NCBI GenBank assembly: GCA_013348845.1
Contig: CP054675.1
Coordinates: 682,001 to 746,000 of the forward strand
DNA: 64,000 bases
Direction: 5' to 3'
Source: Candidatus Tepidiaquacella proteinivora
GTDB lineage: Bacteria > Bacteroidota > Ignavibacteria > Tepidaquicellales > Tepidaquicellaceae
This document shows, in pieces, positions 1 to 64,000 of the stretch. A program made the translations under genes and the position numbers. The notes under the pieces were generated by a model. It saw only the letters and a program-made list of their open reading frames with translations. It was not told the DNA's origin and did not search any database. Numbering within the stretch: the stretch's first letter is position 1; the number at the start of each line of letters is the position of its first letter.

Positions 1-1442
1 TTTAAAAGATCAGCAAATACAATAAATTGAAAACCTAGTAAACGTTTAAATATTCTCGTTTTAATATATAAAATAAAATTCAGAACTTTACCTAAATTAT
101 TTTTTAATGGCTTTGGTAAAATCTCTATAATAGGAATTGGAGTAACAATAATTTTGTTAATTCTGAATTTATGCTTTTTCATTAACTTTTTTATAATGCC
201 ATAGGTAAAAAAATGTAAATGACCTCTGTCAAGAATTCCTCTGTCAGAATAAGGAAATCTTCCAATAAGCAAATTTAATCTTACATATAAATTTGCGATA
301 TTTGCAAATGAAATAATAAACTTACCACCTTCTTTAAGAAGAGGTTTTGCCTGTTTTAATATTTTTTCATAATCAACAAGATAATCAAGGACATCAAGTA
401 GCAAAATATAATCAAATTTTTCTTCATTAATTAATTCCTCAGGTAAACCTTCGTTTAAATTTTTCTTATAATATCTATTAAAACTCTTTTTCATTTCTTC
501 ATCAGGTTCAAGAATATCTACACCTACCTTATAGTTATCATTTCGAATATGGCCTGCAAGGAACCCGTTTCCGCAACCTATATCAAGAATTCTTAAATTA
601 CTTCTTGCATTTAGAATTTTCAATACAACACTATGACTTGAAAAAGGATATAATTTAAGAGGATACTGTACAAAAAATTCTTCGTAAGTTTCTGACTTTC
701 TTAAACCCCGAATAGTTTTTAAATAATCCCGGGTAGTTTCAATAACTTCTCCTGCATACTTTAAACCATTAACATAGCAAATCTCATTGCCATAAAAAGT
801 TGGGATCGGGACTTCTATAATACGAAGGTTGTGATGATGACATTTAATAATAATTTGAGTATCAAAATGAAAATCATCAGTACAATTATCTAAATTAATT
901 TTCTTTAATCCATGCAAAGAATATGCACGATACCCGGAATGAAATTCAGTTAATTTTGTTTTTAATTTCCAATTCTGATAAGTTGATAAAATTTTATTTC
1001 CAATAAATTTATATAAAGGCATACCACCTTTTATGGGTCCACCATATCTTTTCATCATTCTTGAACCGAGTACAACATCTGCTTTACCCTCTACAATTGG
1101 TGAATAAATTTCCCCTAACACCTCAGGAGCATATTGTCCATCTCCATGAAGTAAAACAACAACATCAAAACCTTTATCTATGTAATACTTAAATCCCCTC
1201 TTTTGATTTCCGCCGTATCCGAGATTTCTTTCGTTTAAATAAATATTTAATTTTTCAAGTTTTTTTATTTGTTTATATCCTACTGATAATGCATAAGTAT
1301 CGTCCTTACTTGCATCATCAAAAACAGCAATTTCATCAATCTCATTGTAAATTGGAGCGGGAATTCTTTCAAGCACTCTTGTAAGAGTAGTAACAGCATT
1401 ATAAGCTACTACAAGAATACCAATCTTTTTTCCTTCTCTCAT
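1..1442 (-). CDS. Glycosyltransferase family 2 fused to SAM-dependent methyltransferase (3' end off window)
   Basis: The reading frame is open from the ATG at 1442 to the left edge (480 codons seen, no stop), so the C-terminus is missing. Residues 1 to about 215 are a GT2 domain of the dolichyl-phosphate-mannose-synthase type: an ILVVAYN start, a DDAS motif at 42-45, NLGYGGNQ, and the metal/nucleotide-binding HGDGQY with Asp101. After a linker, a class I methyltransferase follows, with motif I DIGCGNGF at about 287-294. It probably moves a sugar onto a lipid carrier and may methylate a sugar. The start overlaps the stop of the upstream DUF2723 gene (TAATG), so the two are translationally coupled, which suggests a shared glycosylation job. 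Domain calls are firm; substrates are unknown. Confidence 0.88.
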   Translation of the reverse strand, partial: MREGKKIGILVVAYNAVTTLTRVLERIPAPIYNEIDEIAVFDDASKDDTYALSVGYKQIKKLEKLNIYLNERNLGYGGNQKRGFKYYIDKGFDVVVLLHGDGQYAPEVLGEIYSPIVEGKADVVLGSRMMKRYGGPIKGGMPLYKFIGNKILSTYQNWKLKTKLTEFHSGYRAYSLHGLKKINLDNCTDDFHFDTQIIIKCHHHNLRIIEVPIPTFYGNEICYVNGLKYAGEVIETTRDYLKTIRGLRKSETYEEFFVQYPLKLYPFSSHSVVLKILNARSNLRILDIGCGNGFLAGHIRNDNYKVGVDILEPDEEMKKSFNRYYKKNLNEGLPEELINEEKFDYILLLDVLDYLVDYEKILKQAKPLLKEGGKFIISFANIANLYVRLNLLIGRFPYSDRGILDRGHLHFFTYGIIKKLMKKHKFRINKIIVTPIPIIEILPKPLKNNLGKVLNFILYIKTRIFKRLLGFQFIVFADLL

Positions 1443-4123
1443 TATTTAGCAGAATCTTTGTTGGTATCTACTTTTCCTGCAATTTTATTCATAATATTCT
1501 GTTTTTTCAGAGAAACTGCAGGGTCATTTGGATTTAATTCATTTAGTATTGCCAATGCTGATTGATAATCACCCTTCAATTCATACATATCTATTAGAAT
1601 CCTATAAGGATTATAATATGCTTGCAGAGATACTCTTCCTCCTCTGTATGCGTCAAGGTCCTTTTTTGCATCTTCTATAGCAAGGTCAGCATAATAATTA
1701 GATAACCTGGTTTCTCCTGCCCTTGCGTATAACATTGCAACATCGTATTTGAAACGGTAATCCATATCAACATAAGCAGGTGGTATATAAGTATTCATAG
1801 CATCAAGGACGGTCTTAACTTTATCTATATTTTCAGGGTCTTTAGAATATGAATGAGCTAACTTAAGGAACAGCATTCTATAACCATCAATCATTCTATG
1901 TTGTACCTGTTCATAAAATATAGTAGAATCATTTAGTCCAGTATATCTAAAACCATCTTGTGGTGTTTTTGAAACATTTCCTGATGCTTCAACAAGATTT
2001 CTATACATTTTAACTTTATCTATTCCAACTCCTAATTCAGGATCTGCAACTTTAAATGGATATAATCTTTGAGCCATACCTTCAAGCATTAAATATTCAC
2101 CAAGCCCGATATAATTATCTTCTGTAACAGTAACAGAGAAATAAATTGGTCTTTCGAATTTATTTGCTCTGACAATATCTAATACTACAAGATCATTAGT
2201 CTTTAAAGCTGTTATAGTTCTATTCCCTTGCTGAAACTTTAAAGTTGCAGGTATTTTAAATCTTAATTTATCCGGTAAATCAGGTTTATTTTGCATTGAA
2301 TCAGGATAAGCACTTCTTGGTATATCTATAACGATTTCTTTTCGCTCATCCCATTCTATAGGTTGTAATCTTTTTATAGCATCATCTGAAAGTGTAAATG
2401 GAACAGTTTTAGCTCCATAAGGCCTTTCGTTTTTCAATTGTAAGTTATACCAATCAATTTGTGCGAGAGATAGATTTACAACTCTAACATCAGTCCGAAT
2501 TCCATAAACAGCCTGTAAACACCATAACGGGAAGGTATCATTATCGCCATTTGTTATAAGAATAGCATCTTTTTCACAACTTTGTAATAGGTTATATGCA
2601 TAATCAAACGGGAAATAATTTCCTGAACGACTTTGATACTTAACATTAACTCTATACATATTAAATGGAACAAAGATAAAACCTAAAATTAAAATCACAG
2701 CAGTAATAGGTATCCATAATTTTTTCTGAATACTTTCTATAATCATTTCTATAATACCCGTAATACCAAGACCAATCCAAAGTGAAAATACAAAGAACGA
2801 GCCGATATAAAAGTAATCCCTTTCCCGCGGCTGAGGGTCCTGTTGATTCTGGTACAAAGCAGTAATAACTCCCATCATAATAAACATCACAAGAAAGATA
2901 AACGCCAGTTTCTTATGCTTATAAAAATGGTAAATTACACCCCATAGCCCAAGGAAAAACGGTATTGCGTAAAACTTACTGAAATCCCATCCATCTCCTT
3001 GATTATATCCTGCTCTACCAACATACTGCCAGAGTAAATACCTGATATACATTTCATAAATCTGGTATCTGAACATAAAATCCATATCACTACTATATAG
3101 TTGCCAGGTCCTTTCATGCATAGGATCTTTCGAATATCTTCTTGGTAAAAATAAAGGTTGCTCTCCATATTGTTCACGATTCAAATATGACAACAATCTT
3201 TCCATCGTTGCAGGAGCATTATTATTTACAGGTAAATTCGGAACACTTGCCCTCATAAGCACTGAAAGGTATGTAGAATAACCTATTATTGCAAGAAATA
3301 TTGCAAGAAGTGCAAATGTTAAAATTTTTCTACCTGATTTATAAGCATAATATGTGAAAATAGCAAGTAATATAATGATTGCAAGACCAAGAACAGCCGG
3401 GTTAGAAGAAATTATAGATGGAAATTTTTTAGTTATTCCCGGGTAGAATACAAAGAAAATTATCATCGAAAGAATAACTGCAATAAAGAAAGTCTTCCAT
3501 TCAAATTTAAATCTTTTGAAATAATAAAACAGACCGGCTATAAAAATTACCTGAACAACTAAAAGATGTATTCCGAGTGCAAGTCCAGATAAATAAAAAA
3601 CAAATAGTAATATCTTATCACTTCCTTCTTTATCAGCAGTATCCCACCAAAGCATAAGTACATATATTCCTAATGCGAGCAGTAAAGTACCAAAACCATA
3701 TACTTCAGCTTCCATAGCATTAAACCAAAAGGAATCACTGAAAGATAACGATAAAGCACCAATTGCTGACGGTAGTGTTATTATTATATAATCAAGGATA
3801 GTTTCAGGCTTTCCTCTCCAGTTAATAATTAAGCGAACAGAAATCAAATATAACAATAAAACCGTAATCGAACTTGATAACACCGAAAGTAGGTTCATTC
3901 TTAATCCTATATCAGCAGCTAAAGGAATCATAGTAAAAATTCTACCTACCAATATATGTAAAGGAGCCCCAGGTGGATGTGGCACTCCCATAGTATATGC
4001 ACAAGCAAGGAACTCACCGCAGTCCCAGAGAGACATAGTTGGTTGAACAGTAATTACAAATACGACAGTTGAAATAATAAATACAACTGCAGCTATAATC
4101 CAATTAAAGATTTTAAAATTCAT
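1442..4123 (-). CDS. DUF2723 (TMEM260-like) multi-pass membrane protein, predicted GT-C O-mannosyltransferase-like
   Basis: This is an 893-residue protein. Its N-terminal half has about a dozen hydrophobic segments and its C-terminal half (from about residue 510) is soluble. The start has the hallmark DUF2723 signature: LWDCGEFLA near residues 32-40, then GVPHPPGAP, where the acidic residues correspond to the first-loop acids of GT-C glycosyltransferases. A second loop holds QNQQDPQPRERDYFY. The C-terminal part contains TPR-like helices. The family includes human TMEM260, a protein O-mannosyltransferase, so transfer of a lipid-linked sugar to exported proteins is plausible. It sits 56 bp after clpP and overlaps the glycosyltransferase/methyltransferase gene. 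Family is certain from the motifs; the reaction is inferred. Confidence 0.85.
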   Translation of the reverse strand: MNFKIFNWIIAAVVFIISTVVFVITVQPTMSLWDCGEFLACAYTMGVPHPPGAPLHILVGRIFTMIPLAADIGLRMNLLSVLSSSITVLLLYLISVRLIINWRGKPETILDYIIITLPSAIGALSLSFSDSFWFNAMEAEVYGFGTLLLALGIYVLMLWWDTADKEGSDKILLFVFYLSGLALGIHLLVVQVIFIAGLFYYFKRFKFEWKTFFIAVILSMIIFFVFYPGITKKFPSIISSNPAVLGLAIIILLAIFTYYAYKSGRKILTFALLAIFLAIIGYSTYLSVLMRASVPNLPVNNNAPATMERLLSYLNREQYGEQPLFLPRRYSKDPMHERTWQLYSSDMDFMFRYQIYEMYIRYLLWQYVGRAGYNQGDGWDFSKFYAIPFFLGLWGVIYHFYKHKKLAFIFLVMFIMMGVITALYQNQQDPQPRERDYFYIGSFFVFSLWIGLGITGIIEMIIESIQKKLWIPITAVILILGFIFVPFNMYRVNVKYQSRSGNYFPFDYAYNLLQSCEKDAILITNGDNDTFPLWCLQAVYGIRTDVRVVNLSLAQIDWYNLQLKNERPYGAKTVPFTLSDDAIKRLQPIEWDERKEIVIDIPRSAYPDSMQNKPDLPDKLRFKIPATLKFQQGNRTITALKTNDLVVLDIVRANKFERPIYFSVTVTEDNYIGLGEYLMLEGMAQRLYPFKVADPELGVGIDKVKMYRNLVEASGNVSKTPQDGFRYTGLNDSTIFYEQVQHRMIDGYRMLFLKLAHSYSKDPENIDKVKTVLDAMNTYIPPAYVDMDYRFKYDVAMLYARAGETRLSNYYADLAIEDAKKDLDAYRGGRVSLQAYYNPYRILIDMYELKGDYQSALAILNELNPNDPAVSLKKQNIMNKIAGKVDTNKDSAK

Positions 4124-4179
4124 ATTTTTATAAAATAATTATGAAAAAATCGAATTAAAGGTATATATTTCAAGTTTAA

Positions 4180-4857
4180 TCAGGATTTTCCTTTTGGTTT
4201 TTCTCTTTTCGTGAAAATTAAATCAATTAAGCCATATTCTTTAGCTTCTTCAGCAGTCATATATTTGTCTCTTTCTGCATCTTTTGCTATCTGCTCTAAA
4301 GGTTTCCCTGTATGCTTTGCAATGATTTTATAAATAGTTTCACGGGTTCTCAACATTTCTTTTGTGTAAATTTCTATATCTGTTGCCTGACCTTGCGCTC
4401 CGCCAATTGGTTGGTGCATCATAATCTTAGAATGCGGAAGTGCGATGCGCTTTCCACTTGCACCGCCGGTTAATAATATCTGTCCCATTGATGCAGCCAT
4501 ACCAACACAAATAGTTGAAACATCAGACCTTATATAATTCATAGTATCATATATAGCCAAACCAGCTGAAATACTACCGCCCGGGGTATTTATATAAAGT
4601 GCAATATCTTTATCAGGATCTTCATATTCTAAAAAAAGCAATTGAGCTACTATTAACGAAGCTACTTCATCAAAAATCGGCATCCCAAGGAATACCACTC
4701 TTTCTTTTAATAATCTTGAATATATATCATAGGCTCTCTCACCTCTTGCGGTAGATTCTACCACTATCGGTACTAACTGATTTCTTACTTTTTGAACTTC
4801 ATCCAGCCCTTTCTGAATGAAATCGTCATTTTTTTTGATTATGCTTGTGAAATCCAT
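4180..4857 (-). CDS. clpP: ATP-dependent Clp protease proteolytic subunit
   Basis: This is a 225-residue ClpP, the serine peptidase barrel that degrades proteins fed by Clp ATPases in the cytoplasm. The full triad is visible: Ser123 in GMAASMGQ, His148 in MMHQP and Asp197 in AERDKYM. The oxyanion-loop GGSIS segment is at 93-97. An N-terminal extension of about 25 residues precedes the usual [13 protein letters not shown] start of the mature form and may include a processed propeptide. The ATG lies 4 bp after the tig stop, the classical tig-clpP order. clpX is not in this window. Confidence 0.97.
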
Positions 4858-4861
4858 TTTT

Positions 4862-6187
4862 TTATGTTATTATTTTATTTTCTTTTTCTTCAGTTCTTAA
4901 AGGTCTTTCCTTAATTGTAATCTTTGCATTTTCAATAAGAAAATTCATTAATTTATTATCTAACGCTCTACTTTCTGCTTTTTTATCCTTTTTATACAAT
5001 TCTAAAAGTTTTTCCACCGCGATAGGTATTCTTTTGACTTCCTTTTCTGCAAGTTTTTTCAGATCCTCATCAGTAACGGATAAATTTTCCTGTTGTATTA
5101 TTTTTTCGCTAATTAAAAACCATTTCAGATTAAATATTGTATCCGGTCTGTTCTCTTTAATAAATTCTTCTTTTGGTTTTATTTTCTGGTCCTGGTGATG
5201 CTCTCCTATATGTTTAACATATTCTTCATATTTAGAATCAAGAACGTTATTAACATAAGTATCAGGAATTTTCACATCATTTAATTTAACTATTTCCTGA
5301 ATTAAAGAAAATTCGAGATTTTCCTGACTAATATTATCATAATATGATTGAATCTGTTCCTTCAAGTAATTTTTGAAATCATCTTCTGATTTAATGTCTT
5401 CCCTATTCGTAAGCTTTTTCAGAAATTCCTCATTGATTTCAGGATAAATTATCTTCTCAACTTTTTTACAGGTCAGTTTATAACTCTGCATTTTTCTATC
5501 TTTGACCGATGAAGTCTCATCAGATTTACTCATCGGTAATTCAACAATTTTCTCTTCACCTTCTTTAATATCTTTAATTGCATTATATAAATTTTCATTT
5601 AATCTTTTATCTCCGACATAAAGTTCAATATCTTTTGCAGATTCCCTTATCAATACTGCACCTGTATTATCAAGAGCCTGTAAATCAATAGTAACAACAT
5701 ATTTATCATCAAGAACTTTTGCATCCATTGCTTTTGTGGAATATTTTAGCATTAAATTCTCAAATTCTTCATCCACTGTTTTATCGTCAACAATATAATT
5801 TTCTCTTGTAACTTCTATATCTTTATAATTCTTTACCTCGATTTCAGGCATAAATTCATATTCAATTTTAAAACTCAACCCTTCATTTTCCTTTTTTTCC
5901 ACATCAATAAGTTTCGAAGTACCAATCACATTAATTTTGTTTGCCTCGATATACTTATTGAAAACTTCCTGAGGGATAAAATCAGTAATTGCGAGTTCTC
6001 TGATTTGCTCACCATATTTAAGTTTTATAATGTGTAGTGGTGCTTTACCTTTCCTGAATCCATCTACTCTATAGTTCTTTGAATATTCTTTATATGCTCT
6101 TTCAAAGTAATCATTTAATTCTTCATTATTAAGATTTACCTGCAATTCCTGAAGACAATTACCTTTATCAATAATATTTACTTCCAA
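4862..6187 (-). CDS. tig: Trigger factor (ribosome-associated chaperone)
   Basis: This is a 441-residue trigger factor. The ribosome-docking signature GFRKGKAP is near residue 43, inside an N-terminal domain with the usual strand-helix pattern. A divergent PPIase-like middle domain and a long charged helical C-terminal chaperone domain follow. Translation must start at TTG (6187-6185): an in-frame TAA lies a few codons upstream and no in-frame ATG precedes the ribosome-binding motif. No Shine-Dalgarno sequence is visible. It is the first gene of tig-clpP, with its promoter presumably in the AT-rich gap 6188-6482. Confidence 0.93.
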
Positions 6188-6482
6188 TGTTTTCTTAATT
6201 ATTTAAAACTATTAATTTAATTTTTATAATAAAAATTTACAATGAAAATAAGATAAAAATATGATTTTACAGTTTTTTTAAAATTACACAAAACCGTTTT
6301 AAAACTTATAAATTCCAACATTCAGTTAATATTATAAATAACCCCTTATTAATTCAAAGTTTATCTTCCAATAAAAAATCAAATTTTAAGCGAATCAGAA
6401 CTTTCTATATAAATTACAGATTATAATAGATTAATCATTGTAATAAATAATATAAATTAATAGATTTATAAAAATTAAATTA

Positions 6483-6554
6483 GCCCCTGTGGTGTAATGG
6501 ATAGCACACTGGTCTTCGGAACCAATAGTCAGGGTTCGAATCCTTGCAGGGGCG
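6483..6554 (+). tRNA. tRNA-Arg (anticodon TCG)
   Basis: A complete cloverleaf can be drawn by hand. The acceptor arms GCCCCTG (6483-6489) and CAGGGGC (6547-6553) pair fully. The D-arm pairs GTGT with GCAC. The anticodon loop CTTCGGA gives anticodon TCG at 6516-6518, reading CGA and possibly other CGN codons. The T-arm is CAGGG/CCTTG with the loop TTCGAAT. The discriminator is G6554 and CCA is not encoded. One mismatch (C-A) sits at the top of the anticodon stem. A TTG-N-TAGATT-like pair about 45 bp upstream could be a promoter, but that is weak. Confidence 0.93.
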
Positions 6555-6558
6555 CATT

Positions 6559-6595
6559 TAAGATAAAATGATAAATATTTTCTAATTTTATCTTA
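6559..6595. terminator. Bidirectional terminator-like hairpin between tRNA-Arg and priA
   Basis: A perfect 11-bp inverted repeat (TAAGATAAAAT at 6559-6569, ATTTTATCTTA at 6585-6595) with a 15-nt loop starts 5 bp after the tRNA. Its right arm includes the priA stop codon. The convergent position favours termination in both directions. The stem is AT-rich, so its strength is uncertain. Confidence 0.5.
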
Positions 6596-9100
6596 CAACA
6601 AATTTATGGGATCAACATCAATTAGAACTCTTACAGACGAAGGAATATATTGATTAACATAATCCTGTAAATAATTTAACACAGCGGTAAGATATTTACC
6701 GACGGGGTCAACCGACTTTTTAGATTTTATAATTATATGATATCTGTACCTATCCCTTAATTTAGCAAACAATGGCTGAACCGGATGCAGAACATTTAAT
6801 AACTTTTTCTTATCAATATTCACTATAAAATTAAAAATTTCCTTTATTTTTGATTCTGATAACAGTTTATCTTTCGAGTTAACTTCAATAAGAGCCAATC
6901 TGAAAAAAGGCGGATAACCAACCATTTTTCTTGTAGATATTTCATAGTTGTAAAACCCTTCAAAATCATATTTCTTTACAAAATCAAAAACTTTATAATC
7001 CGGATGACTCGTTTGAATAATGACATCACCAATCTTCTCACTTCTTCCGCTTCTGCCTGCAACCTGAGTCAGAATCTGATATGTTCTTTCTGTTGCTCTG
7101 AAATCCGGATGTAATAATCCAATATCAGCATTAATAACCCCTACAAGAGTTACATTAGGAAAATCAAGCCCTTTAGCAATAATCTGAGTACCTACAAGAA
7201 TATCTATTTTACCAACATTAAAATCATTCAGAATAGTTTCATATTTTTTTCTGGAAGTAATTGAATCGGAATCTAATCGTGAAATTTTCGCTGAAGGAAA
7301 TAATTTAATAATCTCTTCTTCAATCCTTTCAGTGCCTGTTCCTTTTTCAATTAATCTGCTGGAATTACATATTGAACAATTTACGATTTTTGATTTAGAG
7401 AACCCACAATAATGACATTTAAGCAAACCAACAGTTTTATGATAAGTAAGCGCAATACTGCATTTCCGGCACATTTCTACATTACCGCAATCTAAACATT
7501 CAAGATATGCATGATACCCCCTTCTGTTTTGCAATAGCATCACACCTTCCCCTTTTAATAATCTATCATCAATGGCAAGAATCAATTCTCTTGATAAAAA
7601 TCTAACCCTGCTCTTTTCAATTAAATTCAAAATATCGTCTCTTTCAATTTTATCAAAATCAATTTTAGTTTTATGTCTGATATCAACAACATTAATTCTT
7701 GGCATAATAACTTTAGTTGCTCTTTCAGGCAATTTAAGCAGTGTATATTTTCCCGAAGTTGCATTAAAAAAAGACTCAACAGAAGGAGTTGCCGAGCCAA
7801 GTATGATAGGTACAGAATTAATTTTTGCTCTGATAATAGCAGCATCGCGCGCATGATAACGGGGTGATGTTTCCTGTTTATAGGATGTATCGTGTTCTTC
7901 ATCAACAACAATCAAGCCCAATTTTTTCACAGGTGCAAATAATGCTGACCTTGCTCCGATAATAATTTTATATCTCATTGAACGAATTCTTTCAAAAGTA
8001 TCCAGTCTTTCCCCATCTGATAACCTGCTATGCATTACCCCTATAATATTGCCAAAGTTTTTTCTAAACCTATGTATAAGTTGCGGAGTAAGTGAAATTT
8101 CCGGCACCAGAACGATTGCCTGTTTTTCCTGATTTACCACTTGTTTTATTGCTCTGATATAAACTTCAGTCTTTCCGCTACCGGTAACACCATGTAGCAA
8201 AAAAGTACGAAACTCATTACAATTAATTGAATTAACAATTTCATTCAGACAATTTTTCTGAGAATCATTTAATACAATCTCTTTAAAAGGTTCAGTAAAA
8301 ATATCACCTGCCTGTCTGTTAATCCTGATTTCAGAAATCAAAATCAGCTCTTTTTTCAATAAGGTATTCAAAGATGATTGAGATATACCTGTTTTTTTAA
8401 CCAATTCAGAAAGAGGAACTCTATCTGATTTACTTAACTCTTCAAGTACACTTTTTTGCTTTTCTGATTTAATTTTCTCTTTTGCAATGATATCTTCTAT
8501 ATTTTTTTCATCGAAATTTTTACTGATAATTTTAATAAATTTTGGTCTTGTAGGTTTTGAGTAAGATTTTTCACATTCAAGGACACCTGATTCTATTAAT
8601 TTATCAAGATATTTTTTTGAATTAGTAATTTTTAATCTTTTTTCAATCTGCTTCTTTGTAAAACTTAATGAAGTATCATCCCTGAATAAATTAAAAATCC
8701 ATTCAATAACATCATCTTTGAATTTTATTTTATCAAATGCTTCTCTATAATTATCACTGAGAAAATAATAAACATCTGAAATCAGATTTGTTTTTCTGGG
8801 TATTCCTGAAAATAATATTTCTCCGATCGGGGAAACATAATACTCTGAAAGCCATTTACAAAAATTCAGATATTCATTTTCTAATATTCTTTCTTCATCA
8901 AGTAATGATTTAATTTCTTTAATATTATAATCTACAAATTCAGTATATTCATAAATTATACCTGTTAATATTTTGTTCCCGAAAGGCACCACAGCACGCA
9001 TTCCGATATCTACCTTATCTATGAGATAGTCTGGTACTTTATAACAAAATAGCTTTCTTATCGGTAAATCAAGAGCAATATTTACATATTCCGGTTTCAT
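6593..9100 (-). CDS. priA: Primosomal protein N' (replication restart helicase PriA)
   Basis: This 835-residue superfamily 2 helicase reloads the replisome at stalled forks. An N-terminal DNA-binding region opens with RKLFCYKVPD. The Walker A motif GVTGSGKTEVYI is near residue 305 and the Walker B/DEAH-type box is VDEEHDTSYKQ. The PriA zinc-binding insertion has paired cysteines (CLDCG, CRKC, CHYCG, CSIC). The C-terminal helicase motif has QVAGRSGR. It starts at ATG 9100, directly abutting the stop of the upstream symporter gene, and is the last member of a five-gene operon. The stop lies in the arm of a terminator-like hairpin. Confidence 0.96.
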   Translation of the reverse strand: MKPEYVNIALDLPIRKLFCYKVPDYLIDKVDIGMRAVVPFGNKILTGIIYEYTEFVDYNIKEIKSLLDEERILENEYLNFCKWLSEYYVSPIGEILFSGIPRKTNLISDVYYFLSDNYREAFDKIKFKDDVIEWIFNLFRDDTSLSFTKKQIEKRLKITNSKKYLDKLIESGVLECEKSYSKPTRPKFIKIISKNFDEKNIEDIIAKEKIKSEKQKSVLEELSKSDRVPLSELVKKTGISQSSLNTLLKKELILISEIRINRQAGDIFTEPFKEIVLNDSQKNCLNEIVNSINCNEFRTFLLHGVTGSGKTEVYIRAIKQVVNQEKQAIVLVPEISLTPQLIHRFRKNFGNIIGVMHSRLSDGERLDTFERIRSMRYKIIIGARSALFAPVKKLGLIVVDEEHDTSYKQETSPRYHARDAAIIRAKINSVPIILGSATPSVESFFNATSGKYTLLKLPERATKVIMPRINVVDIRHKTKIDFDKIERDDILNLIEKSRVRFLSRELILAIDDRLLKGEGVMLLQNRRGYHAYLECLDCGNVEMCRKCSIALTYHKTVGLLKCHYCGFSKSKIVNCSICNSSRLIEKGTGTERIEEEIIKLFPSAKISRLDSDSITSRKKYETILNDFNVGKIDILVGTQIIAKGLDFPNVTLVGVINADIGLLHPDFRATERTYQILTQVAGRSGRSEKIGDVIIQTSHPDYKVFDFVKKYDFEGFYNYEISTRKMVGYPPFFRLALIEVNSKDKLLSESKIKEIFNFIVNIDKKKLLNVLHPVQPLFAKLRDRYRYHIIIKSKKSVDPVGKYLTAVLNYLQDYVNQYIPSSVRVLIDVDPINLL

Positions 9101-10588
9101 TTAATTACTTTTTGATACTTTAAATAAACCGGAAACGAAGCCAATACTTAAACATATTATAACGCCGAAAAGTGTAAACCATGTTAAGTTCAAAGCAGGT
9201 ATTACTTTAAATTGTGGCAGAACAAAAAGAAGTAGTAAAATCAAAATTGTAAATGTATATGATATTACAGCATCCTTTAAATCAGCAGACTTCTTAACAA
9301 TACCTAAAATAAATACACCGAGTAAGCCTCCGTAAATGATTGACTGAATTTTCAAAGCAAAATCAACGGCAGGATTTTTTTCATCCTGAAAAAGCATACT
9401 TGTGCCTATAATTATAACAGCCCAGAAAAGTGTAGCAAGACGGGAATAAAACAATTGCTTTTTTGAATCATCACCAATGGATTTTTTAAATAAATCCATA
9501 ACAGTTGTTGCAGAAAGGGAATTGAATGCAGAAGAAAGCGTTGACATAGAAGCGGAGAGCAAACCCGCAACAACTATACCTCTTATTCCAACAGGATGGT
9601 TTTCTATAATAAATTTCGGAAAAATCTCATCCGGCTTATATAAAAAATAATTTCCAATAGATAACTTCTGAAAATCGACACCATTATAAAGTACATACAA
9701 TAAAACACCAATGAAAAGAAAAATAAAAAACTGTATTATAATAATTACACCACTTACTATAACAGCTTTCTGCGATGATTTTTTATCTTCACAGGTTAGT
9801 AATCTTTGTACAATTAATTGGTCTGTCCCATGCGAAGCCATAGATAAAAATGCTCCTCCGATTAATCCACCTATTAAATTATATTGCCCTGTGAAATACT
9901 CTTTTAAAGAAGAAAACTTTAAATTAATTATTTCAAATTTCCCCTTTTCAGATGCAGTCTGTAAAACATAATCCCAATTGCCGGGTATCAATTGATAAAT
10001 AATATAAATTGAAATAATAGCAGCAAACATATATATAAACATCTGAACAACATCAGTCCATATAACCGCTTTAACTCCACCAATATAAGAATATATCAGT
10101 GTTACAATACCCACAATTAATATGCATTCAAAATAACTCCATCCTGTAATAAACTTGATTGGAATAGATGTAATAAATAACCTTACCCCATCAGCAAAAA
10201 TTCTAAGCAGAATAAATGTAACAGAGGCATACTTACGCATCGGAGAACCAAATCTATTCCCCAGGAATTGATATGCAGTTTCAATCTCACCTTTATAATA
10301 CTTAGGTATAAAAACGAAAGCTACGAAAATTCTTCCGATTAAATAACCAAAAGCAAGTTGAAGAAAATTCATATTTGTCAGATAAGCAAGCCCCGGAATA
10401 CTAATAAAAGTAAGTGTGCTTGTCTCCGTTGCCACTATAGAAATACAAACTGCCCACCAGGGGACTTTCTTGGAGCCAAGGAAATAATCTTTAACATCTT
10501 TCTGTTTCCCCGAAGAAATTATACCAAACGCTGCAATTGCTATCAGATATAAAAATACTATTATGTAATCTACAGTAAAAAATTTCAA
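9101..10588 (-). CDS. Sodium:solute symporter (SSS/SSF family)
   Basis: This is a 495-residue integral membrane protein with about 13 hydrophobic segments. It has family features such as SGKQKDVKDYFLGSKKVPWW at the start, VATETSTLTFISIPG in the first helices, GGVKAVIWTDVVQ and LSASMSTLSSAFNSLS, the last carrying the Ser/Thr residues that line the second sodium site. It should couple solute uptake to sodium; the solute (sugar, sialic acid, amino acid) cannot be read from the sequence. The start is TTG (10588-10586), forced because an in-frame TAA immediately precedes it. That TAA is the stop of the upstream MBL gene, so the two genes have no gap. Confidence 0.9.
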   Translation of the reverse strand: MKFFTVDYIIVFLYLIAIAAFGIISSGKQKDVKDYFLGSKKVPWWAVCISIVATETSTLTFISIPGLAYLTNMNFLQLAFGYLIGRIFVAFVFIPKYYKGEIETAYQFLGNRFGSPMRKYASVTFILLRIFADGVRLFITSIPIKFITGWSYFECILIVGIVTLIYSYIGGVKAVIWTDVVQMFIYMFAAIISIYIIYQLIPGNWDYVLQTASEKGKFEIINLKFSSLKEYFTGQYNLIGGLIGGAFLSMASHGTDQLIVQRLLTCEDKKSSQKAVIVSGVIIIIQFFIFLFIGVLLYVLYNGVDFQKLSIGNYFLYKPDEIFPKFIIENHPVGIRGIVVAGLLSASMSTLSSAFNSLSATTVMDLFKKSIGDDSKKQLFYSRLATLFWAVIIIGTSMLFQDEKNPAVDFALKIQSIIYGGLLGVFILGIVKKSADLKDAVISYTFTILILLLLFVLPQFKVIPALNLTWFTLFGVIICLSIGFVSGLFKVSKSN

Positions 10589-11437
10589 TTATACAATTTG
10601 TAATTTCTCTTTCGTGAAAAACATTTCTCTATCAAAATGAACTCTAATACATTCGGTATTTGGATCGTGACACAAAAAAATCATCCAGTTTTCCATAACT
10701 GCACTACTTAAAAACATTTTTTTCTCATAAAGCGACATTAAAGGAAATGAATCAACAGAAGATATTGCCGGCAGAGATAAATGCGTTTCCATTGGGACTA
10801 AGTCAGCGGTATGCAGTAAGACAGACTCATCATCTTTTATTTTCACCATCATCATACCTCTTGTATGCCCACTTAAAGCTATCAATTCAATAAATTCATC
10901 AAACTTATAATTATCTGAAATCAGTTTCATATGTCCGGAATTCATCAGTGGCTCGAAATCATTTTTGAAATAACTTGCTTTATCTCTTTCCGTTGGTGTA
11001 ATTGCCCATTGATATTGTTTCTCCTGCACATAATAAACAGCATTTGGAAAGGTAGGACATAATTGCTGATTACTATTGTAATATGTAGAGCCACCTGAAT
11101 GGTCAAAATGCAGATGCGTTAAAATTACATCTGTAATATCTTCTGGTTTATATCCAAGTTTATTAAGTTCACCAATTAAATTATACTGGCTATTATCAAT
11201 TACATAAATCTCTTTTAATTTTTTTGATAACTTATCGCCACAACCAGTATCAACAATAATCCTTCGCTTTCCATTATCTAAAAGCAGAATCCGGTTACAT
11301 AACTGGACCCTGTTATTTTCATCAGCAGGGTTAGTTCTTGACCATAACGCTTTCGGGATAATTCCGAAGACTATCCCGCCATCAAGTTTGAAATAACCTG
11401 AAATGAATGATGCTATTTTGTATTCACCTATTTTCAT
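10589..11437 (-). CDS. MBL-fold metallo-hydrolase
   Basis: This is a 282-residue metallo-beta-lactamase-fold enzyme with the full metal-binding set: THLHFDHSGG (HxHxDH) near residue 107, LSGHTRGM, HTADLVPM and a C-terminal FLCHD. No signal peptide is seen, so it is probably cytosolic. The layout resembles AHL-lactonase/quorum-quenching and other small-ester hydrolases, but the substrate cannot be assigned. It lies between an outer-membrane protein gene and a sodium symporter in one operon, which gives no clear hint of the pathway. Confidence 0.85.
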   Translation of the reverse strand: MKIGEYKIASFISGYFKLDGGIVFGIIPKALWSRTNPADENNRVQLCNRILLLDNGKRRIIVDTGCGDKLSKKLKEIYVIDNSQYNLIGELNKLGYKPEDITDVILTHLHFDHSGGSTYYNSNQQLCPTFPNAVYYVQEKQYQWAITPTERDKASYFKNDFEPLMNSGHMKLISDNYKFDEFIELIALSGHTRGMMMVKIKDDESVLLHTADLVPMETHLSLPAISSVDSFPLMSLYEKKMFLSSAVMENWMIFLCHDPNTECIRVHFDREMFFTKEKLQIV

Positions 11438-11446
11438 AATTATAAA

Positions 11447-12202
11447 TTAAAACCATATTCTTGCACCTGAAAAGAAAGAATAATTACTTGTAGATATATT
11501 TTCAATTAAATTTGTACTACCGAGTCTGTTTAAGCCACCAAATTCAAACTTCGTTCCAAAAATTATACTAAGCGGATATTGTATTACATAATTTAATATT
11601 AAACTGCCATTTAATCCTAAGTCAAAATTTTTATATCCTAAACCATTATAATTATCATTATTCAGTCTGATACCAATATATGGACCCCCATAAAAAATAA
11701 GTCCAACTTTTTCCGAAATCATTCCACCAACATTAATATTTAAAGGAATATTCAAATAAGTATTTGAAAGATTTTTTTCCCCCGCACCCATTGTTTGAAT
11801 GGCTAATGTATCGGTAACAGGCGGTGTAAATTTGAAACTTTTACCCTGCAAATTTAAACCTGAGGTGAAACTAATTACATCAAACAAATTAAGATGTATG
11901 ACCCCTCCCAGCATTGCACCAAGTTTTGATGCTGTCTCATAAGCTCCGTTATTTGTTGCATTACTTATAGAAGCAGAAGTTGCGCCAAGTCCTAAATGAA
12001 AATCTATATAGAAATCTATTGGTTTCCCTGTTTTAATATCATATTCTTTCTTCTTAATTTCATAATCAGATATTAATTTATTTTTATTAACCTTCATAAT
12101 CATATTATTGCTACCAATATCATCAGGATCACCTGCTCTTACCACCTGGATTGCAAGCAAGAAACAAATTAAGATGACTAAAAAAATAATTAACTTTTTC
12201 AT
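11447..12202 (-). CDS. Outer-membrane beta-barrel protein, unknown function
   Basis: This is a 251-residue exported protein. An N-terminal signal peptide (lysines, then a hydrophobic stretch to about residue 23) is followed by alternating beta strands such as FYIDFHLGLGATSA, VGLIFYGGPYIGIRL and YPLSIIFGTKFEFGG. It ends in an aromatic residue (ARIWF), as expected for a BAM-inserted barrel. It resembles the small opacity-like barrels of Bacteroidota, but no specific family is recognised. It is tightly spaced (6 and 9 bp) between the ABC-F and MBL genes. Confidence 0.75.
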   Translation of the reverse strand: MKKLIIFLVILICFLLAIQVVRAGDPDDIGSNNMIMKVNKNKLISDYEIKKKEYDIKTGKPIDFYIDFHLGLGATSASISNATNNGAYETASKLGAMLGGVIHLNLFDVISFTSGLNLQGKSFKFTPPVTDTLAIQTMGAGEKNLSNTYLNIPLNINVGGMISEKVGLIFYGGPYIGIRLNNDNYNGLGYKNFDLGLNGSLILNYVIQYPLSIIFGTKFEFGGLNRLGSTNLIENISTSNYSFFSGARIWF

Positions 12203-12208
12203 TTTTTA

Positions 12209-14182
12209 TTATTTAATTTTTAAAAGATGTTTATTAAGATTTTCAATTTCTTCTACATTATCAGACCATTCAGCGTTCAGTTTTTCAAGTTTTTTGTTTA
12301 TCATCTGAAATTCCTTCTTTATTTCTATTAAATGTTCTACATCCTTGTAAATATGCTCATTTGATAATAAAATCTCAATTTCCTTTTTTCTACTCTCTAA
12401 TGATAAAATTTTTTCCTCTAATGAAATTAACTGTTTATTTAACTTATTTATTTTTTTAGTAATTTCCTTTTTTCTCGCTTTAATTTCAAGTCCTTTTAAA
12501 TATATGGAATTCTCATTAACTTTCTTCTTAACAAATTCCGGTTTTTGTTTCTTTGGCATCTTTAATAATATTTCTTCCCTCTTTACCAAACTATATTCAT
12601 CTATATCATATAAATATGTTTTAATCCGACAATCTTTTACTTCAATAATTTTATCAGTAAGCTCTTTCAGAAAATCCCTGTCGTGTGACACTATCAAGGC
12701 AGCACCTTCATAATTCTTTATTGCCTGTTTTAAAACAGATTTTGATTTTATATCAAGATGATTAGTTGGCTCATCAAGTATAAGGAAATTTGATTTAGTA
12801 ACTAAAATTTTTGCAAGTGCAAGTCTTGATTTTTCACCACCTGATAACACTTTAACAGATTTTAATACATCATCATCTGAGAATAAAAAACCCCCGAGTA
12901 CATTTCTAAGCATAGTCTCATTCATACCTTCAGAAGCTTTTCGGAGAGTCTCCAGAACATTTTCTTCAGGGTCAAGTTCTTCTGATTGATTTTGAGAGTA
13001 ATATTGTAAAACAACATTATGTCCATATTCGATCCTGCCTTTTTGATAACTTTCTTTACCTGCAATGATTCTTGCAAGAGTTGATTTCCCAGCGCCATTG
13101 TAACCAAGAACAGCGATCTTTTCTCCTCTTGATATTGAAAGATTAATTTCTTTTAGGATATAATTCTCCCCATCATAAGATTTCCACAGATTATTTACCT
13201 CCAGTATTACCTTTCCGCTATTTAAGGCAGGTGGAAAATTGAAATTAATTTGCTTTTCCTCTTCATCAATATTTATCGGCTCTAATTTCTGCAACATTTT
13301 AATTCTGCTTTGTACTGAACTTGCTTTCGTTGCTTTGTAACGAAATCTTTCTATAAACCGCTCCTGTTGTTTTATAAATTTTTGCCTGTTCTTTAACTGA
13401 CTTCTTAATTGTTCCCGGCGAATAGTTCTTTCTTTCTCATAATAATCATAATTACCGGAATATTCATTTATTTTCCCGTTAGAAAGTTCATAAATTTTTT
13501 TAACGAGATTGTTCAGGAACTTTTTTTCATGCGATACTATAACATAACTGCCATTATAATCTTTTAAATATTCCTCAAGCCATAAAAGAGAGTCAAAGTC
13601 AAGATGATTTGTGGGTTCATCAAGTAATAATAATGAGGGATTAAATATTAATAATTTTGCAAGAGCTATCCTCATTTTAAATCCTTCACTGAATTCCTTT
13701 ACTGATCTATCAAAATCCGGTTCTGAGAACCCTAATCCCTTAAGAACTTTTACAACTTTCCCTTCCAGCTTATATCCGTCAAGCAAATCAAATCTTCCCT
13801 GTAGTTCGGATAATTGTTGAATTAAATCTAAATATTCTTCCGAATCCTTATCAGAATAGTTTTGAATTTCACTTTCAATTTCAGAAATTTCTTTTGCTAT
13901 TTGTGTAACATCTCCTGCTGAATTGTAAACTGTTTCAAATAATGTAGTTCCCTCTAAATCCAATCCTTCCTGTGGCAGATATCCTGAAGTTGTATGTCGG
14001 GATAAAATAATTCTTCCCGAATCAGGACTGATAATATTACAAATAATCTTAAAAAGTGTTGTTTTACCAGAACCATTTACACCAACTAACCCAATCCTGT
14101 CATTACTTCCTATTGTAAGATTAATATTCTTAAATAAATTTCTTGAACCAAATGATAATGATATGTTTTCTAATCTAACCAA
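12209..14182 (-). CDS. ABC-F family ATPase (Uup/YdiF-like ribosome-associated)
   Basis: This is a 657-residue protein with two ABC ATPase domains and no membrane segments, as in ABC-F translation factors. Walker A motifs are GVNGSGKTT (near residue 34) and GYNGAGKST (near 360). The second signature LSGGEKSRL is canonical; the first reads FSEGFKMR, with Glu in place of the second Gly. Both DEPTNHLD Walker B motifs are present. The inter-domain arm holds the arginine-rich KQQERFIERFRYKATKA segment typical of the P-site tRNA interaction motif region. A C-terminal coiled coil covers about 560-657. Translation starts at TTG (14182), since no in-frame ATG precedes the first strand. It heads the operon down to priA. 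Confidence 0.92.
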   Translation of the reverse strand: MVRLENISLSFGSRNLFKNINLTIGSNDRIGLVGVNGSGKTTLFKIICNIISPDSGRIILSRHTTSGYLPQEGLDLEGTTLFETVYNSAGDVTQIAKEISEIESEIQNYSDKDSEEYLDLIQQLSELQGRFDLLDGYKLEGKVVKVLKGLGFSEPDFDRSVKEFSEGFKMRIALAKLLIFNPSLLLLDEPTNHLDFDSLLWLEEYLKDYNGSYVIVSHEKKFLNNLVKKIYELSNGKINEYSGNYDYYEKERTIRREQLRSQLKNRQKFIKQQERFIERFRYKATKASSVQSRIKMLQKLEPINIDEEEKQINFNFPPALNSGKVILEVNNLWKSYDGENYILKEINLSISRGEKIAVLGYNGAGKSTLARIIAGKESYQKGRIEYGHNVVLQYYSQNQSEELDPEENVLETLRKASEGMNETMLRNVLGGFLFSDDDVLKSVKVLSGGEKSRLALAKILVTKSNFLILDEPTNHLDIKSKSVLKQAIKNYEGAALIVSHDRDFLKELTDKIIEVKDCRIKTYLYDIDEYSLVKREEILLKMPKKQKPEFVKKKVNENSIYLKGLEIKARKKEITKKINKLNKQLISLEEKILSLESRKKEIEILLSNEHIYKDVEHLIEIKKEFQMINKKLEKLNAEWSDNVEEIENLNKHLLKIK

Positions 14183-14857
14183 TTTTTCAAAAATACAAAA
14201 TAAAACTCCCTTAATAAATTTATTTTAATATCTATATATTAGAAAATATATAATAACCCACTAAAATTAAATAAAATTTTTTCCATAATACAATATCCTT
14301 TTATACTAATTGTTATTCTATAAGTGTTTTAGCCTATTAATAACATTGGATATTTTATTCTTTTTACTTTCGATTTATTATTAATTATTTGTATAATGCC
14401 AGCAAACTAATTTAACGGTATCTTACAATAATCATTAGATTCAATATATATTGCTTATTCTTTTGAAAAAACATTTTTACTAATTCATAACTTTGATAAA
14501 ACTATTCTTTCTAATCTTTGTAATTATAACAAAAAGTGTTTTCCCACCGCAGTTATTATAATTTTTCTGCTTTTATCTTTTTTATTTCAATATCTGATTA
14601 AAACGATACAGTAATAATTTCCCTATTGATTTTAAAAAAAATATTTTAAAATTAAATAGTTAAAAATTTAATATTTATTTCCTCGCTTATGAATTTGAGG
14701 AAAAATATAATTAGTTTTATTACACTTTTTAAATCAGTGGGAAAAAGTTATTTATCCTGAGATAACATCATCATAATATTCATTTGTGGGGAAAAAAAAT
14801 TTAAACTTCTTTTAATATTACATTTTTTATAAACAAATATAATTAAAGGAGGAATTT
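14183..14857. other. Divergent intergenic region (675 bp)
   Basis: This very AT-rich gap separates the ABC-F operon (minus) from the propeller genes (plus) and must hold both promoters. No convincing promoter boxes were found. A short inverted repeat TTTCCTC/GAGGAAA lies at 14678-14684 and 14697-14703. The string GTGGGAAAA occurs at 14737-14745, inverted at 14539-14547, and as GTGGGGAAAA at 14786. No coding potential was seen. Confidence 0.6.
14847..14852 (+). promoter_or_regulatory. Strong Shine-Dalgarno site for the 14858 gene
   Basis: AGGAGG sits 5 bp before the ATG at 14858. It supports this start and stands out because most other genes in the window lack any recognisable Shine-Dalgarno sequence. 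Confidence 0.8.
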
Positions 14858-16084
14858 ATGAAAAAAATTATTACAACTTTTGTAATAGTTGTAATTTTAC
14901 AACTTTTTCCTACCTCAGGTGATTTAACATTTAACATAAAAAATTGTGAAGCCCAGTGGGTATGGATGTCATATGGTATGGGATATAAAGCTGTTTATTC
15001 CTTTACAACAAGCGGAGATAATATATTTGCTGGGACTCTATATGGTGGTGTTTGGCTTTCTACAAATAACGGTATAAACTGGACTCAAACGGGTTTCAAT
15101 AATTGGACTATTTGGTCCCTTACTATAACTGGAAATTACATATTTGCAGGAACAAATACCGACGTCTACCGCTCCACAAATAATGGACAAAGCTGGACAC
15201 AAACAGCTTTGAATAAATTAGCTTATTGCATTGCTGCTAGTGGGAATAATATATTTGCAGGAACAACTGATAGCGGCGTTTATCGTTCTATAAATTACGG
15301 CTCAAGCTGGACAAAGACGGCTTTGAATAATGATGCTATTGAATCACTTGCAATAAGTGGAAATTTTGTCTTTGCAGCGACACATGATTCCGGCGTCTAT
15401 CTCTCAACGAATAACGGCACAAGCTGGATGCAAACTACTTTGAATGATAAACGTGTTCATTCCATTGCTATAAGCGGAGATAATATATTTGCTGGTACAT
15501 ATTTTAACAGGATCTATCTCTCCACAAATAACGGAACAAGCTGGACGCAAATTGGAATCGGTTTGAATAATCGACTTGTTTATGCTCTTGCCATAAGCGG
15601 AAGTAACATATTTGCAGGAACAGACGATAGTGGCGTCTATCTCTCCACGAATAACGGGCAATCCTTTACGCAGTGGAATCAAGGGTTTACTTCTTCTATT
15701 CCATCAGTTTATTCACTTTTAATAATGGGTAATTATATATTTGCTGGAACTAGCTCTTCAGTATGGAGACGGCCACTATCAGATATTATCGGCATAAAAA
15801 ACTTTTCCACGGAAATACCTGAGAGATGTGAATTGCAACAGAATTATCCTAATCCGTTTAATTCAACAACAATTATAAGATTTCGGATTAGGGATTCAAG
15901 ATTAGTTTGTATAAAAGTATATAATATACTTGGAATGGAAGTTGCAAGTTTAATAAATGAAAAATTGAATGCTGGAAAGTATGAATTAAATTTTGACGGA
16001 AATGAATTAACATCGGGAATTTATTTTTATAAAATGGAAGCAGAAGATTTTAATAAAATAAAAAAAATGGTTTTAATAAAATAA
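14858..16084 (+). CDS. T9SS-exported seven-bladed Asp-box beta-propeller protein
   Basis: This 408-residue protein has an N-terminal signal segment (MKKIITTFVIVVILQLF). Seven propeller units of about 37-43 residues follow (about residues 56-305), each starting with IFAGT and carrying an Asp-box-like STNNGxSW turn. The last ~80 residues are a type A T9SS sorting domain (QQNYPNPFNS near 328, then ... SGIYFYKM ... KKMVLIK), which directs export and surface attachment. It has no catalytic residues, so a binding or adhesive role is likely (inference). The propeller resembles YCF48/BNR-type repeats. The next gene, 13 bp downstream, encodes a second T9SS propeller of a different repeat class. Confidence 0.88.
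   Translation: MKKIITTFVIVVILQLFPTSGDLTFNIKNCEAQWVWMSYGMGYKAVYSFTTSGDNIFAGTLYGGVWLSTNNGINWTQTGFNNWTIWSLTITGNYIFAGTNTDVYRSTNNGQSWTQTALNKLAYCIAASGNNIFAGTTDSGVYRSINYGSSWTKTALNNDAIESLAISGNFVFAATHDSGVYLSTNNGTSWMQTTLNDKRVHSIAISGDNIFAGTYFNRIYLSTNNGTSWTQIGIGLNNRLVYALAISGSNIFAGTDDSGVYLSTNNGQSFTQWNQGFTSSIPSVYSLLIMGNYIFAGTSSSVWRRPLSDIIGIKNFSTEIPERCELQQNYPNPFNSTTIIRFRIRDSRLVCIKVYNILGMEVASLINEKLNAGKYELNFDGNELTSGIYFYKMEAEDFNKIKKMVLIK
15023..15778 (+). repeat. Degenerate tandem repeat encoding seven Asp-box propeller blades
   Basis: Seven imperfect units of about 111-129 bp, each coding IFAGT...STNNG.SWTQ.. plus a linker. Neighbouring units keep long stretches of near-identical DNA (for example the ctctccacgaataacgg type segments), which suggests recent unit duplication. 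Confidence 0.8.
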
Positions 16085-16097
16085 AAAATTAAAATTT

Positions 16098-17441
16098 ATG
16101 GTAAAAAAAATTTTGTTCTTTTATTTATTTATTCTCATTGTACATTGTACATTGAAAATCGAATATTGCTATTCGCAAACATGGTCTGGATTAGGAACGG
16201 GAATGAATGGTTCAGTTTATGCCCTAACTGTTTATAATGGAGAACTTATTGCTGGAGGAGCATTTACAGTCGCCGGAGGTAGCAATGCTAATTACATCGC
16301 AAAATGGGACGGTACAAACTGGTTACCGCTTGGAAATGGTTTTAATGCCACTGTTTTCGCCCTTACGGTATATAATGATGAATTAATTGCCGCAGGAGGT
16401 TTTTCAGCATCGGGTGGAATTAGTATTATGCGAGTAGCAAAATGGAACGGTTCAAATTGGTTACCATTAGGAAGTGGAATGAATCATTCTGTATTAGCAC
16501 TTACTGTTTTTAATAATGAACTAATAGCTGGTGGATGGTTTGATACTGCTGGAGGTACACTTTCAAAGTATATCTCCAGATGGAATGGAACAACTTGGAG
16601 TCCAATAGGCACCGGTATGAATAATTTTGTCTATACCCTAATGGTTCTTAATAGTGAGCTTATAGCAGGTGGCACTTTCACAATTGCAGGAGGTAATAAT
16701 GCTAACCGAATCGCAAAGTGGGATGGTTCAAATTGGTCATCATTTGGGACTGGGATGAATTCCTGGGTTAATGCACTATCAGTTTACAATAGTAATCTTA
16801 TTGCGGCAGGTTATTTTCAAACTGCAGGGGGCATTAATGCAAGCAGAATTGCAAAATGGAATGGTATAAATTGGTCACCTCTTGGGAATGGTCTTGGCAA
16901 TGAAGTTAACGCTTTAACTATATTTAATAACGAATTAATTGCGGGTGGGAATTTTTATTATTCCGGTTCTATCACAGTACCCTATATTGCAAAATGGGAT
17001 GAAATTAATTGGTCATCACTTGGGAATGGTATGAATGGAATTGTCTATTCACTTTATGTATTTAACGATTACTTAATTTCAGGTGGTAGTTTTACTATTG
17101 CAGGAGGTAATACTGTAAATTATATTGCTAAATGGGGAACAGAAATTGGGATAAAAAATATAAACAAAACAATACCAGAAAAATATGCTTTACAACAGAA
17201 TTATCCCAATCCGTTTAATCCGGTAACTAAAATTAATTTTTCTATACCAAAAGCTGAATATGTAACACTTACGATATATGATGCACTTGGAAGAGAAATT
17301 GAGACACTGGTATCGGAAAACCTGACTCCGGGGACATATCAGGCAGAATGGAATGGAAGTAACTATGCAAGCGGAGTGTATTTTTACCGCTTACAGGCAG
17401 GTAGTTTTTCCGAAACTAAATCTATGATGCTGGTAAAATAA
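16098..17441 (+). CDS. T9SS-exported seven-bladed Rax2-like beta-propeller protein
   Basis: This is a 447-residue protein with a signal peptide (MVKKILFFYLFILIVHC). Seven repeats of close to 46 residues follow from about residue 38. The consensus is VxALTVYNxELIAGGxFTxAGG, then IAKW(D/N)GxNWxxLGxGMN, resembling Rax2/kelch-like propellers. The half-blade WSGLGTGMN right after the signal peptide completes the last blade, a velcro closure typical of propellers. The C-terminus is a type A sorting domain (QQNYPNPFNPVTKI ... SGVYFYRLQAG). A surface binding or adhesion role is likely but unproven. It is probably co-transcribed with the upstream propeller gene and is followed by a hairpin terminator. 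Confidence 0.88.
   Translation: MVKKILFFYLFILIVHCTLKIEYCYSQTWSGLGTGMNGSVYALTVYNGELIAGGAFTVAGGSNANYIAKWDGTNWLPLGNGFNATVFALTVYNDELIAAGGFSASGGISIMRVAKWNGSNWLPLGSGMNHSVLALTVFNNELIAGGWFDTAGGTLSKYISRWNGTTWSPIGTGMNNFVYTLMVLNSELIAGGTFTIAGGNNANRIAKWDGSNWSSFGTGMNSWVNALSVYNSNLIAAGYFQTAGGINASRIAKWNGINWSPLGNGLGNEVNALTIFNNELIAGGNFYYSGSITVPYIAKWDEINWSSLGNGMNGIVYSLYVFNDYLISGGSFTIAGGNTVNYIAKWGTEIGIKNINKTIPEKYALQQNYPNPFNPVTKINFSIPKAEYVTLTIYDALGREIETLVSENLTPGTYQAEWNGSNYASGVYFYRLQAGSFSETKSMMLVK
16209..17136 (+). repeat. Tandem repeat encoding seven 46-residue propeller blades
   Basis: Seven imperfect 138-bp units; each codes the GG.FT.AGG loop and the IAKWDG.NW strand. The unit length is notably constant, unlike the neighbouring Asp-box repeat. 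Confidence 0.8.
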
Positions 17442-17470
17442 TATATTACACTTTAACACTATAAATTAAA

Positions 17471-17494
17471 AAGGCTGTCTTTAAGGACAGCCTT
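17471..17494. terminator. Hairpin terminator, GGCTGTC/GACAGCC type
   Basis: AAGGCTGTC (17471-17479) pairs perfectly with GACAGCCTT (17486-17494) across a 6-nt loop. On the minus strand it is followed by a T-rich run, and on the plus strand it lies 30 bp after a stop codon. It therefore probably terminates both convergent genes. A near-identical hairpin lies at 56207-56232. Confidence 0.85.
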
Positions 17495-17530
17495 ATATGG
17501 GAGGGTTTGTAAGTTTGTGGTATGAGAAAA

Positions 17531-17920
17531 TTATGTAATTAATTCTTTTTTCTTACTTTTTTCAGGTAAGTTATATTTCGTTAAAGATTTTATTTTTCCA
17601 ACAACAGAAGCAGGAATTTGTTCTATAATAAGAGCAAATGGGTTCTCTTTTTTAATTATCATAAGAGACTTATTTCCTTTGGAATATTTTGTAAATATAA
17701 TTATTTTGGTTTTTAATTCGGCAAATTTTAATTTTTCTAAAAGAAATTTATTATCTTTAATTTTCATCCTGAAATCAAAAATTACTATATCAAATTTTTC
17801 TTTCTTCAATAATTTCAGGATATCATTCACCTTGTAAAGTACTCCCCCTTCATCTGAAAAAGATTTACTTAAAGGTAAGTCTGTCAAATTTAAAATTTTT
17901 ATTTTAGGTGTCTTTCTCAA
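17531..17920 (-). CDS. Small cytosolic protein, possible degenerate response-regulator receiver
   Basis: This is a 129-residue protein without signal peptide or membrane segments. The pattern KFDIVIFDFRMK (Asp49) resembles the phospho-acceptor strand and loop of receiver domains, and IIIFTKYSKG resembles the Thr-bearing fourth strand. The acidic pair usually found at the end of the first strand is absent, and the conserved Lys-Pro becomes ENPF. A pseudo-receiver is a reasonable but weak reading. The C-terminal tail is lysine-rich. It must start at TTG (17920), as an in-frame TAA lies a few codons upstream. It is convergent with the propeller genes and shares their terminator. Confidence 0.55.
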   Translation of the reverse strand: MRKTPKIKILNLTDLPLSKSFSDEGGVLYKVNDILKLLKKEKFDIVIFDFRMKIKDNKFLLEKLKFAELKTKIIIFTKYSKGNKSLMIIKKENPFALIIEQIPASVVGKIKSLTKYNLPEKSKKKELIT

Positions 17921-17941
17921 AGTATATATTTAAAATTAATT

Positions 17942-18061
17942 TGCCTGTGGTCATCAAAAGGATATGTATAAAATTTATCATATTTTATTGTAAAATCTTC
18001 CCTTTACTCAATAAAATAAATGAAAATAAAAATTCTATTTTTAACACATTGACCACAGGCA
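17942..18061. repeat. 120-bp AT-rich element bounded by perfect 12-bp inverted repeats
   Basis: TGCCTGTGGTCA (17942-17953) and its exact complement TGACCACAGGCA (18050-18061) enclose 96 bp of AT-rich non-coding DNA. The GC-rich ends are conspicuous against the background. It could be a miniature transposable element or a long-stem RNA. No clear target-site duplication is visible. Confidence 0.5.
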
Positions 18062-18363
18062 CTTAAATTAAACATTATACATGGTAAAATATAATAACTA
18101 TATTATTTATTGTCAAGTTAAATATTTTTTTTAAAGTAATATTTTAAATGAACCCAGAAATTAATATAAATCTTTTATAATTACTTTTTTTTGTATTAAA
18201 ATTGATGTATAAGAATTTTCTTACAGAAATGTTATTTGAGAAGTAGTTCTTTAAAGGGAATTAATTTTATTAATAATAAGTGAAAAATTTCAGGGATTAA
18301 TTATATCTCTTTTGATAATTATCATAGTAAGTAATTATATTTCATCTATCCGGAATTCAACCC

Positions 18364-18380
18364 TATGTTTTCAAAACATA
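18364..18380. promoter_or_regulatory. Perfect 8-bp palindrome, operator-like
   Basis: TATGTTTT-C-AAAACATA has dyad symmetry around position 18372, about 100 bp past the end of the 18482 gene. It looks like a repressor-type operator or a tight hairpin, but no cognate regulator gene is next to it. Confidence 0.3.
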
Positions 18381-18481
18381 TAAAAATTGAGAATTCATAA
18401 TTATATACAAACTCTAAAATTCAGATATAATGTAATAATCAGGACTATCCAGCACAATTAAAAATTATTTTCACCTATTGA

Positions 18482-20953
18482 TTATTTAAGAAATATAAGT
18501 TTTTTAATATCAGTGAACTCATTTGCCTGAATTCGGTAGAAATAAATACCACTTGATAAGTTAAGGTTTTTCATATCAAGTACATATTTATATCTACCTG
18601 CTGATTGATATTCATTTAAAAGAATTGAAACTTCTCTGCCAACTAAATCATATAAAATCAATTTTACAGAAGAGTTTTCTTTTAAATCATAATTAATCAC
18701 AGTGGATGGATTAAAAGGATTTGGATAGTTTTGATACAACTCATATTTATCAGGTATTTCATTACCTATCTGTGTAATACCAACAGCGGGCGTCCATCGT
18801 GCAGTCTGGACGATGGGATTATAAATAGGGATTGTTACAACAGTATCAATTCCGGTGCTATCAGGTGAAGTATATGAATTATTACCGGCACCTGTCCATC
18901 CTCTGAACTGATAAAGAACATTGTTATACATATAGAATCTGGAATATACTCCAAAGGTACCATTCTGAGCGGAGTCAATAAAAGTATTATTTCCGAATGC
19001 ATTACCAATAGAGGAAACAACTACAATTTTATATTGTATTTTGTAATATGCGGTCAGAAAAATATTACCATTAACAGTAACATTATGAGCGGTATCTCCA
19101 AAGTCAGACCAATATTGAAAGACAAATTTTGAACCACCTGCAATCTTTGGACTTATTGCTTCAACATTCATAACAGTATTATTAGGAACAATAAATTGTT
19201 GTCTTGTATTATATTGAACTCCGTTAACCTTGAAATCAACAACCGGTTCCCGATTTGTTCCAACTGACAGAACTGATAAATTAGCATAAATCTCAATTTC
19301 CCGTTTATGTACAGGGGTACCATTTTTACCAGCGCCGGAAATTGTTAATTTATAAAGGCGTGTTGTAATTACACCGTTGGCTTTTACTTTTAAATATGTA
19401 GAATCAGGAAAATTTGTAATTGAATCTTTTCCGTTTAGAAAAGTTAAACTAATTGAACCTGTAAGTGGTAATGAATCTAAGGTAGCAGTGAATTTAACTC
19501 TGTCATTAAAAGGACCCTTAATACCAGGAACTTTAATAAGGATAATAGCACTATCATTATTATTCAAAGAAATGGTATTTGGATTGGTAATTAAACCAAA
19601 GTCAGGATAATACCCGACATAACTACCAAGATTATTGTCTCTGCCATCCATCCAGACATGCCAGCAGGAATTGCCGGTAGGATTATTGCCGATGTAATCT
19701 CCAATATATTTAGCATCACCGGAGCCACCGACGGCCATGTTGTTAGGATTAAAAGGAGCATTTGAAATAGGTTGATTGGGAGCAAAAGAGACCCCACCAT
19801 TAGTAGAAACAGCACCATACAACATAGTCATAATATTAGAAGCAGTATCAATTCTGGAATCATACCAGCTTACAAAAACTCTGCCAGATTTATCTACTGA
19901 TATTGCAGGCATCCATTGGTCAGTGGTTGTATTGTCATCGTTTACTTTAACAGGTGCAGCCCAGGTGACACCATAGTCAGTAGAACGAACAAGATAAATA
20001 TTTGCTTTATCTGCACCAATATTCGGATTAGCAGCATAGACAACATATACATTTCCCCTTGTAGAAGTGTAACTATTATCAACTGCCATTCTGGGGAAGT
20101 TATCTGTTCTAATACAATTTTTAACTGTATATCTTCCGTAACAAATAGTACCCGGACCGATAAAATAAGGAGTTGCTAAAACATAAGCGCCAAAAGTCTG
20201 CCCACCGTTTGTAGATCTGTAAACAGCAATATAACCACCCATCGCACAGGCAAAATACACACTACCGCCCGGAATACTCCCATTTGGACCAACTGCAATA
20301 TATGCACCCTGGTCACCGGCAAGTGTAATAGGAGAAGACCAGGTATTACCACCATCACTGCTCCTGATAAACCGCATTCCGGAAGTGCCAAACTGACGCC
20401 AGCCTGCATACAAATAATTGGAATAAGGACCAGCAGTCTGGTCTGCAGTAATCCATTCCTTATCAGCAAGCCCGACAGTTGTAGAAAACATACTTACTGG
20501 TGAAGACCAATTTAAACCCTTATTTGTTGATTTAACCATTGCCAGCCCATAAATAGAACCGTTCTGATACAGAGTTGTATAATATACATTTCCTAAACTA
20601 TCATAAGCAAGAACCGGATCTCCGAGAACACCATACCCCGGAAATGATGGAGTATTTTTTATCCAGTTGAAACCATCTATTGTATAATACAAATTATTAA
20701 TATTAAAAGCACAAACTGCATTAAGAGGATCATTGGGATTAGTAACTATATATGGTTCTCCATAATCAATACCAAGAAATAAATTATCAAATCCATTAAT
20801 AATTTTAGGTGTTGAAGTAATACCATCAGGACTATATTGATAACCTGGTGGTGGAATAACAACCGATTTGAGTTTACTATAATCGGGTAAATCTACCTGA
20901 GCAAAAATCAGACACGGTAAAAGAATAAGAATAAAAGAATAAATATATTTCAT
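18482..20953 (-). CDS. Large T9SS-exported BNR/sialidase-like propeller protein
   Basis: This is an 823-residue protein with a signal peptide (MKYIYSFILILLPCLIFAQ). A region of about residues 50-440 has several Asp-box motifs (STNKGLNWSSPV, RSSDGGNTWSSPI, RSTNGGQTF, RSTDYGVTWAAPV, STNGGVSF), the fold of exo-sialidases and related six-bladed propellers. The Arg triad of true sialidases could not be identified, so catalysis is unsupported. Beta-rich Ig-like segments and a repeat-like YYKIQYKIVVVSS region follow. The C-terminus is a type A T9SS sorting domain (YQNYPNPFNPSTVI ... SGIYFYRIQANEF). It is likely surface-attached or secreted and transcribed alone. Confidence 0.85.
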   Translation of the reverse strand: MKYIYSFILILLPCLIFAQVDLPDYSKLKSVVIPPPGYQYSPDGITSTPKIINGFDNLFLGIDYGEPYIVTNPNDPLNAVCAFNINNLYYTIDGFNWIKNTPSFPGYGVLGDPVLAYDSLGNVYYTTLYQNGSIYGLAMVKSTNKGLNWSSPVSMFSTTVGLADKEWITADQTAGPYSNYLYAGWRQFGTSGMRFIRSSDGGNTWSSPITLAGDQGAYIAVGPNGSIPGGSVYFACAMGGYIAVYRSTNGGQTFGAYVLATPYFIGPGTICYGRYTVKNCIRTDNFPRMAVDNSYTSTRGNVYVVYAANPNIGADKANIYLVRSTDYGVTWAAPVKVNDDNTTTDQWMPAISVDKSGRVFVSWYDSRIDTASNIMTMLYGAVSTNGGVSFAPNQPISNAPFNPNNMAVGGSGDAKYIGDYIGNNPTGNSCWHVWMDGRDNNLGSYVGYYPDFGLITNPNTISLNNNDSAIILIKVPGIKGPFNDRVKFTATLDSLPLTGSISLTFLNGKDSITNFPDSTYLKVKANGVITTRLYKLTISGAGKNGTPVHKREIEIYANLSVLSVGTNREPVVDFKVNGVQYNTRQQFIVPNNTVMNVEAISPKIAGGSKFVFQYWSDFGDTAHNVTVNGNIFLTAYYKIQYKIVVVSSIGNAFGNNTFIDSAQNGTFGVYSRFYMYNNVLYQFRGWTGAGNNSYTSPDSTGIDTVVTIPIYNPIVQTARWTPAVGITQIGNEIPDKYELYQNYPNPFNPSTVINYDLKENSSVKLILYDLVGREVSILLNEYQSAGRYKYVLDMKNLNLSSGIYFYRIQANEFTDIKKLIFLK

Positions 20954-21114
20954 TATTAAAAATTAGTTTATAATAATTGCGTAAATTAAGCAATTTAAAA
21001 TTAAAAATCTGTCTTAATATAAAATCAGTATATTATCTTAATTCAGTTTTTTTTAATTAAAAAATTCTTAAATTCTTTTTCTAATAACAGAAATCAAAAA
21101 TTTAATTTAATTAA

Positions 21115-21375
21115 ATGAATGCAGTTTTTTTAGTTTTAGGTTTATTCATTCCAAGAATTACATTATTAATATTCTGGTTATTTGTAGGACTTCCCCAAAA
21201 TTCGGTACCATTTATAGGGGATTTATTGCTTGCGATATTTTTCCCGAGAGTATTGATTATAATTTATATTGTTGAAAATCTTGGTGTGGCATCCCCATGG
21301 TTTTGGATTCACCTTGTAGTTGCACTAATTCTTTACTTCTGGGCAGGAAAAAAAGTCAGGAAAGCAACAAGATAA
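21115..21375 (+). CDS. Small membrane protein, unknown
   Basis: This is an 86-residue, strongly hydrophobic protein with two or three transmembrane segments (about residues 3-26, 33-52 and 58-78). It has a basic C-terminal tail (GKKVRKATR), so the C-terminus is probably cytoplasmic. The conserved-looking motif GDLLLAIFFPR links the first two segments. No family is recognised. It lies alone, 149 bp ahead of ftsY on the same strand. The codon pattern and clean start support a real gene. Confidence 0.65.
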   Translation: MNAVFLVLGLFIPRITLLIFWLFVGLPQNSVPFIGDLLLAIFFPRVLIIIYIVENLGVASPWFWIHLVVALILYFWAGKKVRKATR

Positions 21376-21524
21376 ACTCTTGAGAAAAATACAGTATCAT
21401 ATCTTATTTTTGTAAACCAGATTTTATACTTACTGCTTATAAACAGAAATTTTCATTATATATTTTAGATTGAATTTTCAAAGATTGCTAAAAACAGTAT
21501 TTTTAAAAAAATAATTTTCTTTAA

Positions 21525-22472
21525 ATGTCATTTTTAGGATTAATAAATTTTAATAAACTAAAAGAAGGATTATCAAAAACAAAAAGTAACCTGCTTGGTA
21601 AAGTCAACAGACTAATCAAGGCTAAAAAAAAGTTAGACGATGAATTCATACAGGAATTAGAGGAAATTTTCCTTCTTTCAGATATGGGATACGACACAGC
21701 AGAAAAAATAATACAAAATATAAAGGAAACTGTTAAAAATCAGAAATACGAAACAGAAGAAGAATTATATAATATAATTGAGACAGAAATAAAAAAAATA
21801 TTTACAGAATCAACATCATCATTTAAGACCTTCGATTCAGATATAAAAAAGCAACCTTATGTAATTATGATTGTTGGAGTAAATGGGGTTGGTAAAACCA
21901 CTTCAATAGGTAAACTTGCATATAATTTTAAAAAGGTAGGTAAATCAGTTTTAATTGGTTCTGCTGATACATACAGAGCAGCAGCAAATGAACAATTAGA
22001 AATCTGGGCACAAAGAGCAGGTGTAGATATTGTTTCTAATCCGAATACCAAAGACCCAGCATCAGTTGCTTTTGAGACTTTAAAAAAGGCAGTTGCACAA
22101 AACATAGATATAGTAATAATTGACACAGCAGGCAGATTACATAATAAAGCACACTTAATGGAGGAATTGAAGAAAGTAAAAAGAGTTATGCAGAAAGTAA
22201 TACCGGATACCCCTGATGAAATATTTCTTGTGATTGATGCAACAACTGGTCAAAATGGATTAAATCAAGCAAAAGAATTTGAAAAAGCATTGGAAAAAAT
22301 AACGGGAATAATATTAACAAAACTTGACGGCACAGCAAAAGGCGGGATAGTATTAAAAATCTGTAATGAGTTGAAAATTCCTGTCAGATTTGTAGGAGTT
22401 GGAGAAAAAATTGATGACTTACAACTGTTCAATACTGATTCATTTATAAAAGCATTATTTGCTGATGAATAA
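21525..22472 (+). CDS. ftsY: Signal recognition particle receptor FtsY
   Basis: This is a 315-residue SRP GTPase that docks ribosome-SRP complexes at the inner membrane. A short N-terminal helical bundle is followed by G1 GVNGVGKTT (near residue 118), the insertion-box DTYRAAANEQLEIWA, G3 DTAGRLHNK, G4 TKLDGTAKGG and the closing GVGEKIDDL motif. The acidic A-domain of E. coli FtsY is absent, as in many bacteria, leaving a compact form. Its end overlaps the mutL start by 8 bp. Confidence 0.96.
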   Translation: MSFLGLINFNKLKEGLSKTKSNLLGKVNRLIKAKKKLDDEFIQELEEIFLLSDMGYDTAEKIIQNIKETVKNQKYETEEELYNIIETEIKKIFTESTSSFKTFDSDIKKQPYVIMIVGVNGVGKTTSIGKLAYNFKKVGKSVLIGSADTYRAAANEQLEIWAQRAGVDIVSNPNTKDPASVAFETLKKAVAQNIDIVIIDTAGRLHNKAHLMEELKKVKRVMQKVIPDTPDEIFLVIDATTGQNGLNQAKEFEKALEKITGIILTKLDGTAKGGIVLKICNELKIPVRFVGVGEKIDDLQLFNTDSFIKALFADE

Positions 22473-24267
22473 AGGGAAAATTAAAATATTACCGGAAGCA
22501 GTTGCAAACAGAATTGCAGCCGGGGAAGTTGTTTCAAGACCTGAATCTGTTGTTAAAGAATTAATTGAGAATTCTATTGATGCATATGCTACCGAAATAA
22601 CTTTAATAATAAAGGAAGCAGGAAAATCATTAATTCAAGTGATAGATAATGGTATAGGAATGGAAAAGGAAGATGCAATTATATGCTTCCAAAGACACTC
22701 AACAAGTAAGATATTTGATTTTAATGATTTAGAAAATATAAAGACTCTTGGCTTCAGAGGTGAAGCATTAGCATCAATTTGTTCTGTATCACAAATAGAA
22801 CTGAAAACTAAAACAGAGAATTCAGAAATTGGTACTTATGTAAGAATAGAAGGAAATGACATAAAAGAAGTGTCTGAAATCTCAATGGAAAAGGGTACCA
22901 ATATTGCAGTAAAGAATTTGTTTTATAATACACCAGCGAGAAGAAATTTTCTTAAATCAAACCAAACAGAGTTTAAACATATCTACGATACTTTTATAAG
23001 GTTTGCAATATCCTATCCCGAAATACATTTTATATTTTATAACAATGAATCAATTATTTTTGACCTGAAACCATCTGACATAATGGAGCGATTGTCGGAA
23101 ATCTTTACGGAAGAAGAAATAAATAATTTAATCCCTGTAGAAAATTTTAATCCGATAATTTCTCTTTCCGGTTATATATCTAAACCAAGTTTTGTAAAAA
23201 AAACGAGAGATAATCAATTTATATTCCTGAACAGAAGGTATATTATAAATAAAAACATAAATTACGCTATATATAACTCTTATGAACATTTAATTGAGAA
23301 AGGCAATTATCCGTCATATTTTATATTTATCGATATTGATCCAACAAAGGTAGATGTAAATGTTCATCCGTCAAAACTTGAAGTAAAATTTGAAGAGGAA
23401 TCCGCAATATTTAATTTTGTAAGAACCGCTGTAAAAAATGCATTAAAAGAGCAGGATTTAATTTTTGATATCGGATTTGACAATAAAGTTGATACAGCAG
23501 AAAAAACTGATAAAATCATACACAGAATACCGGACAGAAAAACCAATTTACAAAAGAGATTCAGGATTATAGATTTTGAGGAAGAAACGACAAGCAATAA
23601 AGAACCATTCGAAGTGAGTTTTGATAATGAAACAGAAACTCAGATCAGTGCTGATGAACAATCAAAAATATTTGAACATAAAAATAAGACAGAGGCTGAA
23701 CAATTTACAGTCTGGCAGTTACATAATAAATATATTGTTTGCCAGACTGAAACCGGATTAATGATAATAGACCAGCATGCAGCTCACGAGAGAATATTAT
23801 ATGAGAAAGCTTATGAAATGCTAAATAGTAAAGCCTCATTTTCCCAACAACTATTAATACCAATAAAGATAAAACTCTCAAAAATTGATTATCAAATAGC
23901 ACTATTCCTAAAAGATGAATTAAAAAATCTTGGATTTAATTTTAGTATAATTGATAATGAAACTTTAGAATTACATGGGGTACCATCTGATGTTAAAACA
24001 GGGGAAGAAAATAAAATACTACAGGAACTGATAGAACAATATAAAGAATACGAATTAAAATTAAATCTTGAAAAAAGAGATAACCTTGCAAAATCATTTG
24101 CATGCAAGGGGGCGATTAAATCAGGTGATAAGTTATCACAACAAGAGATGTTAAATCTTATTGATTCATTATTCTCAACATCAACACCTTATGTATGCCC
24201 ACATGGCAGACCTACAATATTAAGAATAAATATAGAGGAAATTGATAAGCGGTTTAACCGTACTTAA
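22465..24267 (+). CDS. mutL: DNA mismatch repair protein MutL (endonuclease type)
   Basis: This is a GHKL ATPase of mismatch repair, 600 residues from the ATG at 22465. A TTG two codons earlier is possible, but the ATG gives the usual short lead to ILPEAVANRIAAGEVV. ATPase motifs are KELIENSIDA, DNGIGM, TLGFRGEAL and the KVDVNVHPSK loop. The C-terminal domain has the nicking endonuclease motif DQHAAHERILYE, plus ACKGAIKSGDKL and CPHGRPT, so this MutL should cut DNA itself, as in organisms lacking MutH. It overlaps ftsY by 8 bp, and its 3' end overlaps the convergent aldehyde dehydrogenase gene by 14 bp. Confidence 0.96.
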   Translation: MNKGKIKILPEAVANRIAAGEVVSRPESVVKELIENSIDAYATEITLIIKEAGKSLIQVIDNGIGMEKEDAIICFQRHSTSKIFDFNDLENIKTLGFRGEALASICSVSQIELKTKTENSEIGTYVRIEGNDIKEVSEISMEKGTNIAVKNLFYNTPARRNFLKSNQTEFKHIYDTFIRFAISYPEIHFIFYNNESIIFDLKPSDIMERLSEIFTEEEINNLIPVENFNPIISLSGYISKPSFVKKTRDNQFIFLNRRYIINKNINYAIYNSYEHLIEKGNYPSYFIFIDIDPTKVDVNVHPSKLEVKFEEESAIFNFVRTAVKNALKEQDLIFDIGFDNKVDTAEKTDKIIHRIPDRKTNLQKRFRIIDFEEETTSNKEPFEVSFDNETETQISADEQSKIFEHKNKTEAEQFTVWQLHNKYIVCQTETGLMIIDQHAAHERILYEKAYEMLNSKASFSQQLLIPIKIKLSKIDYQIALFLKDELKNLGFNFSIIDNETLELHGVPSDVKTGEENKILQELIEQYKEYELKLNLEKRDNLAKSFACKGAIKSGDKLSQQEMLNLIDSLFSTSTPYVCPHGRPTILRINIEEIDKRFNRT

Positions 24268-25645
24268 TATTTTCGTATGTAATTTTCTTTGGTTGTGTGT
24301 ACAATTTTAATGATTCCATACTGCCGGAGTATCCTAATCCAGATTCTCTGAAACCGACGTAAGGTGTACCCTTTACACCTGTAACAGGTCTATTTATACT
24401 AACCATACCACATTCAATTTTTGAAGCAATATCATAACTTTTCTTTAAACTCTGTGACCAGATAGATACACCCAATCCAAACGGTGAGCGATTTATTTTT
24501 TCAATGACATCATCGAGAGAGAACATCCTTTGGATACTAATAACAGGACCGAAAGTTTCTTCAGTTATCAAATCGTGCTTTTCACTAACATCGATAACAA
24601 CGGTTGGATTTAAATAATAACCTTTAGTTTCCGGTTTTGTTCCACCGAATACTATTTTAGCACCTTTTCTTCTTGCTTCTTCAATCTGAGCAAAAACCCG
24701 CGCCCTTAATGCTTCAGTAGCAAGCGGACCAATATCTACATTTGAAAATGGATCTCCGACTTTAATTTTCTTAACTAAATTAACGACATTATTAACAAAT
24801 TTATCAAAAATACTTGCATCAAGATAAATCCGTTCAACTGAATTATTATCCTGTCCACAGTTTTTTAATGAATATTCAACTGCGAATTTAGCTGCTTTCT
24901 CAATATTGGCATCTTTTAATACTATCATAGCATCCTTACCTTGAATTTCCATCAAAACTCTATGGAATTTGCTGGCAATAGTACTATTGATTTTTCTGGC
25001 AGTTTCTCTGTCTCCAATATAGGTTACCATATTAATATCTGTAGATAATAAATAGTCTGAAACCTCCTCACCTCCCTGTACTAAATTTATAACGCCCTTC
25101 GGAAGAACACGGTTAATAATTTCAAATAATGTTTTACCAGCAAGCGGAGTAACTTCTGACGGTTTATAAACAATAGTATTTCCAGCAATAATAGCGCTGA
25201 CAATTAATTTAATTGATGTTAAAATTGGATAATTGAAAGCAGAATATGCTGCAACAATTCCAATCGGAGCCCTGATCACTTCTGTAACGGAGAGTTTATC
25301 TTTATGAATTTTTGGTTTTAATGCTTCTTCAGCATAATTCATAATTTCTAAAATGAAATTGACAGAGTCATCTATTTCTGCCTGTGCCATTTTGATTGGC
25401 TTCCCCATTTCAAGTGTAATCAAATTTGCTAATTCATCTTTCGCTAATCTTAATTCCTTAATTATTTTATTAATGTATTGAAATCTGTACTTTAACTGCA
25501 TACAACCCCATGTCTTTAATGCTTTCCGGGCTAATTTAACACCTGATGATATTTCACCTGGTGATGAACATTTTATTTTCTGGAACATCTCCCCTTTTGC
25601 CGGATTGATATCCATTACGAATTTTTGTTTCATCATTATAACCAT
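24254..25645 (-). CDS. Aldehyde dehydrogenase family protein lacking the catalytic cysteine
   Basis: This is a 463-residue ALDH-fold protein. The NAD-binding half is intact (SAFNYP, YKPSE, general-base-type Glu233 in MEIQGKD), as is ETFGPV later. In place of GQxC, however, it has GQDNN: the residue 34 past Glu233, where the nucleophilic Cys should be, is Asn267. The only nearby cysteine is Cys263, four residues earlier. It is therefore probably not a normal aldehyde dehydrogenase. Several ATGs (25645, 25636, 25633) could start it. It is the last gene of the anmK-SDR-epimerase operon, so a role linked to sugar or polyol turnover is a guess. Confidence 0.85.
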   Translation of the reverse strand: MVIMMKQKFVMDINPAKGEMFQKIKCSSPGEISSGVKLARKALKTWGCMQLKYRFQYINKIIKELRLAKDELANLITLEMGKPIKMAQAEIDDSVNFILEIMNYAEEALKPKIHKDKLSVTEVIRAPIGIVAAYSAFNYPILTSIKLIVSAIIAGNTIVYKPSEVTPLAGKTLFEIINRVLPKGVINLVQGGEEVSDYLLSTDINMVTYIGDRETARKINSTIASKFHRVLMEIQGKDAMIVLKDANIEKAAKFAVEYSLKNCGQDNNSVERIYLDASIFDKFVNNVVNLVKKIKVGDPFSNVDIGPLATEALRARVFAQIEEARRKGAKIVFGGTKPETKGYYLNPTVVIDVSEKHDLITEETFGPVISIQRMFSLDDVIEKINRSPFGLGVSIWSQSLKKSYDIASKIECGMVSINRPVTGVKGTPYVGFRESGLGYSGSMESLKLYTQPKKITYENIKYG

Positions 25646-25656
25646 AGCACTATTAT

Positions 25657-26709
25657 TTATAATATTTTTTTAAATAGTTTTAAAATTCCTTGTTTCCATG
25701 CGATTCTGTGAGTTACTCCTGAACCCTGTTGAATATTTTGTTTATTATCAAGATACCATTGATAAGACCTTATGAGCGCTTGCTTATTTGAATATTTAGG
25801 CTGCCAGCCTAATTGTTTTTCCGCTTTTTCAATTGAGACGAAAGAATCAGTATCAGCAGTACCATAAATCCATTTATATAGAGGTGATAAATTCAGGATT
25901 TCAAAAAATCTTAAAACCGGTTTAATGAGCCAGGACGGCGTTCTTAATATTTTTGAACCTGATTTTGCATATTCACAAAGTGCTCCTACATCTTCTTCAA
26001 CTGTGGTAAATTCTTTTGCACCAAGGTTAAATGTATCGTTTATAACATCCTTTGGTAATTTAGAAACCAAAAAAATTGCATCCACTAAATCCTCAACCTC
26101 AAACAATTGATAGCGATTTTTTCCATTTCCAATGATAGGGATTCTGCAACCCGACTCAACCCAATCATATAATATCTGAAAAACACCTAATCTTGCAGTC
26201 CCTATAAAACTTTTCGGTCTTAAAATTGAAATTATTAAACCTTTTTTCCTGTACTCTTCACAAATTTTTTCAGCTAAAATTTTACTTTTACCGTAAGGAC
26301 CAACCCCGACTCTTTCGTGATGTTCATATATCGGATGCACATCCGGGACACCATAAACAGCAGTTGAAGAAATAAAAATTAATCTATCAACATTGAATTT
26401 TAAACAACTCTCACAAACATTTCTCATACCATCAACATTGGTTTCAAAAATATCCTTTTTCTTCCATAAAGGTAAAGCAGCAGCACAATGAATAACAACA
26501 TCAGAACCTGCAATTATTTCATCCATTTGCTTGGGATCACGAACATCACCATAAATAGTATTGATTTCAGGATGATATTCTCCGGGTGGAAAAGGAGCAA
26601 TATCAAAAAATACAGAGTTTTTATACTCTGTCAATTCATTTATCCTTTGCCCCAAATGATAGCCAAGGAAACCTGCACCGCCAGTAACTATTACCTTCAT
26701 ATTCTCCAT
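25657..26709 (-). CDS. NAD-dependent epimerase/dehydratase (extended SDR)
   Basis: This is a 350-residue Rossmann-fold enzyme with the nucleotide-binding VTGGAGFLGYHL near residue 8, the SSTAVYG strand and the catalytic YGKSK motif near residue 145. It has the family-typical ILRPKSFIG and WQPKYSNKQAL ends. It probably acts on a nucleotide sugar or a sterol/polyol-like alcohol; the exact substrate cannot be read. ATG 26709 is taken as start (26700 is also possible). It lies 8 bp after the SDR gene and 11 bp before the dehydrogenase. Confidence 0.85.
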   Translation of the reverse strand: MENMKVIVTGGAGFLGYHLGQRINELTEYKNSVFFDIAPFPPGEYHPEINTIYGDVRDPKQMDEIIAGSDVVIHCAAALPLWKKKDIFETNVDGMRNVCESCLKFNVDRLIFISSTAVYGVPDVHPIYEHHERVGVGPYGKSKILAEKICEEYRKKGLIISILRPKSFIGTARLGVFQILYDWVESGCRIPIIGNGKNRYQLFEVEDLVDAIFLVSKLPKDVINDTFNLGAKEFTTVEEDVGALCEYAKSGSKILRTPSWLIKPVLRFFEILNLSPLYKWIYGTADTDSFVSIEKAEKQLGWQPKYSNKQALIRSYQWYLDNKQNIQQGSGVTHRIAWKQGILKLFKKIL

Positions 26710-26717
26710 TTTTAATT

Positions 26718-27437
26718 TTAATATAATTTAATTATACTTTCTTTAATTCTCTTTTTTCCTGTGATTAAATCAGAAATCAGATTTGCAATATCTATTGGGG
26801 GTATCCATTTCTTGTATTCATCACCCTGTGCCCATTTCCTATTTTCTTCTGTATCTATGATATAAGGAACTATTGTATTACACCTTATATTATAATCTTT
26901 CATTTCCTTTGAGATTGTATTCATTAAATGAATAATTGCAGATTTACCAAGTGAGTAAGCAAACCGCCCTTTTTCTGCCTTTAAACCAGCCATAGCGCCA
27001 ACAAAAATAATATTGCCATCTTTATTTTTAGACATATATTTCAAAACGGAATGAGTAAAATTAAAAGCAGTTATAAAATTTAGTTTAAAATATTTATTAA
27101 AGAACTCCGGTGGCATATCAATGATATTGCAGGGCGGATGAATACCACCGATTAGATTAATCAAGACATCGATTTTACCATTTTCAATAGTTGCTACATC
27201 AGAAACAAACTTTTCCACCTGTGTAAAATCATATGCATCACATTCAAGAGCATAAATTTTTCTTGTTTCTGCTTTTTCCTTTTGATTTGAGTTATGAAAA
27301 ATTGCGGAAAATTTCTGGACACTTAATACAGGTAAATATAATTTATAATTATTATACTCACTAAGATGATTAACAACCACCCTACCTAATGAACCGGTAC
27401 CACCAGTTACTATTATTATTTTTTCGTTATTTTGCAT
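26718..27437 (-). CDS. Short-chain dehydrogenase/reductase (classical SDR)
   Basis: This is a 239-residue SDR. Cofactor motif VTGGTGSLGRVV is near residue 10, NLIGG is the NxAG-like strand, and the catalytic Tyr-Lys pair is YSLGK near residue 163. The serine normally about 13 residues before the Tyr is replaced by the stretch FVGAMAG, which lacks an obvious Ser. The N-terminus of the loop may therefore use another residue. It overlaps anmK by 11 bp, so it is translationally coupled. The substrate is unknown. Confidence 0.85.
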   Translation of the reverse strand: MQNNEKIIIVTGGTGSLGRVVVNHLSEYNNYKLYLPVLSVQKFSAIFHNSNQKEKAETRKIYALECDAYDFTQVEKFVSDVATIENGKIDVLINLIGGIHPPCNIIDMPPEFFNKYFKLNFITAFNFTHSVLKYMSKNKDGNIIFVGAMAGLKAEKGRFAYSLGKSAIIHLMNTISKEMKDYNIRCNTIVPYIIDTEENRKWAQGDEYKKWIPPIDIANLISDLITGKKRIKESIIKLY

Positions 27438-28587
27438 AACAGATTTTACCTAATATTACATTATCTTTAGAACCTGTTACGGAAGGGATATTAGCAGGAT
27501 TTCTATTCATAGCTTCATTTGCTAAAATAGCAAAAAGAACAGCTTCTTTGTTAGACTCATTTATTCCATAAAAGTCAAATTTCTTTATTTTCTTTTCTCC
27601 AAAAAATTCTCTCAACAATTTCATCAAATATAAATTTTTCGAACCACCACCTGTTATGTAAACTTCATCGATGTTTTTATTAATAAAATTTTCTACATTA
27701 AATCTGATTCCGAAATAAGTATAATATGTAAGAGTATTTATAATATCTTCTCTTAAAAATTTCCTTTCATTTAGAATTCGCTGAAGTAACGGATAGTTAT
27801 AATGTTCTCTACCTGAAGATTTCGGGGGTTTTCTGTAAATAAATTTATCAGTTTTTCTCAATATGTCAAAAATTTCTCTATCAAACTTCCCCTTACTTGC
27901 AATTGTACCGTTAGTATCAAAATCTTTATTAAATAAAAGTTTCATAGATAAATCAATAAGAATATTACCGGGACCGGTATCGAATGCAACAATATCTTTC
28001 TTATTACAATTTTTATCTAAAAAAGTTATATTAGATATTCCACCAATATTGACAAGAAGTCTTGATTTATTTTTATCCCTGAATAATATATAATCAAGGA
28101 ATGGAACCAGTGGTGCACCATCCCCTCCCAACGCAATATCTGAATACCTGAATTCTCCGACGGTATCAATGCCAGTAATTGCAGCTATAACAGAAGGGTC
28201 TCCTAATTGAAGTGAAGATTTAGTTGAAATGCCGCACACTTTTTTATTGGAAGGATTGTGATAAACAGTTTGTCCATGAGAACCAATAAAATCTATATTC
28301 TTTACCGGAGCAGTTTTAATAAATTCCATAATTTTTTTTGCATAAAATCTTCCGAGAACAAAATTTAAAGAACAAATTTTTTCAACAGTGGAAGACGAAT
28401 TACTAAAACATTCAAAAACGAGATTTCTAATGCCTTCAGGATATTTATATTCCTGATATTTTAATACTTTAATCTCAGTAGAAATATCGAAACCTTTGAT
28501 TTTTACAAGAACCACATCAAGCGAGTCAACAGAAGTTCCAGAATTTATACCAATAACATACTTAAATTTGTCGCTACCCTTATTCAA
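27427..28587 (-). CDS. anmK: Anhydro-N-acetylmuramic acid kinase
   Basis: This is a 386-residue AnmK, which opens and phosphorylates 1,6-anhydro-MurNAc to MurNAc-6-phosphate in peptidoglycan recycling. Signature motifs are GINSGTSVDSLD at the start, GSHGQTVYH, the long FRYSDIALGGDGAPLVP loop carrying the catalytic Asp, NIGGISN and DTGPGN. Translation starts at TTG (28587), since an in-frame TAG lies upstream and no ATG precedes the first motif. It is the first gene of a four-gene operon and divergent from the partner-switching genes. A second MurNAc-related enzyme, NamZ, is at 42514. Confidence 0.94.
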   Translation of the reverse strand: MNKGSDKFKYVIGINSGTSVDSLDVVLVKIKGFDISTEIKVLKYQEYKYPEGIRNLVFECFSNSSSTVEKICSLNFVLGRFYAKKIMEFIKTAPVKNIDFIGSHGQTVYHNPSNKKVCGISTKSSLQLGDPSVIAAITGIDTVGEFRYSDIALGGDGAPLVPFLDYILFRDKNKSRLLVNIGGISNITFLDKNCNKKDIVAFDTGPGNILIDLSMKLLFNKDFDTNGTIASKGKFDREIFDILRKTDKFIYRKPPKSSGREHYNYPLLQRILNERKFLREDIINTLTYYTYFGIRFNVENFINKNIDEVYITGGGSKNLYLMKLLREFFGEKKIKKFDFYGINESNKEAVLFAILANEAMNRNPANIPSVTGSKDNVILGKICYAK

Positions 28588-28793
28588 TACAAAAAACTAT
28601 ATTATTAAAAAATTATACAAATATAAATTAATTAGTTTTGAATTTCTATGAATAAAGTGTAACAAAATACTAAAAAATATGGTATATATAATAAAATTTA
28701 CATATTTGTAATAAACTGAAATAATTTTAAAAATTTACATTTTTTTTGTATATAATTTTACTGATTTTACAGCAAAATAAATAAATACAAAAA

Positions 28794-29150
28794 ATGGAAG
28801 AATTTAATATTACAGAAACATCAACAGGTAAAGTTAAAATCTTGCATCTTGAAGGTTTCTTAGATGCACATACATCAGCTATTTTAGAAAATGAGATTAA
28901 TAAAATTTTCGATAAACAGGAATATTCAATTGTAGTAAATTTTAACAAATTAACATATATAAGTAGTGCTGGTTTAGGAGTATTTATGGCATTCATAGAA
29001 AGAGCCAGACAAAACGGAGGGGATATAAAATTGTGTGAAATGAACAATAAAATATTTAATATTTTTGATATGTTAGGATTTCCTCTTTTATTTGAAATAT
29101 ATAAGACTCAGGAAGAAGCTGTCGAAAAATTTATGAACCCAAAACAGTAA
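28794..29150 (+). CDS. STAS-domain anti-sigma factor antagonist
   Basis: This is a 118-residue SpoIIAA/RsbV-like protein. The phosphorylatable serine lies in the motif YISSAGLGVFMAF (Ser57/Ser58). In such systems the unphosphorylated form binds the HATPase partner; phosphorylation by it breaks the complex and the SpoIIE-type phosphatase resets it. All three components lie in order here (STAS, HATPase, phosphatase). No sigma factor or other target is adjacent. Confidence 0.9.
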   Translation: MEEFNITETSTGKVKILHLEGFLDAHTSAILENEINKIFDKQEYSIVVNFNKLTYISSAGLGVFMAFIERARQNGGDIKLCEMNNKIFNIFDMLGFPLLFEIYKTQEEAVEKFMNPKQ

Positions 29151-29156
29151 TGTTAA

Positions 29157-29573
29157 TTGGAAAAAGAGTATAAAATATCGGTTACAAGTTCAACGAAAAA
29201 TCTTCATAAAATAAGAAATTTTATAGAAGAAACAGCTCTGAACTCTGGCATAAGCAGAGAAAAAACTGACGAAATTATTTTAGCAGTTGATGAAGCTTGT
29301 ACTAATATTATTAAATATACATACAAATATGAAGAAAAACACAAAATAAGTATCAAAATAAAAAATAAAGATAATAAATTAATTGTAGAAATAATTTACA
29401 GGGGTAAAGGTTTCGACCCAAATAAAGTAAAAAGCCCGGATATGAAAGAATACTTTAAAAATTATAAGGTTGGTGGATTAGGAATTCCGTTGATGAGAAA
29501 ATTTGTAAATAAAATAGAGTATAATTTTATAAAACCGAATCTCAATAAACTTATACTGGTAAAACAAATATAA
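29157..29573 (+). CDS. RsbW-like HATPase (anti-sigma/switch kinase) with altered G1 box
   Basis: This is a 138-residue GHKL ATPase of the serine-kinase anti-sigma type. The N-box is intact (AVDEACTN, Glu46 and Asn50) and the glycine-rich GGLGIPLMRKF is present. The G1 box, usually DxGxGF, reads YRGKGFDP: the adenine-contacting Asp is Tyr81. ATP binding may be weakened or lost. The start must be TTG (29157), because an in-frame stop lies just upstream and no ATG precedes the first strand. It lies 6 bp after the STAS gene. Confidence 0.87.
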   Translation: MEKEYKISVTSSTKNLHKIRNFIEETALNSGISREKTDEIILAVDEACTNIIKYTYKYEEKHKISIKIKNKDNKLIVEIIYRGKGFDPNKVKSPDMKEYFKNYKVGGLGIPLMRKFVNKIEYNFIKPNLNKLILVKQI

Positions 29574-29593
29574 CCTGGTATTATAAAATTTTT

Positions 29594-31321
29594 ATGAATA
29601 AAACTTACAGCAGAGAGAAACAATTAGAATTAGATTCTCTCATAGAATTTTCAAATTTAATTAATAGTAATCTCGACTTAAACTTTATATTAAATAACAT
29701 TCTACTAACGCTTATGGGTAGAATGTTGATATCAAAAGCAATGATTCTAATTAAAACAGAAAGCCCTGATAAAAGAAATGAATTTGTAATAAGTGCATCT
29801 AAGGGGGTACTACCAGGAACAAACGGAAGTGTAATAGAGTTTGACCTACCAAAAGAACCATATTTCACAAATGAACATATTTCACATATTCCACAAATTA
29901 TAAGTGATAATGTTATAAAATATTTTTTCAAGATATATTTTCAAAAGAAATTATTAGGTGTTCTTTGTTTAGGAGAAAAAATTAATAAAAAAAACTTATC
30001 AAAAAGTGAGATAATTTTTATCGAAACTATATTGAACATTTCCTCGACTACAATAGAAAATACCTTAAAGTTTGAAGAAATAAGAAAATTAAATATAGAA
30101 TTAAGTAATAAAATAAATAAATTAAATTCATTATTTGAATTAAGTAAAGAATTCAATACAAATTTTTTAGATAAAAATAAAATAATAAATCTTTTAAGTT
30201 ATACTTTGCTGGGAAATTATGGGATAAAAGATTTAATTATAATATCAAAATATAGAGCAGATAATTTTTACATAATGACTAAAACAGCAGGGGTAACCGT
30301 TCCTGATTTTCAGGATTATGAGATACCTGAATTGAAACAATATAAACTGTTAAATATTAATACTGAAGACAAATTTTTTAAACTTTTTGCTGAAAAGAAT
30401 TTTGAACTTGTAATTCCAATATTTAGCAAAGATTCAGAACTTGAATCGATGGTTTTTCTTGGGAAAAAATTAAATAATACTATTTACACCGAAGAAGATA
30501 TAACATTTCTTGAAGCAATAATGAATCTTTCAGTAATCGCACTTGAAAACTCAATTTTATTTAAAGAATCTATAGAAAAGCAAATTTTAGAGAATGAATT
30601 AAGAATCGCAAGAGATATCCAGAATGCATTATTACCTAAAAAAATTGTCCAACCACCTAACTATAATTTCTTTGCTAATAATCTACCTGCTTTACAAATC
30701 GGGGGTGATTATTTTGATATTATAAAATTAAGTGAAACATTATACGCAATTGTAATAGCAGATGTATCCGGGAAAGGAACTCCTGCAGCTCTTCTTATGG
30801 CAAATTTACAATCAATAGTTCGTGCATACCTGAAAACTGATATTGATAAATTTGACTTAATAAATGCAACCGAAAAGATTAACTCTTTAATTTATGAAAA
30901 CACAGATGTTGACAAATTTATTACATTCTTTTGGGGAATATTGGATATTGAAAGAAATAAATTTAAATATGTGAACGCCGGACATAATCCCGGAATATTA
31001 CTTACCAATGGAAATATAAAGGAATTAGATGTCGGAGGTATGATAATCGGGGTTTTCGATAAAGGATTTAAATACGAACTTGGAGAAGTAGATATTTACG
31101 AAAATGATATTATCGCATTATTTACTGATGGAATTACAGAAAGTAAAAACCCGAACAATCAGGAATATGGAGTAGAAAGAGTTATAGAAATTCTAAAAAA
31201 CAATTCAGAAAAATCCGCCGATGAACTGGGGGAAAAAATTTTGGAAGATGTAAACAAGTTTAGTCAAAGCGATAGTCTATTCGATGACCAGACAATCATA
31301 ATAATAAAAAGGATTCATTAA
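29594..31321 (+). CDS. SpoIIE/RsbU-type PP2C phosphatase with tandem GAF-like domains
   Basis: This is a 575-residue cytosolic protein. Two GAF-like sensory domains (about residues 12-155 and 175-320) are joined by a helical linker rich in Asn/Lys/Leu. A SpoIIE phosphatase domain follows from about 345. Its metal-binding motifs are GGDYFDI, IADVSGKGTPAALLMA, FTDGITESKN and DDQTIIIIK. It should dephosphorylate the STAS protein encoded two genes upstream, so the GAF domains would set the switch in response to a ligand or redox cue. The ligand is unknown. Confidence 0.9.
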   Translation: MNKTYSREKQLELDSLIEFSNLINSNLDLNFILNNILLTLMGRMLISKAMILIKTESPDKRNEFVISASKGVLPGTNGSVIEFDLPKEPYFTNEHISHIPQIISDNVIKYFFKIYFQKKLLGVLCLGEKINKKNLSKSEIIFIETILNISSTTIENTLKFEEIRKLNIELSNKINKLNSLFELSKEFNTNFLDKNKIINLLSYTLLGNYGIKDLIIISKYRADNFYIMTKTAGVTVPDFQDYEIPELKQYKLLNINTEDKFFKLFAEKNFELVIPIFSKDSELESMVFLGKKLNNTIYTEEDITFLEAIMNLSVIALENSILFKESIEKQILENELRIARDIQNALLPKKIVQPPNYNFFANNLPALQIGGDYFDIIKLSETLYAIVIADVSGKGTPAALLMANLQSIVRAYLKTDIDKFDLINATEKINSLIYENTDVDKFITFFWGILDIERNKFKYVNAGHNPGILLTNGNIKELDVGGMIIGVFDKGFKYELGEVDIYENDIIALFTDGITESKNPNNQEYGVERVIEILKNNSEKSADELGEKILEDVNKFSQSDSLFDDQTIIIIKRIH

Positions 31322-31324
31322 ATT

Positions 31325-32326
31325 TTAGTACATCCAGATTTGTGATTTGTCTTCAATAATAATCTGATAAGTATCTCTAAAAACTGAAAGTACACCTTTA
31401 CTACAAATAAAATATTCTTTCAAATCATCAAGATTATAGTCATTTAAAATTTCTTTTTTCTCACCCATAAAAACTAAATCAAAATTTACACCCTTTGAAA
31501 TATTTATTCTGATTAAAGCAGGATCTTTATCTACAAATACTTCTGTGACATTACCTAATATGATAATTTCTTTTCCAAGAAAATTACCTAATTTTTGCAG
31601 CTCATTATTATTCATTAAATTAAAAGCATTTTCCATTTGTGCAAACTCATTTTCAAACTTTTCTATTTGGTCAGCTCTCTTATTCCACCAGATTATTCTC
31701 TGTTCATAATCAGGATAACATTTACTTTCAGGATTCCAAATTCCAAGTTTATTTTTCCTTGCATACTGTTGTGCTTCCAGAAATTCCTTATGGAATCTTT
31801 TGCTATAACCATACTTTGTATAATAAGCACTATACCCTCTTTTCACACATTCAATATTGTAATTGATGTATTTACCATCAATATTTAAAAACATATAAAC
31901 AAGATATCTGCCATAAGTATCAATAATCCTATCAGTACTTTCAATTTCAAGTCTAACTGATTTTGCATCCTTAACAAATTCTTTAGCCCACATCCAGGTA
32001 TCATAGCCAAAAGGACTATCAATCTTTATAGGATATTTTGTCTGTATCTTATCCTGTTCTGAGAAATATTCTTTAGGCCAAATTAAACTTAAATCAAAAC
32101 TTTTCTGTTGAGCGTTTTTATCTTTAAAGGTTTCTTCTGTATCAATTCCCAAAAGACGGGTTGACTTATCTAATTTATCAAATTTGAAAGTATCTCCATC
32201 TACAACTTTAGTAATTACAAACTCCCCTATTACATAACTTGAATCAATTTTCTGAGAGTATGCAAACAGAGAAGTGAAAACAATAAGTAAGAGAGAAAAA
32301 TATAACTTTTTAAATATATTTTTCAT
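31325..32326 (-). CDS. Secreted staphylococcal-nuclease-like (thermonuclease) protein
   Basis: This is a 333-residue exported protein: signal peptide MKNIFKKLYFSLLLIVFTSLFAYSQ, then an SNase barrel at about residues 30-200. Catalytic residues fit RLLGIDTEET (Arg and Glu) and GRYLVYMFL (second Arg). An extension of about 130 residues follows, starting with a helix rich in aromatic and basic residues (WNKRADQIEKFENEF), then a small beta-rich tail. It probably degrades extracellular or periplasmic nucleic acids. Its stop lies 4 bp from the stop of the convergent phosphatase gene. Confidence 0.82.
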   Translation of the reverse strand: MKNIFKKLYFSLLLIVFTSLFAYSQKIDSSYVIGEFVITKVVDGDTFKFDKLDKSTRLLGIDTEETFKDKNAQQKSFDLSLIWPKEYFSEQDKIQTKYPIKIDSPFGYDTWMWAKEFVKDAKSVRLEIESTDRIIDTYGRYLVYMFLNIDGKYINYNIECVKRGYSAYYTKYGYSKRFHKEFLEAQQYARKNKLGIWNPESKCYPDYEQRIIWWNKRADQIEKFENEFAQMENAFNLMNNNELQKLGNFLGKEIIILGNVTEVFVDKDPALIRINISKGVNFDLVFMGEKKEILNDYNLDDLKEYFICSKGVLSVFRDTYQIIIEDKSQIWMY

Positions 32327-32364
32327 TATTAAAACCCCAGCAAAAATTTATTGATTGAATAATA

Positions 32365-32652
32365 TTAATATTTAGAGCCTTCACCAACAAAAGGAAGTAA
32401 AGCAAGATGTCGTGCTCTTTTAACTGCTTTGGTAAGGACTCTTTGCATTTTAGCGGAAGCACCTGTTATGCGCGCAGGAAGTATTTTACCTTGTTCATTC
32501 AAAAACCTTGATAAAAGTTTAACATCCTTAAAGTCTATAAAATCATCAATTCCTTTTTCTTTAAAAGGATCTCTCTTTTTCTGAGTTGTTGATTTTTTCG
32601 TAGTTAGCTGCTGCGTTAACTTATAATTCTCTTTAATTTTATTCTTCTTCAT
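32365..32652 (-). CDS. rpsR: Small-subunit ribosomal protein bS18
   Basis: This is a 95-residue S18. A basic, disordered N-terminus is followed by the conserved core [24 protein letters not shown] and [14 protein letters not shown]. It has no N-terminal cysteines, so it is the zinc-free form. The usual neighbours rpsF, ssb and rplI are absent; it sits alone, 38 bp ahead of a secreted nuclease and after the lolC/E-type gene. Confidence 0.95.
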
Positions 32653-32709
32653 TTATATAATTTTTTAAAAAAACAAATATATATTTATTTATGAATATTT
32701 TCAATGAAT

Positions 32710-33927
32710 TTAAGCAAATCTGATAGATTTCACGGGCTCAAATTTAGAAGCGATATATGATGGAATCAGAGTGGCAAAGAAAATCAGAACGGCTGTAATT
32801 AAAGAAATCAATATAATATAGTCAGCCTGTAATAAAATCGGGACATTTTTCACATAATACTGTTCAGGTAGTCTGAAAAATTTTAATTTCATCTCTAAAA
32901 GAGAAAGCCCAATTCCAATAATATTACCTAAAAAGATACCAAGAAAACCAATAATAAAACCATCAAAGATAAAAATTTTCATTATATCCCAGTTATTACA
33001 ACCGAGAGATTTTAATATTCCAATGGAATGAGTTTTTTCTAAAACAAGCATTAATAAAGTTCCAACTATATTAAATGTTGCAACAATAATAATTAATCCA
33101 AGAATAAAAGGAGTAGGCGCCTTCTGTAATTCAACCCAAGTAAACAACTCTTTATGAATTTGATACATAGTTCTAACATGATATGGATATCTTAATACAG
33201 ACTTCAATAATTCTGAAGTTTCTGTAACTTTACTTACATCTGATAGTGAGAGTTCTATAGACGTAACGGTAGAGTCCATATTAAAAAATCTTTGTAAAGT
33301 CTTTAAATCAGTATAAATAATTAAATCATCATATTCTCTTAAACCAGATTCATATATTCCTCTTATTTTAAATTGTTTAATTTTGGGCAGATTATCCGGA
33401 GATGGTAAACCTTTTAAGCCAAAAATTATTGCTTTATCTCCGACATCTAAAGCCAATTTATTTGCAAGTTTATCACCAATAATCAAACTTGAAAAAATTG
33501 TGTCGTAAGGATTTAAATCATCACTCCCTTTAATTATTTTCATTCTTTCAAAGGATGATTGCAAGTCATTGCTTATACCCTTAATAATAATACCTTCCAC
33601 TTTTCCTTTTGCTCTTAAAACAGCTTCTCTTTGAATGAAAGGATTAATGTTATTTAATATCTTTACATTTTTAGTGATTTTATTCACCACTGAATCATAA
33701 TTTCTAATGCCGCCGGTTTCAAAGGAACTAATCTGAATATGTGAAACAAGTTTGGAAACTTTATCAGTAATTTCTTTTTCAAATCCATTTAAAATAGAAA
33801 TGGTAATAATAAGCGCCGCAACACCAAGCGCAATGCCAAATATAGACATATAAGTAATAAAAGAAATAAATCTTGAATCCTTTCTTGAAAATAAATATCT
33901 TTTCGCAATAAAAAATTTATAATTCAT
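32710..33927 (-). CDS. LolC/LolE-type lipoprotein-releasing permease (FtsX/MacB fold)
   Basis: This is a 405-residue protein with four transmembrane segments: one near residues 22-46 and three near 270-400. A large periplasmic domain lies between them. The start FIAKRYLFSRKDSRFISFI and the NGFEKE loop are typical of Lol permeases that release lipoproteins from the inner membrane for transfer to LolA. The matching LolD ATPase is not in this window. It lies 24 bp after prfB. Confidence 0.85.
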   Translation of the reverse strand: MNYKFFIAKRYLFSRKDSRFISFITYMSIFGIALGVAALIITISILNGFEKEITDKVSKLVSHIQISSFETGGIRNYDSVVNKITKNVKILNNINPFIQREAVLRAKGKVEGIIIKGISNDLQSSFERMKIIKGSDDLNPYDTIFSSLIIGDKLANKLALDVGDKAIIFGLKGLPSPDNLPKIKQFKIRGIYESGLREYDDLIIYTDLKTLQRFFNMDSTVTSIELSLSDVSKVTETSELLKSVLRYPYHVRTMYQIHKELFTWVELQKAPTPFILGLIIIVATFNIVGTLLMLVLEKTHSIGILKSLGCNNWDIMKIFIFDGFIIGFLGIFLGNIIGIGLSLLEMKLKFFRLPEQYYVKNVPILLQADYIILISLITAVLIFFATLIPSYIASKFEPVKSIRFA

Positions 33928-33951
33928 TAATTAGTTTTACATTTCAAAATT

Positions 33952-35044
33952 TTATTCTTGTAAAAGATAAGCTCTTATAAATTCATCTATATCGCCATCC
34001 ATAACAGAATATGCATCAGTTGTTTCATAATTAGTCCGGTGGTCTTTAACAAGATAATAGGGATGAAAAACATAACTTCTAATCTGACTTCCCCATTCTA
34101 TCTTTTTCTTTGATTTCTCTACCTTTCTTTTTTTCTCCAACTCTTTTTCTTTTTCAAGCATATACAATTTAGACCTTAACATTTTCATTGCTGTTTGCTT
34201 GTTCTGTAATTGCGATCTTTCATTTTGACACTGCACAACAATACCGGTAGGAATGTGTGTAATTCTTACAGCAGTTTCCACCTTGTTCACATTCTGTCCA
34301 CCGGCACCACCGGCACGAAATGTATCGACTTCAATATCCGCAGGATTTATTTCAACTTCAATTTCATCTTCAATAATTGGTGTTACGAAAACAGCAGCAA
34401 ATGAAGTATGTCTTTTTTTGTTTGCATCAAATGGAGAAATTCTTACAAGTCTGTGAACGCCGTTTTCTGCCTTTAAATATCCATATGCATATTCTCCATC
34501 AACTTCAATTGTAGCACTTTTTATCCCTGCACCGTCGCCTTCTAATTTGTCAATCAAAGTAGTAGTAAAACCTTTTTTCTCACAATATCTTAAATACATT
34601 CTTAGAAGCATTTCTGCCCAATCCTGAGATTCTGTTCCACCTGCACCAGAATTTATCGTAAGTATCGCACTTCTAATATCATCTTTATCAGAAAGCATTT
34701 TTTTAAATTCGAGATTAGAAATCAATTTTTCCAGGTTAACTATTTCAGAATCTATTTCCTGTTCTAAAGATTCATCATTCTCCTGAACTGCAATATCAAT
34801 CAATGCTTTAATATCATTTAATTTTTTTTCTGTTTCTTCAAATTCATTAACAAATTTTTTCAGACTGGCAATTTGTTGAAGAATTTTCTGAGCATTTTTA
34901 TTATCATCCCAGAAGTTATTTGAGTGAGTTTTAATTTCTAAATCTCTTATAGTTTTTATTTTATCTTCTATTTCAAAGATACCCCCTTAACTCAGAAACC
35001 CGGAACTCTAAATTTTTTATTTTATATTTTTGTTGTTCATACAT
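33952..35044 (-). CDS. prfB: Peptide chain release factor 2, made by programmed +1 frameshift
   Basis: RF2 is encoded in two frames. The ATG at 35044 opens 23 codons ending [10 protein letters not shown], then an in-frame TGA (34975-34973). A +1 slip at CTT-T gives the main frame (34974 down to 33952), for 363 residues in total, the normal RF2 length. The RF2 recognition tripeptide SPF (in [10 protein letters not shown]) and the catalytic GAGGQNVNK motif are present. The slip site is described separately. A 62-bp gap separates it from xer, and the lolC/E-type gene follows after 24 bp. Confidence 0.95.
34973..34987 (-). promoter_or_regulatory. Programmed +1 frameshift site of prfB
   Basis: Reading the minus strand from 34987: AGG GGG TAT CTT TGA. 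This is the canonical RF2 signal: an internal Shine-Dalgarno-like AGGGGG, the slippery CTT-T and a TGA that RF2 itself recognises. It makes RF2 synthesis autoregulated. Confidence 0.95.
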
Positions 35045-35106
35045 AAGCTACATATTCAACTTAAATAAAAATATGAAATGTTTCTCTTTAATAAAATTCA
35101 ATTAAT

Positions 35107-36054
35107 TTATGCTCTCGGATGTGCTTGTTTGTATATTTTCTTTAAACGTTCTGCAGTAACAGAGGTATAAATCTGAGTAGTTGATAAGTTTTCATGTCCT
35201 AAAATTTCTTTTATTGCTCTGATATCAGCACCTTTATCAAGTAAATGCGTTGCAAAAGTGTGCCGTATAATATGTGGTGACTTTTTCTTTAAACCAGTAA
35301 CTTTTGATAAATCCTTTTTCACCATTCTATAAACTTTCATAGGATATAATTTATTCCCTTTGTTATCGAGGAATAAAATATCAATATTTTTTCTGTTAGA
35401 TATATCTCTAATTTGTAAATAATTCCTTATAGCGACCTCTGCTTTTTTACCAAATGGGACAATTCTTTCTTTTGCACCTTTTCCTCTTACTTTTATGAGT
35501 TTTTTATTTAAATCTACATCTGACAGTTTGAGGTTTATTAATTCGGATAACCTTATTCCTGTGCTGTAAAAAAGTTCTAAAATAGCTTTATCAAGAATCC
35601 TTAAACTAATACCTTCTTTTTCTTCCAATAATTTATCTATTTCCTGATAGGTAAGATATGTTGGAAGTCTTTTCGGTAATTTAGGTAATAAAACACCTGA
35701 AGCAGGATTTTTAGATATATATTTTCTTTTATAAAGATATTTAAAGAAAGACTTTAAAGTTGAAATTTTTCTTGAAATTGATTTTTTATTATACTTGGGA
35801 GTTTTTTTTATTTCTATTTTTTGCTTTTCGTAAAGGTAAACAAGGTAATTTTTTATTAAAAACAAATCGATATCATCTAAATCAATGCTTATATTTTGTA
35901 AATCACCATCTTTATTATAAAATTCAATTAGAAATTCCCCGAAATGTTTCAAATCCGTGTTATAAGAAATGAGAGTATTTTTCGAGTAATTTTTTACTCT
36001 TTTCAAATATTCTGAAAATTCGTTTACAAGGTCAATATATTTTTTAATCAACAT
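35107..36054 (-). CDS. Tyrosine recombinase XerC/XerD-like
   Basis: This is a 315-residue site-specific recombinase. The N-terminal SAM-like DNA-binding domain (about 5-110) includes KNYSKNTLISYNTDLKHFGEF. The catalytic domain shows STGIRLSEL (Arg I), the KVRGKGAKERIVPF beta-hairpin Lys, HIIRHTFATHLL (His-x-x-Arg), LGHENLSTTQ and the nucleophile Tyr in IYTSV. Chromosome dimer resolution at dif is the expected job, given the housekeeping context: it overlaps topA by 11 bp and precedes prfB. Whether it is XerC or XerD cannot be decided. Confidence 0.92.
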   Translation of the reverse strand: MLIKKYIDLVNEFSEYLKRVKNYSKNTLISYNTDLKHFGEFLIEFYNKDGDLQNISIDLDDIDLFLIKNYLVYLYEKQKIEIKKTPKYNKKSISRKISTLKSFFKYLYKRKYISKNPASGVLLPKLPKRLPTYLTYQEIDKLLEEKEGISLRILDKAILELFYSTGIRLSELINLKLSDVDLNKKLIKVRGKGAKERIVPFGKKAEVAIRNYLQIRDISNRKNIDILFLDNKGNKLYPMKVYRMVKKDLSKVTGLKKKSPHIIRHTFATHLLDKGADIRAIKEILGHENLSTTQIYTSVTAERLKKIYKQAHPRA

Positions 36055-38362
36055 CTTTCTGATTTTCTAAATCAAATTTACTCTTACAATTAGGGCAATA
36101 AAGATAACTACTACCATCTTTCTTTAATCGTTTTTCAAGATATGGATTCTGGCATTTGCTACATTGTTTGTTTACTGGTTCAAAGTTTGTAATAAAATCA
36201 CACTCAGGATATAGTGAACATCCATAGAAAACTTTTTTTCTTTTATTTAATCTGGGGGTAATATTACCTTTATTGCATTTAGGACAAATTATTTCAAGAG
36301 TAAATGCTCTAACGCCATTACATTTCGGATAATTAGAACATCCGTAGAATTTACCATATCTACCTACTCTTAAAACCATCGGGGCGTTACATTCAGGACA
36401 AAAAGTCTTACTTTCCGGTTCTTCACTTTTTACATCATCTTCAACATTAGCAGTCGCCTTACATTTTGGATACCTTTCGCAAGTAAGAAACTGACCATTT
36501 CTTCCCCATTTTTTAAGCATTTTAGCTCCGGTTTTTTCACCACATTCAGGACAAAGGATATTAGTTTTTATAATCAAACTATTTTTAATATTTTTAATTT
36601 CTGATTCTGCAAGATTATAATCTTTTATAAAGGGCTTATAAAAATCATCTAACACTTTCTGATATGTACTATCACCATTGGCAATCGTATCTAACTCATC
36701 TTCCATATTAGCGGTAAATTCATAATTTATAACATCTTTAAAATACTCCCCTAATATTTTGTTAACCTCCATTCCAAGTTTCGATGCATACAATCTTCTA
36801 TCTTTCAACTCCACATACTTTCTATCAATAACAGTCGAGACAATTAAAGCATATGTACTTGGTCTTCCAATGCCCAGAGTATCAAGCTGTTTAATTAAAC
36901 TACTTTCTGTATATCTTGGCGGAGGTTTTGTTTCATGTCTATTTTTATTTATAGACAATGCTTTTAAAAATTCTCCAATTGACAATTCTGGTAAAATATT
37001 ATCTTCTTCATCTTCATCTTCAGTCTTCTCTTCTTTAACTTCTTTATAAAGCTTTAAAAATCCACTGAATAAAATTTCACTTCCTACAGTTTTAAATATA
37101 TACTCTCTATTAATACCTTTCGGACTAATTGCTTTTATTAAAATGGTTTTCTGATTTAAAGTTGCCTTCTCCATTTGTGAAGCAACAAACCTTTCCCAAA
37201 TCAACTTATAAAGGGAAAATAAATTTTTATCAATTTTTTTCAAACTCTCTGGTAGTATATTTACATCTGTTGGTCTTATAGCTTCATGCGCTTCCTGAAC
37301 ATTTTTTGATTTCTTATTAAATATGTTTGGTTCCTTTGGCAAATACTCATCACCAAAATTTTTGGAAATAAATTTTCTAACTGAATTTATTGCTTCAGGA
37401 CTCACTCTTGTAGAATCTGTTCTCATATATGTTATTAAACCAACGTTACCTTCACCCTTAACAATTTCAACTCCTTCATACAATTTTTGAGCAAGTAACA
37501 TAGTTTTTTTAGGTGAAAATCCAAGTTGAGTTGATGCTATTTGTTGTAATACGCTCGTAGTAAAAGGAGGTGGAGGATTTTTTTTGACCTCTTTAGATTG
37601 AATATCAATAATTTTAAACTTGTTATCTTTTAAATCTTCGAGAATCTTATGTGCCTGTTCGATATCTGCAATCTTTGGGTCTTCTCCATTATATTTAATT
37701 ATATTATTATCAATCTTATAGAGTTTTGAATGAAAAGATTTACTTCTTCCGGATGGTTTTGAAAAAATTGCATCAATTGACCAATATTCTATAGGAACGA
37801 AATTTTTTATTTCCTCTTCCCGTTCACAAATAAGCTTTAATGCAACAGATTGCACTCTACCAGCAGAGAGTCCGTAATAAAACACTTTCCAAAGAAACGG
37901 GCTCACCTTATATCCTAATATTCTATCCATCACGCGCCTTGCCGTCTGAGCATCAACAAGATTCAAATCAATATCTTTAGGATTTGCCATTGCTCTTTGA
38001 ATACCGGTTTTCGTTATCTCTTCAAAGAGAACACGTTTAATCGGGATATTGTTACCTTGTATCTTTTTAATTTCATCAGAAATATCACATGCAATCGCTT
38101 CTCCCTCTCTATCAGGATCGGTAGCTATGAAAATTTTTTCAGATTTTTTTGCGAGACTTGTAATTTTATTAATAATTTTTTCTTTCCCTTCAATAGTAAC
38201 AAATTTAGGTTTATAACCATTATCAATATCAACACCGAAATCATTTTCAGGTAGATTTTTTATATGCCCAACTGTTGCTTCAACTATATAATCTTTTCCC
38301 AGATATTTATTAACAGTTTTTGCTTTAGATGGTGACTCGACTACGACTAAAGATTTTGCCAT
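36044..38362 (-). CDS. topA: DNA topoisomerase I
   Basis: This is a 772-residue type IA topoisomerase that relaxes negative supercoils. The TOPRIM domain opens with VVESPSKAKTVNKYLG and has the metal-binding ATDPDREGEAIA. SAGRVQSVALKLI and the active-site GLITYMRTDST (Tyr near residue 312) follow. Four C4-type zinc ribbons line the C-terminus (CPECGEKTGA..., CPECNAPM..., CPKCNKG..., CSKCQNP...CPNCKSK). An acidic insert EEKTEDEDEEDN is near 440. It is embedded in a compact operon between smg and xer. Confidence 0.96.
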   Translation of the reverse strand: MAKSLVVVESPSKAKTVNKYLGKDYIVEATVGHIKNLPENDFGVDIDNGYKPKFVTIEGKEKIINKITSLAKKSEKIFIATDPDREGEAIACDISDEIKKIQGNNIPIKRVLFEEITKTGIQRAMANPKDIDLNLVDAQTARRVMDRILGYKVSPFLWKVFYYGLSAGRVQSVALKLICEREEEIKNFVPIEYWSIDAIFSKPSGRSKSFHSKLYKIDNNIIKYNGEDPKIADIEQAHKILEDLKDNKFKIIDIQSKEVKKNPPPPFTTSVLQQIASTQLGFSPKKTMLLAQKLYEGVEIVKGEGNVGLITYMRTDSTRVSPEAINSVRKFISKNFGDEYLPKEPNIFNKKSKNVQEAHEAIRPTDVNILPESLKKIDKNLFSLYKLIWERFVASQMEKATLNQKTILIKAISPKGINREYIFKTVGSEILFSGFLKLYKEVKEEKTEDEDEEDNILPELSIGEFLKALSINKNRHETKPPPRYTESSLIKQLDTLGIGRPSTYALIVSTVIDRKYVELKDRRLYASKLGMEVNKILGEYFKDVINYEFTANMEDELDTIANGDSTYQKVLDDFYKPFIKDYNLAESEIKNIKNSLIIKTNILCPECGEKTGAKMLKKWGRNGQFLTCERYPKCKATANVEDDVKSEEPESKTFCPECNAPMVLRVGRYGKFYGCSNYPKCNGVRAFTLEIICPKCNKGNITPRLNKRKKVFYGCSLYPECDFITNFEPVNKQCSKCQNPYLEKRLKKDGSSYLYCPNCKSKFDLENQKDVD

Positions 38363-38371
38363 AATTTATAA

Positions 38372-38830
38372 TTAATTTATCGTATCATTATTATTAATTA
38401 TTAATCTGTTTCTTTTATCATTAGGGTCATCAATATTTAAAACAAAAGCAGATATAATTGGCTTTAATTCCGACAATTCCACTCTGAAAACAGCAGAAGT
38501 TGAAATCTTGTCAATAATAAATTCGAAATCCTGTTCAGAAATTAAACCAAGTTCTTTCAAAGAAATTAAATACCCAAGCGACTCTGGAGTAAATAATCTT
38601 TGCTCTGCCGGGTTCAAGACCCTAATAGATTTAGGAGAACTTATATTTTTAAAGAATACTTTCTCATCTTCCTGAATTTTGGAATAAATCCAAGCAATTG
38701 CAGCATTAATTTCAGAATCACTATATCCAAACCGAATTAATTCCTTGTAATCAATATCATTCAAGTCTTTTTGACGCTTCAATTCTTTTAATATGTACAT
38801 TATTATCTCAAGAATTCTTTCGTGATACAT
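38372..38830 (-). CDS. smg: DUF494/Smg family protein
   Basis: This is a helical protein of 152 residues from the ATG at 38830. A TTG two codons earlier is possible, but ATG is preferred. It matches the Smg/DUF494 layout: RILEIIMYILKEL at the start, a region NDIDYKELIRFGYSDSEINAAIAW that resembles a winged-helix-like N-terminal half, then the family-typical AEQRLFTPESLGYLISLKELGLI. Its position next to topA also fits the family. Molecular function is not established. It overlaps ybeY by 23 bp. Confidence 0.78.
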   Translation of the reverse strand: MYHERILEIIMYILKELKRQKDLNDIDYKELIRFGYSDSEINAAIAWIYSKIQEDEKVFFKNISSPKSIRVLNPAEQRLFTPESLGYLISLKELGLISEQDFEFIIDKISTSAVFRVELSELKPIISAFVLNIDDPNDKRNRLIINNNDTIN

Positions 38831-39275
38831 TTTCAAAATCCTTTAAAAATTTTAAATAAAAATCTTCTTTTTGACGCATTATCATTTTTTCTTTCCTTGT
38901 ATTGTCAGAATAATCACAAATGTGCAAAATACCATGTATGATTACTCTAAACAATTCATTCATCAAAGTCGTTTTATATTTCTTTGCATTGGATTTTACC
39001 GTCTCCACAGAAATTATAACATCAGCTTCAGTAAAATCATTATCATATCTAAAAGTCAGAACATCAGTTTCATAGTTATGGTTCAAATATTTTTTATTTA
39101 AATCCTTAATTTTACTATCATCAGTTAAATTCAAATTTATAACATCACATATTTGATTTTCAAGAGAAAAAATTTTTTGAGCGATATATTTCACTTTATA
39201 TTTAAATATTTTCAAATCTTTTTTGTTCCAACTAATTGGAAAATCAATATAAAAATTTATAACCGGGATAATCAA
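38808..39275 (-). CDS. ybeY: Endoribonuclease YbeY (rRNA maturation factor)
   Basis: This is a 155-residue UPF0054 metalloprotein involved in 16S rRNA 3'-end maturation and ribosome quality control. The zinc site motif is HGILHICDYSD: the first two His are kept and the third ligand position is Asp rather than His, a variant known from Bacteroidota YbeY proteins. The LNHDYETDVLTFRYD-like strand (seen as NHNYETDVLTF) is also present. The start is TTG (39275), as two in-frame TAA codons lie just upstream. Confidence 0.9.
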   Translation of the reverse strand: MIIPVINFYIDFPISWNKKDLKIFKYKVKYIAQKIFSLENQICDVINLNLTDDSKIKDLNKKYLNHNYETDVLTFRYDNDFTEADVIISVETVKSNAKKYKTTLMNELFRVIIHGILHICDYSDNTRKEKMIMRQKEDFYLKFLKDFENVSRKNS

Positions 39276-39287
39276 ATGATTATTTTA

Positions 39288-39713
39288 TTAACTTTCAATT
39301 AATGATAATGCTACTGCAGAAATCAACTTTTCGGAACTTAATTTTCTAAAATCACTTCGTAATAACTTTTTATCAATATTAGAATATAAAGCACAATCCC
39401 CCTGTTGTGATATAATCAAACCTGAAACAGTCTTATTGTTTTCGGAAACAAAAATTACCTCATCAAGTACACTGCTTAAAATAAAATAATTACTCTTCTG
39501 TAATTGCAAATGAGTATTAGTTGTATAAACAGATATCAAACTGTTATCTTTTGCTTCAACAAAAATATCTATTGAAATTTTCGTCATATCCCGCTGACTT
39601 CCAATTACAAGAGAATAAGTATTCTTTGAAACTGAAAATTTCTTACGAAACAATTTTCCAATTTCCTTTATCGAACTACTTGTATAAAATCGTTTAATAT
39701 TCCTTAGTCTCAA
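39288..39713 (-). CDS. Hypothetical protein
   Basis: This is a 141-residue soluble-looking protein with no signal peptide. It is beta-rich in the middle (SLVIGSQRDMTKISIDIFVEAKD, then YFILSSVLDEVIFVSE), with a basic N-terminus and an alpha-helical end (LSSEKLISAVALSLIES). A TTG at 39713 is the only start near the upstream in-frame stop; the first ATG (about residue 43) would lose a third of the protein. It is the first gene of the ybeY-smg-topA operon. No family is recognised. Confidence 0.55.
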   Translation of the reverse strand: MRLRNIKRFYTSSSIKEIGKLFRKKFSVSKNTYSLVIGSQRDMTKISIDIFVEAKDNSLISVYTTNTHLQLQKSNYFILSSVLDEVIFVSENNKTVSGLIISQQGDCALYSNIDKKLLRSDFRKLSSEKLISAVALSLIES

Positions 39714-39858
39714 TCTTATTTAATTAATTATTTAAAAACTTTATTTATAAAAACCTAAAATACTTAACAAATTATACAAAATTAAATAAATCAAATTACA
39801 TTTTAAACTTATAAATTATTTAGAGAAAAATAACATAAAATACTAAATTTATCATTCA

Positions 39859-40941
39859 TTAATTTATCTCATTAATGTTAATAATGCCATCATCAGTAAT
39901 TAATAATTGACTTTCCGGGAAATCATGTGTGGATAATTTTCTTATTAATTTTATCGCAGCATTACTTTTATCAAGAACAGGAATACCTCTTTTTATTTGT
40001 TTGCAGGGAAATATTCTTCCGTGTAAAAATTCACCATTTTTATTTATAAAAATTTTTAAAATAGGGGCTAAACCAAGTTTCCCGGAAAATCCAAATTTCC
40101 CATAAGTACAAAAATTACCGAGGCTATAGGCAATAATTCTACCATTATATAACTCAATCCCTCTTGGGACATGCGGGCCATGACAAAATATAACATCTGC
40201 TCCAGAGTCAATCATTTTATGAGCGAATTCATATATATTTCCCCTATCCTCATTCATATAAAATTCCCGCTTTCTCGTAACATTAACAGAAGATTCACCT
40301 TCTGCTCCTGCGTGTATTGAAACTACAATAATTGATGTATCATTATTAATTTCTTCAATAATATTTAATGCTTTTTCAATATCATTCAGGTAGTGGTTTC
40401 TTGCAAAGCCTGTGAAAATAATATTCCTATTCTTTAAAACTATATTACAGAAAGGTTTTTCCCTTAAGCCAAAATATCCGATACCAAGAGAATCAAGAGT
40501 TGTTTTTGTACTTATTCTACCTTCCAGCCCCATATCATTAGAGTGATTATTTGCAAGGTTCACGAAATCAAAGCCAGCCTCTTTGAGATATTTCGCATAT
40601 CTTGTAGGTGTCCTAAATGCAACGCATCCATCGCATATTTTAGGCGAACCACCTTTATCCAACAATGGTCCTTCTAAATTACCAATTGTTAAATCCGCAT
40701 CCTGTAATATTTCACTGACATCTTTAAATAAATATTTACCATCATCAGGTGGCAAATCATTTGATGGATAAGTGCTTCCCATCATAATATCACCAACAAA
40801 AATTAATGAAATAGTATCATCAAGAATAACCATACTATCGTTTTTTAACTCATTATTAATATTATTCTTTTGCTCATTCTCACAAGACAAAAAAAATATC
40901 ATTGATAAATTAAGTACAGCAATAAAAATATATTTAAACAT
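39859..40941 (-). CDS. CapA-family lipoprotein (PGA_cap metallophosphatase-like)
   Basis: This is a 360-residue lipoprotein: signal peptide ending in the lipobox FFLSC (Cys near 20). The calcineurin-like CapA fold shows VGDIMMGS, GNLEGPLL, NLANNHSNDMG, SIHAGAEGE, FCHGPHVPRGIE and AYSLGNFC, i.e. the complete metal-binding set. Relatives take part in poly-gamma-glutamate capsule synthesis, but many members have no known substrate. It is the last gene of the kinase/namZ run, 12 bp after the kinase gene. The lipid anchor places it at the periplasmic face of a membrane. Confidence 0.88.
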   Translation of the reverse strand: MFKYIFIAVLNLSMIFFLSCENEQKNNINNELKNDSMVILDDTISLIFVGDIMMGSTYPSNDLPPDDGKYLFKDVSEILQDADLTIGNLEGPLLDKGGSPKICDGCVAFRTPTRYAKYLKEAGFDFVNLANNHSNDMGLEGRISTKTTLDSLGIGYFGLREKPFCNIVLKNRNIIFTGFARNHYLNDIEKALNIIEEINNDTSIIVVSIHAGAEGESSVNVTRKREFYMNEDRGNIYEFAHKMIDSGADVIFCHGPHVPRGIELYNGRIIAYSLGNFCTYGKFGFSGKLGLAPILKIFINKNGEFLHGRIFPCKQIKRGIPVLDKSNAAIKLIRKLSTHDFPESQLLITDDGIININEIN

Positions 40942-40953
40942 AAACGAAGTTAT

Positions 40954-42498
40954 TTATCTTACAATCTCAACTTCCCCGTGTGTAATATAATTATATTTAT
41001 TATCTAAAAGCGTAACCTTGTATGTCCCAGGAGTTGTGAAATTAATTTTCTTTTTATCCTGAAAATAAATATAATTCCACTCCGGCTGAACAGTAAATTG
41101 GATGGTGCGAATAGTTTTTTCTTTTATTTTATTTCCGAATTCATCTTTAATTTGTGATATTCTTATATAAACATTTTTTATACCGACTGACTTTTTAATA
41201 GGTCTATAATCAACCATTACTGTAAGGTAGCCAGTTGTAAATCTATCACTAACTCCTATTTCCCCAAGTTCTGGATCGTATGATTCACAAAAATATAATT
41301 TTGGTCTTGTTTTACTATCATAAATATCATTCTCACCATTTTTATTCAGAGTATCAATTCCCCTTTGAGTAACTGGCTTTTGCTTAAAAAGATTTTCTGA
41401 ACTAACAAATTTATAAATTAAAATCCCTGCAATTAAAAATATCATAGCAACTACAATAGCAATTATTACCGGAATCAAGTTTCCCTTTTTTGGCTGTTGA
41501 TGTTGATAACCTGGGATTCCTGAGTCTTGATAATATGTATTACCCGAGTAGTTGACTTTTGTATAATCAGTTTGATTTTCCGGAGTTGTCATTGTGAATA
41601 CTTTTTTCTCTTGAACCTTATCAATATTCAATTTGGGTTGTTCAATATTTGCGAATTTCACACCACCTTTTAAGAGTCTGTAATTTTCTAACGCACTAAT
41701 TAATTCGCTGTAACTGCTAAATCTATCCAGCGGATTTTTTTGTGTTGCTTTAGTTATTATCGATTCTAATTCCTGAGAAATATTTGGGATATAATTTCTT
41801 ATTGGTGGTAGAGATTCTCTCAAAATCTTATCTTTAATCAAATATTCACTTGATACATTATATTCAAAGGGCTTTCGACCGGTAAGTGAATAAAACATAA
41901 CAACCCCAAGTGAATAAATATCAGAGCGAAAATCATAATCTAAACCCTTGATTTGCTCAGGGCTCATATACATTATTGTACCTTTAAAATTATCAGTTAA
42001 AGAGATAAAGGATTTATCATTAAATACTTTCGCAATACCGAAATCAAGTATTTTCGGAACATCATTATCAAGTAAAATTACATTGGAAGGTTTTATGTTT
42101 CCGTGTAAGACTCCTTTTTTGTGAGCATATTGACAGGCATCTAAAATCTTTGAAAAGATACTAACAAGTCTATTCTCTTGTATCGGGCCATTTATTTTCT
42201 CTACATAAATATCTAATGGATATCCTTGTACATATTCTGTTAAAAACATCAGGTTTCCATTTTGTTCAATGAAATCCATTATCGATACAATATTCGGGTG
42301 ATTAAGATTAGATAAAATCTTCGCTTCACTGATAAAGTGCGATTTAAATTGTTCATTAGAAGAAAGGGCAGGATTTAAAACTTTAATTGCTACAAATTTT
42401 TCCTTTAATACCTGATTCTGTGCTAAATAAACAGTCCCCTTTGCACCTTCCCCTATTTTCTTTATTACTTTGTAATTAAAAATTATTTCTCCTATCAT
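40954..42498 (-). CDS. Transmembrane Ser/Thr kinase-like protein (catalytic Asp to Asn) with novel C-terminal domain
   Basis: This is a 514-residue bitopic protein. A cytosolic PKN2-type kinase domain (about 8-270) has the glycine loop GEGAKGTVY, Lys39 (VAIK), Glu58, DFG at 152-154 and SPEQ. The catalytic loop reads HGNIKPSN, so the base Asp is Asn134 and activity is doubtful. A linker to about 335, one transmembrane helix (about 338-362) and an extracytoplasmic domain at about 398-514 follow. The last domain starts KLYFCESY and contains GYLTVMVD and YFQDKK. It is clearly homologous to the lipoprotein at 46214. It may act as a pseudokinase sensor or scaffold. Confidence 0.88.
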   Translation of the reverse strand: MIGEIIFNYKVIKKIGEGAKGTVYLAQNQVLKEKFVAIKVLNPALSSNEQFKSHFISEAKILSNLNHPNIVSIMDFIEQNGNLMFLTEYVQGYPLDIYVEKINGPIQENRLVSIFSKILDACQYAHKKGVLHGNIKPSNVILLDNDVPKILDFGIAKVFNDKSFISLTDNFKGTIMYMSPEQIKGLDYDFRSDIYSLGVVMFYSLTGRKPFEYNVSSEYLIKDKILRESLPPIRNYIPNISQELESIITKATQKNPLDRFSSYSELISALENYRLLKGGVKFANIEQPKLNIDKVQEKKVFTMTTPENQTDYTKVNYSGNTYYQDSGIPGYQHQQPKKGNLIPVIIAIVVAMIFLIAGILIYKFVSSENLFKQKPVTQRGIDTLNKNGENDIYDSKTRPKLYFCESYDPELGEIGVSDRFTTGYLTVMVDYRPIKKSVGIKNVYIRISQIKDEFGNKIKEKTIRTIQFTVQPEWNYIYFQDKKKINFTTPGTYKVTLLDNKYNYITHGEVEIVR

Positions 42499-42513
42499 AT
42501 TTTTGTAATTTAT

Positions 42514-43779
42514 TTAATATAATAAAAATTTATTTATTTTATTTTTAAAATTTTCTACATCACTTTGCCAGGATTTCAAAATATAATTATATGATTCATT
42601 ATTATTAATCATAATTCTCAGTTTATTTGTTCCCGCTAACTTGTCAATAAAGTTGTTATTTATCCATTTAAAGTTTTTTTCAAGATTCTTTAAACTCAGG
42701 AGTATTGCGATTGCAGTTTCCATCGGTTTATATTCCTGAAAGTTTGTTAACGTAATTTTTATTCCATAACATTTCTCATTACAATATTTAGGTACATAAC
42801 CGGATTTATCTTTTACAGGTGTAAATTCTGTTTTTTGAAAATCAACTCCACTTAAACTATACTTACTTAATTCATTTAATAATAAATCAGAATTACAAAA
42901 AGGTGACCCGAATAATGTGAATGGAAACTCTGTCCCCCTGCCTTCCGAAATATTTGTTCCTTCAAGAAAACAAAGAGCAGGATATAGACGCGCAGACTCT
43001 AAATTTCTTATATTTGGAGATGGATTAACCCATTTAATATTCAGGTTTTTAAAGTCTGTAGTTCTGTTATATCCTTGCATTTTCATAATTTTTAAATTCA
43101 TTATATTTCCATTTCCTTGTAAAACAGATTTAAGATAATTTCCGAGTTCTCCGGTTGTCATTCCGTAGCAAACTGGTGTAGGAATCATTCCAACAAAAGA
43201 TGAAAAATCGGGTTCAAGAAGAAAACCTGAGACATAATTCAAATTATGCATTGCCGGCCTGTCACATATTATAAACTGAATCCCGTTTTTCTTTGCATCT
43301 TTCATTGTAAGATAAAGAGTTGATGTATAAGTATAGAATCTGACCCCAAGGTCTTGAATATCATATATTAAAACATCTATATCATTTAAATATTCATCCT
43401 TAATATTTTTCTGTTTATCATAAAGAGAAATTACAGGAATACCAAATAAATTCTCCTGATATCCATCATCACTAAAAAACCCATGTTCCGGTGTAAATAT
43501 CCTTACAATATTTATATTTTTTTCAGTTAAGGCTTTGACAAGATGCTGACCATCAGGCAAAATACCTGTTTGATTTGTAATAACTGCAACCCTTTTATCT
43601 AAAAGTAAATTCAGGGAATCAAATAATGTTTCTCCTCCGGTTTTAAATTCTGAAATGTTAGGATAATTTTTATTCCCAAAAGTTAAATCTAAATTCAAAA
43701 AAGAAAAAAATAACATTAAAAAAACAAATAATATTATAAAAATAAAAAATATTTTACGGAAATTATTTTTTATCATCAT
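42514..43779 (-). CDS. namZ: Exo-beta-N-acetylmuramidase NamZ-like (DUF1343)
   Basis: This is a 421-residue protein with an N-terminal hydrophobic signal or anchor segment (about 10-30). The DUF1343/NamZ motifs are clear: RVAVITNQTG, RIFTPEHGFF, YDIQDLGVRFYTY, CDRPAMHN, CYGMTTGELG, WVNPSPNIRN and EGTNISEGRGTEFPF. Characterised NamZ removes terminal MurNAc from peptidoglycan fragments. It is exported here, so it should work in the periplasm or on the surface. Its start overlaps the upstream bitopic-protein gene by 17 bp. Together with anmK it indicates MurNAc turnover. Confidence 0.9.
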   Translation of the reverse strand: MMIKNNFRKIFFIFIILFVFLMLFFSFLNLDLTFGNKNYPNISEFKTGGETLFDSLNLLLDKRVAVITNQTGILPDGQHLVKALTEKNINIVRIFTPEHGFFSDDGYQENLFGIPVISLYDKQKNIKDEYLNDIDVLIYDIQDLGVRFYTYTSTLYLTMKDAKKNGIQFIICDRPAMHNLNYVSGFLLEPDFSSFVGMIPTPVCYGMTTGELGNYLKSVLQGNGNIMNLKIMKMQGYNRTTDFKNLNIKWVNPSPNIRNLESARLYPALCFLEGTNISEGRGTEFPFTLFGSPFCNSDLLLNELSKYSLSGVDFQKTEFTPVKDKSGYVPKYCNEKCYGIKITLTNFQEYKPMETAIAILLSLKNLEKNFKWINNNFIDKLAGTNKLRIMINNNESYNYILKSWQSDVENFKNKINKFLLY

Positions 43780-44629
43780 CTTTCAGACCTTCTTCTTTTT
43801 CTGATTTTCTGATATTGTCTTTTTCTTTCTTCTCTTTCTGTTCATTATCGGTATCCTTTTCACCTTCTTTTATTTCAGTTTCTTTCAATTCTTTATTTTC
43901 TTTTAATTCATCAATTTTCTTAACGGAATCCACCTTCCTTTTAGCTGAAGAATCAATAATAATGACTTCAGTCTCCTTTTTCTTCTTTTTGACATTTGAA
44001 GTATCTTTTAAAGGAATACCAATAATTTCTTTTTCCCTTCGAATTTCTGAAAGAAGTTCAAATGATTTCAAAAAAATTGTATCATTTTTAAATTCAAAGT
44101 CAATAATATATTCAACATTTATAAAATCACCTTCTAAAAAATTAGTTCTATAAATCCAGCTATTAATACCAAAATCTTTAAATGTTTTACTTTCTATAAC
44201 AATACTATGGACAAAGCCTCTTTTAGACAACAATTCCTTAAGACGCTTTAAGCCACAGTTTTCATTGAAATTTGACTCAATATAGGAAACAACATCAAAA
44301 TAAAATTTCACTGAATCAGGTAAAGGTTCATCATTATGCAGATAAAATAAAAGAGATTCAATATTGGATTCTAATCCGGTAGGATAATTTCTAATTGACC
44401 TTTTTTCCTTTTCTATAATATCTTTATTTCCTCCTGTGATAAACAACAAGACTACAATTATCAAAAGTAAAGGAATCAGGAAGTATAGTATATTAATCTT
44501 ATATTTAATTAATTTTTCTTTGAAAGAAGTTTTAGGTTTTTTCTCTTTCTTATTAAAAGGTGAAGAGAAAACATTATCTTTTAGATTTTTCTTCTTATCA
44601 TTTTCATCTAAGTTTTGAGTATTTTTCAT
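43763..44629 (-). CDS. Bitopic membrane protein with lysine/glutamate-rich tail, unknown
   Basis: This 288-residue protein has a basic cytosolic N-terminus (about 1-47), one transmembrane helix (about 48-68, YFLIPLLLIIVVLLF) and a folded region at about 85-205 with mixed helices and strands. It ends in about 80 residues of nearly pure Lys/Glu/Asp low-complexity sequence. The positive-inside rule puts the folded part and tail outside the cytoplasm. No family is recognised. It overlaps namZ by 17 bp, so a joint role in the envelope is likely. Confidence 0.65.
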   Translation of the reverse strand: MKNTQNLDENDKKKNLKDNVFSSPFNKKEKKPKTSFKEKLIKYKINILYFLIPLLLIIVVLLFITGGNKDIIEKEKRSIRNYPTGLESNIESLLFYLHNDEPLPDSVKFYFDVVSYIESNFNENCGLKRLKELLSKRGFVHSIVIESKTFKDFGINSWIYRTNFLEGDFINVEYIIDFEFKNDTIFLKSFELLSEIRREKEIIGIPLKDTSNVKKKKKETEVIIIDSSAKRKVDSVKKIDELKENKELKETEIKEGEKDTDNEQKEKKEKDNIRKSEKEEGLKDDDKK

Positions 44630-44642
44630 TTTTCAGATAAAT

Positions 44643-46109
44643 TTATCTACTAAATAATTTTTGGACAACAAATTTAACATTTTCAATTTTTATAACTTTA
44701 AATATAAAAATCAAAGTTATAAAAGCAAAGAAAAGAATAATTTTAAAATAAATGAGACCTGACCCTGCAAATGAACTTACATAATAAAATAAAATAATAG
44801 TAATAAAAATTGAAATAAAAATGTTGAGCAATTTTATATATTCATATTGAATTTTATAATATTTATTTACAACAAGAAATATTCCAATAGCCATAGAAAT
44901 ATAACTAAATAATGAAGCAATAGCAGAACCTAAAATTCCAAAAAGAGGGATTAAAGCTAAGTTCAGCAATATATTTACTAAAGCAGCAACAACCGTAATA
45001 AGGGAAAGATATTTAGTTTTTTTCATTATATAAATTCCCGGCATCAGGTTAATATAAATACCATAAATCAGATAAGCAAATAAAACAATAGGAACAATAT
45101 TCAAGCCAGACCAATATGCCTGACCAATTAAATATCCTTTATTAAAAAATTTAATTTTAACAATATCATTAATAAATAAAGTTAAAACAATAAAGAGAAA
45201 TGCTTCTGCTAATGTAAAAAGTGTTAATACTTTAGAGAAAAGATTTTTTGCATTCGGGTCTTTATAGTTTTGCATAAAAAATGGCCGCCAGGCGAACTCA
45301 AACATTGATACAAAGAGCATCATAAATATTCCCAATTTATAATTCGCCTGAAAAATCCCAACCTCCGAATAATCCTTTGTAACAAGATAAATCATAGGCC
45401 TGCTAATAACCTGTATAATATTGGAACTAATACCTGCCGGTATGTATGGCAAAGAAAATCTTAATAGCTCAGAAATTAAATTTTTGTTTATACTAAATGA
45501 AACATTCTTAAAAACAATTGGTGATAGTAATAAAAACGTTACCACTGATGCAACAACATTACTAATAAAAATAGCATCAATTCCCCATCTGAATCCAAGT
45601 ATTAAAATAAAATTAAGTGATACATTTACACCAATATTTATTAACTTAATTATTACAAACTTCACAGGTTTATGTGATAATCTCAGATAGGCAAACGGAA
45701 CAATAGAAACAGCATCAAAGAAAAGTATTATCGCGGTGTATTTTAAAATATAATCTCTACCTTCAGGAACCTGAAAAAGCCAGGAAAGATTTTTTGAAAA
45801 AAGAAAAAGGATTGAAGATAAAACCAATGAATTAAGAAAAATTCCTATAAACGGGTGAGTAAAATTTTCTTTTGCATTCCCGACTTCCAGAGTTGCTGCA
45901 AATCTGAAATAACCAGACTCCAAACCAATCGTGAAAAAGACATTTAAGATGGCAATGTATGCGTAAATGTTAGCAACAATACCAAACTCACCCGGTGCAA
46001 AAATATTGGTATAAAGGGGAACAAATAGGAAATTTATAAACCGACCAATTATAGTATTAGTACCATATATTAATGTATCTTTCGATAAAGTCTTAATCTT
46101 TTCAAACAT
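44643..46109 (-). CDS. Polysaccharide biosynthesis flippase (Wzx/MOP family)
   Basis: This is a 488-residue membrane protein with about 14 hydrophobic segments. The typical Wzx/RfbX N-terminus is present (KDTLIYGTNTIIGRFINFLFVPLYTNIFAPGEFGIV). Such proteins flip lipid-linked oligosaccharide units across the inner membrane for O-antigen, capsule or exopolysaccharide. No polymerase or glycosyltransferase cluster is beside it, so the substrate is open. A terminator-like hairpin upstream separates it from the lipoprotein gene, so it may have its own promoter within the 104-bp gap. Confidence 0.87.
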   Translation of the reverse strand: MFEKIKTLSKDTLIYGTNTIIGRFINFLFVPLYTNIFAPGEFGIVANIYAYIAILNVFFTIGLESGYFRFAATLEVGNAKENFTHPFIGIFLNSLVLSSILFLFSKNLSWLFQVPEGRDYILKYTAIILFFDAVSIVPFAYLRLSHKPVKFVIIKLINIGVNVSLNFILILGFRWGIDAIFISNVVASVVTFLLLSPIVFKNVSFSINKNLISELLRFSLPYIPAGISSNIIQVISRPMIYLVTKDYSEVGIFQANYKLGIFMMLFVSMFEFAWRPFFMQNYKDPNAKNLFSKVLTLFTLAEAFLFIVLTLFINDIVKIKFFNKGYLIGQAYWSGLNIVPIVLFAYLIYGIYINLMPGIYIMKKTKYLSLITVVAALVNILLNLALIPLFGILGSAIASLFSYISMAIGIFLVVNKYYKIQYEYIKLLNIFISIFITIILFYYVSSFAGSGLIYFKIILFFAFITLIFIFKVIKIENVKFVVQKLFSR

Positions 46110-46154
46110 ATTGTTGTAAAAAATAAACTAAATATATGAAAATAATAATACTAA

Positions 46155-46176
46155 AAAGTAAATCAAGATTTACTTT
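46155..46176 (-). terminator. Terminator-like hairpin after the lipoprotein gene
   Basis: A perfect 10-bp inverted repeat (AAAGTAAATC/GATTTACTTT, 2-nt centre) lies 38 bp past the 46214 stop. Reading the minus strand, the second arm runs into a T-rich stretch. It probably ends lipoprotein transcription before the flippase operon. Confidence 0.5.
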
Positions 46177-46213
46177 CCCCTCTGTTTAAACCGGATTGTT
46201 TAATCAGTAAGAA

Positions 46214-46639
46214 TTACTTCTTAACCACTTCTACTTCGCCGGAAGCAATTTTTTTTCCGTTCTTATCTGCTAATGTAACACGATAAGTTCCTGGCAGTTT
46301 GAAACCGAGTCTCTCTTTATCCTGAAAATACAAATAATCCCACTCTGCTCTGACAGTAAAAGGAATTATATCAATTTCCTTTTCAGCTATTTCATCACCA
46401 TTTTCATCTTTAATCTGCGTTAAAATTAAATCCACATCATCAACACCCACTTTTCTATTCTCAGGCCTTAAATCTACCATAACGGTCAGATAGCCCGGTG
46501 TGAATCTGTTACTAACACCAATTTCTTTACCATCTACATAATCCTCACAAAAATAAAGAGAACTTTTCTTCCCACAACCATTAAACAGCAATAAAAAAAT
46601 AATACCACTCAAAGCGAAAAGAAAAATCTTTTTAATCAT
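46214..46639 (-). CDS. Lipoprotein consisting of the kinase-type FCE(S/D)Y domain
   Basis: This is a 141-residue protein: signal peptide with lipobox LFNGC (Cys near 22), then one domain starting LYFCEDY. The domain matches the extracytoplasmic domain of the kinase at 40954 almost end to end. Shared blocks include EIGVS, GYLTVMVD, QIKDE, the EW.Y.YFQDK stretch and PGTY.VTL (about 60 of 115 positions identical by hand alignment). It has the look of a small beta-sandwich. No named family is recognised. It may be a soluble competitor, ligand carrier or partner of the kinase ectodomain. Confidence 0.82.
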   Translation of the reverse strand: MIKKIFLFALSGIIFLLLFNGCGKKSSLYFCEDYVDGKEIGVSNRFTPGYLTVMVDLRPENRKVGVDDVDLILTQIKDENGDEIAEKEIDIIPFTVRAEWDYLYFQDKERLGFKLPGTYRVTLADKNGKKIASGEVEVVKK

Positions 46640-46682
46640 AGTATTTTTTTTATTTAAGTAAAGTTAAAAATAAATTAATTCA

Positions 46683-47543
46683 TTATTTAAAATCAAGTGA
46701 AATGTCAACTGATTTATAAGAATGTGTAACGGAACCGATGGAAATATAATTAATGCCTTTAAGTTTAGAATATAAATGTATGTTCTTCAAATTAATACCA
46801 CCTGATAGCTCCAATTTGAATAATCCATTATTTATACCGACAACTTTTTTTACATCATTTATTGTAAAGTTATCTAACATAACAATATCAAATAGTTCTT
46901 TACCATACCGATAGATAAGCTTAAATTCTTCCACACTTTTAACTTCAATTTCAGTAAGATATTTTTTTATTTTTTTCTTTTGCAATATATCAATAACTTT
47001 TAATATACCCCCGGCTTGAACAATATGATTATCTTTAATTAAAATCATATCATATAATCCAAATCTGTGATTAAAACCACCACCGATTACCACCGCTAAT
47101 TTTTCAAATATTCTGAAATTCGGAGTTGTTTTCCTTGTGTCAAGAATTTTTATATCGGGATTATTAAGCTTATTTACTAAAGATTTAACAAATGTAGAAA
47201 TTCCACTCATTCTTTGCAAAATATTAAGTGATAATCTTTCACACTTCAAAATATTTTTTGTATTTCCATAAACGGTACCAATTATTGTACCTGCCGGATA
47301 TACTTCACCATCTTTAGTAAAAAATTTTATCTTAATTTTATCATCAACTATTTTGAAAACCCTTTGAAAGATTCTCAATCCGGAAATTACCGCTTTTTCC
47401 TTTAAAAGAATATTTGCGGAAGATTTTGCCTTATCCGGAATTAATAAATTGGAAGTAATATCACCTTTCCCAACATCTTCCTTTAATGCCAACCTGATTA
47501 ATTTATCAGCAGCTGCAAAATCAAAATTTTTATAATAATTCAT
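46683..47543 (-). CDS. nadC: Nicotinate-nucleotide pyrophosphorylase (quinolinate phosphoribosyltransferase)
   Basis: This is a 286-residue NadC that makes nicotinate mononucleotide from quinolinate and PRPP in de novo NAD synthesis. Motifs are LKEDVGKGDITSNLL at the start, the active-site LDTRKTTPNFR, GGGFNHRFGLYD, LIKDNHI, IEVKSVEE and LELSGGINLKNI. nadA and nadB are not nearby. It lies 1 bp after the thioesterase gene. Confidence 0.95.
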   Translation of the reverse strand: MNYYKNFDFAAADKLIRLALKEDVGKGDITSNLLIPDKAKSSANILLKEKAVISGLRIFQRVFKIVDDKIKIKFFTKDGEVYPAGTIIGTVYGNTKNILKCERLSLNILQRMSGISTFVKSLVNKLNNPDIKILDTRKTTPNFRIFEKLAVVIGGGFNHRFGLYDMILIKDNHIVQAGGILKVIDILQKKKIKKYLTEIEVKSVEEFKLIYRYGKELFDIVMLDNFTINDVKKVVGINNGLFKLELSGGINLKNIHLYSKLKGINYISIGSVTHSYKSVDISLDFK

Positions 47544-47544
47544 A

Positions 47545-47949
47545 TTATTTGAATTTACTTTTCATAAGTATCATAAAGTCTTCAGGGGGTCTCACAGGCT
47601 TTAATGTTTTATTATTCACAAAAGAATGAATCGTATAACCCGAGACCAACAAAGTTTCTTCATTATATATTTCATACTCAAGCTTCAATCTTACTGATGG
47701 CAAATCTTTCATCATAGTAACAATTCTTAACAGCTGGTCGTATTTTCCGGCTTTATGGAAAGTGCAGTGTGCTTCAATAACAGGCAGTGCATAACCCTTT
47801 TCTTCAAGTAACAGGTAAGGATAATCAAGATTTCTTAATAAATCATTTCTGCCTGCTTCAAAATATTCAAAATATTTAGCATAGTAAATAACACCCATCA
47901 TATCAGTATGAGCATAAAGAACTCTATATAACAATTCACTTTTAATCAT
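47545..47949 (-). CDS. Acyl-CoA thioesterase (4HBT/YbgC-like hotdog fold)
   Basis: This is a 134-residue single hotdog-domain protein. The active-site motif HTDMMGVIYYAKYFEYFEAGR (quoted only in part) carries the catalytic Asp, and EAHCTFHKAGKYDQLL is the typical second strand. It should hydrolyse an acyl-CoA or act on an acyl carrier; the chain is not predictable. It overlaps the glcD-like gene by 4 bp and is nearly fused to nadC. Confidence 0.88.
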   Translation of the reverse strand: MIKSELLYRVLYAHTDMMGVIYYAKYFEYFEAGRNDLLRNLDYPYLLLEEKGYALPVIEAHCTFHKAGKYDQLLRIVTMMKDLPSVRLKLEYEIYNEETLLVSGYTIHSFVNNKTLKPVRPPEDFMILMKSKFK

Positions 47950-49343
47950 AGGAAAATTTTATTTGGATTTAAAATATTATTTGGGTCAAACAATTTTTTT
48001 ATTGATTTCATTAACTCAATCTGAGTTTCAGATAACGCAATGTTTAGAAATCTTTTCTGTGTAAATCCAATTCCGTGTTCACCTGAAATCGTACCACCTA
48101 AAGAAACTGCAAGTTGAAAAATTTCTTCAATTGCGTTGTTTATACTATTATTCCATTCCTCATCACTCATTTTATCTTTTAAAATATTAATATGTAAATT
48201 CCCATCGCCTGCATGACCATAACATATTGTTCTTATATTGTATTTTTTAGAAATTTCTTTTGTCCCCGTAAGCAAATCGGGAAGATGAAATCTCGGTACA
48301 ACAGTATCCTCTTCTTTATAGACAGAAATAGCTTTAACAGCTTCGCCAATAGATTTTCTCAATGTCCATAATTCATCAACTTTATTTTTATCATCAGCTA
48401 AAACAATATCAATTGCACCAAATCTCTCAGATATTTCGGAAATTTTCTCCATCTGTTTATATAAACTTTCTTCATTATCACCATCAAGTTCTATCAACAG
48501 TTGCGCTTCAGCATCTGAGTTTGGAAACTTCTTATCAATATGTGCCTCTGCTGCTTTAATAGCATCTTTTTCTAAAAATTCCAATGCTGAAGGGTTTATA
48601 TTTTCACGGAAGAACTCTGCTACGGAAGCAATACAATCCCTCGGATTATTAAAGGCGACCAGTAATGCTTTTCTTATTTTTGGTAAGGGAATTAATTTCA
48701 GAATTATTTTTGTAATAATCCCGAGTGTGCCTTCACTTCCGACAAATAATTGGGTTAGATTATAACCAACAACATTTTTTAGAGTTCTTGAACCGGTTGT
48801 AATAATTTCCCCATCAGGTAATACAACCTCTAAAGATAAAACATAATCTTTAGTAACCCCATATTTAACAGCTCTCGGACCGCCTGCACATTCCGCAACA
48901 TTGCCACCGATAAAACAACTTCCACTTGAAGCAGGGTCAACAGGATAAAACAAATTTCTACTTTCGCATTCCTTTTGCAGAACTTCAGTAATAACCCCCG
49001 GTTCAACAACTACCTGAAAATTCTTTTCATCTATTTCAATTATTCTGTTCATTCTTTCAAATGAAATTACAATTCCGCCATCACAAGGTAAAGCACCACC
49101 TGAAAGACCTGTCCCGCCACCTCTTGGTGTTACGGGAATTTTAAATTTATTTGCAAACTTTAATACTTCGGATATTTCTTTAGAATTGACTGGTTTAATT
49201 ATAAAGTCAGGGAAAAACTTTAAGTCTTCGGTATTATCTTTACTATAAATTTCCCTGTTATAATCGTCAATTAATACATTTTCACTTCCCAATAAATTAA
49301 CAAGAAAATCATAAGTCAGTTTTTTTACCTCATCGCTAATCAT
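47946..49343 (-). CDS. FAD-binding oxidase, GlcD / D-lactate dehydrogenase type
   Basis: This is a 465-residue flavoprotein counted from ATG 49343; a TTG two codons upstream is possible. The PCMH-type FAD domain shows TPRGGGTGLSGGALP, GGNVAECAGGPRAVKYG and GSEGTLGIIT. The C-terminal substrate domain has the metal-binding GHAGDGNLHIN and SGEHGIG. It oxidises a 2-hydroxy acid such as glycolate or D-lactate. No iron-sulfur partner subunit (GlcF) is adjacent, so a single-subunit D-lactate-dehydrogenase-type enzyme is likely. Confidence 0.92.
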   Translation of the reverse strand: MISDEVKKLTYDFLVNLLGSENVLIDDYNREIYSKDNTEDLKFFPDFIIKPVNSKEISEVLKFANKFKIPVTPRGGGTGLSGGALPCDGGIVISFERMNRIIEIDEKNFQVVVEPGVITEVLQKECESRNLFYPVDPASSGSCFIGGNVAECAGGPRAVKYGVTKDYVLSLEVVLPDGEIITTGSRTLKNVVGYNLTQLFVGSEGTLGIITKIILKLIPLPKIRKALLVAFNNPRDCIASVAEFFRENINPSALEFLEKDAIKAAEAHIDKKFPNSDAEAQLLIELDGDNEESLYKQMEKISEISERFGAIDIVLADDKNKVDELWTLRKSIGEAVKAISVYKEEDTVVPRFHLPDLLTGTKEISKKYNIRTICYGHAGDGNLHINILKDKMSDEEWNNSINNAIEEIFQLAVSLGGTISGEHGIGFTQKRFLNIALSETQIELMKSIKKLFDPNNILNPNKIFL

Positions 49344-49385
49344 TTGCAATTAGATAACTTTCTTATTTCTTAAAAATTATTAAAA

Positions 49386-52112
49386 TCATTTCGATATTTC
49401 TGTAATCATAATACCTCCGCCATATTCAGGTGGTAAGAGTGTTTCACTTTTCACCAATTGTATCGGATTTGATTCATTATACCAATAGAATTCAGAAGTA
49501 TTATCTTCAAGGTTTGTTAATTTTATTTTAAAACATCTATAAACATCACCATTAATAATAACATCTTCATTATCCATAAATTCAGCCTTCAGGAACTTCA
49601 GAGAATTTGCCGAAGCACTATAAACTGCGGTATAAACAGGTTTCCCTGAATATTTAATTAATCCTAACATTACATCAAGGTAGCCACCATCTGACAAGAC
49701 CTGTTTATCAAGTTTAAAATCGATTTCTTTTTTAACATTATTAATAAGATTATACCCTGCAATTTTATCCTTTAAAAAAGTTAAATTTGATATTTCATCT
49801 TTACCTTGTTTAGTAATTATTGAAACCGGTAGCAAATTTTCATCAATAGAATATGTAACCGATATTTCACCCATTGGCATAATAGTAACATCATTTATTT
49901 CAAATTTCTTATCAGTCAGGGATTTAATTGCCCTTTCAAGTCTAAAACTAAAATCCTGACCCATAATTTTTGTTTTTATATTATACTTCAACTGCGTTTC
50001 AATAAATTTTTCTTTCTGTATTTCGGGCAATTTTGCTTTTTGTGAAAGTTCAATTTCCAATTCCAAATTTTCAGGAAGTTTAACTGTACTGATATCTACG
50101 GTTAATTCTTCAAGTTTCTTTTGTATATCCTGTGAATATTTTTCCTGACTTCTCCCGCCGAGATATTTTTCAAGAAATTTATCTATCTTTGCTATCATTG
50201 CGAGTCTGTTCAGCTTTCCTAAAAATCCATGCCCTTCATCTTTTGCAAGCAGGTATTCGACTTCCCTGTTTAAATCCCTTAATGTTGCAACAATCTGGTC
50301 TGATTCCGCTTGTTTAACTCTCGGGTCATTTGCTCCCTGAATAACCAATAAAGGTGCTTTAATATTTTTTGCATAGAATAAAGGTGATTGAGATTTTAAT
50401 CTTTCAACATCTTCGGGATTATCAAGACTTCCCAACCTTATATCAAAAGTTTTTATCATTGGCACCCAGTATGGCGGAATAGATTTTATTAATGTAATTA
50501 AATTCGAAGGACCGACAATAGAAACGCCAGCAGTATATAAATCAGGTGTAAATGCCAAACCTGCAAGAGTTGCATAACCACCATAGGAACCACCCATAAT
50601 AGCAATTCTTTTGGGATCTGCAATACCACTATTTATCAAATACTGAACACCATCTGAAATATCATGTTGCATAGTACCGGTACCCCATTGCTTATTCCCG
50701 AGATTAAGAAACTTTTTGCCATAACCGGTAGAGCCTCTGAAATTTGGAATTAAAACAGCATATCCTCTGTTAGCAAGGAATTGCGCAATTGCGTTATATC
50801 CCCAATTATCCCTTGCCCATGGACCACCATGCGGAAAAACAACAGCAGGTAAATTTTTTGATTCCACACCAGGCGGAGTAACAATATAGGCAGGGATTGT
50901 TAAACCATCTCTTGCTGTATATTTAATTGGCTTCATTTCAGCAAGGTATTCACTTGGTAAATTCGGTCTGGATTTGTAAAGGAATTTCAAGTCTCCTGTT
51001 TTTCTATCATATAAATATGCACTGCCGGGGTCAACATCTCTTGTAACATAAATAATTACTTTTGATTCATCTTCTGTCATACTTGTTATAAACCATTGAC
51101 CTTTGGGAAGTTTATCCATAATTTTATTAATTGATTCTTCCCATTCTTTATCCTTGAAATAATATCTGACATAATCTGAAACATAATATGTAACAATAGG
51201 TTTTTTTGTTTTTTCAGAAATCAGAATGCCCCCGAAGTCAACTTCATTTTCAGGGTCAGACTCAAGAATTTCATATTTTCCGGAAGACAGATCCATTTTC
51301 ATCAGTCTTGTTAAATCAACATCCTCACCTTTATTGGCACTAATATATACATAATTCGGGTCTTCAGCGAAACCATGGAAATCAATCGATTCTTCAAAAG
51401 AAACATCAAATACCCTGATAAATTTATTATCTGACAATTTCAGCAGTTCTTCTCCGCCGTCATCTTTCTGCCGTAATGCACCTCTGACAATACCATAATC
51501 ATCAACAAGAAAAGTCATAACTTTCTCTTCATTTTGTAAAATCAAAGTTCTTTCGCCTGTTTTGATATTTACTTTATATAAATCGTGATATTGCGGGTCT
51601 CTGTCATTAATTCCGACAATAATATTCACGGGATCATTTTTAGGAACACTTAAAATATAAGTTCTGACCTTTTCAATCGGAGTTAAATCCCTTGGGACAG
51701 GAACTCCGGTATTTTCGTCAACAGCACCATTGGGGTCAATTGAATACACACGATAGTTTTCATCACCGCCAAAATCCTGCACATATAAAATCAATTTACT
51801 ATCCCTGCTCCAGAAATAACCAGTTATGGGTCTTTTAGTATCAGCGGTAACAGGTCTTGCGGCTTCGAAAGGTTCATCAATCCCTTTAATCCAGATATTC
51901 ATCACATCTTTGTAAGGTTTTCTGAAGGAAATATATTTTCCATCAGGTGATAACTGCACACCTGAAATCTCAGGGTCTCCGAAAAATACTTCAATATCTA
52001 TAATTGGTGGAAGGTCATATTTCATAACGGGATGATTTAAATTTTGAGAATACACTGCATTAAACAGAAAAAATGTAAATATTAAAAAAAATAATTTTTT
52101 CATTTTATTCAT
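49386..52112 (-). CDS. Exported S9 family prolyl-oligopeptidase-like peptidase with C-terminal extension
   Basis: This is a 908-residue protein with a signal peptide (MNKMKKLFFLIFTFFLFNAVYSQ). A beta-propeller gate covers about 35-375. An alpha/beta-hydrolase domain follows, with the catalytic Ser in GGSYGGYATL (near 508), Asp in GANDPRV (near 596) and His in EGHGF (near 626). The last ~240 residues (from about 665) form an additional beta-rich domain not part of S9 peptidases. It starts with LEELTVDISTVKLPE and ends with the YWYNESNPIQLVKSE strand. It has no T9SS tail, so it is probably periplasmic. It is divergent from a second S9 peptidase gene. Confidence 0.9.
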   Translation of the reverse strand: MNKMKKLFFLIFTFFLFNAVYSQNLNHPVMKYDLPPIIDIEVFFGDPEISGVQLSPDGKYISFRKPYKDVMNIWIKGIDEPFEAARPVTADTKRPITGYFWSRDSKLILYVQDFGGDENYRVYSIDPNGAVDENTGVPVPRDLTPIEKVRTYILSVPKNDPVNIIVGINDRDPQYHDLYKVNIKTGERTLILQNEEKVMTFLVDDYGIVRGALRQKDDGGEELLKLSDNKFIRVFDVSFEESIDFHGFAEDPNYVYISANKGEDVDLTRLMKMDLSSGKYEILESDPENEVDFGGILISEKTKKPIVTYYVSDYVRYYFKDKEWEESINKIMDKLPKGQWFITSMTEDESKVIIYVTRDVDPGSAYLYDRKTGDLKFLYKSRPNLPSEYLAEMKPIKYTARDGLTIPAYIVTPPGVESKNLPAVVFPHGGPWARDNWGYNAIAQFLANRGYAVLIPNFRGSTGYGKKFLNLGNKQWGTGTMQHDISDGVQYLINSGIADPKRIAIMGGSYGGYATLAGLAFTPDLYTAGVSIVGPSNLITLIKSIPPYWVPMIKTFDIRLGSLDNPEDVERLKSQSPLFYAKNIKAPLLVIQGANDPRVKQAESDQIVATLRDLNREVEYLLAKDEGHGFLGKLNRLAMIAKIDKFLEKYLGGRSQEKYSQDIQKKLEELTVDISTVKLPENLELEIELSQKAKLPEIQKEKFIETQLKYNIKTKIMGQDFSFRLERAIKSLTDKKFEINDVTIMPMGEISVTYSIDENLLPVSIITKQGKDEISNLTFLKDKIAGYNLINNVKKEIDFKLDKQVLSDGGYLDVMLGLIKYSGKPVYTAVYSASANSLKFLKAEFMDNEDVIINGDVYRCFKIKLTNLEDNTSEFYWYNESNPIQLVKSETLLPPEYGGGIMITEISK

Positions 52113-52175
52113 TATTTTTTATTCAAGTTTATTATAAATTAATTCTTTTAAATTTAATAAAAAATTCCAAGTAAA

Positions 52176-55040
52176 ATGAAAATAAAAATTGATAAACTAT
52201 TAATTAAAATAATATTAATCCTGATTATATCTGCTGTATCATATTCTCAGGAAAAAGACTCATTAAATACAAAACTTATACTTGACCACTCCGTATATGA
52301 AATGTGGAAAAGACTGGAAAAGCCTAACATTGACAATACCGGAAACTATGTAAGTTATGAAATAAATCCGCAAAAAGGAGATGGATTACTGATAAATATT
52401 GATTTAAAATTAAATAAAATTGATACATTTTACCGCGGATATGATATTAAGTATTCTGCTAACAGTAATTTTATAGTATTTAAGACCAAACCACCACACG
52501 GGTTAATAAGGAAACTTAAACTTGAGAAGAAAAAAACAGAAGAACTTCCGAAGGATACATTATGTATAAAACTATTAAAGAAATTTACTATAAATCAAAA
52601 TATTGATACAATAATAAAAATTCCGGACTTTAAGAAATTTCAGGTAGCGGAAAATCAAAATTCAAAACCCGTTATTGTATATCTAACTGAAACAAAGGAA
52701 AAACCTTCAGATGAAAAGGGAAAAACAAAAAAGGAAGTGAAAACAACAAAGGTTAAAGATACATACGATTTAAATGTATATGATATTTCAAAGGATTCAA
52801 TCATATTAAATGTAAATAATGTTTCTGATTTTTCTTTATCTAAAAACGGCGAAAATTTAGGTTATATAACCCTGACCTATGATAGTACAGATAACAAAAC
52901 GATAAACTCAGAAGTTTTTATTTTCAATTACAGCGAAAAAGCAGAGAGAAAAATTTTCAATGGTAAAGGAAAAGCAACAAATATAACTATTGACACAAGC
53001 GGAATTCAAACCGCTTTCCTTTTTACAAAAGATACAACCGAAGTGAAAAGGTACAGCCTATACTACTGGAAAAAGGATAAAAAACCTGAAAAACTTTCAT
53101 TGAACACAGCAATTAAAATTGCAGATACGAGTAGTTATTTTTTACCACTTGATTGGGAAATCAGCGCAAATAAAGACCTTAAATTTTCCGATAATGGCAG
53201 AAGATTATTTTTCGGAGCAGCGCCAAAAATCTATCAGGCACCAAAAGATACTTTACTTGAAGAAGAAAAATTTAAATTAGATATCTGGAATACTGATGAT
53301 GACAGACTTCAAAGCCAGCAATTAAAAGAACTTGAAAAAGATAAAAAAAGAAGTTTCGATGCAGTATATAACACAGAAGAGAAAAATTTAATTCTTATTG
53401 CAGATTCCACAATTCAGGAAGTAAAATATATTGAAAATGAAAATTCAGTTTATGCGATAGGATATTCCTATTCACCATATTATAGATTAGTATCGTGGGA
53501 AGACCCCTCATATAAAGATGTTTACCTTATTAACTTAAATACCGGAGAAAGAACAAAGATTTTAACGAAGCATCAATACACAGCGGAATTATCTCCGGGA
53601 AGTAATTATATAATTTACTGGAACAGGAGCGATAGCAGCTGGAACACATATTCTATATCTAACAACAGTTATACAAAAATTACAATGCCGGAAGATATAA
53701 AACTATCAGATGAGTTAAACGACGTTCCGGCACCACCTGAACCCTATGGAATTGCAGGCTGGACAGAAAATGATGAATATGTTCTTATATATGACAGATA
53801 TGACATCTGGAAAGTTGACCCGAATAATATTAAAAATCCGGTTAATCTTACAAACGGCAGAGAATTAAAATCAGAATTCAGATATATAATTTTGAATAAA
53901 GATTCAATATTTATTTCAGCAACAAATGATTTACTACTTCAATATAAAAATGAAGAGACATTTAAGGAAGGATTTTATAAAATAAATTTAAGTAATAATA
54001 AACCATCGGAAAAATTAATAGAACTTGACAATACTTTTTCAAAACCAATAAAAGCAAAAAATGCAGAAAAAATAATCTGGCAGAAATCATCATACAGAGA
54101 ATTTCCTGATTTGTGGATAAGTGATTTAAATTTTTCCGGTTATGAAAAACTCTCAAATGCAAATCCGCAACAGGAGAAATATATCTGGGGAACTATAGAA
54201 TTAGTAAAATGGAAAGATACAACAGGAACAGAACATAAAGGAATACTATATAAACCTGAGAATCTTGACACTTTAAAAAAATATCCAATGATAGTTTATT
54301 TTTATGAAAGATATACAGACAGATATCATACACATTATATACCAAATCCAAGTCGTTCGGTAATAAATTTCCCACTCTATAACAGCAACGGATATATAAT
54401 ATTTATACCAGATATAACATATAAAATAGGATATCCCGGTGAAAGTGCCCTTAACATAGTCCTAAGCGGAACAGAAGCATTGCTTGAGCGGGATTATATA
54501 GACAGAAGCAATTTAGGATTACAGGGACAAAGCTGGGGCGGGTATCAGGTAGCTTATATAGTTACAAAAACAGATTTATTTAAGGCTGCTATGTCCGGCG
54601 CACCCGTCGTAAATATGACAAGCGCCTATGGCGGAATCAGATTGGAATCAGGATTAGTCAGGAGTTTTCAATATGAACAAACACAAAGCAGAATAGGCGC
54701 AACATTATGGGAAAGACTGGATTTATATTTAGAAAACAGTCCGCTCTTTAAAGCAGATAAAATAACAACACCATTATTAATAATGAGTAATGACAATGAT
54801 GGCGCAGTACCATGGCAACAAGGGTTAGAGTTTTTTAATGCATTAAGGCGATTGGGAAAGAAAGCCTGGCTCTTATGCTATAACGGCGAAGAACATAATT
54901 TAACAAAATGGCAAAACAGAGTTGACCTGTCAATCCGGATGAAACAATTTTTTGACCACTACCTGAAAAACGCAGAAATGCCAGAATGGATGTCAAAAGG
55001 AATCCCTGCAATAAAAAAAGGCCTGATAAACGGGTATTGA
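52176..55040 (+). CDS. Exported S9 family peptidase (prolyl oligopeptidase-like)
   Basis: This is a 954-residue protein with an N-terminal signal segment (IIKIILIL-type hydrophobic stretch ending near SYSQ at about 25). A large beta-propeller region (about 30-680) is interrupted by a Lys/Glu-rich insert near 180-195. The C-terminal hydrolase domain carries the Ser in GQSWGGYQ (near 787), Asp in NDNDGAVPW (near 873) and His in GEEHNLT (near 906). It probably cleaves peptides in the periplasm. The start lies 64 bp from the start of the divergent S9 gene, so they share a promoter region. It is followed by 602 bp of non-coding DNA. Confidence 0.9.
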   Translation: MKIKIDKLLIKIILILIISAVSYSQEKDSLNTKLILDHSVYEMWKRLEKPNIDNTGNYVSYEINPQKGDGLLINIDLKLNKIDTFYRGYDIKYSANSNFIVFKTKPPHGLIRKLKLEKKKTEELPKDTLCIKLLKKFTINQNIDTIIKIPDFKKFQVAENQNSKPVIVYLTETKEKPSDEKGKTKKEVKTTKVKDTYDLNVYDISKDSIILNVNNVSDFSLSKNGENLGYITLTYDSTDNKTINSEVFIFNYSEKAERKIFNGKGKATNITIDTSGIQTAFLFTKDTTEVKRYSLYYWKKDKKPEKLSLNTAIKIADTSSYFLPLDWEISANKDLKFSDNGRRLFFGAAPKIYQAPKDTLLEEEKFKLDIWNTDDDRLQSQQLKELEKDKKRSFDAVYNTEEKNLILIADSTIQEVKYIENENSVYAIGYSYSPYYRLVSWEDPSYKDVYLINLNTGERTKILTKHQYTAELSPGSNYIIYWNRSDSSWNTYSISNNSYTKITMPEDIKLSDELNDVPAPPEPYGIAGWTENDEYVLIYDRYDIWKVDPNNIKNPVNLTNGRELKSEFRYIILNKDSIFISATNDLLLQYKNEETFKEGFYKINLSNNKPSEKLIELDNTFSKPIKAKNAEKIIWQKSSYREFPDLWISDLNFSGYEKLSNANPQQEKYIWGTIELVKWKDTTGTEHKGILYKPENLDTLKKYPMIVYFYERYTDRYHTHYIPNPSRSVINFPLYNSNGYIIFIPDITYKIGYPGESALNIVLSGTEALLERDYIDRSNLGLQGQSWGGYQVAYIVTKTDLFKAAMSGAPVVNMTSAYGGIRLESGLVRSFQYEQTQSRIGATLWERLDLYLENSPLFKADKITTPLLIMSNDNDGAVPWQQGLEFFNALRRLGKKAWLLCYNGEEHNLTKWQNRVDLSIRMKQFFDHYLKNAEMPEWMSKGIPAIKKGLINGY

Positions 55041-55642
55041 AATGATTCTGATAATTTAGACTTGGGAATTATTTTTATATAATATAACTGTAATTATATC
55101 AGAAATTAAATTTATTCGCATTTCAATAACATTATTTTATATAAAATTCATAATTGGAAAAAACTCTCACTTTGAATTTATTAATATCTTTAATCCAGTA
55201 AATATAGACATAAAATTAATTTTAAAAGATTATATATAACACATACTTTTACTAAAAAGACCAATTAATATAAGTAATTACACAGCAGCACATATTTTAA
55301 TGCTATAACTTACCCCGTTATTAATAATAATCATTTTACATACGAACCTAAGAAAAAAGAATTAGCTCAATCTTCCAATATTTATCATTAAACAATTTTA
55401 ATATTTTAATAATTTACTTGCAAAGCATATCCAGGAATTCTTTTGTTGAATAATCTCCGAGAGAATATACTTTTTGCCAGTTTTTGCAGGAATTTTAAAT
55501 ATTTATAGGTTCAGTTGTAACCTGTAAAATGTTAATTGATAAAAGCTATTTTATAATAATACGGAATCTGATTATTAAATAGTTTTTAGTTTTTCATTGT
55601 AAATATTTCATACAAATAATAATTTAAAAAAAAATAAGAATT
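55041..55642. other. Intergenic region (602 bp) with possible gene relict
   Basis: This gap is AT-rich and has no full-length gene. On the minus strand, 55414-55494 reads as 26 codons with gene-like composition before a stop (see separate entry). A small stem AGGTT/AACCT is near 55507-55522. No clear promoter for the downstream gene could be picked out. Confidence 0.5.
55414..55494 (-). pseudogene. Possible C-terminal fragment of a lost gene
   Basis: Read on the minus strand, the frame 55494 to 55414 codes WQKVYSLGDYSTKEFLDMLCK and a few residues before it, then TAA. The mix of Trp, Tyr, Gly, Asp and Cys codons looks more like real protein than chance AT-rich DNA, but a stop lies directly upstream. 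The parent family is not recognised; it may be coincidence. Confidence 0.2.
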
Positions 55643-56062
55643 ATGAAAATTAAATTATTTATTTCGATTATTGTTCTTTTTGCTTTTATTTCTGTTCCCG
55701 TAAATTCAGACATAAACGGAGATATAATTACTGCTGAATGCGAATGTGGATTTAAAAATACTATGATGCTCGGAGGCGGAAAGTTAAATTTCGAAACAGT
55801 TTTCCTTTTCCCTTATTATTGTACGGAATGTTCGGAAATGAAGGTTCTGAATGCACTTTCTGAAAGCCATTGCTGTGATAAATGTAATTCAGGCAATGTA
55901 ATTCCTTATGATGACGAATCACTCAGACTTCACTTCAGCAATAATGTAGTTTTTTCCCGGAGCGTTGACACTGTTATACATATACTTTATGATGATTTTT
56001 ATTTTTGTCCCAAATGCAAAGAATTTAAAATGAAATTTACTCAGACCGGAAATTGGGATTAA
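55643..56062 (+). CDS. Exported cysteine-rich (zinc-ribbon-like) small protein
   Basis: This is a 139-residue protein with a signal peptide (MKIKLFISIIVLFAFISVPVNS). The mature part has paired cysteines: CEC near 33-35, CTEC, CCDKC and CPKC. These form two or more knuckle-like pairs that could bind zinc or form disulfides. Zinc ribbons are unusual on exported proteins. No family is recognised and there is no T9SS tail. It is transcribed alone, convergent with the 56260 T9SS cargo gene, and shares its terminator. Confidence 0.7.
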   Translation: MKIKLFISIIVLFAFISVPVNSDINGDIITAECECGFKNTMMLGGGKLNFETVFLFPYYCTECSEMKVLNALSESHCCDKCNSGNVIPYDDESLRLHFSNNVVFSRSVDTVIHILYDDFYFCPKCKEFKMKFTQTGNWD

Positions 56063-56206
56063 ACTGCTGTTAATACCTGAATATTTAATATACTCTGGAA
56101 ATATTTTTTCAATTTTAAATTAATATAAAACTAACTGCTTCCTGTGGGGTAATAAAGAATTTTCACAGAAGTTGTTTAATAACTGATTAGCAATTATGCA
56201 AAATAA

Positions 56207-56232
56207 AAGAGGCTGTTTTGGGACAGCCTCTT
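56207..56232. terminator. Hairpin terminator, GGCTGT/ACAGCC type
   Basis: AAGAGGCTGT (56207-56216) pairs perfectly with ACAGCCTCTT (56223-56232), with a loop of 6 nt. On the minus strand the hairpin is followed by TTTTATTT, fitting termination of the 56260 gene. It resembles the hairpin at 17471 and sits between two convergent genes. Confidence 0.85.
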
Positions 56233-56259
56233 GTGTTAAAAGCGTTTTTATATGCGATA

Positions 56260-58638
56260 TTATTTAATAATAACCATTCGTCTTGATAATGTAATATCTG
56301 AGGTGATTAATTTGTAATAATAAATACCTGATGATAATTTGCTTGCATTAAAAACAACTTCATAACCTGTAGCAGCAGGCATTTCCTTATCCAGTATAGT
56401 AGCGACTTCCCTACCAAGCACATCATATACTTTTAGCTTTACGAAAGTTTGTTTGGGCAGGTCAAATTTTATAACTGTAACGGGATTGAATGGGTTTGGA
56501 TAATTCTGATAAAGCTGGAAGTCCTTACCGGGATTTGAAACTGCTAACTGGTTATTATTGTAAATAGCCAAGTCTTTGACTGTATAGTCAACAAAATTAT
56601 AGTCCGGATTTTCGGCTTTATTGAATTCAAAGCCAATTTGCGAGACGGATTTCAAATCAACTGGTTGATTGTCAATTTTGAAAGAGCGTAAGGGAATTTC
56701 GAAATCTTTTTCGCCGTTAACATCTAAAATTATATAAGGATAGTAATATTTGCCATTAGCATAAGCTTCAAGGAAGACGCGGATTTTTCCTTTTGCATAG
56801 AGGTTGAATCTCAATTTATCAAAACCGGAAATATCGATACCATCATAGGCGCCATCGAGAGACCTACCAATTAAAACATAATCCCCTAAATCCGCTTTAA
56901 GTCTTGCACCACCGGGGTAAATGTAAGAGCCATCGGGTAGATGCAGAACATTAGAAGAAACAACGTTAGTAAATTCCCTGAGATAGCTTTTCTCTCCGAC
57001 GAAAGGACCATATACACCGCCACCAAGGAAGACATTATCTTTGAAATCAGCAGGGGTAGTCATATAAACTCTTGCTGAGGACATAATTCCCAATTTCAAT
57101 TTATGTTCTTTCAAGCCCGGTCCGATATTCAGGGTTCTGACAATTTTTTCTTCTGATAAGCCCTGTTGACGGGTTACATAAAATTCCACCTGAACATTTT
57201 CTGAATTTTCTGTAAGGTTATTTGTTACAATTTTAATTTCGCCGGTGTTAGAATAATTTGCAGAGACGAAATAAATATCGGCATCGTTCAGGAAATTACT
57301 TGTGTAAGTAACATTTTTAAGAGCTTTGAATTTATCTATAATGGAAGAAACAATTTGTTTTGTATAAGTCATAGAAGGAGACCATACCTGAAAGTTATAG
57401 ACCTGAATAGCATTAGCGGGAACCTGATATTCAGATAAAGTCCACTTGGAATCAATGACGAATTCATTTTGCTTTTCATATACTGAAAATGATATACTTG
57501 CATCGCTGTAATTTCGTTTATTATTGGATAATCTTGCCAGATAATAAGGTGCTTCATTAACAAAAACAACATTTAATTCGTCGAGAGAATAATTAGCAAG
57601 TCTATCACAAACTGCTTTTGTGTGGTTGTAAATTTCAGGCGGATTAGTTGTTGCTGAGAATACAGCGCCTATTCTGTATTCCCCAAGCATATAATCAACA
57701 GCATAAGCAGAAGTTGCGTTTGATATTTTCATAATATCAAATGGTGTGGTTTCAAGCGCAATGGAATTTTCCGGTCCGGTAGTGGGAATAAGAGATTGTA
57801 ACGGGTATCCGCTAAGCGGATTATCATTTCTTACAAAATTGGTTGCCAAGCCTTTATGAATTGTATAATATCTTTGATATAATGCCCAGGACATATCATA
57901 AGAACTTTCAATACCTGATTCATAACCGCCTGAAGGTTTGCAATTAACATCTTCAGCATAAGATCTGTATTTAACACAGTTAATTTTGGAGAACATATAT
58001 GCTTTATTCTTAAAGGAAGTAACATTGGTATCAGTAACAACAACACTTAAAGTAACACTTCCGATATTACCGGAATTTAAAGTGCCAATTTGCCAGACGA
58101 CAACGTTACCATAGACAGTAGCGTTACCTGTATGAGATACATAAGCGGTACCAAAAGGTATAGTATCAACAATGTTAACTTCTGTTGCCTGATATCCGGA
58201 TAGGTTTTTATAAGTAATAGTATAAGTAGTAGGAGTACCTAAAATTTTCGGCATAACATGAACGCCATCGGATTTATAGAGTAAAATTTTCTTTCCGCAG
58301 GCAGTTTCTTCATTGTTAAAGAGACGCCAGGTAAGACAAGAGCCATCGGAACATAAAGCGGTTTTAAAAACATTGTAATGTCTGCCTTTGTAAAATTGAG
58401 TAGGCTGACCCCTGTTAATTGGCGAAGGAATGAACTTGTTATCATTGCCAATAGGTACCTGTAGTATTGTTCCCGATTGATTATCATAACCCCAGACTGC
58501 TTCATAATCCCCGACTCCATAAACATTTATATATTCCAATTTTGGAAATAAATTACATAATGGATTATCCTGAGATAATACCTGTGATGAAACCCCTAAC
58601 AAAGAAAAACAGAAGAACAAAAGAAAAACTTTTTTCAT
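56260..58638 (-). CDS. T9SS-exported multidomain surface protein with DUF11-like domain
   Basis: This is a 792-residue protein with a signal peptide (MKKVFLLFFCFSLLGVSSQ). A DUF11-like Ig domain lies at about 135-215 (TYTITYKNLSGYQATEVNIVD). A large region of unknown fold (about 230-520) follows, then a galactose-binding-like module at about 560-690 (DGIDISGFDKLRFNLYAKG) resembling carbohydrate-binding or CIA30-like jelly rolls. The C-terminus is a type A sorting domain (YQNYPNPFNPVTVI ... SGIYYYKLITSD). It is probably a surface adhesin or polysaccharide-binding protein; no catalytic motif was found. Confidence 0.83.
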   Translation of the reverse strand: MKKVFLLFFCFSLLGVSSQVLSQDNPLCNLFPKLEYINVYGVGDYEAVWGYDNQSGTILQVPIGNDNKFIPSPINRGQPTQFYKGRHYNVFKTALCSDGSCLTWRLFNNEETACGKKILLYKSDGVHVMPKILGTPTTYTITYKNLSGYQATEVNIVDTIPFGTAYVSHTGNATVYGNVVVWQIGTLNSGNIGSVTLSVVVTDTNVTSFKNKAYMFSKINCVKYRSYAEDVNCKPSGGYESGIESSYDMSWALYQRYYTIHKGLATNFVRNDNPLSGYPLQSLIPTTGPENSIALETTPFDIMKISNATSAYAVDYMLGEYRIGAVFSATTNPPEIYNHTKAVCDRLANYSLDELNVVFVNEAPYYLARLSNNKRNYSDASISFSVYEKQNEFVIDSKWTLSEYQVPANAIQVYNFQVWSPSMTYTKQIVSSIIDKFKALKNVTYTSNFLNDADIYFVSANYSNTGEIKIVTNNLTENSENVQVEFYVTRQQGLSEEKIVRTLNIGPGLKEHKLKLGIMSSARVYMTTPADFKDNVFLGGGVYGPFVGEKSYLREFTNVVSSNVLHLPDGSYIYPGGARLKADLGDYVLIGRSLDGAYDGIDISGFDKLRFNLYAKGKIRVFLEAYANGKYYYPYIILDVNGEKDFEIPLRSFKIDNQPVDLKSVSQIGFEFNKAENPDYNFVDYTVKDLAIYNNNQLAVSNPGKDFQLYQNYPNPFNPVTVIKFDLPKQTFVKLKVYDVLGREVATILDKEMPAATGYEVVFNASKLSSGIYYYKLITSDITLSRRMVIIK

Positions 58639-58793
58639 AACATTGTAATTTTATTTAAAAAAATAATTTTTTGGTAATACATAAAACAAAAATATCATAA
58701 ATAGGGTTGCAAATATCGTTCCAAAGAATTGAGATGGATAAGTTATTGAAAATACGCAATTAAAATCTAATTTATATTATAATTGATTTAAGA

Positions 58794-58817
58794 AAATATA
58801 GTCATGAGACTATATTT
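58794..58817. promoter_or_regulatory. Perfect 10-bp hairpin in divergent promoter region
   Basis: AAATATAGTC (58794-58803) pairs exactly with GACTATATTT (58808-58817) across the 4-nt loop ATGA. It lies in the 276-bp gap between the T9SS cargo gene (minus) and the ubiA-type gene (plus). It may be an operator or an RNA hairpin in a 5' leader. Confidence 0.35.
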
Positions 58818-58914
58818 GTAATCTATATACTATACTATTGATTTTTTTAAAAAAGACCTGATTTTTTCAATATAATTAATTATTTATGATTATTATATTA
58901 AATCAATTGAAACG

Positions 58915-59808
58915 ATGAAGGTAATAAAATTATTAGAGTTATTAAGACCGAAGCAATGGATAAAAAATTTATTTATATTTGCGCCGCTTTTATTTGCGGG
59001 GGAACTTTTACATTTTGAAATTTTATTTAAATCCATAATCGCTTTTTTTGCTTTTTGCGGGACATCAAGCATTGTATATATAATTAATGATATACTTGAT
59101 AAAGAAGCTGACAAAGTGCATAAGGAAAAAAAATACAGACCCATTGCTTCAGGAGAAATATCAATAAGTGAAGCATTAATTTTTGCAATAGGTATTCTGG
59201 TAATAACAATACTTTTAAGTTCTACACAGAATTTTTATTTCTGGATAGTATTAGTTATATATTTTGTTCTGAACATTTTATATTCGCTATGGGTAAAACA
59301 TATAGTAATACTTGATGTTTTTTTCATATCCGCCGGCTTTATGTTAAGGGTGATTGGCGGTGCAGTAGCAATCTGGGTACCATTATCAAGCTGGATGATA
59401 TTAACAACTATTTTCATTTCCCTGTTTTTAGCAATATCAAAAAGGAGAGCAGAGCTGGTTCAGGTAGATGAAGAAAATATAGAAATACAAAGGAAAGTTC
59501 TTTTTCATTATGATACAATATTTCTTGACCAGATGAATACCATAGCAGCGACCGGAACAATAATATGCTATGCACTCTATACAGTATCTGAGAAGGCAAT
59601 AAAAACATTCCACACTGAAAATTTAATATATACAACACCATTTGTAATATATGGAATATTCCGCTATTTATATCTAATTCATATAAAAAAACTCGGAGAA
59701 AATCCGGCAAATATATTAACAAGGGATATCCCATTAATCATAAATGCTATACTCTGGTTTATAATTTCGGTATTGATAATATATAACTCAAAAAGTCTCA
59801 TCTGGTAA
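58915..59808 (+). CDS. UbiA-family decaprenyl-phosphate phosphoribosyltransferase-like prenyltransferase
   Basis: This is a 297-residue membrane protein with about eight or nine hydrophobic helices. The opening LLRPKQWIKNLFIFAPLLFAGEL and the Asp-rich NDILDKEADKVHKEKKYRPIASG match the DPPR-synthase branch of UbiA, which transfers phosphoribose onto polyprenyl phosphate on the way to arabinose-type donors. The second Asp-rich site lies in the middle helices (IVILDVFFISAGFMLR). It is the first gene of a plus-strand cluster with an EamA transporter and acylphosphatase. Substrate specificity within UbiA is inferred from the motif. Confidence 0.85.
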   Translation: MKVIKLLELLRPKQWIKNLFIFAPLLFAGELLHFEILFKSIIAFFAFCGTSSIVYIINDILDKEADKVHKEKKYRPIASGEISISEALIFAIGILVITILLSSTQNFYFWIVLVIYFVLNILYSLWVKHIVILDVFFISAGFMLRVIGGAVAIWVPLSSWMILTTIFISLFLAISKRRAELVQVDEENIEIQRKVLFHYDTIFLDQMNTIAATGTIICYALYTVSEKAIKTFHTENLIYTTPFVIYGIFRYLYLIHIKKLGENPANILTRDIPLIINAILWFIISVLIIYNSKSLIW

Positions 59809-59814
59809 TTATAA

Positions 59815-60735
59815 GTGAATGAAAGGTATATAGAAGAAAAGGGAAAAAATATATCAAGTTTTAAAGCTGAATTAATACTCCTTTTTGCTACGATAAGCTG
59901 GGGGTTGAGCTTTCCACTGATAAAAATTTCTCTGGATTATTTCGACCCTGTAACATTTGTATTGATAAGGTTTGGTGTATCATTGATTATCTGCATAATA
60001 ATATTATACAAACAGGTAAGATTATTAACTTTTAAAGAAATAAAATACGGATTAATACTCGGGATATTTCTTTTTCTTGGATTCATTACTCAGACTGCAG
60101 GTTTAAAATTCACCACTGCATCCAATTCAGCATTTATCACGGGGACGAATATATTACTTCTGCCGTTTATTCAGGTAATAATAGTAAAGAAGAAACCAAA
60201 AGTAGAAAATATAATTGGAATTATAATATCATTCATTGGATTATACTACCTGACAGGTATAGAACATAAGCCATTAAACATCGGGGATTTAATAACCTTT
60301 ATCTGCGCAATTTCTTTTGCATTTCAAATTGTGCTGTTAGATTATTATTCACAGAAAACAGGCTTCTTACCTTTGCTTATCGGACAATTTATCACAATGA
60401 CTATACTGGGATTTTTTTCATTATTCATTTTACATTCAATTTTATCGGAAGAAATTTATATAAGATTGAATCCTGCTTCATTTTCACTTATGTTATTTAA
60501 TATTTTATTTCCAACAATACTATCGTTTATTCTGACAATAAAATTTCAAAAATTCACAACGCCGGTTAAAGCTGGTCTGATATATAACTCTGAAGTTTTT
60601 TATGCGATAGTTTCTTCTTACTTTATATTAAATGAAATATTGCAAACGCATCAGATAATAGGTGGTATTCTGATAATTACAGGAATAATTGTATCGGAAT
60701 TTTTTGGAGAAATAATTAAATTAAAAACAAAATGA
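59815..60735 (+). CDS. EamA/DMT-family transporter
   Basis: This is a 306-residue inner-membrane protein with ten hydrophobic helices in two EamA repeats (about 17-145 and 160-300). It has typical motifs such as LLFATISWGLSFPLIK, the RFGVSLIIC segment, TTASNSAFITG and YSEVFYAIVSSYFILNE-type ends (seen as NSEVFYAIVSSYFILNE). Substrate is unknown. GTG 59815 is the only start before the first helix. It begins 6 bp after the UbiA gene and overlaps the acylphosphatase gene by 4 bp. Confidence 0.87.
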   Translation: MNERYIEEKGKNISSFKAELILLFATISWGLSFPLIKISLDYFDPVTFVLIRFGVSLIICIIILYKQVRLLTFKEIKYGLILGIFLFLGFITQTAGLKFTTASNSAFITGTNILLLPFIQVIIVKKKPKVENIIGIIISFIGLYYLTGIEHKPLNIGDLITFICAISFAFQIVLLDYYSQKTGFLPLLIGQFITMTILGFFSLFILHSILSEEIYIRLNPASFSLMLFNILFPTILSFILTIKFQKFTTPVKAGLIYNSEVFYAIVSSYFILNEILQTHQIIGGILIITGIIVSEFFGEIIKLKTK

Positions 60736-61001
60736 AACACAAGAGAATAATAGTAAAAGGACTTGTACAGGGAGTTGGTTTCAGATATTACTGCGCCAAA
60801 AAGGCGCTGGAATTATCAATAAAAGGATATGCAAGGAATATGGAAGACGGGAGCGTATTAATTGAAGCAGAAGGTGATGACAATTTAGTAGAGGAATTTA
60901 TCTCTTATGTAAGAATCGGACCGCCCCTTTCAAGAGTAAATTCAATAAAAGTTGAAGAACTGGAGTATGAAGGTAAATACTCTTCTTTCAGAATATATTG
61001 A
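60732..61001 (+). CDS. acyP: Acylphosphatase
   Basis: This is an 89-residue small enzyme that hydrolyses acyl phosphates. Signature VKGLVQGVGFRYYC carries the catalytic Arg, GYARNMEDGSV contains the catalytic Asn, and the ferredoxin-like fold length is normal. It overlaps the EamA stop by 4 bp (ATGA). Confidence 0.95.
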   Translation: MKHKRIIVKGLVQGVGFRYYCAKKALELSIKGYARNMEDGSVLIEAEGDDNLVEEFISYVRIGPPLSRVNSIKVEELEYEGKYSSFRIY

Positions 61002-61046
61002 AATAATTTAACTTGCAAATGTTATTGCCATCAGTTAATATTGTAT

Positions 61047-61988
61047 ATGATTAAAAAATTAATATTCGCGGTAATAGTATTATATTCGATTAATCTGTAT
61101 TCACAGGTAAATTCAACTTATAATTTTCTCAAACTTGAAGTAGATGCAAGAAGCGCAGCATTAGCAGGTAGTTTAATTGCAACTGAAAATGATGTAAATA
61201 TGATTTATTATAATCCTGCGTGTATAGCAACAATAAATAAACCGCAGGCATCGTTAGGATTTTTTAAATATTTACTGGATATAAACTCCGGGAATGCAGC
61301 ATACGCACAATCATATAATAATGTTGGCTACTTTGGAGCAAGCATAAGATATGTGAATTACGGAGAATTTGAGAAATATGATGAAAGTTATAACAGGGTC
61401 GGAACATTCAGCGCAAATGACCTTGCTCTCAGTGTAGGATATGCAAATTCTTATGAAGATAAATTATTTTATGGCGCTAATCTGAAGTTTATATATTCAA
61501 GTATTGATGAATATAAATCAACTGCAGTAGCATGTGATTTAGGTTTGCTATATAAAGTTTCAAGTTATGACTTAAATATAGGAATTAGTCTTCTTAATCT
61601 TGGGAGACAATTAAGTTCATATATGAATACAGAAGAAAACCTGCCACTTGACTTAAGAGTAGGTGCAATAAAAAAATTAGAATATCTGCCATTAACGGTG
61701 AGTTTTTCTTTTATAAATCTGACTGAAAAGACTGAAAAATTTATTGATAGATTTAAATATTTTACCGTAGGTGGTGAATTTGTTTTGAGTGATTATGTTA
61801 TGTTACGGGGAGGTTATGATAATCAGAAAAGGCAGGATTTAAAAACTGGAACTTCATTAGGATTGGGTGGATTTAGTGCGGGAATCGGGATAAAATATCA
61901 GGATAAATATTTCTTTGACTATAGTTTTAATTCATTAGGGAAAATTGGTTCGACACACAGGATAAATTTAAAATACATCTTAAAATAG
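61047..61988 (+). CDS. porQ: PorQ-like T9SS outer-membrane barrel
   Basis: This is an exported barrel of 313 residues from ATG 61047; the TTG at 61041 is unlikely because the ATG gives a normal signal peptide (MIKKLIFAVIVLYSINLYSQ). The start of the mature region FLKLEVDARSAALAGSLIATENDVNMIYYNPACIA is the PorV/PorQ signature (quoted in parts). Many amphipathic strands and a C-terminal INLKYILK end follow. PorQ/PorV proteins serve T9SS cargo maturation or secretion, which fits the four sorting-domain proteins here. It overlaps the convergent MlaD gene by 9 bp. Confidence 0.85.
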   Translation: MIKKLIFAVIVLYSINLYSQVNSTYNFLKLEVDARSAALAGSLIATENDVNMIYYNPACIATINKPQASLGFFKYLLDINSGNAAYAQSYNNVGYFGASIRYVNYGEFEKYDESYNRVGTFSANDLALSVGYANSYEDKLFYGANLKFIYSSIDEYKSTAVACDLGLLYKVSSYDLNIGISLLNLGRQLSSYMNTEENLPLDLRVGAIKKLEYLPLTVSFSFINLTEKTEKFIDRFKYFTVGGEFVLSDYVMLRGGYDNQKRQDLKTGTSLGLGGFSAGIGIKYQDKYFFDYSFNSLGKIGSTHRINLKYILK

Positions 61989-62912
61989 ATTTATTTTAAC
62001 TCCTTCTTCTCTGATTTTCTTGCTTAATCTCTCAATTTCCAGTAATACATCATTCAGGTTGTTAAATAACTTATCATCATAAATAAATTTCCCTACCCCT
62101 TTATTCTTATCCTGAATATCAGTAACTAAAACATTAAGATTTTCAACTAATCCGTCAATTTTTTGAGTTAGTGTTTTAATATCTTTGATTGTAGTTTCTA
62201 CATTGGGTTTATTTTCATCAAGAATAGAATTTACATTATCAATTGTGGTATTGACTTTATCAATAGTTCCGCTTGTCTTATCAGTGATGTTTTTTAATGA
62301 AATTTTATTTTCTGAGACTAAACTATTTAAGTTTCTTGAAGTAACCTGAATATTTGAAATTGTACTTTTTAATTCATTTTTTACCTTTGGATCACCGACA
62401 ACCTCATTAATACTGACAAGAATATTTTCTAAATCTTCTGCTGCTTTATTAAAATTTCCTACCAATCCCCTAACCTGCTCAGTTAATTCATTTACATTAT
62501 TTATCAGAGCAAGAATATCATTCATTTTTGCACCGCTGAGCGGCACATTATAATCAACTTCTTCATTAGAGTTTCCCTGCGAAATATTGATAGTCTTACC
62601 GCCTAAAAGTTCGGTACTGACAATTTCAATTTTGTAATCTTTTTTAATTTTAACATCTTTTTCAAGCATAAATTCAACTAAAACAGAATCCCCTTCAAGT
62701 TCAAAATCTTTAACCTTCCCTTTAATAACCCCATTAACCATAACCGGGTCTCCTTTTTTCAGACCTGTAACCATTTTAAAATAAACTTTAAGGTCTCTCA
62801 TATCTTTATGAACATAAAAACCTTTAGCCCAAAACATAGTAGCAATAACAATACCTAAAGCAACCACTACAAATACACCGACTTTAAAAGCATTTAAACT
62901 TCTGTGTGACAT
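61980..62912 (-). CDS. MCE/MlaD-family phospholipid transport protein
   Basis: This is a 310-residue protein with one N-terminal transmembrane helix (about 8-27). An MCE domain follows (about 37-115: FKMVTGLKKGDPVMVNGVIKGKVKDF, quoted in part). A long coiled-coil helix (about 130-300) is rich in Asn/Val/Leu heptads. This is the MlaD-like layout of inter-membrane lipid carriers. The ATPase and permease partners (MlaF, MlaE) are not in this window. It is the last gene after greA and ribA on the minus strand. Confidence 0.9.
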   Translation of the reverse strand: MSHRSLNAFKVGVFVVVALGIVIATMFWAKGFYVHKDMRDLKVYFKMVTGLKKGDPVMVNGVIKGKVKDFELEGDSVLVEFMLEKDVKIKKDYKIEIVSTELLGGKTINISQGNSNEEVDYNVPLSGAKMNDILALINNVNELTEQVRGLVGNFNKAAEDLENILVSINEVVGDPKVKNELKSTISNIQVTSRNLNSLVSENKISLKNITDKTSGTIDKVNTTIDNVNSILDENKPNVETTIKDIKTLTQKIDGLVENLNVLVTDIQDKNKGVGKFIYDDKLFNNLNDVLLEIERLSKKIREEGVKINLF

Positions 62913-62918
62913 TTTATT

Positions 62919-63398
62919 TTATTTAGTAATTTTTAAAATTTTATATTGCTTTTTTCCGTTCTGATTATTCACTTCTACTATATCGTTAATCTTTCTCTTT
63001 ATTAATGCTTTACCAATAGGTGACACAATTGAGATTTTATTTTGTTCAAAGTCAGCTTCTTCAGGAGAAACAAGTTTATATTCAGTTTCCTGTTCAGAGT
63101 CTAAATCTTTTATAGTCACAGTGCAAAGGATATGGACTTCATCTTCCGGTAAATCACTTTCATTTACTACGGTAGCCCTTGAAAGTATGTTTTCAAGTTT
63201 AGCAATTTTTATTTCAAGATGAGCCTGCTCTTCTCTTGCCACATCGTATTCAGAGTTTTCTGATAAATCGCCATGCGCCCTTGCTTCAGCAATTTTATCG
63301 GCAACCTGTTTTCTTTTGAGCGTTTTCAATTCTTTTAATTCATTCTCAAGTTCTACAAGGCGTTCTCTGGTTATATATACGTTTCCATTTTGCATCAT
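62919..63398 (-). CDS. greA: Transcription elongation factor GreA
   Basis: This is a 159-residue GreA/GreB. The N-terminal coiled coil has the tip acids in HGDLSENSEYDVARE, which reach the RNA polymerase active site to trigger cleavage of backtracked RNA. The C-terminal FKBP-like domain has SPIGKALIKRKINDIVEV. The start ATG is at 63398 (63395 also possible). It lies 11 bp after the ribA/ribBA stop and 6 bp before the mlaD-like gene. Confidence 0.96.
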   Translation of the reverse strand: MMQNGNVYITRERLVELENELKELKTLKRKQVADKIAEARAHGDLSENSEYDVAREEQAHLEIKIAKLENILSRATVVNESDLPEDEVHILCTVTIKDLDSEQETEYKLVSPEEADFEQNKISIVSPIGKALIKRKINDIVEVNNQNGKKQYKILKITK

Positions 63399-63409
63399 TA
63401 TTAATATAA

Positions 63410-64000
63410 TTAATTTTTAGAAATATTTTTATACTTTTTCAATAATACAAGATGTCCTAATTTATCTCTTTTCGTTTTTAAATAATTTTCATTTTTAGGA
63501 TTAGCAGGTATTTCAATAGGAACTCTTTCAACAACTTCAAGACCATATCCTTTAAGTCCGATAATCTTTCTTGGATTATTAGTCAGCAACCGGATTTTCT
63601 TAATTCCCAAATCCCTAAGAATCTGAGCACCAATTCCATAATCCCTCAGGTCAGGTTTGAATCCTAATTCTAAATTAGCTTCTACGGTATCTTTTCCCTT
63701 ATCCTGTAATTTATAAGCCTTTATCTTATTTATTAATCCTATGCCACGCCCTTCCTGTCTCATATACAATATCACTCCTGTACCTTCATTAGATATAATT
63801 TTCATAGATTCAATCAATTGGTCACGACAATCACACCTTAAAGAGCCGAAAACATCACCGGTTAAACATTCAGAATGAACTCTAACAAGAACAGGTTTAG
63901 AAGGAGAAATTTTTCCTTTAACTAAAGCGATATGTTCAAATTTATCAACGAAAGATTCATAAACAATTAAAGTAAAATCACCAAATCTGCTTGGTAAATT
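63410..64000 (-). CDS. ribA: GTP cyclohydrolase II domain (RibA, perhaps RibBA), 5' end off window
   Basis: The reading frame is open from the right edge (197 codons seen) to the TAA at 63410. It shows the zinc site [10 protein letters not shown], the catalytic [16 protein letters not shown] and [14 protein letters not shown], with the C-terminal NNPRKIIGL motif typical of GTP cyclohydrolase II of riboflavin synthesis. The N-terminal part lies outside; the Bacteroidota norm is a RibB-RibA fusion, so ribBA is likely but cannot be confirmed here. The end [20 protein letters not shown] is intact. Confidence 0.92.

Follow-up and report, generated by a model that had tools for sequence, protein, structure and literature searches.

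PASTA-type kinases, such as the S. aureus PASTA kinase, StkP and PknB, are built of an N-terminal kinase, a linker, a single transmembrane segment and an extracytoplasmic C-terminal part. Receptor kinases with lineage-specific ectodomains, as well as pseudokinases at the envelope, are already known. The MviN pseudokinase of Mycobacterium tuberculosis (ActPs3) is a membrane-anchored kinase-fold protein without catalysis that is tied to peptidoglycan synthesis and carries an extra domain of carbohydrate-binding type; it resides inside the MviN flippase and all of its catalytic motifs are absent (PMC12599244). The accepted criteria for pseudokinases number three, loss of the HRD Asp being one of them, and a protein counts as a pseudokinase by sequence when at least one of the beta3 Lys, the HRD Asp and the DFG Asp is lost (PMC12599244).

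Here, we analyzed a kinase-like receptor and a nearby lipoprotein encoded in a stretch of 64,000 nucleotides (hereafter the window) of genome G000. The receptor has the layout of the PASTA-type kinases, which are also the closest to its kinase domain by sequence. The PASTA kinase profile NF033483 matched residues 9-367 (E=2.9e-80), covering kinase, linker and transmembrane segment only, at 270.9 bits, which is below the cut-off of 450. In contrast with these kinases, no PASTA repeats were found in the Pfam scan, and the receptor carries an unrelated single domain, predicted to be Ig-like, and an HGN catalytic loop. Unlike the MviN pseudokinase, the window kinase has a gene of its own in the neighborhood of a Wzx-like flippase, only its HRD Asp is missing, and the likeness is one of analogy, not whole-protein homology. 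Finally, kinases of STK/FHA/PP2C islands in the same order (G001:C104, G009:C11 and G031:C141) share the kinase lineage and the layout of linker and transmembrane segment (41-51% identity), whereas they have other ectodomains, a canonical HRD and FHA partners.

Two copies of one domain among envelope genes

Both open reading frames are present as described in the initial annotation, on the minus strand and 514 and 141 residues long (Table 1). It had also proposed, from about 60 identities counted by hand, that the end of the kinase-like protein and the mature lipoprotein align end to end. BLASTP bore this out: 64 of 117 positions were identical between residues 398-514 of the former and 25-140 of the latter (84 positives, 1 gap, 130 bits, E=4e-41), which is far past chance. 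The kinase-like transmembrane nature of the larger protein was supported by a hydrophobic run and by a Pkinase match (PF00069) of 184.6 bits against a cut-off of 31.7, consistent with a Hanks-type fold. The smaller protein is a putative lipoprotein, as judged by eye from its hydrophobic N-terminus and the FNGC that follows; its signal is MIKKIFLFALSGIIFLLLFNGC, with a slightly atypical lipobox that reads FVGC in the G002 orthologue. A third copy of the domain in this genome, divergent and secreted, was observed at G000:C1:2362399-2362722 (L110:9307-9729); it is of the LYFCEGVD... class and has an orthologue in G001.

Pfam confirmed the names previously given to the NamZ, CapA-type and flippase neighbors, and the bitopic K/E-tailed protein between the two domain genes had no Pfam match; neither a family nor a usable fold was found for it (AlphaFold2 pLDDT 43.6 from 3 sequences). 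The view that a single unnamed domain serves as receptor ectodomain and as lipoprotein among envelope genes is thus supported. Little space separates the genes of the run wzx - bitopic - namZ - kinase - capA, with gaps of 12-15 bases or a short overlap, and their co-transcription is plausible. A promoter and terminator scan performed no better than on shuffled sequences, so the operon limits are drawn from spacing only.

Table 1. Features of the kinase-lipoprotein locus (window coordinates)
Feature	Position	Strand	Basis
CapA-type PGA_cap lipoprotein	39859..40941	-	PF09587 E=2e-48
Kinase-like/TM/Ig-like receptor, 514 aa	40954..42498	-	fusion only in G000, G001, G002 (one genus)
Ig-like 'LYFCE' domain (predicted), receptor ectodomain, residues 401-514	40957..41298	-	BLASTP, profile matches
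Transmembrane segment, residues 341-362	41413..41478	-	22-residue hydrophobic run
Hanks-type kinase domain, residues 9-262	41713..42474	-	PF00069 E=2.9e-54; nearest solved 4eqm, StkP, PknB
Catalytic-loop HGN for HRD, residues 132-134	42097..42105	-	20-kinase alignment; codons CAC GGA AAC
NamZ exo-muramidase	42514..43779	-	PF07075/PF20732
Bitopic K/E-tailed protein	43763..44629	-	convincing orthologues only in same genus, same place
Wzx-like flippase (Polysacc_synt), conserved downstream neighbor of domain genes	44643..46109	-	PF01943 E=3.7e-13; synteny
Gene of the stand-alone lipoprotein, next after nadC	46214..46639	-	nadC-domain adjacency in 22/22 sampled loci
Ig-like 'LYFCE' domain (predicted), mature lipoprotein part, residues 28-141	46217..46558	-	BLASTP E=4e-41, profile matches, AF2 pLDDT 97
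Presumed lipobox Cys22 (FNGC)	46574..46576	-	sequence; FVGC in G002 orthologue

An order-wide domain family and its genomic settings

Neither Pfam nor NCBIfam gave a convincing match for any of 53 aligned members of the domain, in agreement with the earlier statement that no family could be named. The best Pfam match to the ectodomain was DUF2914 (13 bits against a cut-off of 23.6) and NCBIfam returned none. We rejected an assignment of the domain to PASTA, BsuPI or a DUF-type family, as neither database gave a family match, and a match of one member to PF21160 (PrkC PASTA-like, E=0.09) was taken as chance. Searched by sequence, the PDB held no relative (best E=0.12). The AlphaFold2 model built on the 53-sequence alignment had a pLDDT of 97.3 and consisted of strands only. 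Its top Foldseek match was 3n6y (PA1606, Ig-like; E=4.6e-3, TM 0.52), with 8% identity, an rmsd of 6.8 and the fold class alone in common, and no close structural relative was found in the PDB by Foldseek at E<=0.001. As modeled, the shared domain is an Ig-like beta-sandwich to which no solved structure is specifically related.

With a single sequence as query, the domain was detected in 43 of 59 relatives; with the profile, it was detected in all 44 genomes of the order that were examined, with 2-7 copies each. The phylum sample yielded 28 domain-containing genomes out of 395, including members of the families coded f18 and f20, as well as a double-domain form in family f10. The f10 double-domain proteins are secreted (L120:9235-10005, L121, L123, L127 and L128), and several of these loci lie beside TrkA/TrkH-like genes. 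No plasmid presence was found. The domain is an order-wide multigene family, mostly of lipoproteins or secreted proteins. Its simple forms are short lipoproteins, lipoproteins with charged spacers and Sec-type secreted proteins ending in ..AQ. In other forms a transmembrane segment joins it to a cytoplasmic part, which is a zinc ribbon with polyproline in L049:2480-3355 (G007), polyproline alone in L048:9786-10478 (G017), and a kinase in G000, G001 and G002, the window's genus and the only genomes with kinase-length frames that contain the domain. At E<=1e-8, a Pkinase match occurred in 11 of the 44 order genomes, the remaining 33 having no Hanks kinase at this cut-off. Given a domain in 44 of 44 genomes, a Hanks kinase in 11 and a fusion confined to one genus, the pairing of kinase and lipoprotein forms, which had been implied as a general logic, was rejected as a co-occurrence rule. 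The initial annotation had itself stated that a general fold found widely without any kinase link would speak against its reading, and a generic Ig-like sandwich with such a distribution is largely what we observed.

The next gene after nadC was a domain gene in all 22 sampled loci that hold nadC, with one to three copies in tandem. In most loci wzx followed directly; genes were interposed in L054, L057 and L061, and the L062 locus ends before the wzx position. Further downstream, some f1 genomes have namZ after wzx and a smaller number have capA, and neighbors beyond nadC and wzx vary between loci. The kinase and the bitopic K/E protein are additions to the locus only in the window's genus, the kinase lying between namZ and capA; in G021, namZ and capA are adjacent without a kinase. 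Conservation of locus order, proposed earlier as a check, thus held for the place of the lipoprotein (nadC - domain genes - wzx) but not for that of the kinase outside the genus. A second conserved home of the domain was observed next to deoA-like, SNase and M23-peptidase genes or guaB (L039, L041, L043, L052, L056, L060 and L063). The window also encodes an SNase homologue, at 31325-32326, with no domain gene beside it.

Catalytic motifs, constraint and signalling partners

In an alignment of 20 kinases, the catalytic loop reads LHGNIKPSN in G000, INGDVKPSN in G002 and VHRDIKPSN in G001, and departures from HRD were confined to G000 (HGN) and G002 (NGD), with HRD in G001 and the other 17 (the G007 row is gapped after HRD and says nothing on later motifs). 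G000 has lost the HRD Arg, and its catalytic-base Asp is replaced by Asn in the one genome assembly; G002 retains the catalytic Asp. The initial annotation had passed over the HGN and the other marks of lost catalysis. Both have lost the T-loop TxTG, a strict form of which is also absent from a few more distant kinases, and both have a diverged middle of the glycine loop (GGMG to GAKG or GRLG). The beta3 Lys (VAIK), the alphaC Glu, the metal-binding Asn of the catalytic loop and DFG are kept in both. The triad of an active Hanks kinase (beta3 Lys, HRD Asp and DFG Asp) is thus incomplete in G000, where VAIK and DFG are present and HRD is HGN, and by the sequence definition of a pseudokinase (PMC12599244) the G000 protein qualifies, and neither the G002 (NGD) nor the G001 (HRD) protein does. 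On the basis of these motifs, catalysis is probably impaired in the kinase of the window strain. Precedents for reduced or absent activity include HER3 (HRN) and plant HGN receptor-like kinases.

Between G000 and G002, identity was 61.2% in the kinase domain, 28.8% in the juxtamembrane region, 43.9% in the transmembrane segment and stalk and 73.7% in the ectodomain, with dN of 0.274, 0.682, 0.559 and 0.169, respectively. The corresponding dN was 0.119 for the lipoprotein, 0.111 for wzx, 0.229 for namZ and 0.236 for capA. Since dS between members of the genus is high or saturated, we make no claim on dN/dS. Purifying selection clearly continues to act on the kinase domain (dN 0.274, dS saturated). 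Its dN exceeds those of namZ and capA only slightly, so any decay is moderate, and continued selection speaks for a function that is kept in altered form and against a gene on its way to loss. In the kinase tree, the stem of G000 and G002 measured 0.42 and their own branches 0.42 and 0.53, compared with 0.51 for the G001 branch in its entirety. Read informally, these lengths agree with faster change in this pair. In the domain tree, which is based on few columns, the kinase ectodomains lie near two bitopic non-kinase forms. A single clade of kinase ectodomains is split in the free tree but not rejected by the AU test (p=0.66), nor is a clade of all five kinase and other bitopic forms (p=0.69).

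At the cut-off, G000 and G002 had one Pkinase match each and no FHA match, and G001 had three and six, respectively. One bitopic PP2C with intact motifs is kept in all three genomes (DGMGG, GDSR, SDGL/TDGL and DNIT in G000 and G002). In G000, where the sole Hanks kinase is without the catalytic Asp, it lies next to cinA at G000:C1:296749-297324 (L132:1438-3024). The additional kinases of G001, its FHA proteins and PP2C occur together on C104, and similar islands are found on G009:C11 and G031:C141; such tandem Ser/Thr kinase islands, with varied ectodomains, FHA and PP2C, are patchy in the order. The intact PP2C of G000 and G002 suggests that phospho-Ser/Thr signalling persists there, and it is what speaks most strongly against the pseudokinase reading.

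Interpretation of the receptor

We are almost certain of the anatomy of the two proteins and of the distribution of their domain. As a whole, the best explanation, to which we give about an even chance, is a genus-specific receptor that uses a periplasmic domain of the order family and here probably acts without phosphotransfer. In the ancestor of the genus, a gene that encodes a PknB-type kinase, a Pro/Gln-rich linker, a transmembrane segment and, at its end, one copy of the domain would have settled between namZ and capA. The kinase would then be cytoplasmic and the Ig-like domain periplasmic, where it may recognize an envelope component or a partner protein. Dimerization or a conformational change might let the kinase-fold part report on envelope export or turnover, in which the flippase, NamZ and CapA of the same run may take part. 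Envelope sensing through the Ig-like domain is a tentative proposal that we hold somewhat below even. In the window strain, the cytoplasmic part is most likely a (pseudo)kinase scaffold that binds ATP but is impaired in catalysis, and not a signalling kinase. A possible history, which we put forward with some reserve, is that FHA readers and other Hanks kinases were lost, after which the remaining receptor's catalytic loop and T-loop eroded, and the sensor and PP2C were kept, the sensor for a non-catalytic output. The order of these losses is inferred from three genomes, and the island in G001 could have been gained instead of lost elsewhere.

The strongest alternative, possible though we do not favor it, is that the receptor remains active as an atypical (non-RD) kinase. 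It would then be the strain's last Ser/Thr kinase and act together with the bitopic PP2C. Each of G000 and G002 does combine one Hanks kinase with one intact PP2C, the Lys, alphaC Glu, catalytic-loop Asn and DFG are retained, G002 has the Asp (NGD), and joint loss of the HRD Arg and the T-loop Thr is what conversion from RD to non-RD would be expected to produce. However, the base in G000 is Asn instead of Asp, FHA phospho-readers were not found in either genome, and the middle of the glycine loop has diverged in the pair. A second alternative sees in the ectodomain a generic Ig-like cap (for spacing, stability or dimerization) that has no part in sensing, was captured from the nearby tandem array and is co-located as a by-product of local duplication; this appears unlikely. 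It draws on the arrays of one to three copies beside nadC, on the varied cytoplasmic partners (zinc ribbon/polyproline, polyproline and kinase) and on the generic fold, but the ectodomain has diverged less than the kinase in the comparison of G000 with G002, and the juxtamembrane region, transmembrane segment and stalk vary freely whereas the domain does not. The original idea that receptor and lipoprotein share a ligand, with the lipoprotein as a soluble competitor or co-receptor, is quite improbable, although both carry the same domain (~55-56% identity) and are encoded on one strand in a single gene run. Throughout the order, in genomes that have no such receptor, the lipoprotein adjoins nadC and wzx, and thus it did not evolve for the receptor. 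The window lipoprotein also shows higher identity with lipoproteins of other genera (up to 62%) than with the ectodomain of its own kinase. A sensor-adaptor pair, likewise raised in the initial annotation, would be another candidate relation between the two.

In summary, our analysis defines a previously unannotated family of predicted Ig-like envelope domains that is present in every genome of the order examined and has a conserved home beside nadC. As an ectodomain, the family is found on different cytoplasmic parts, namely zinc ribbon/polyproline, polyproline and kinase. If the preferred reading of the receptor is right, HRD in G001, NGD in G002 and HGN in G000 would form a small natural series for the loss of catalysis in a receptor kinase whose sensor is kept.
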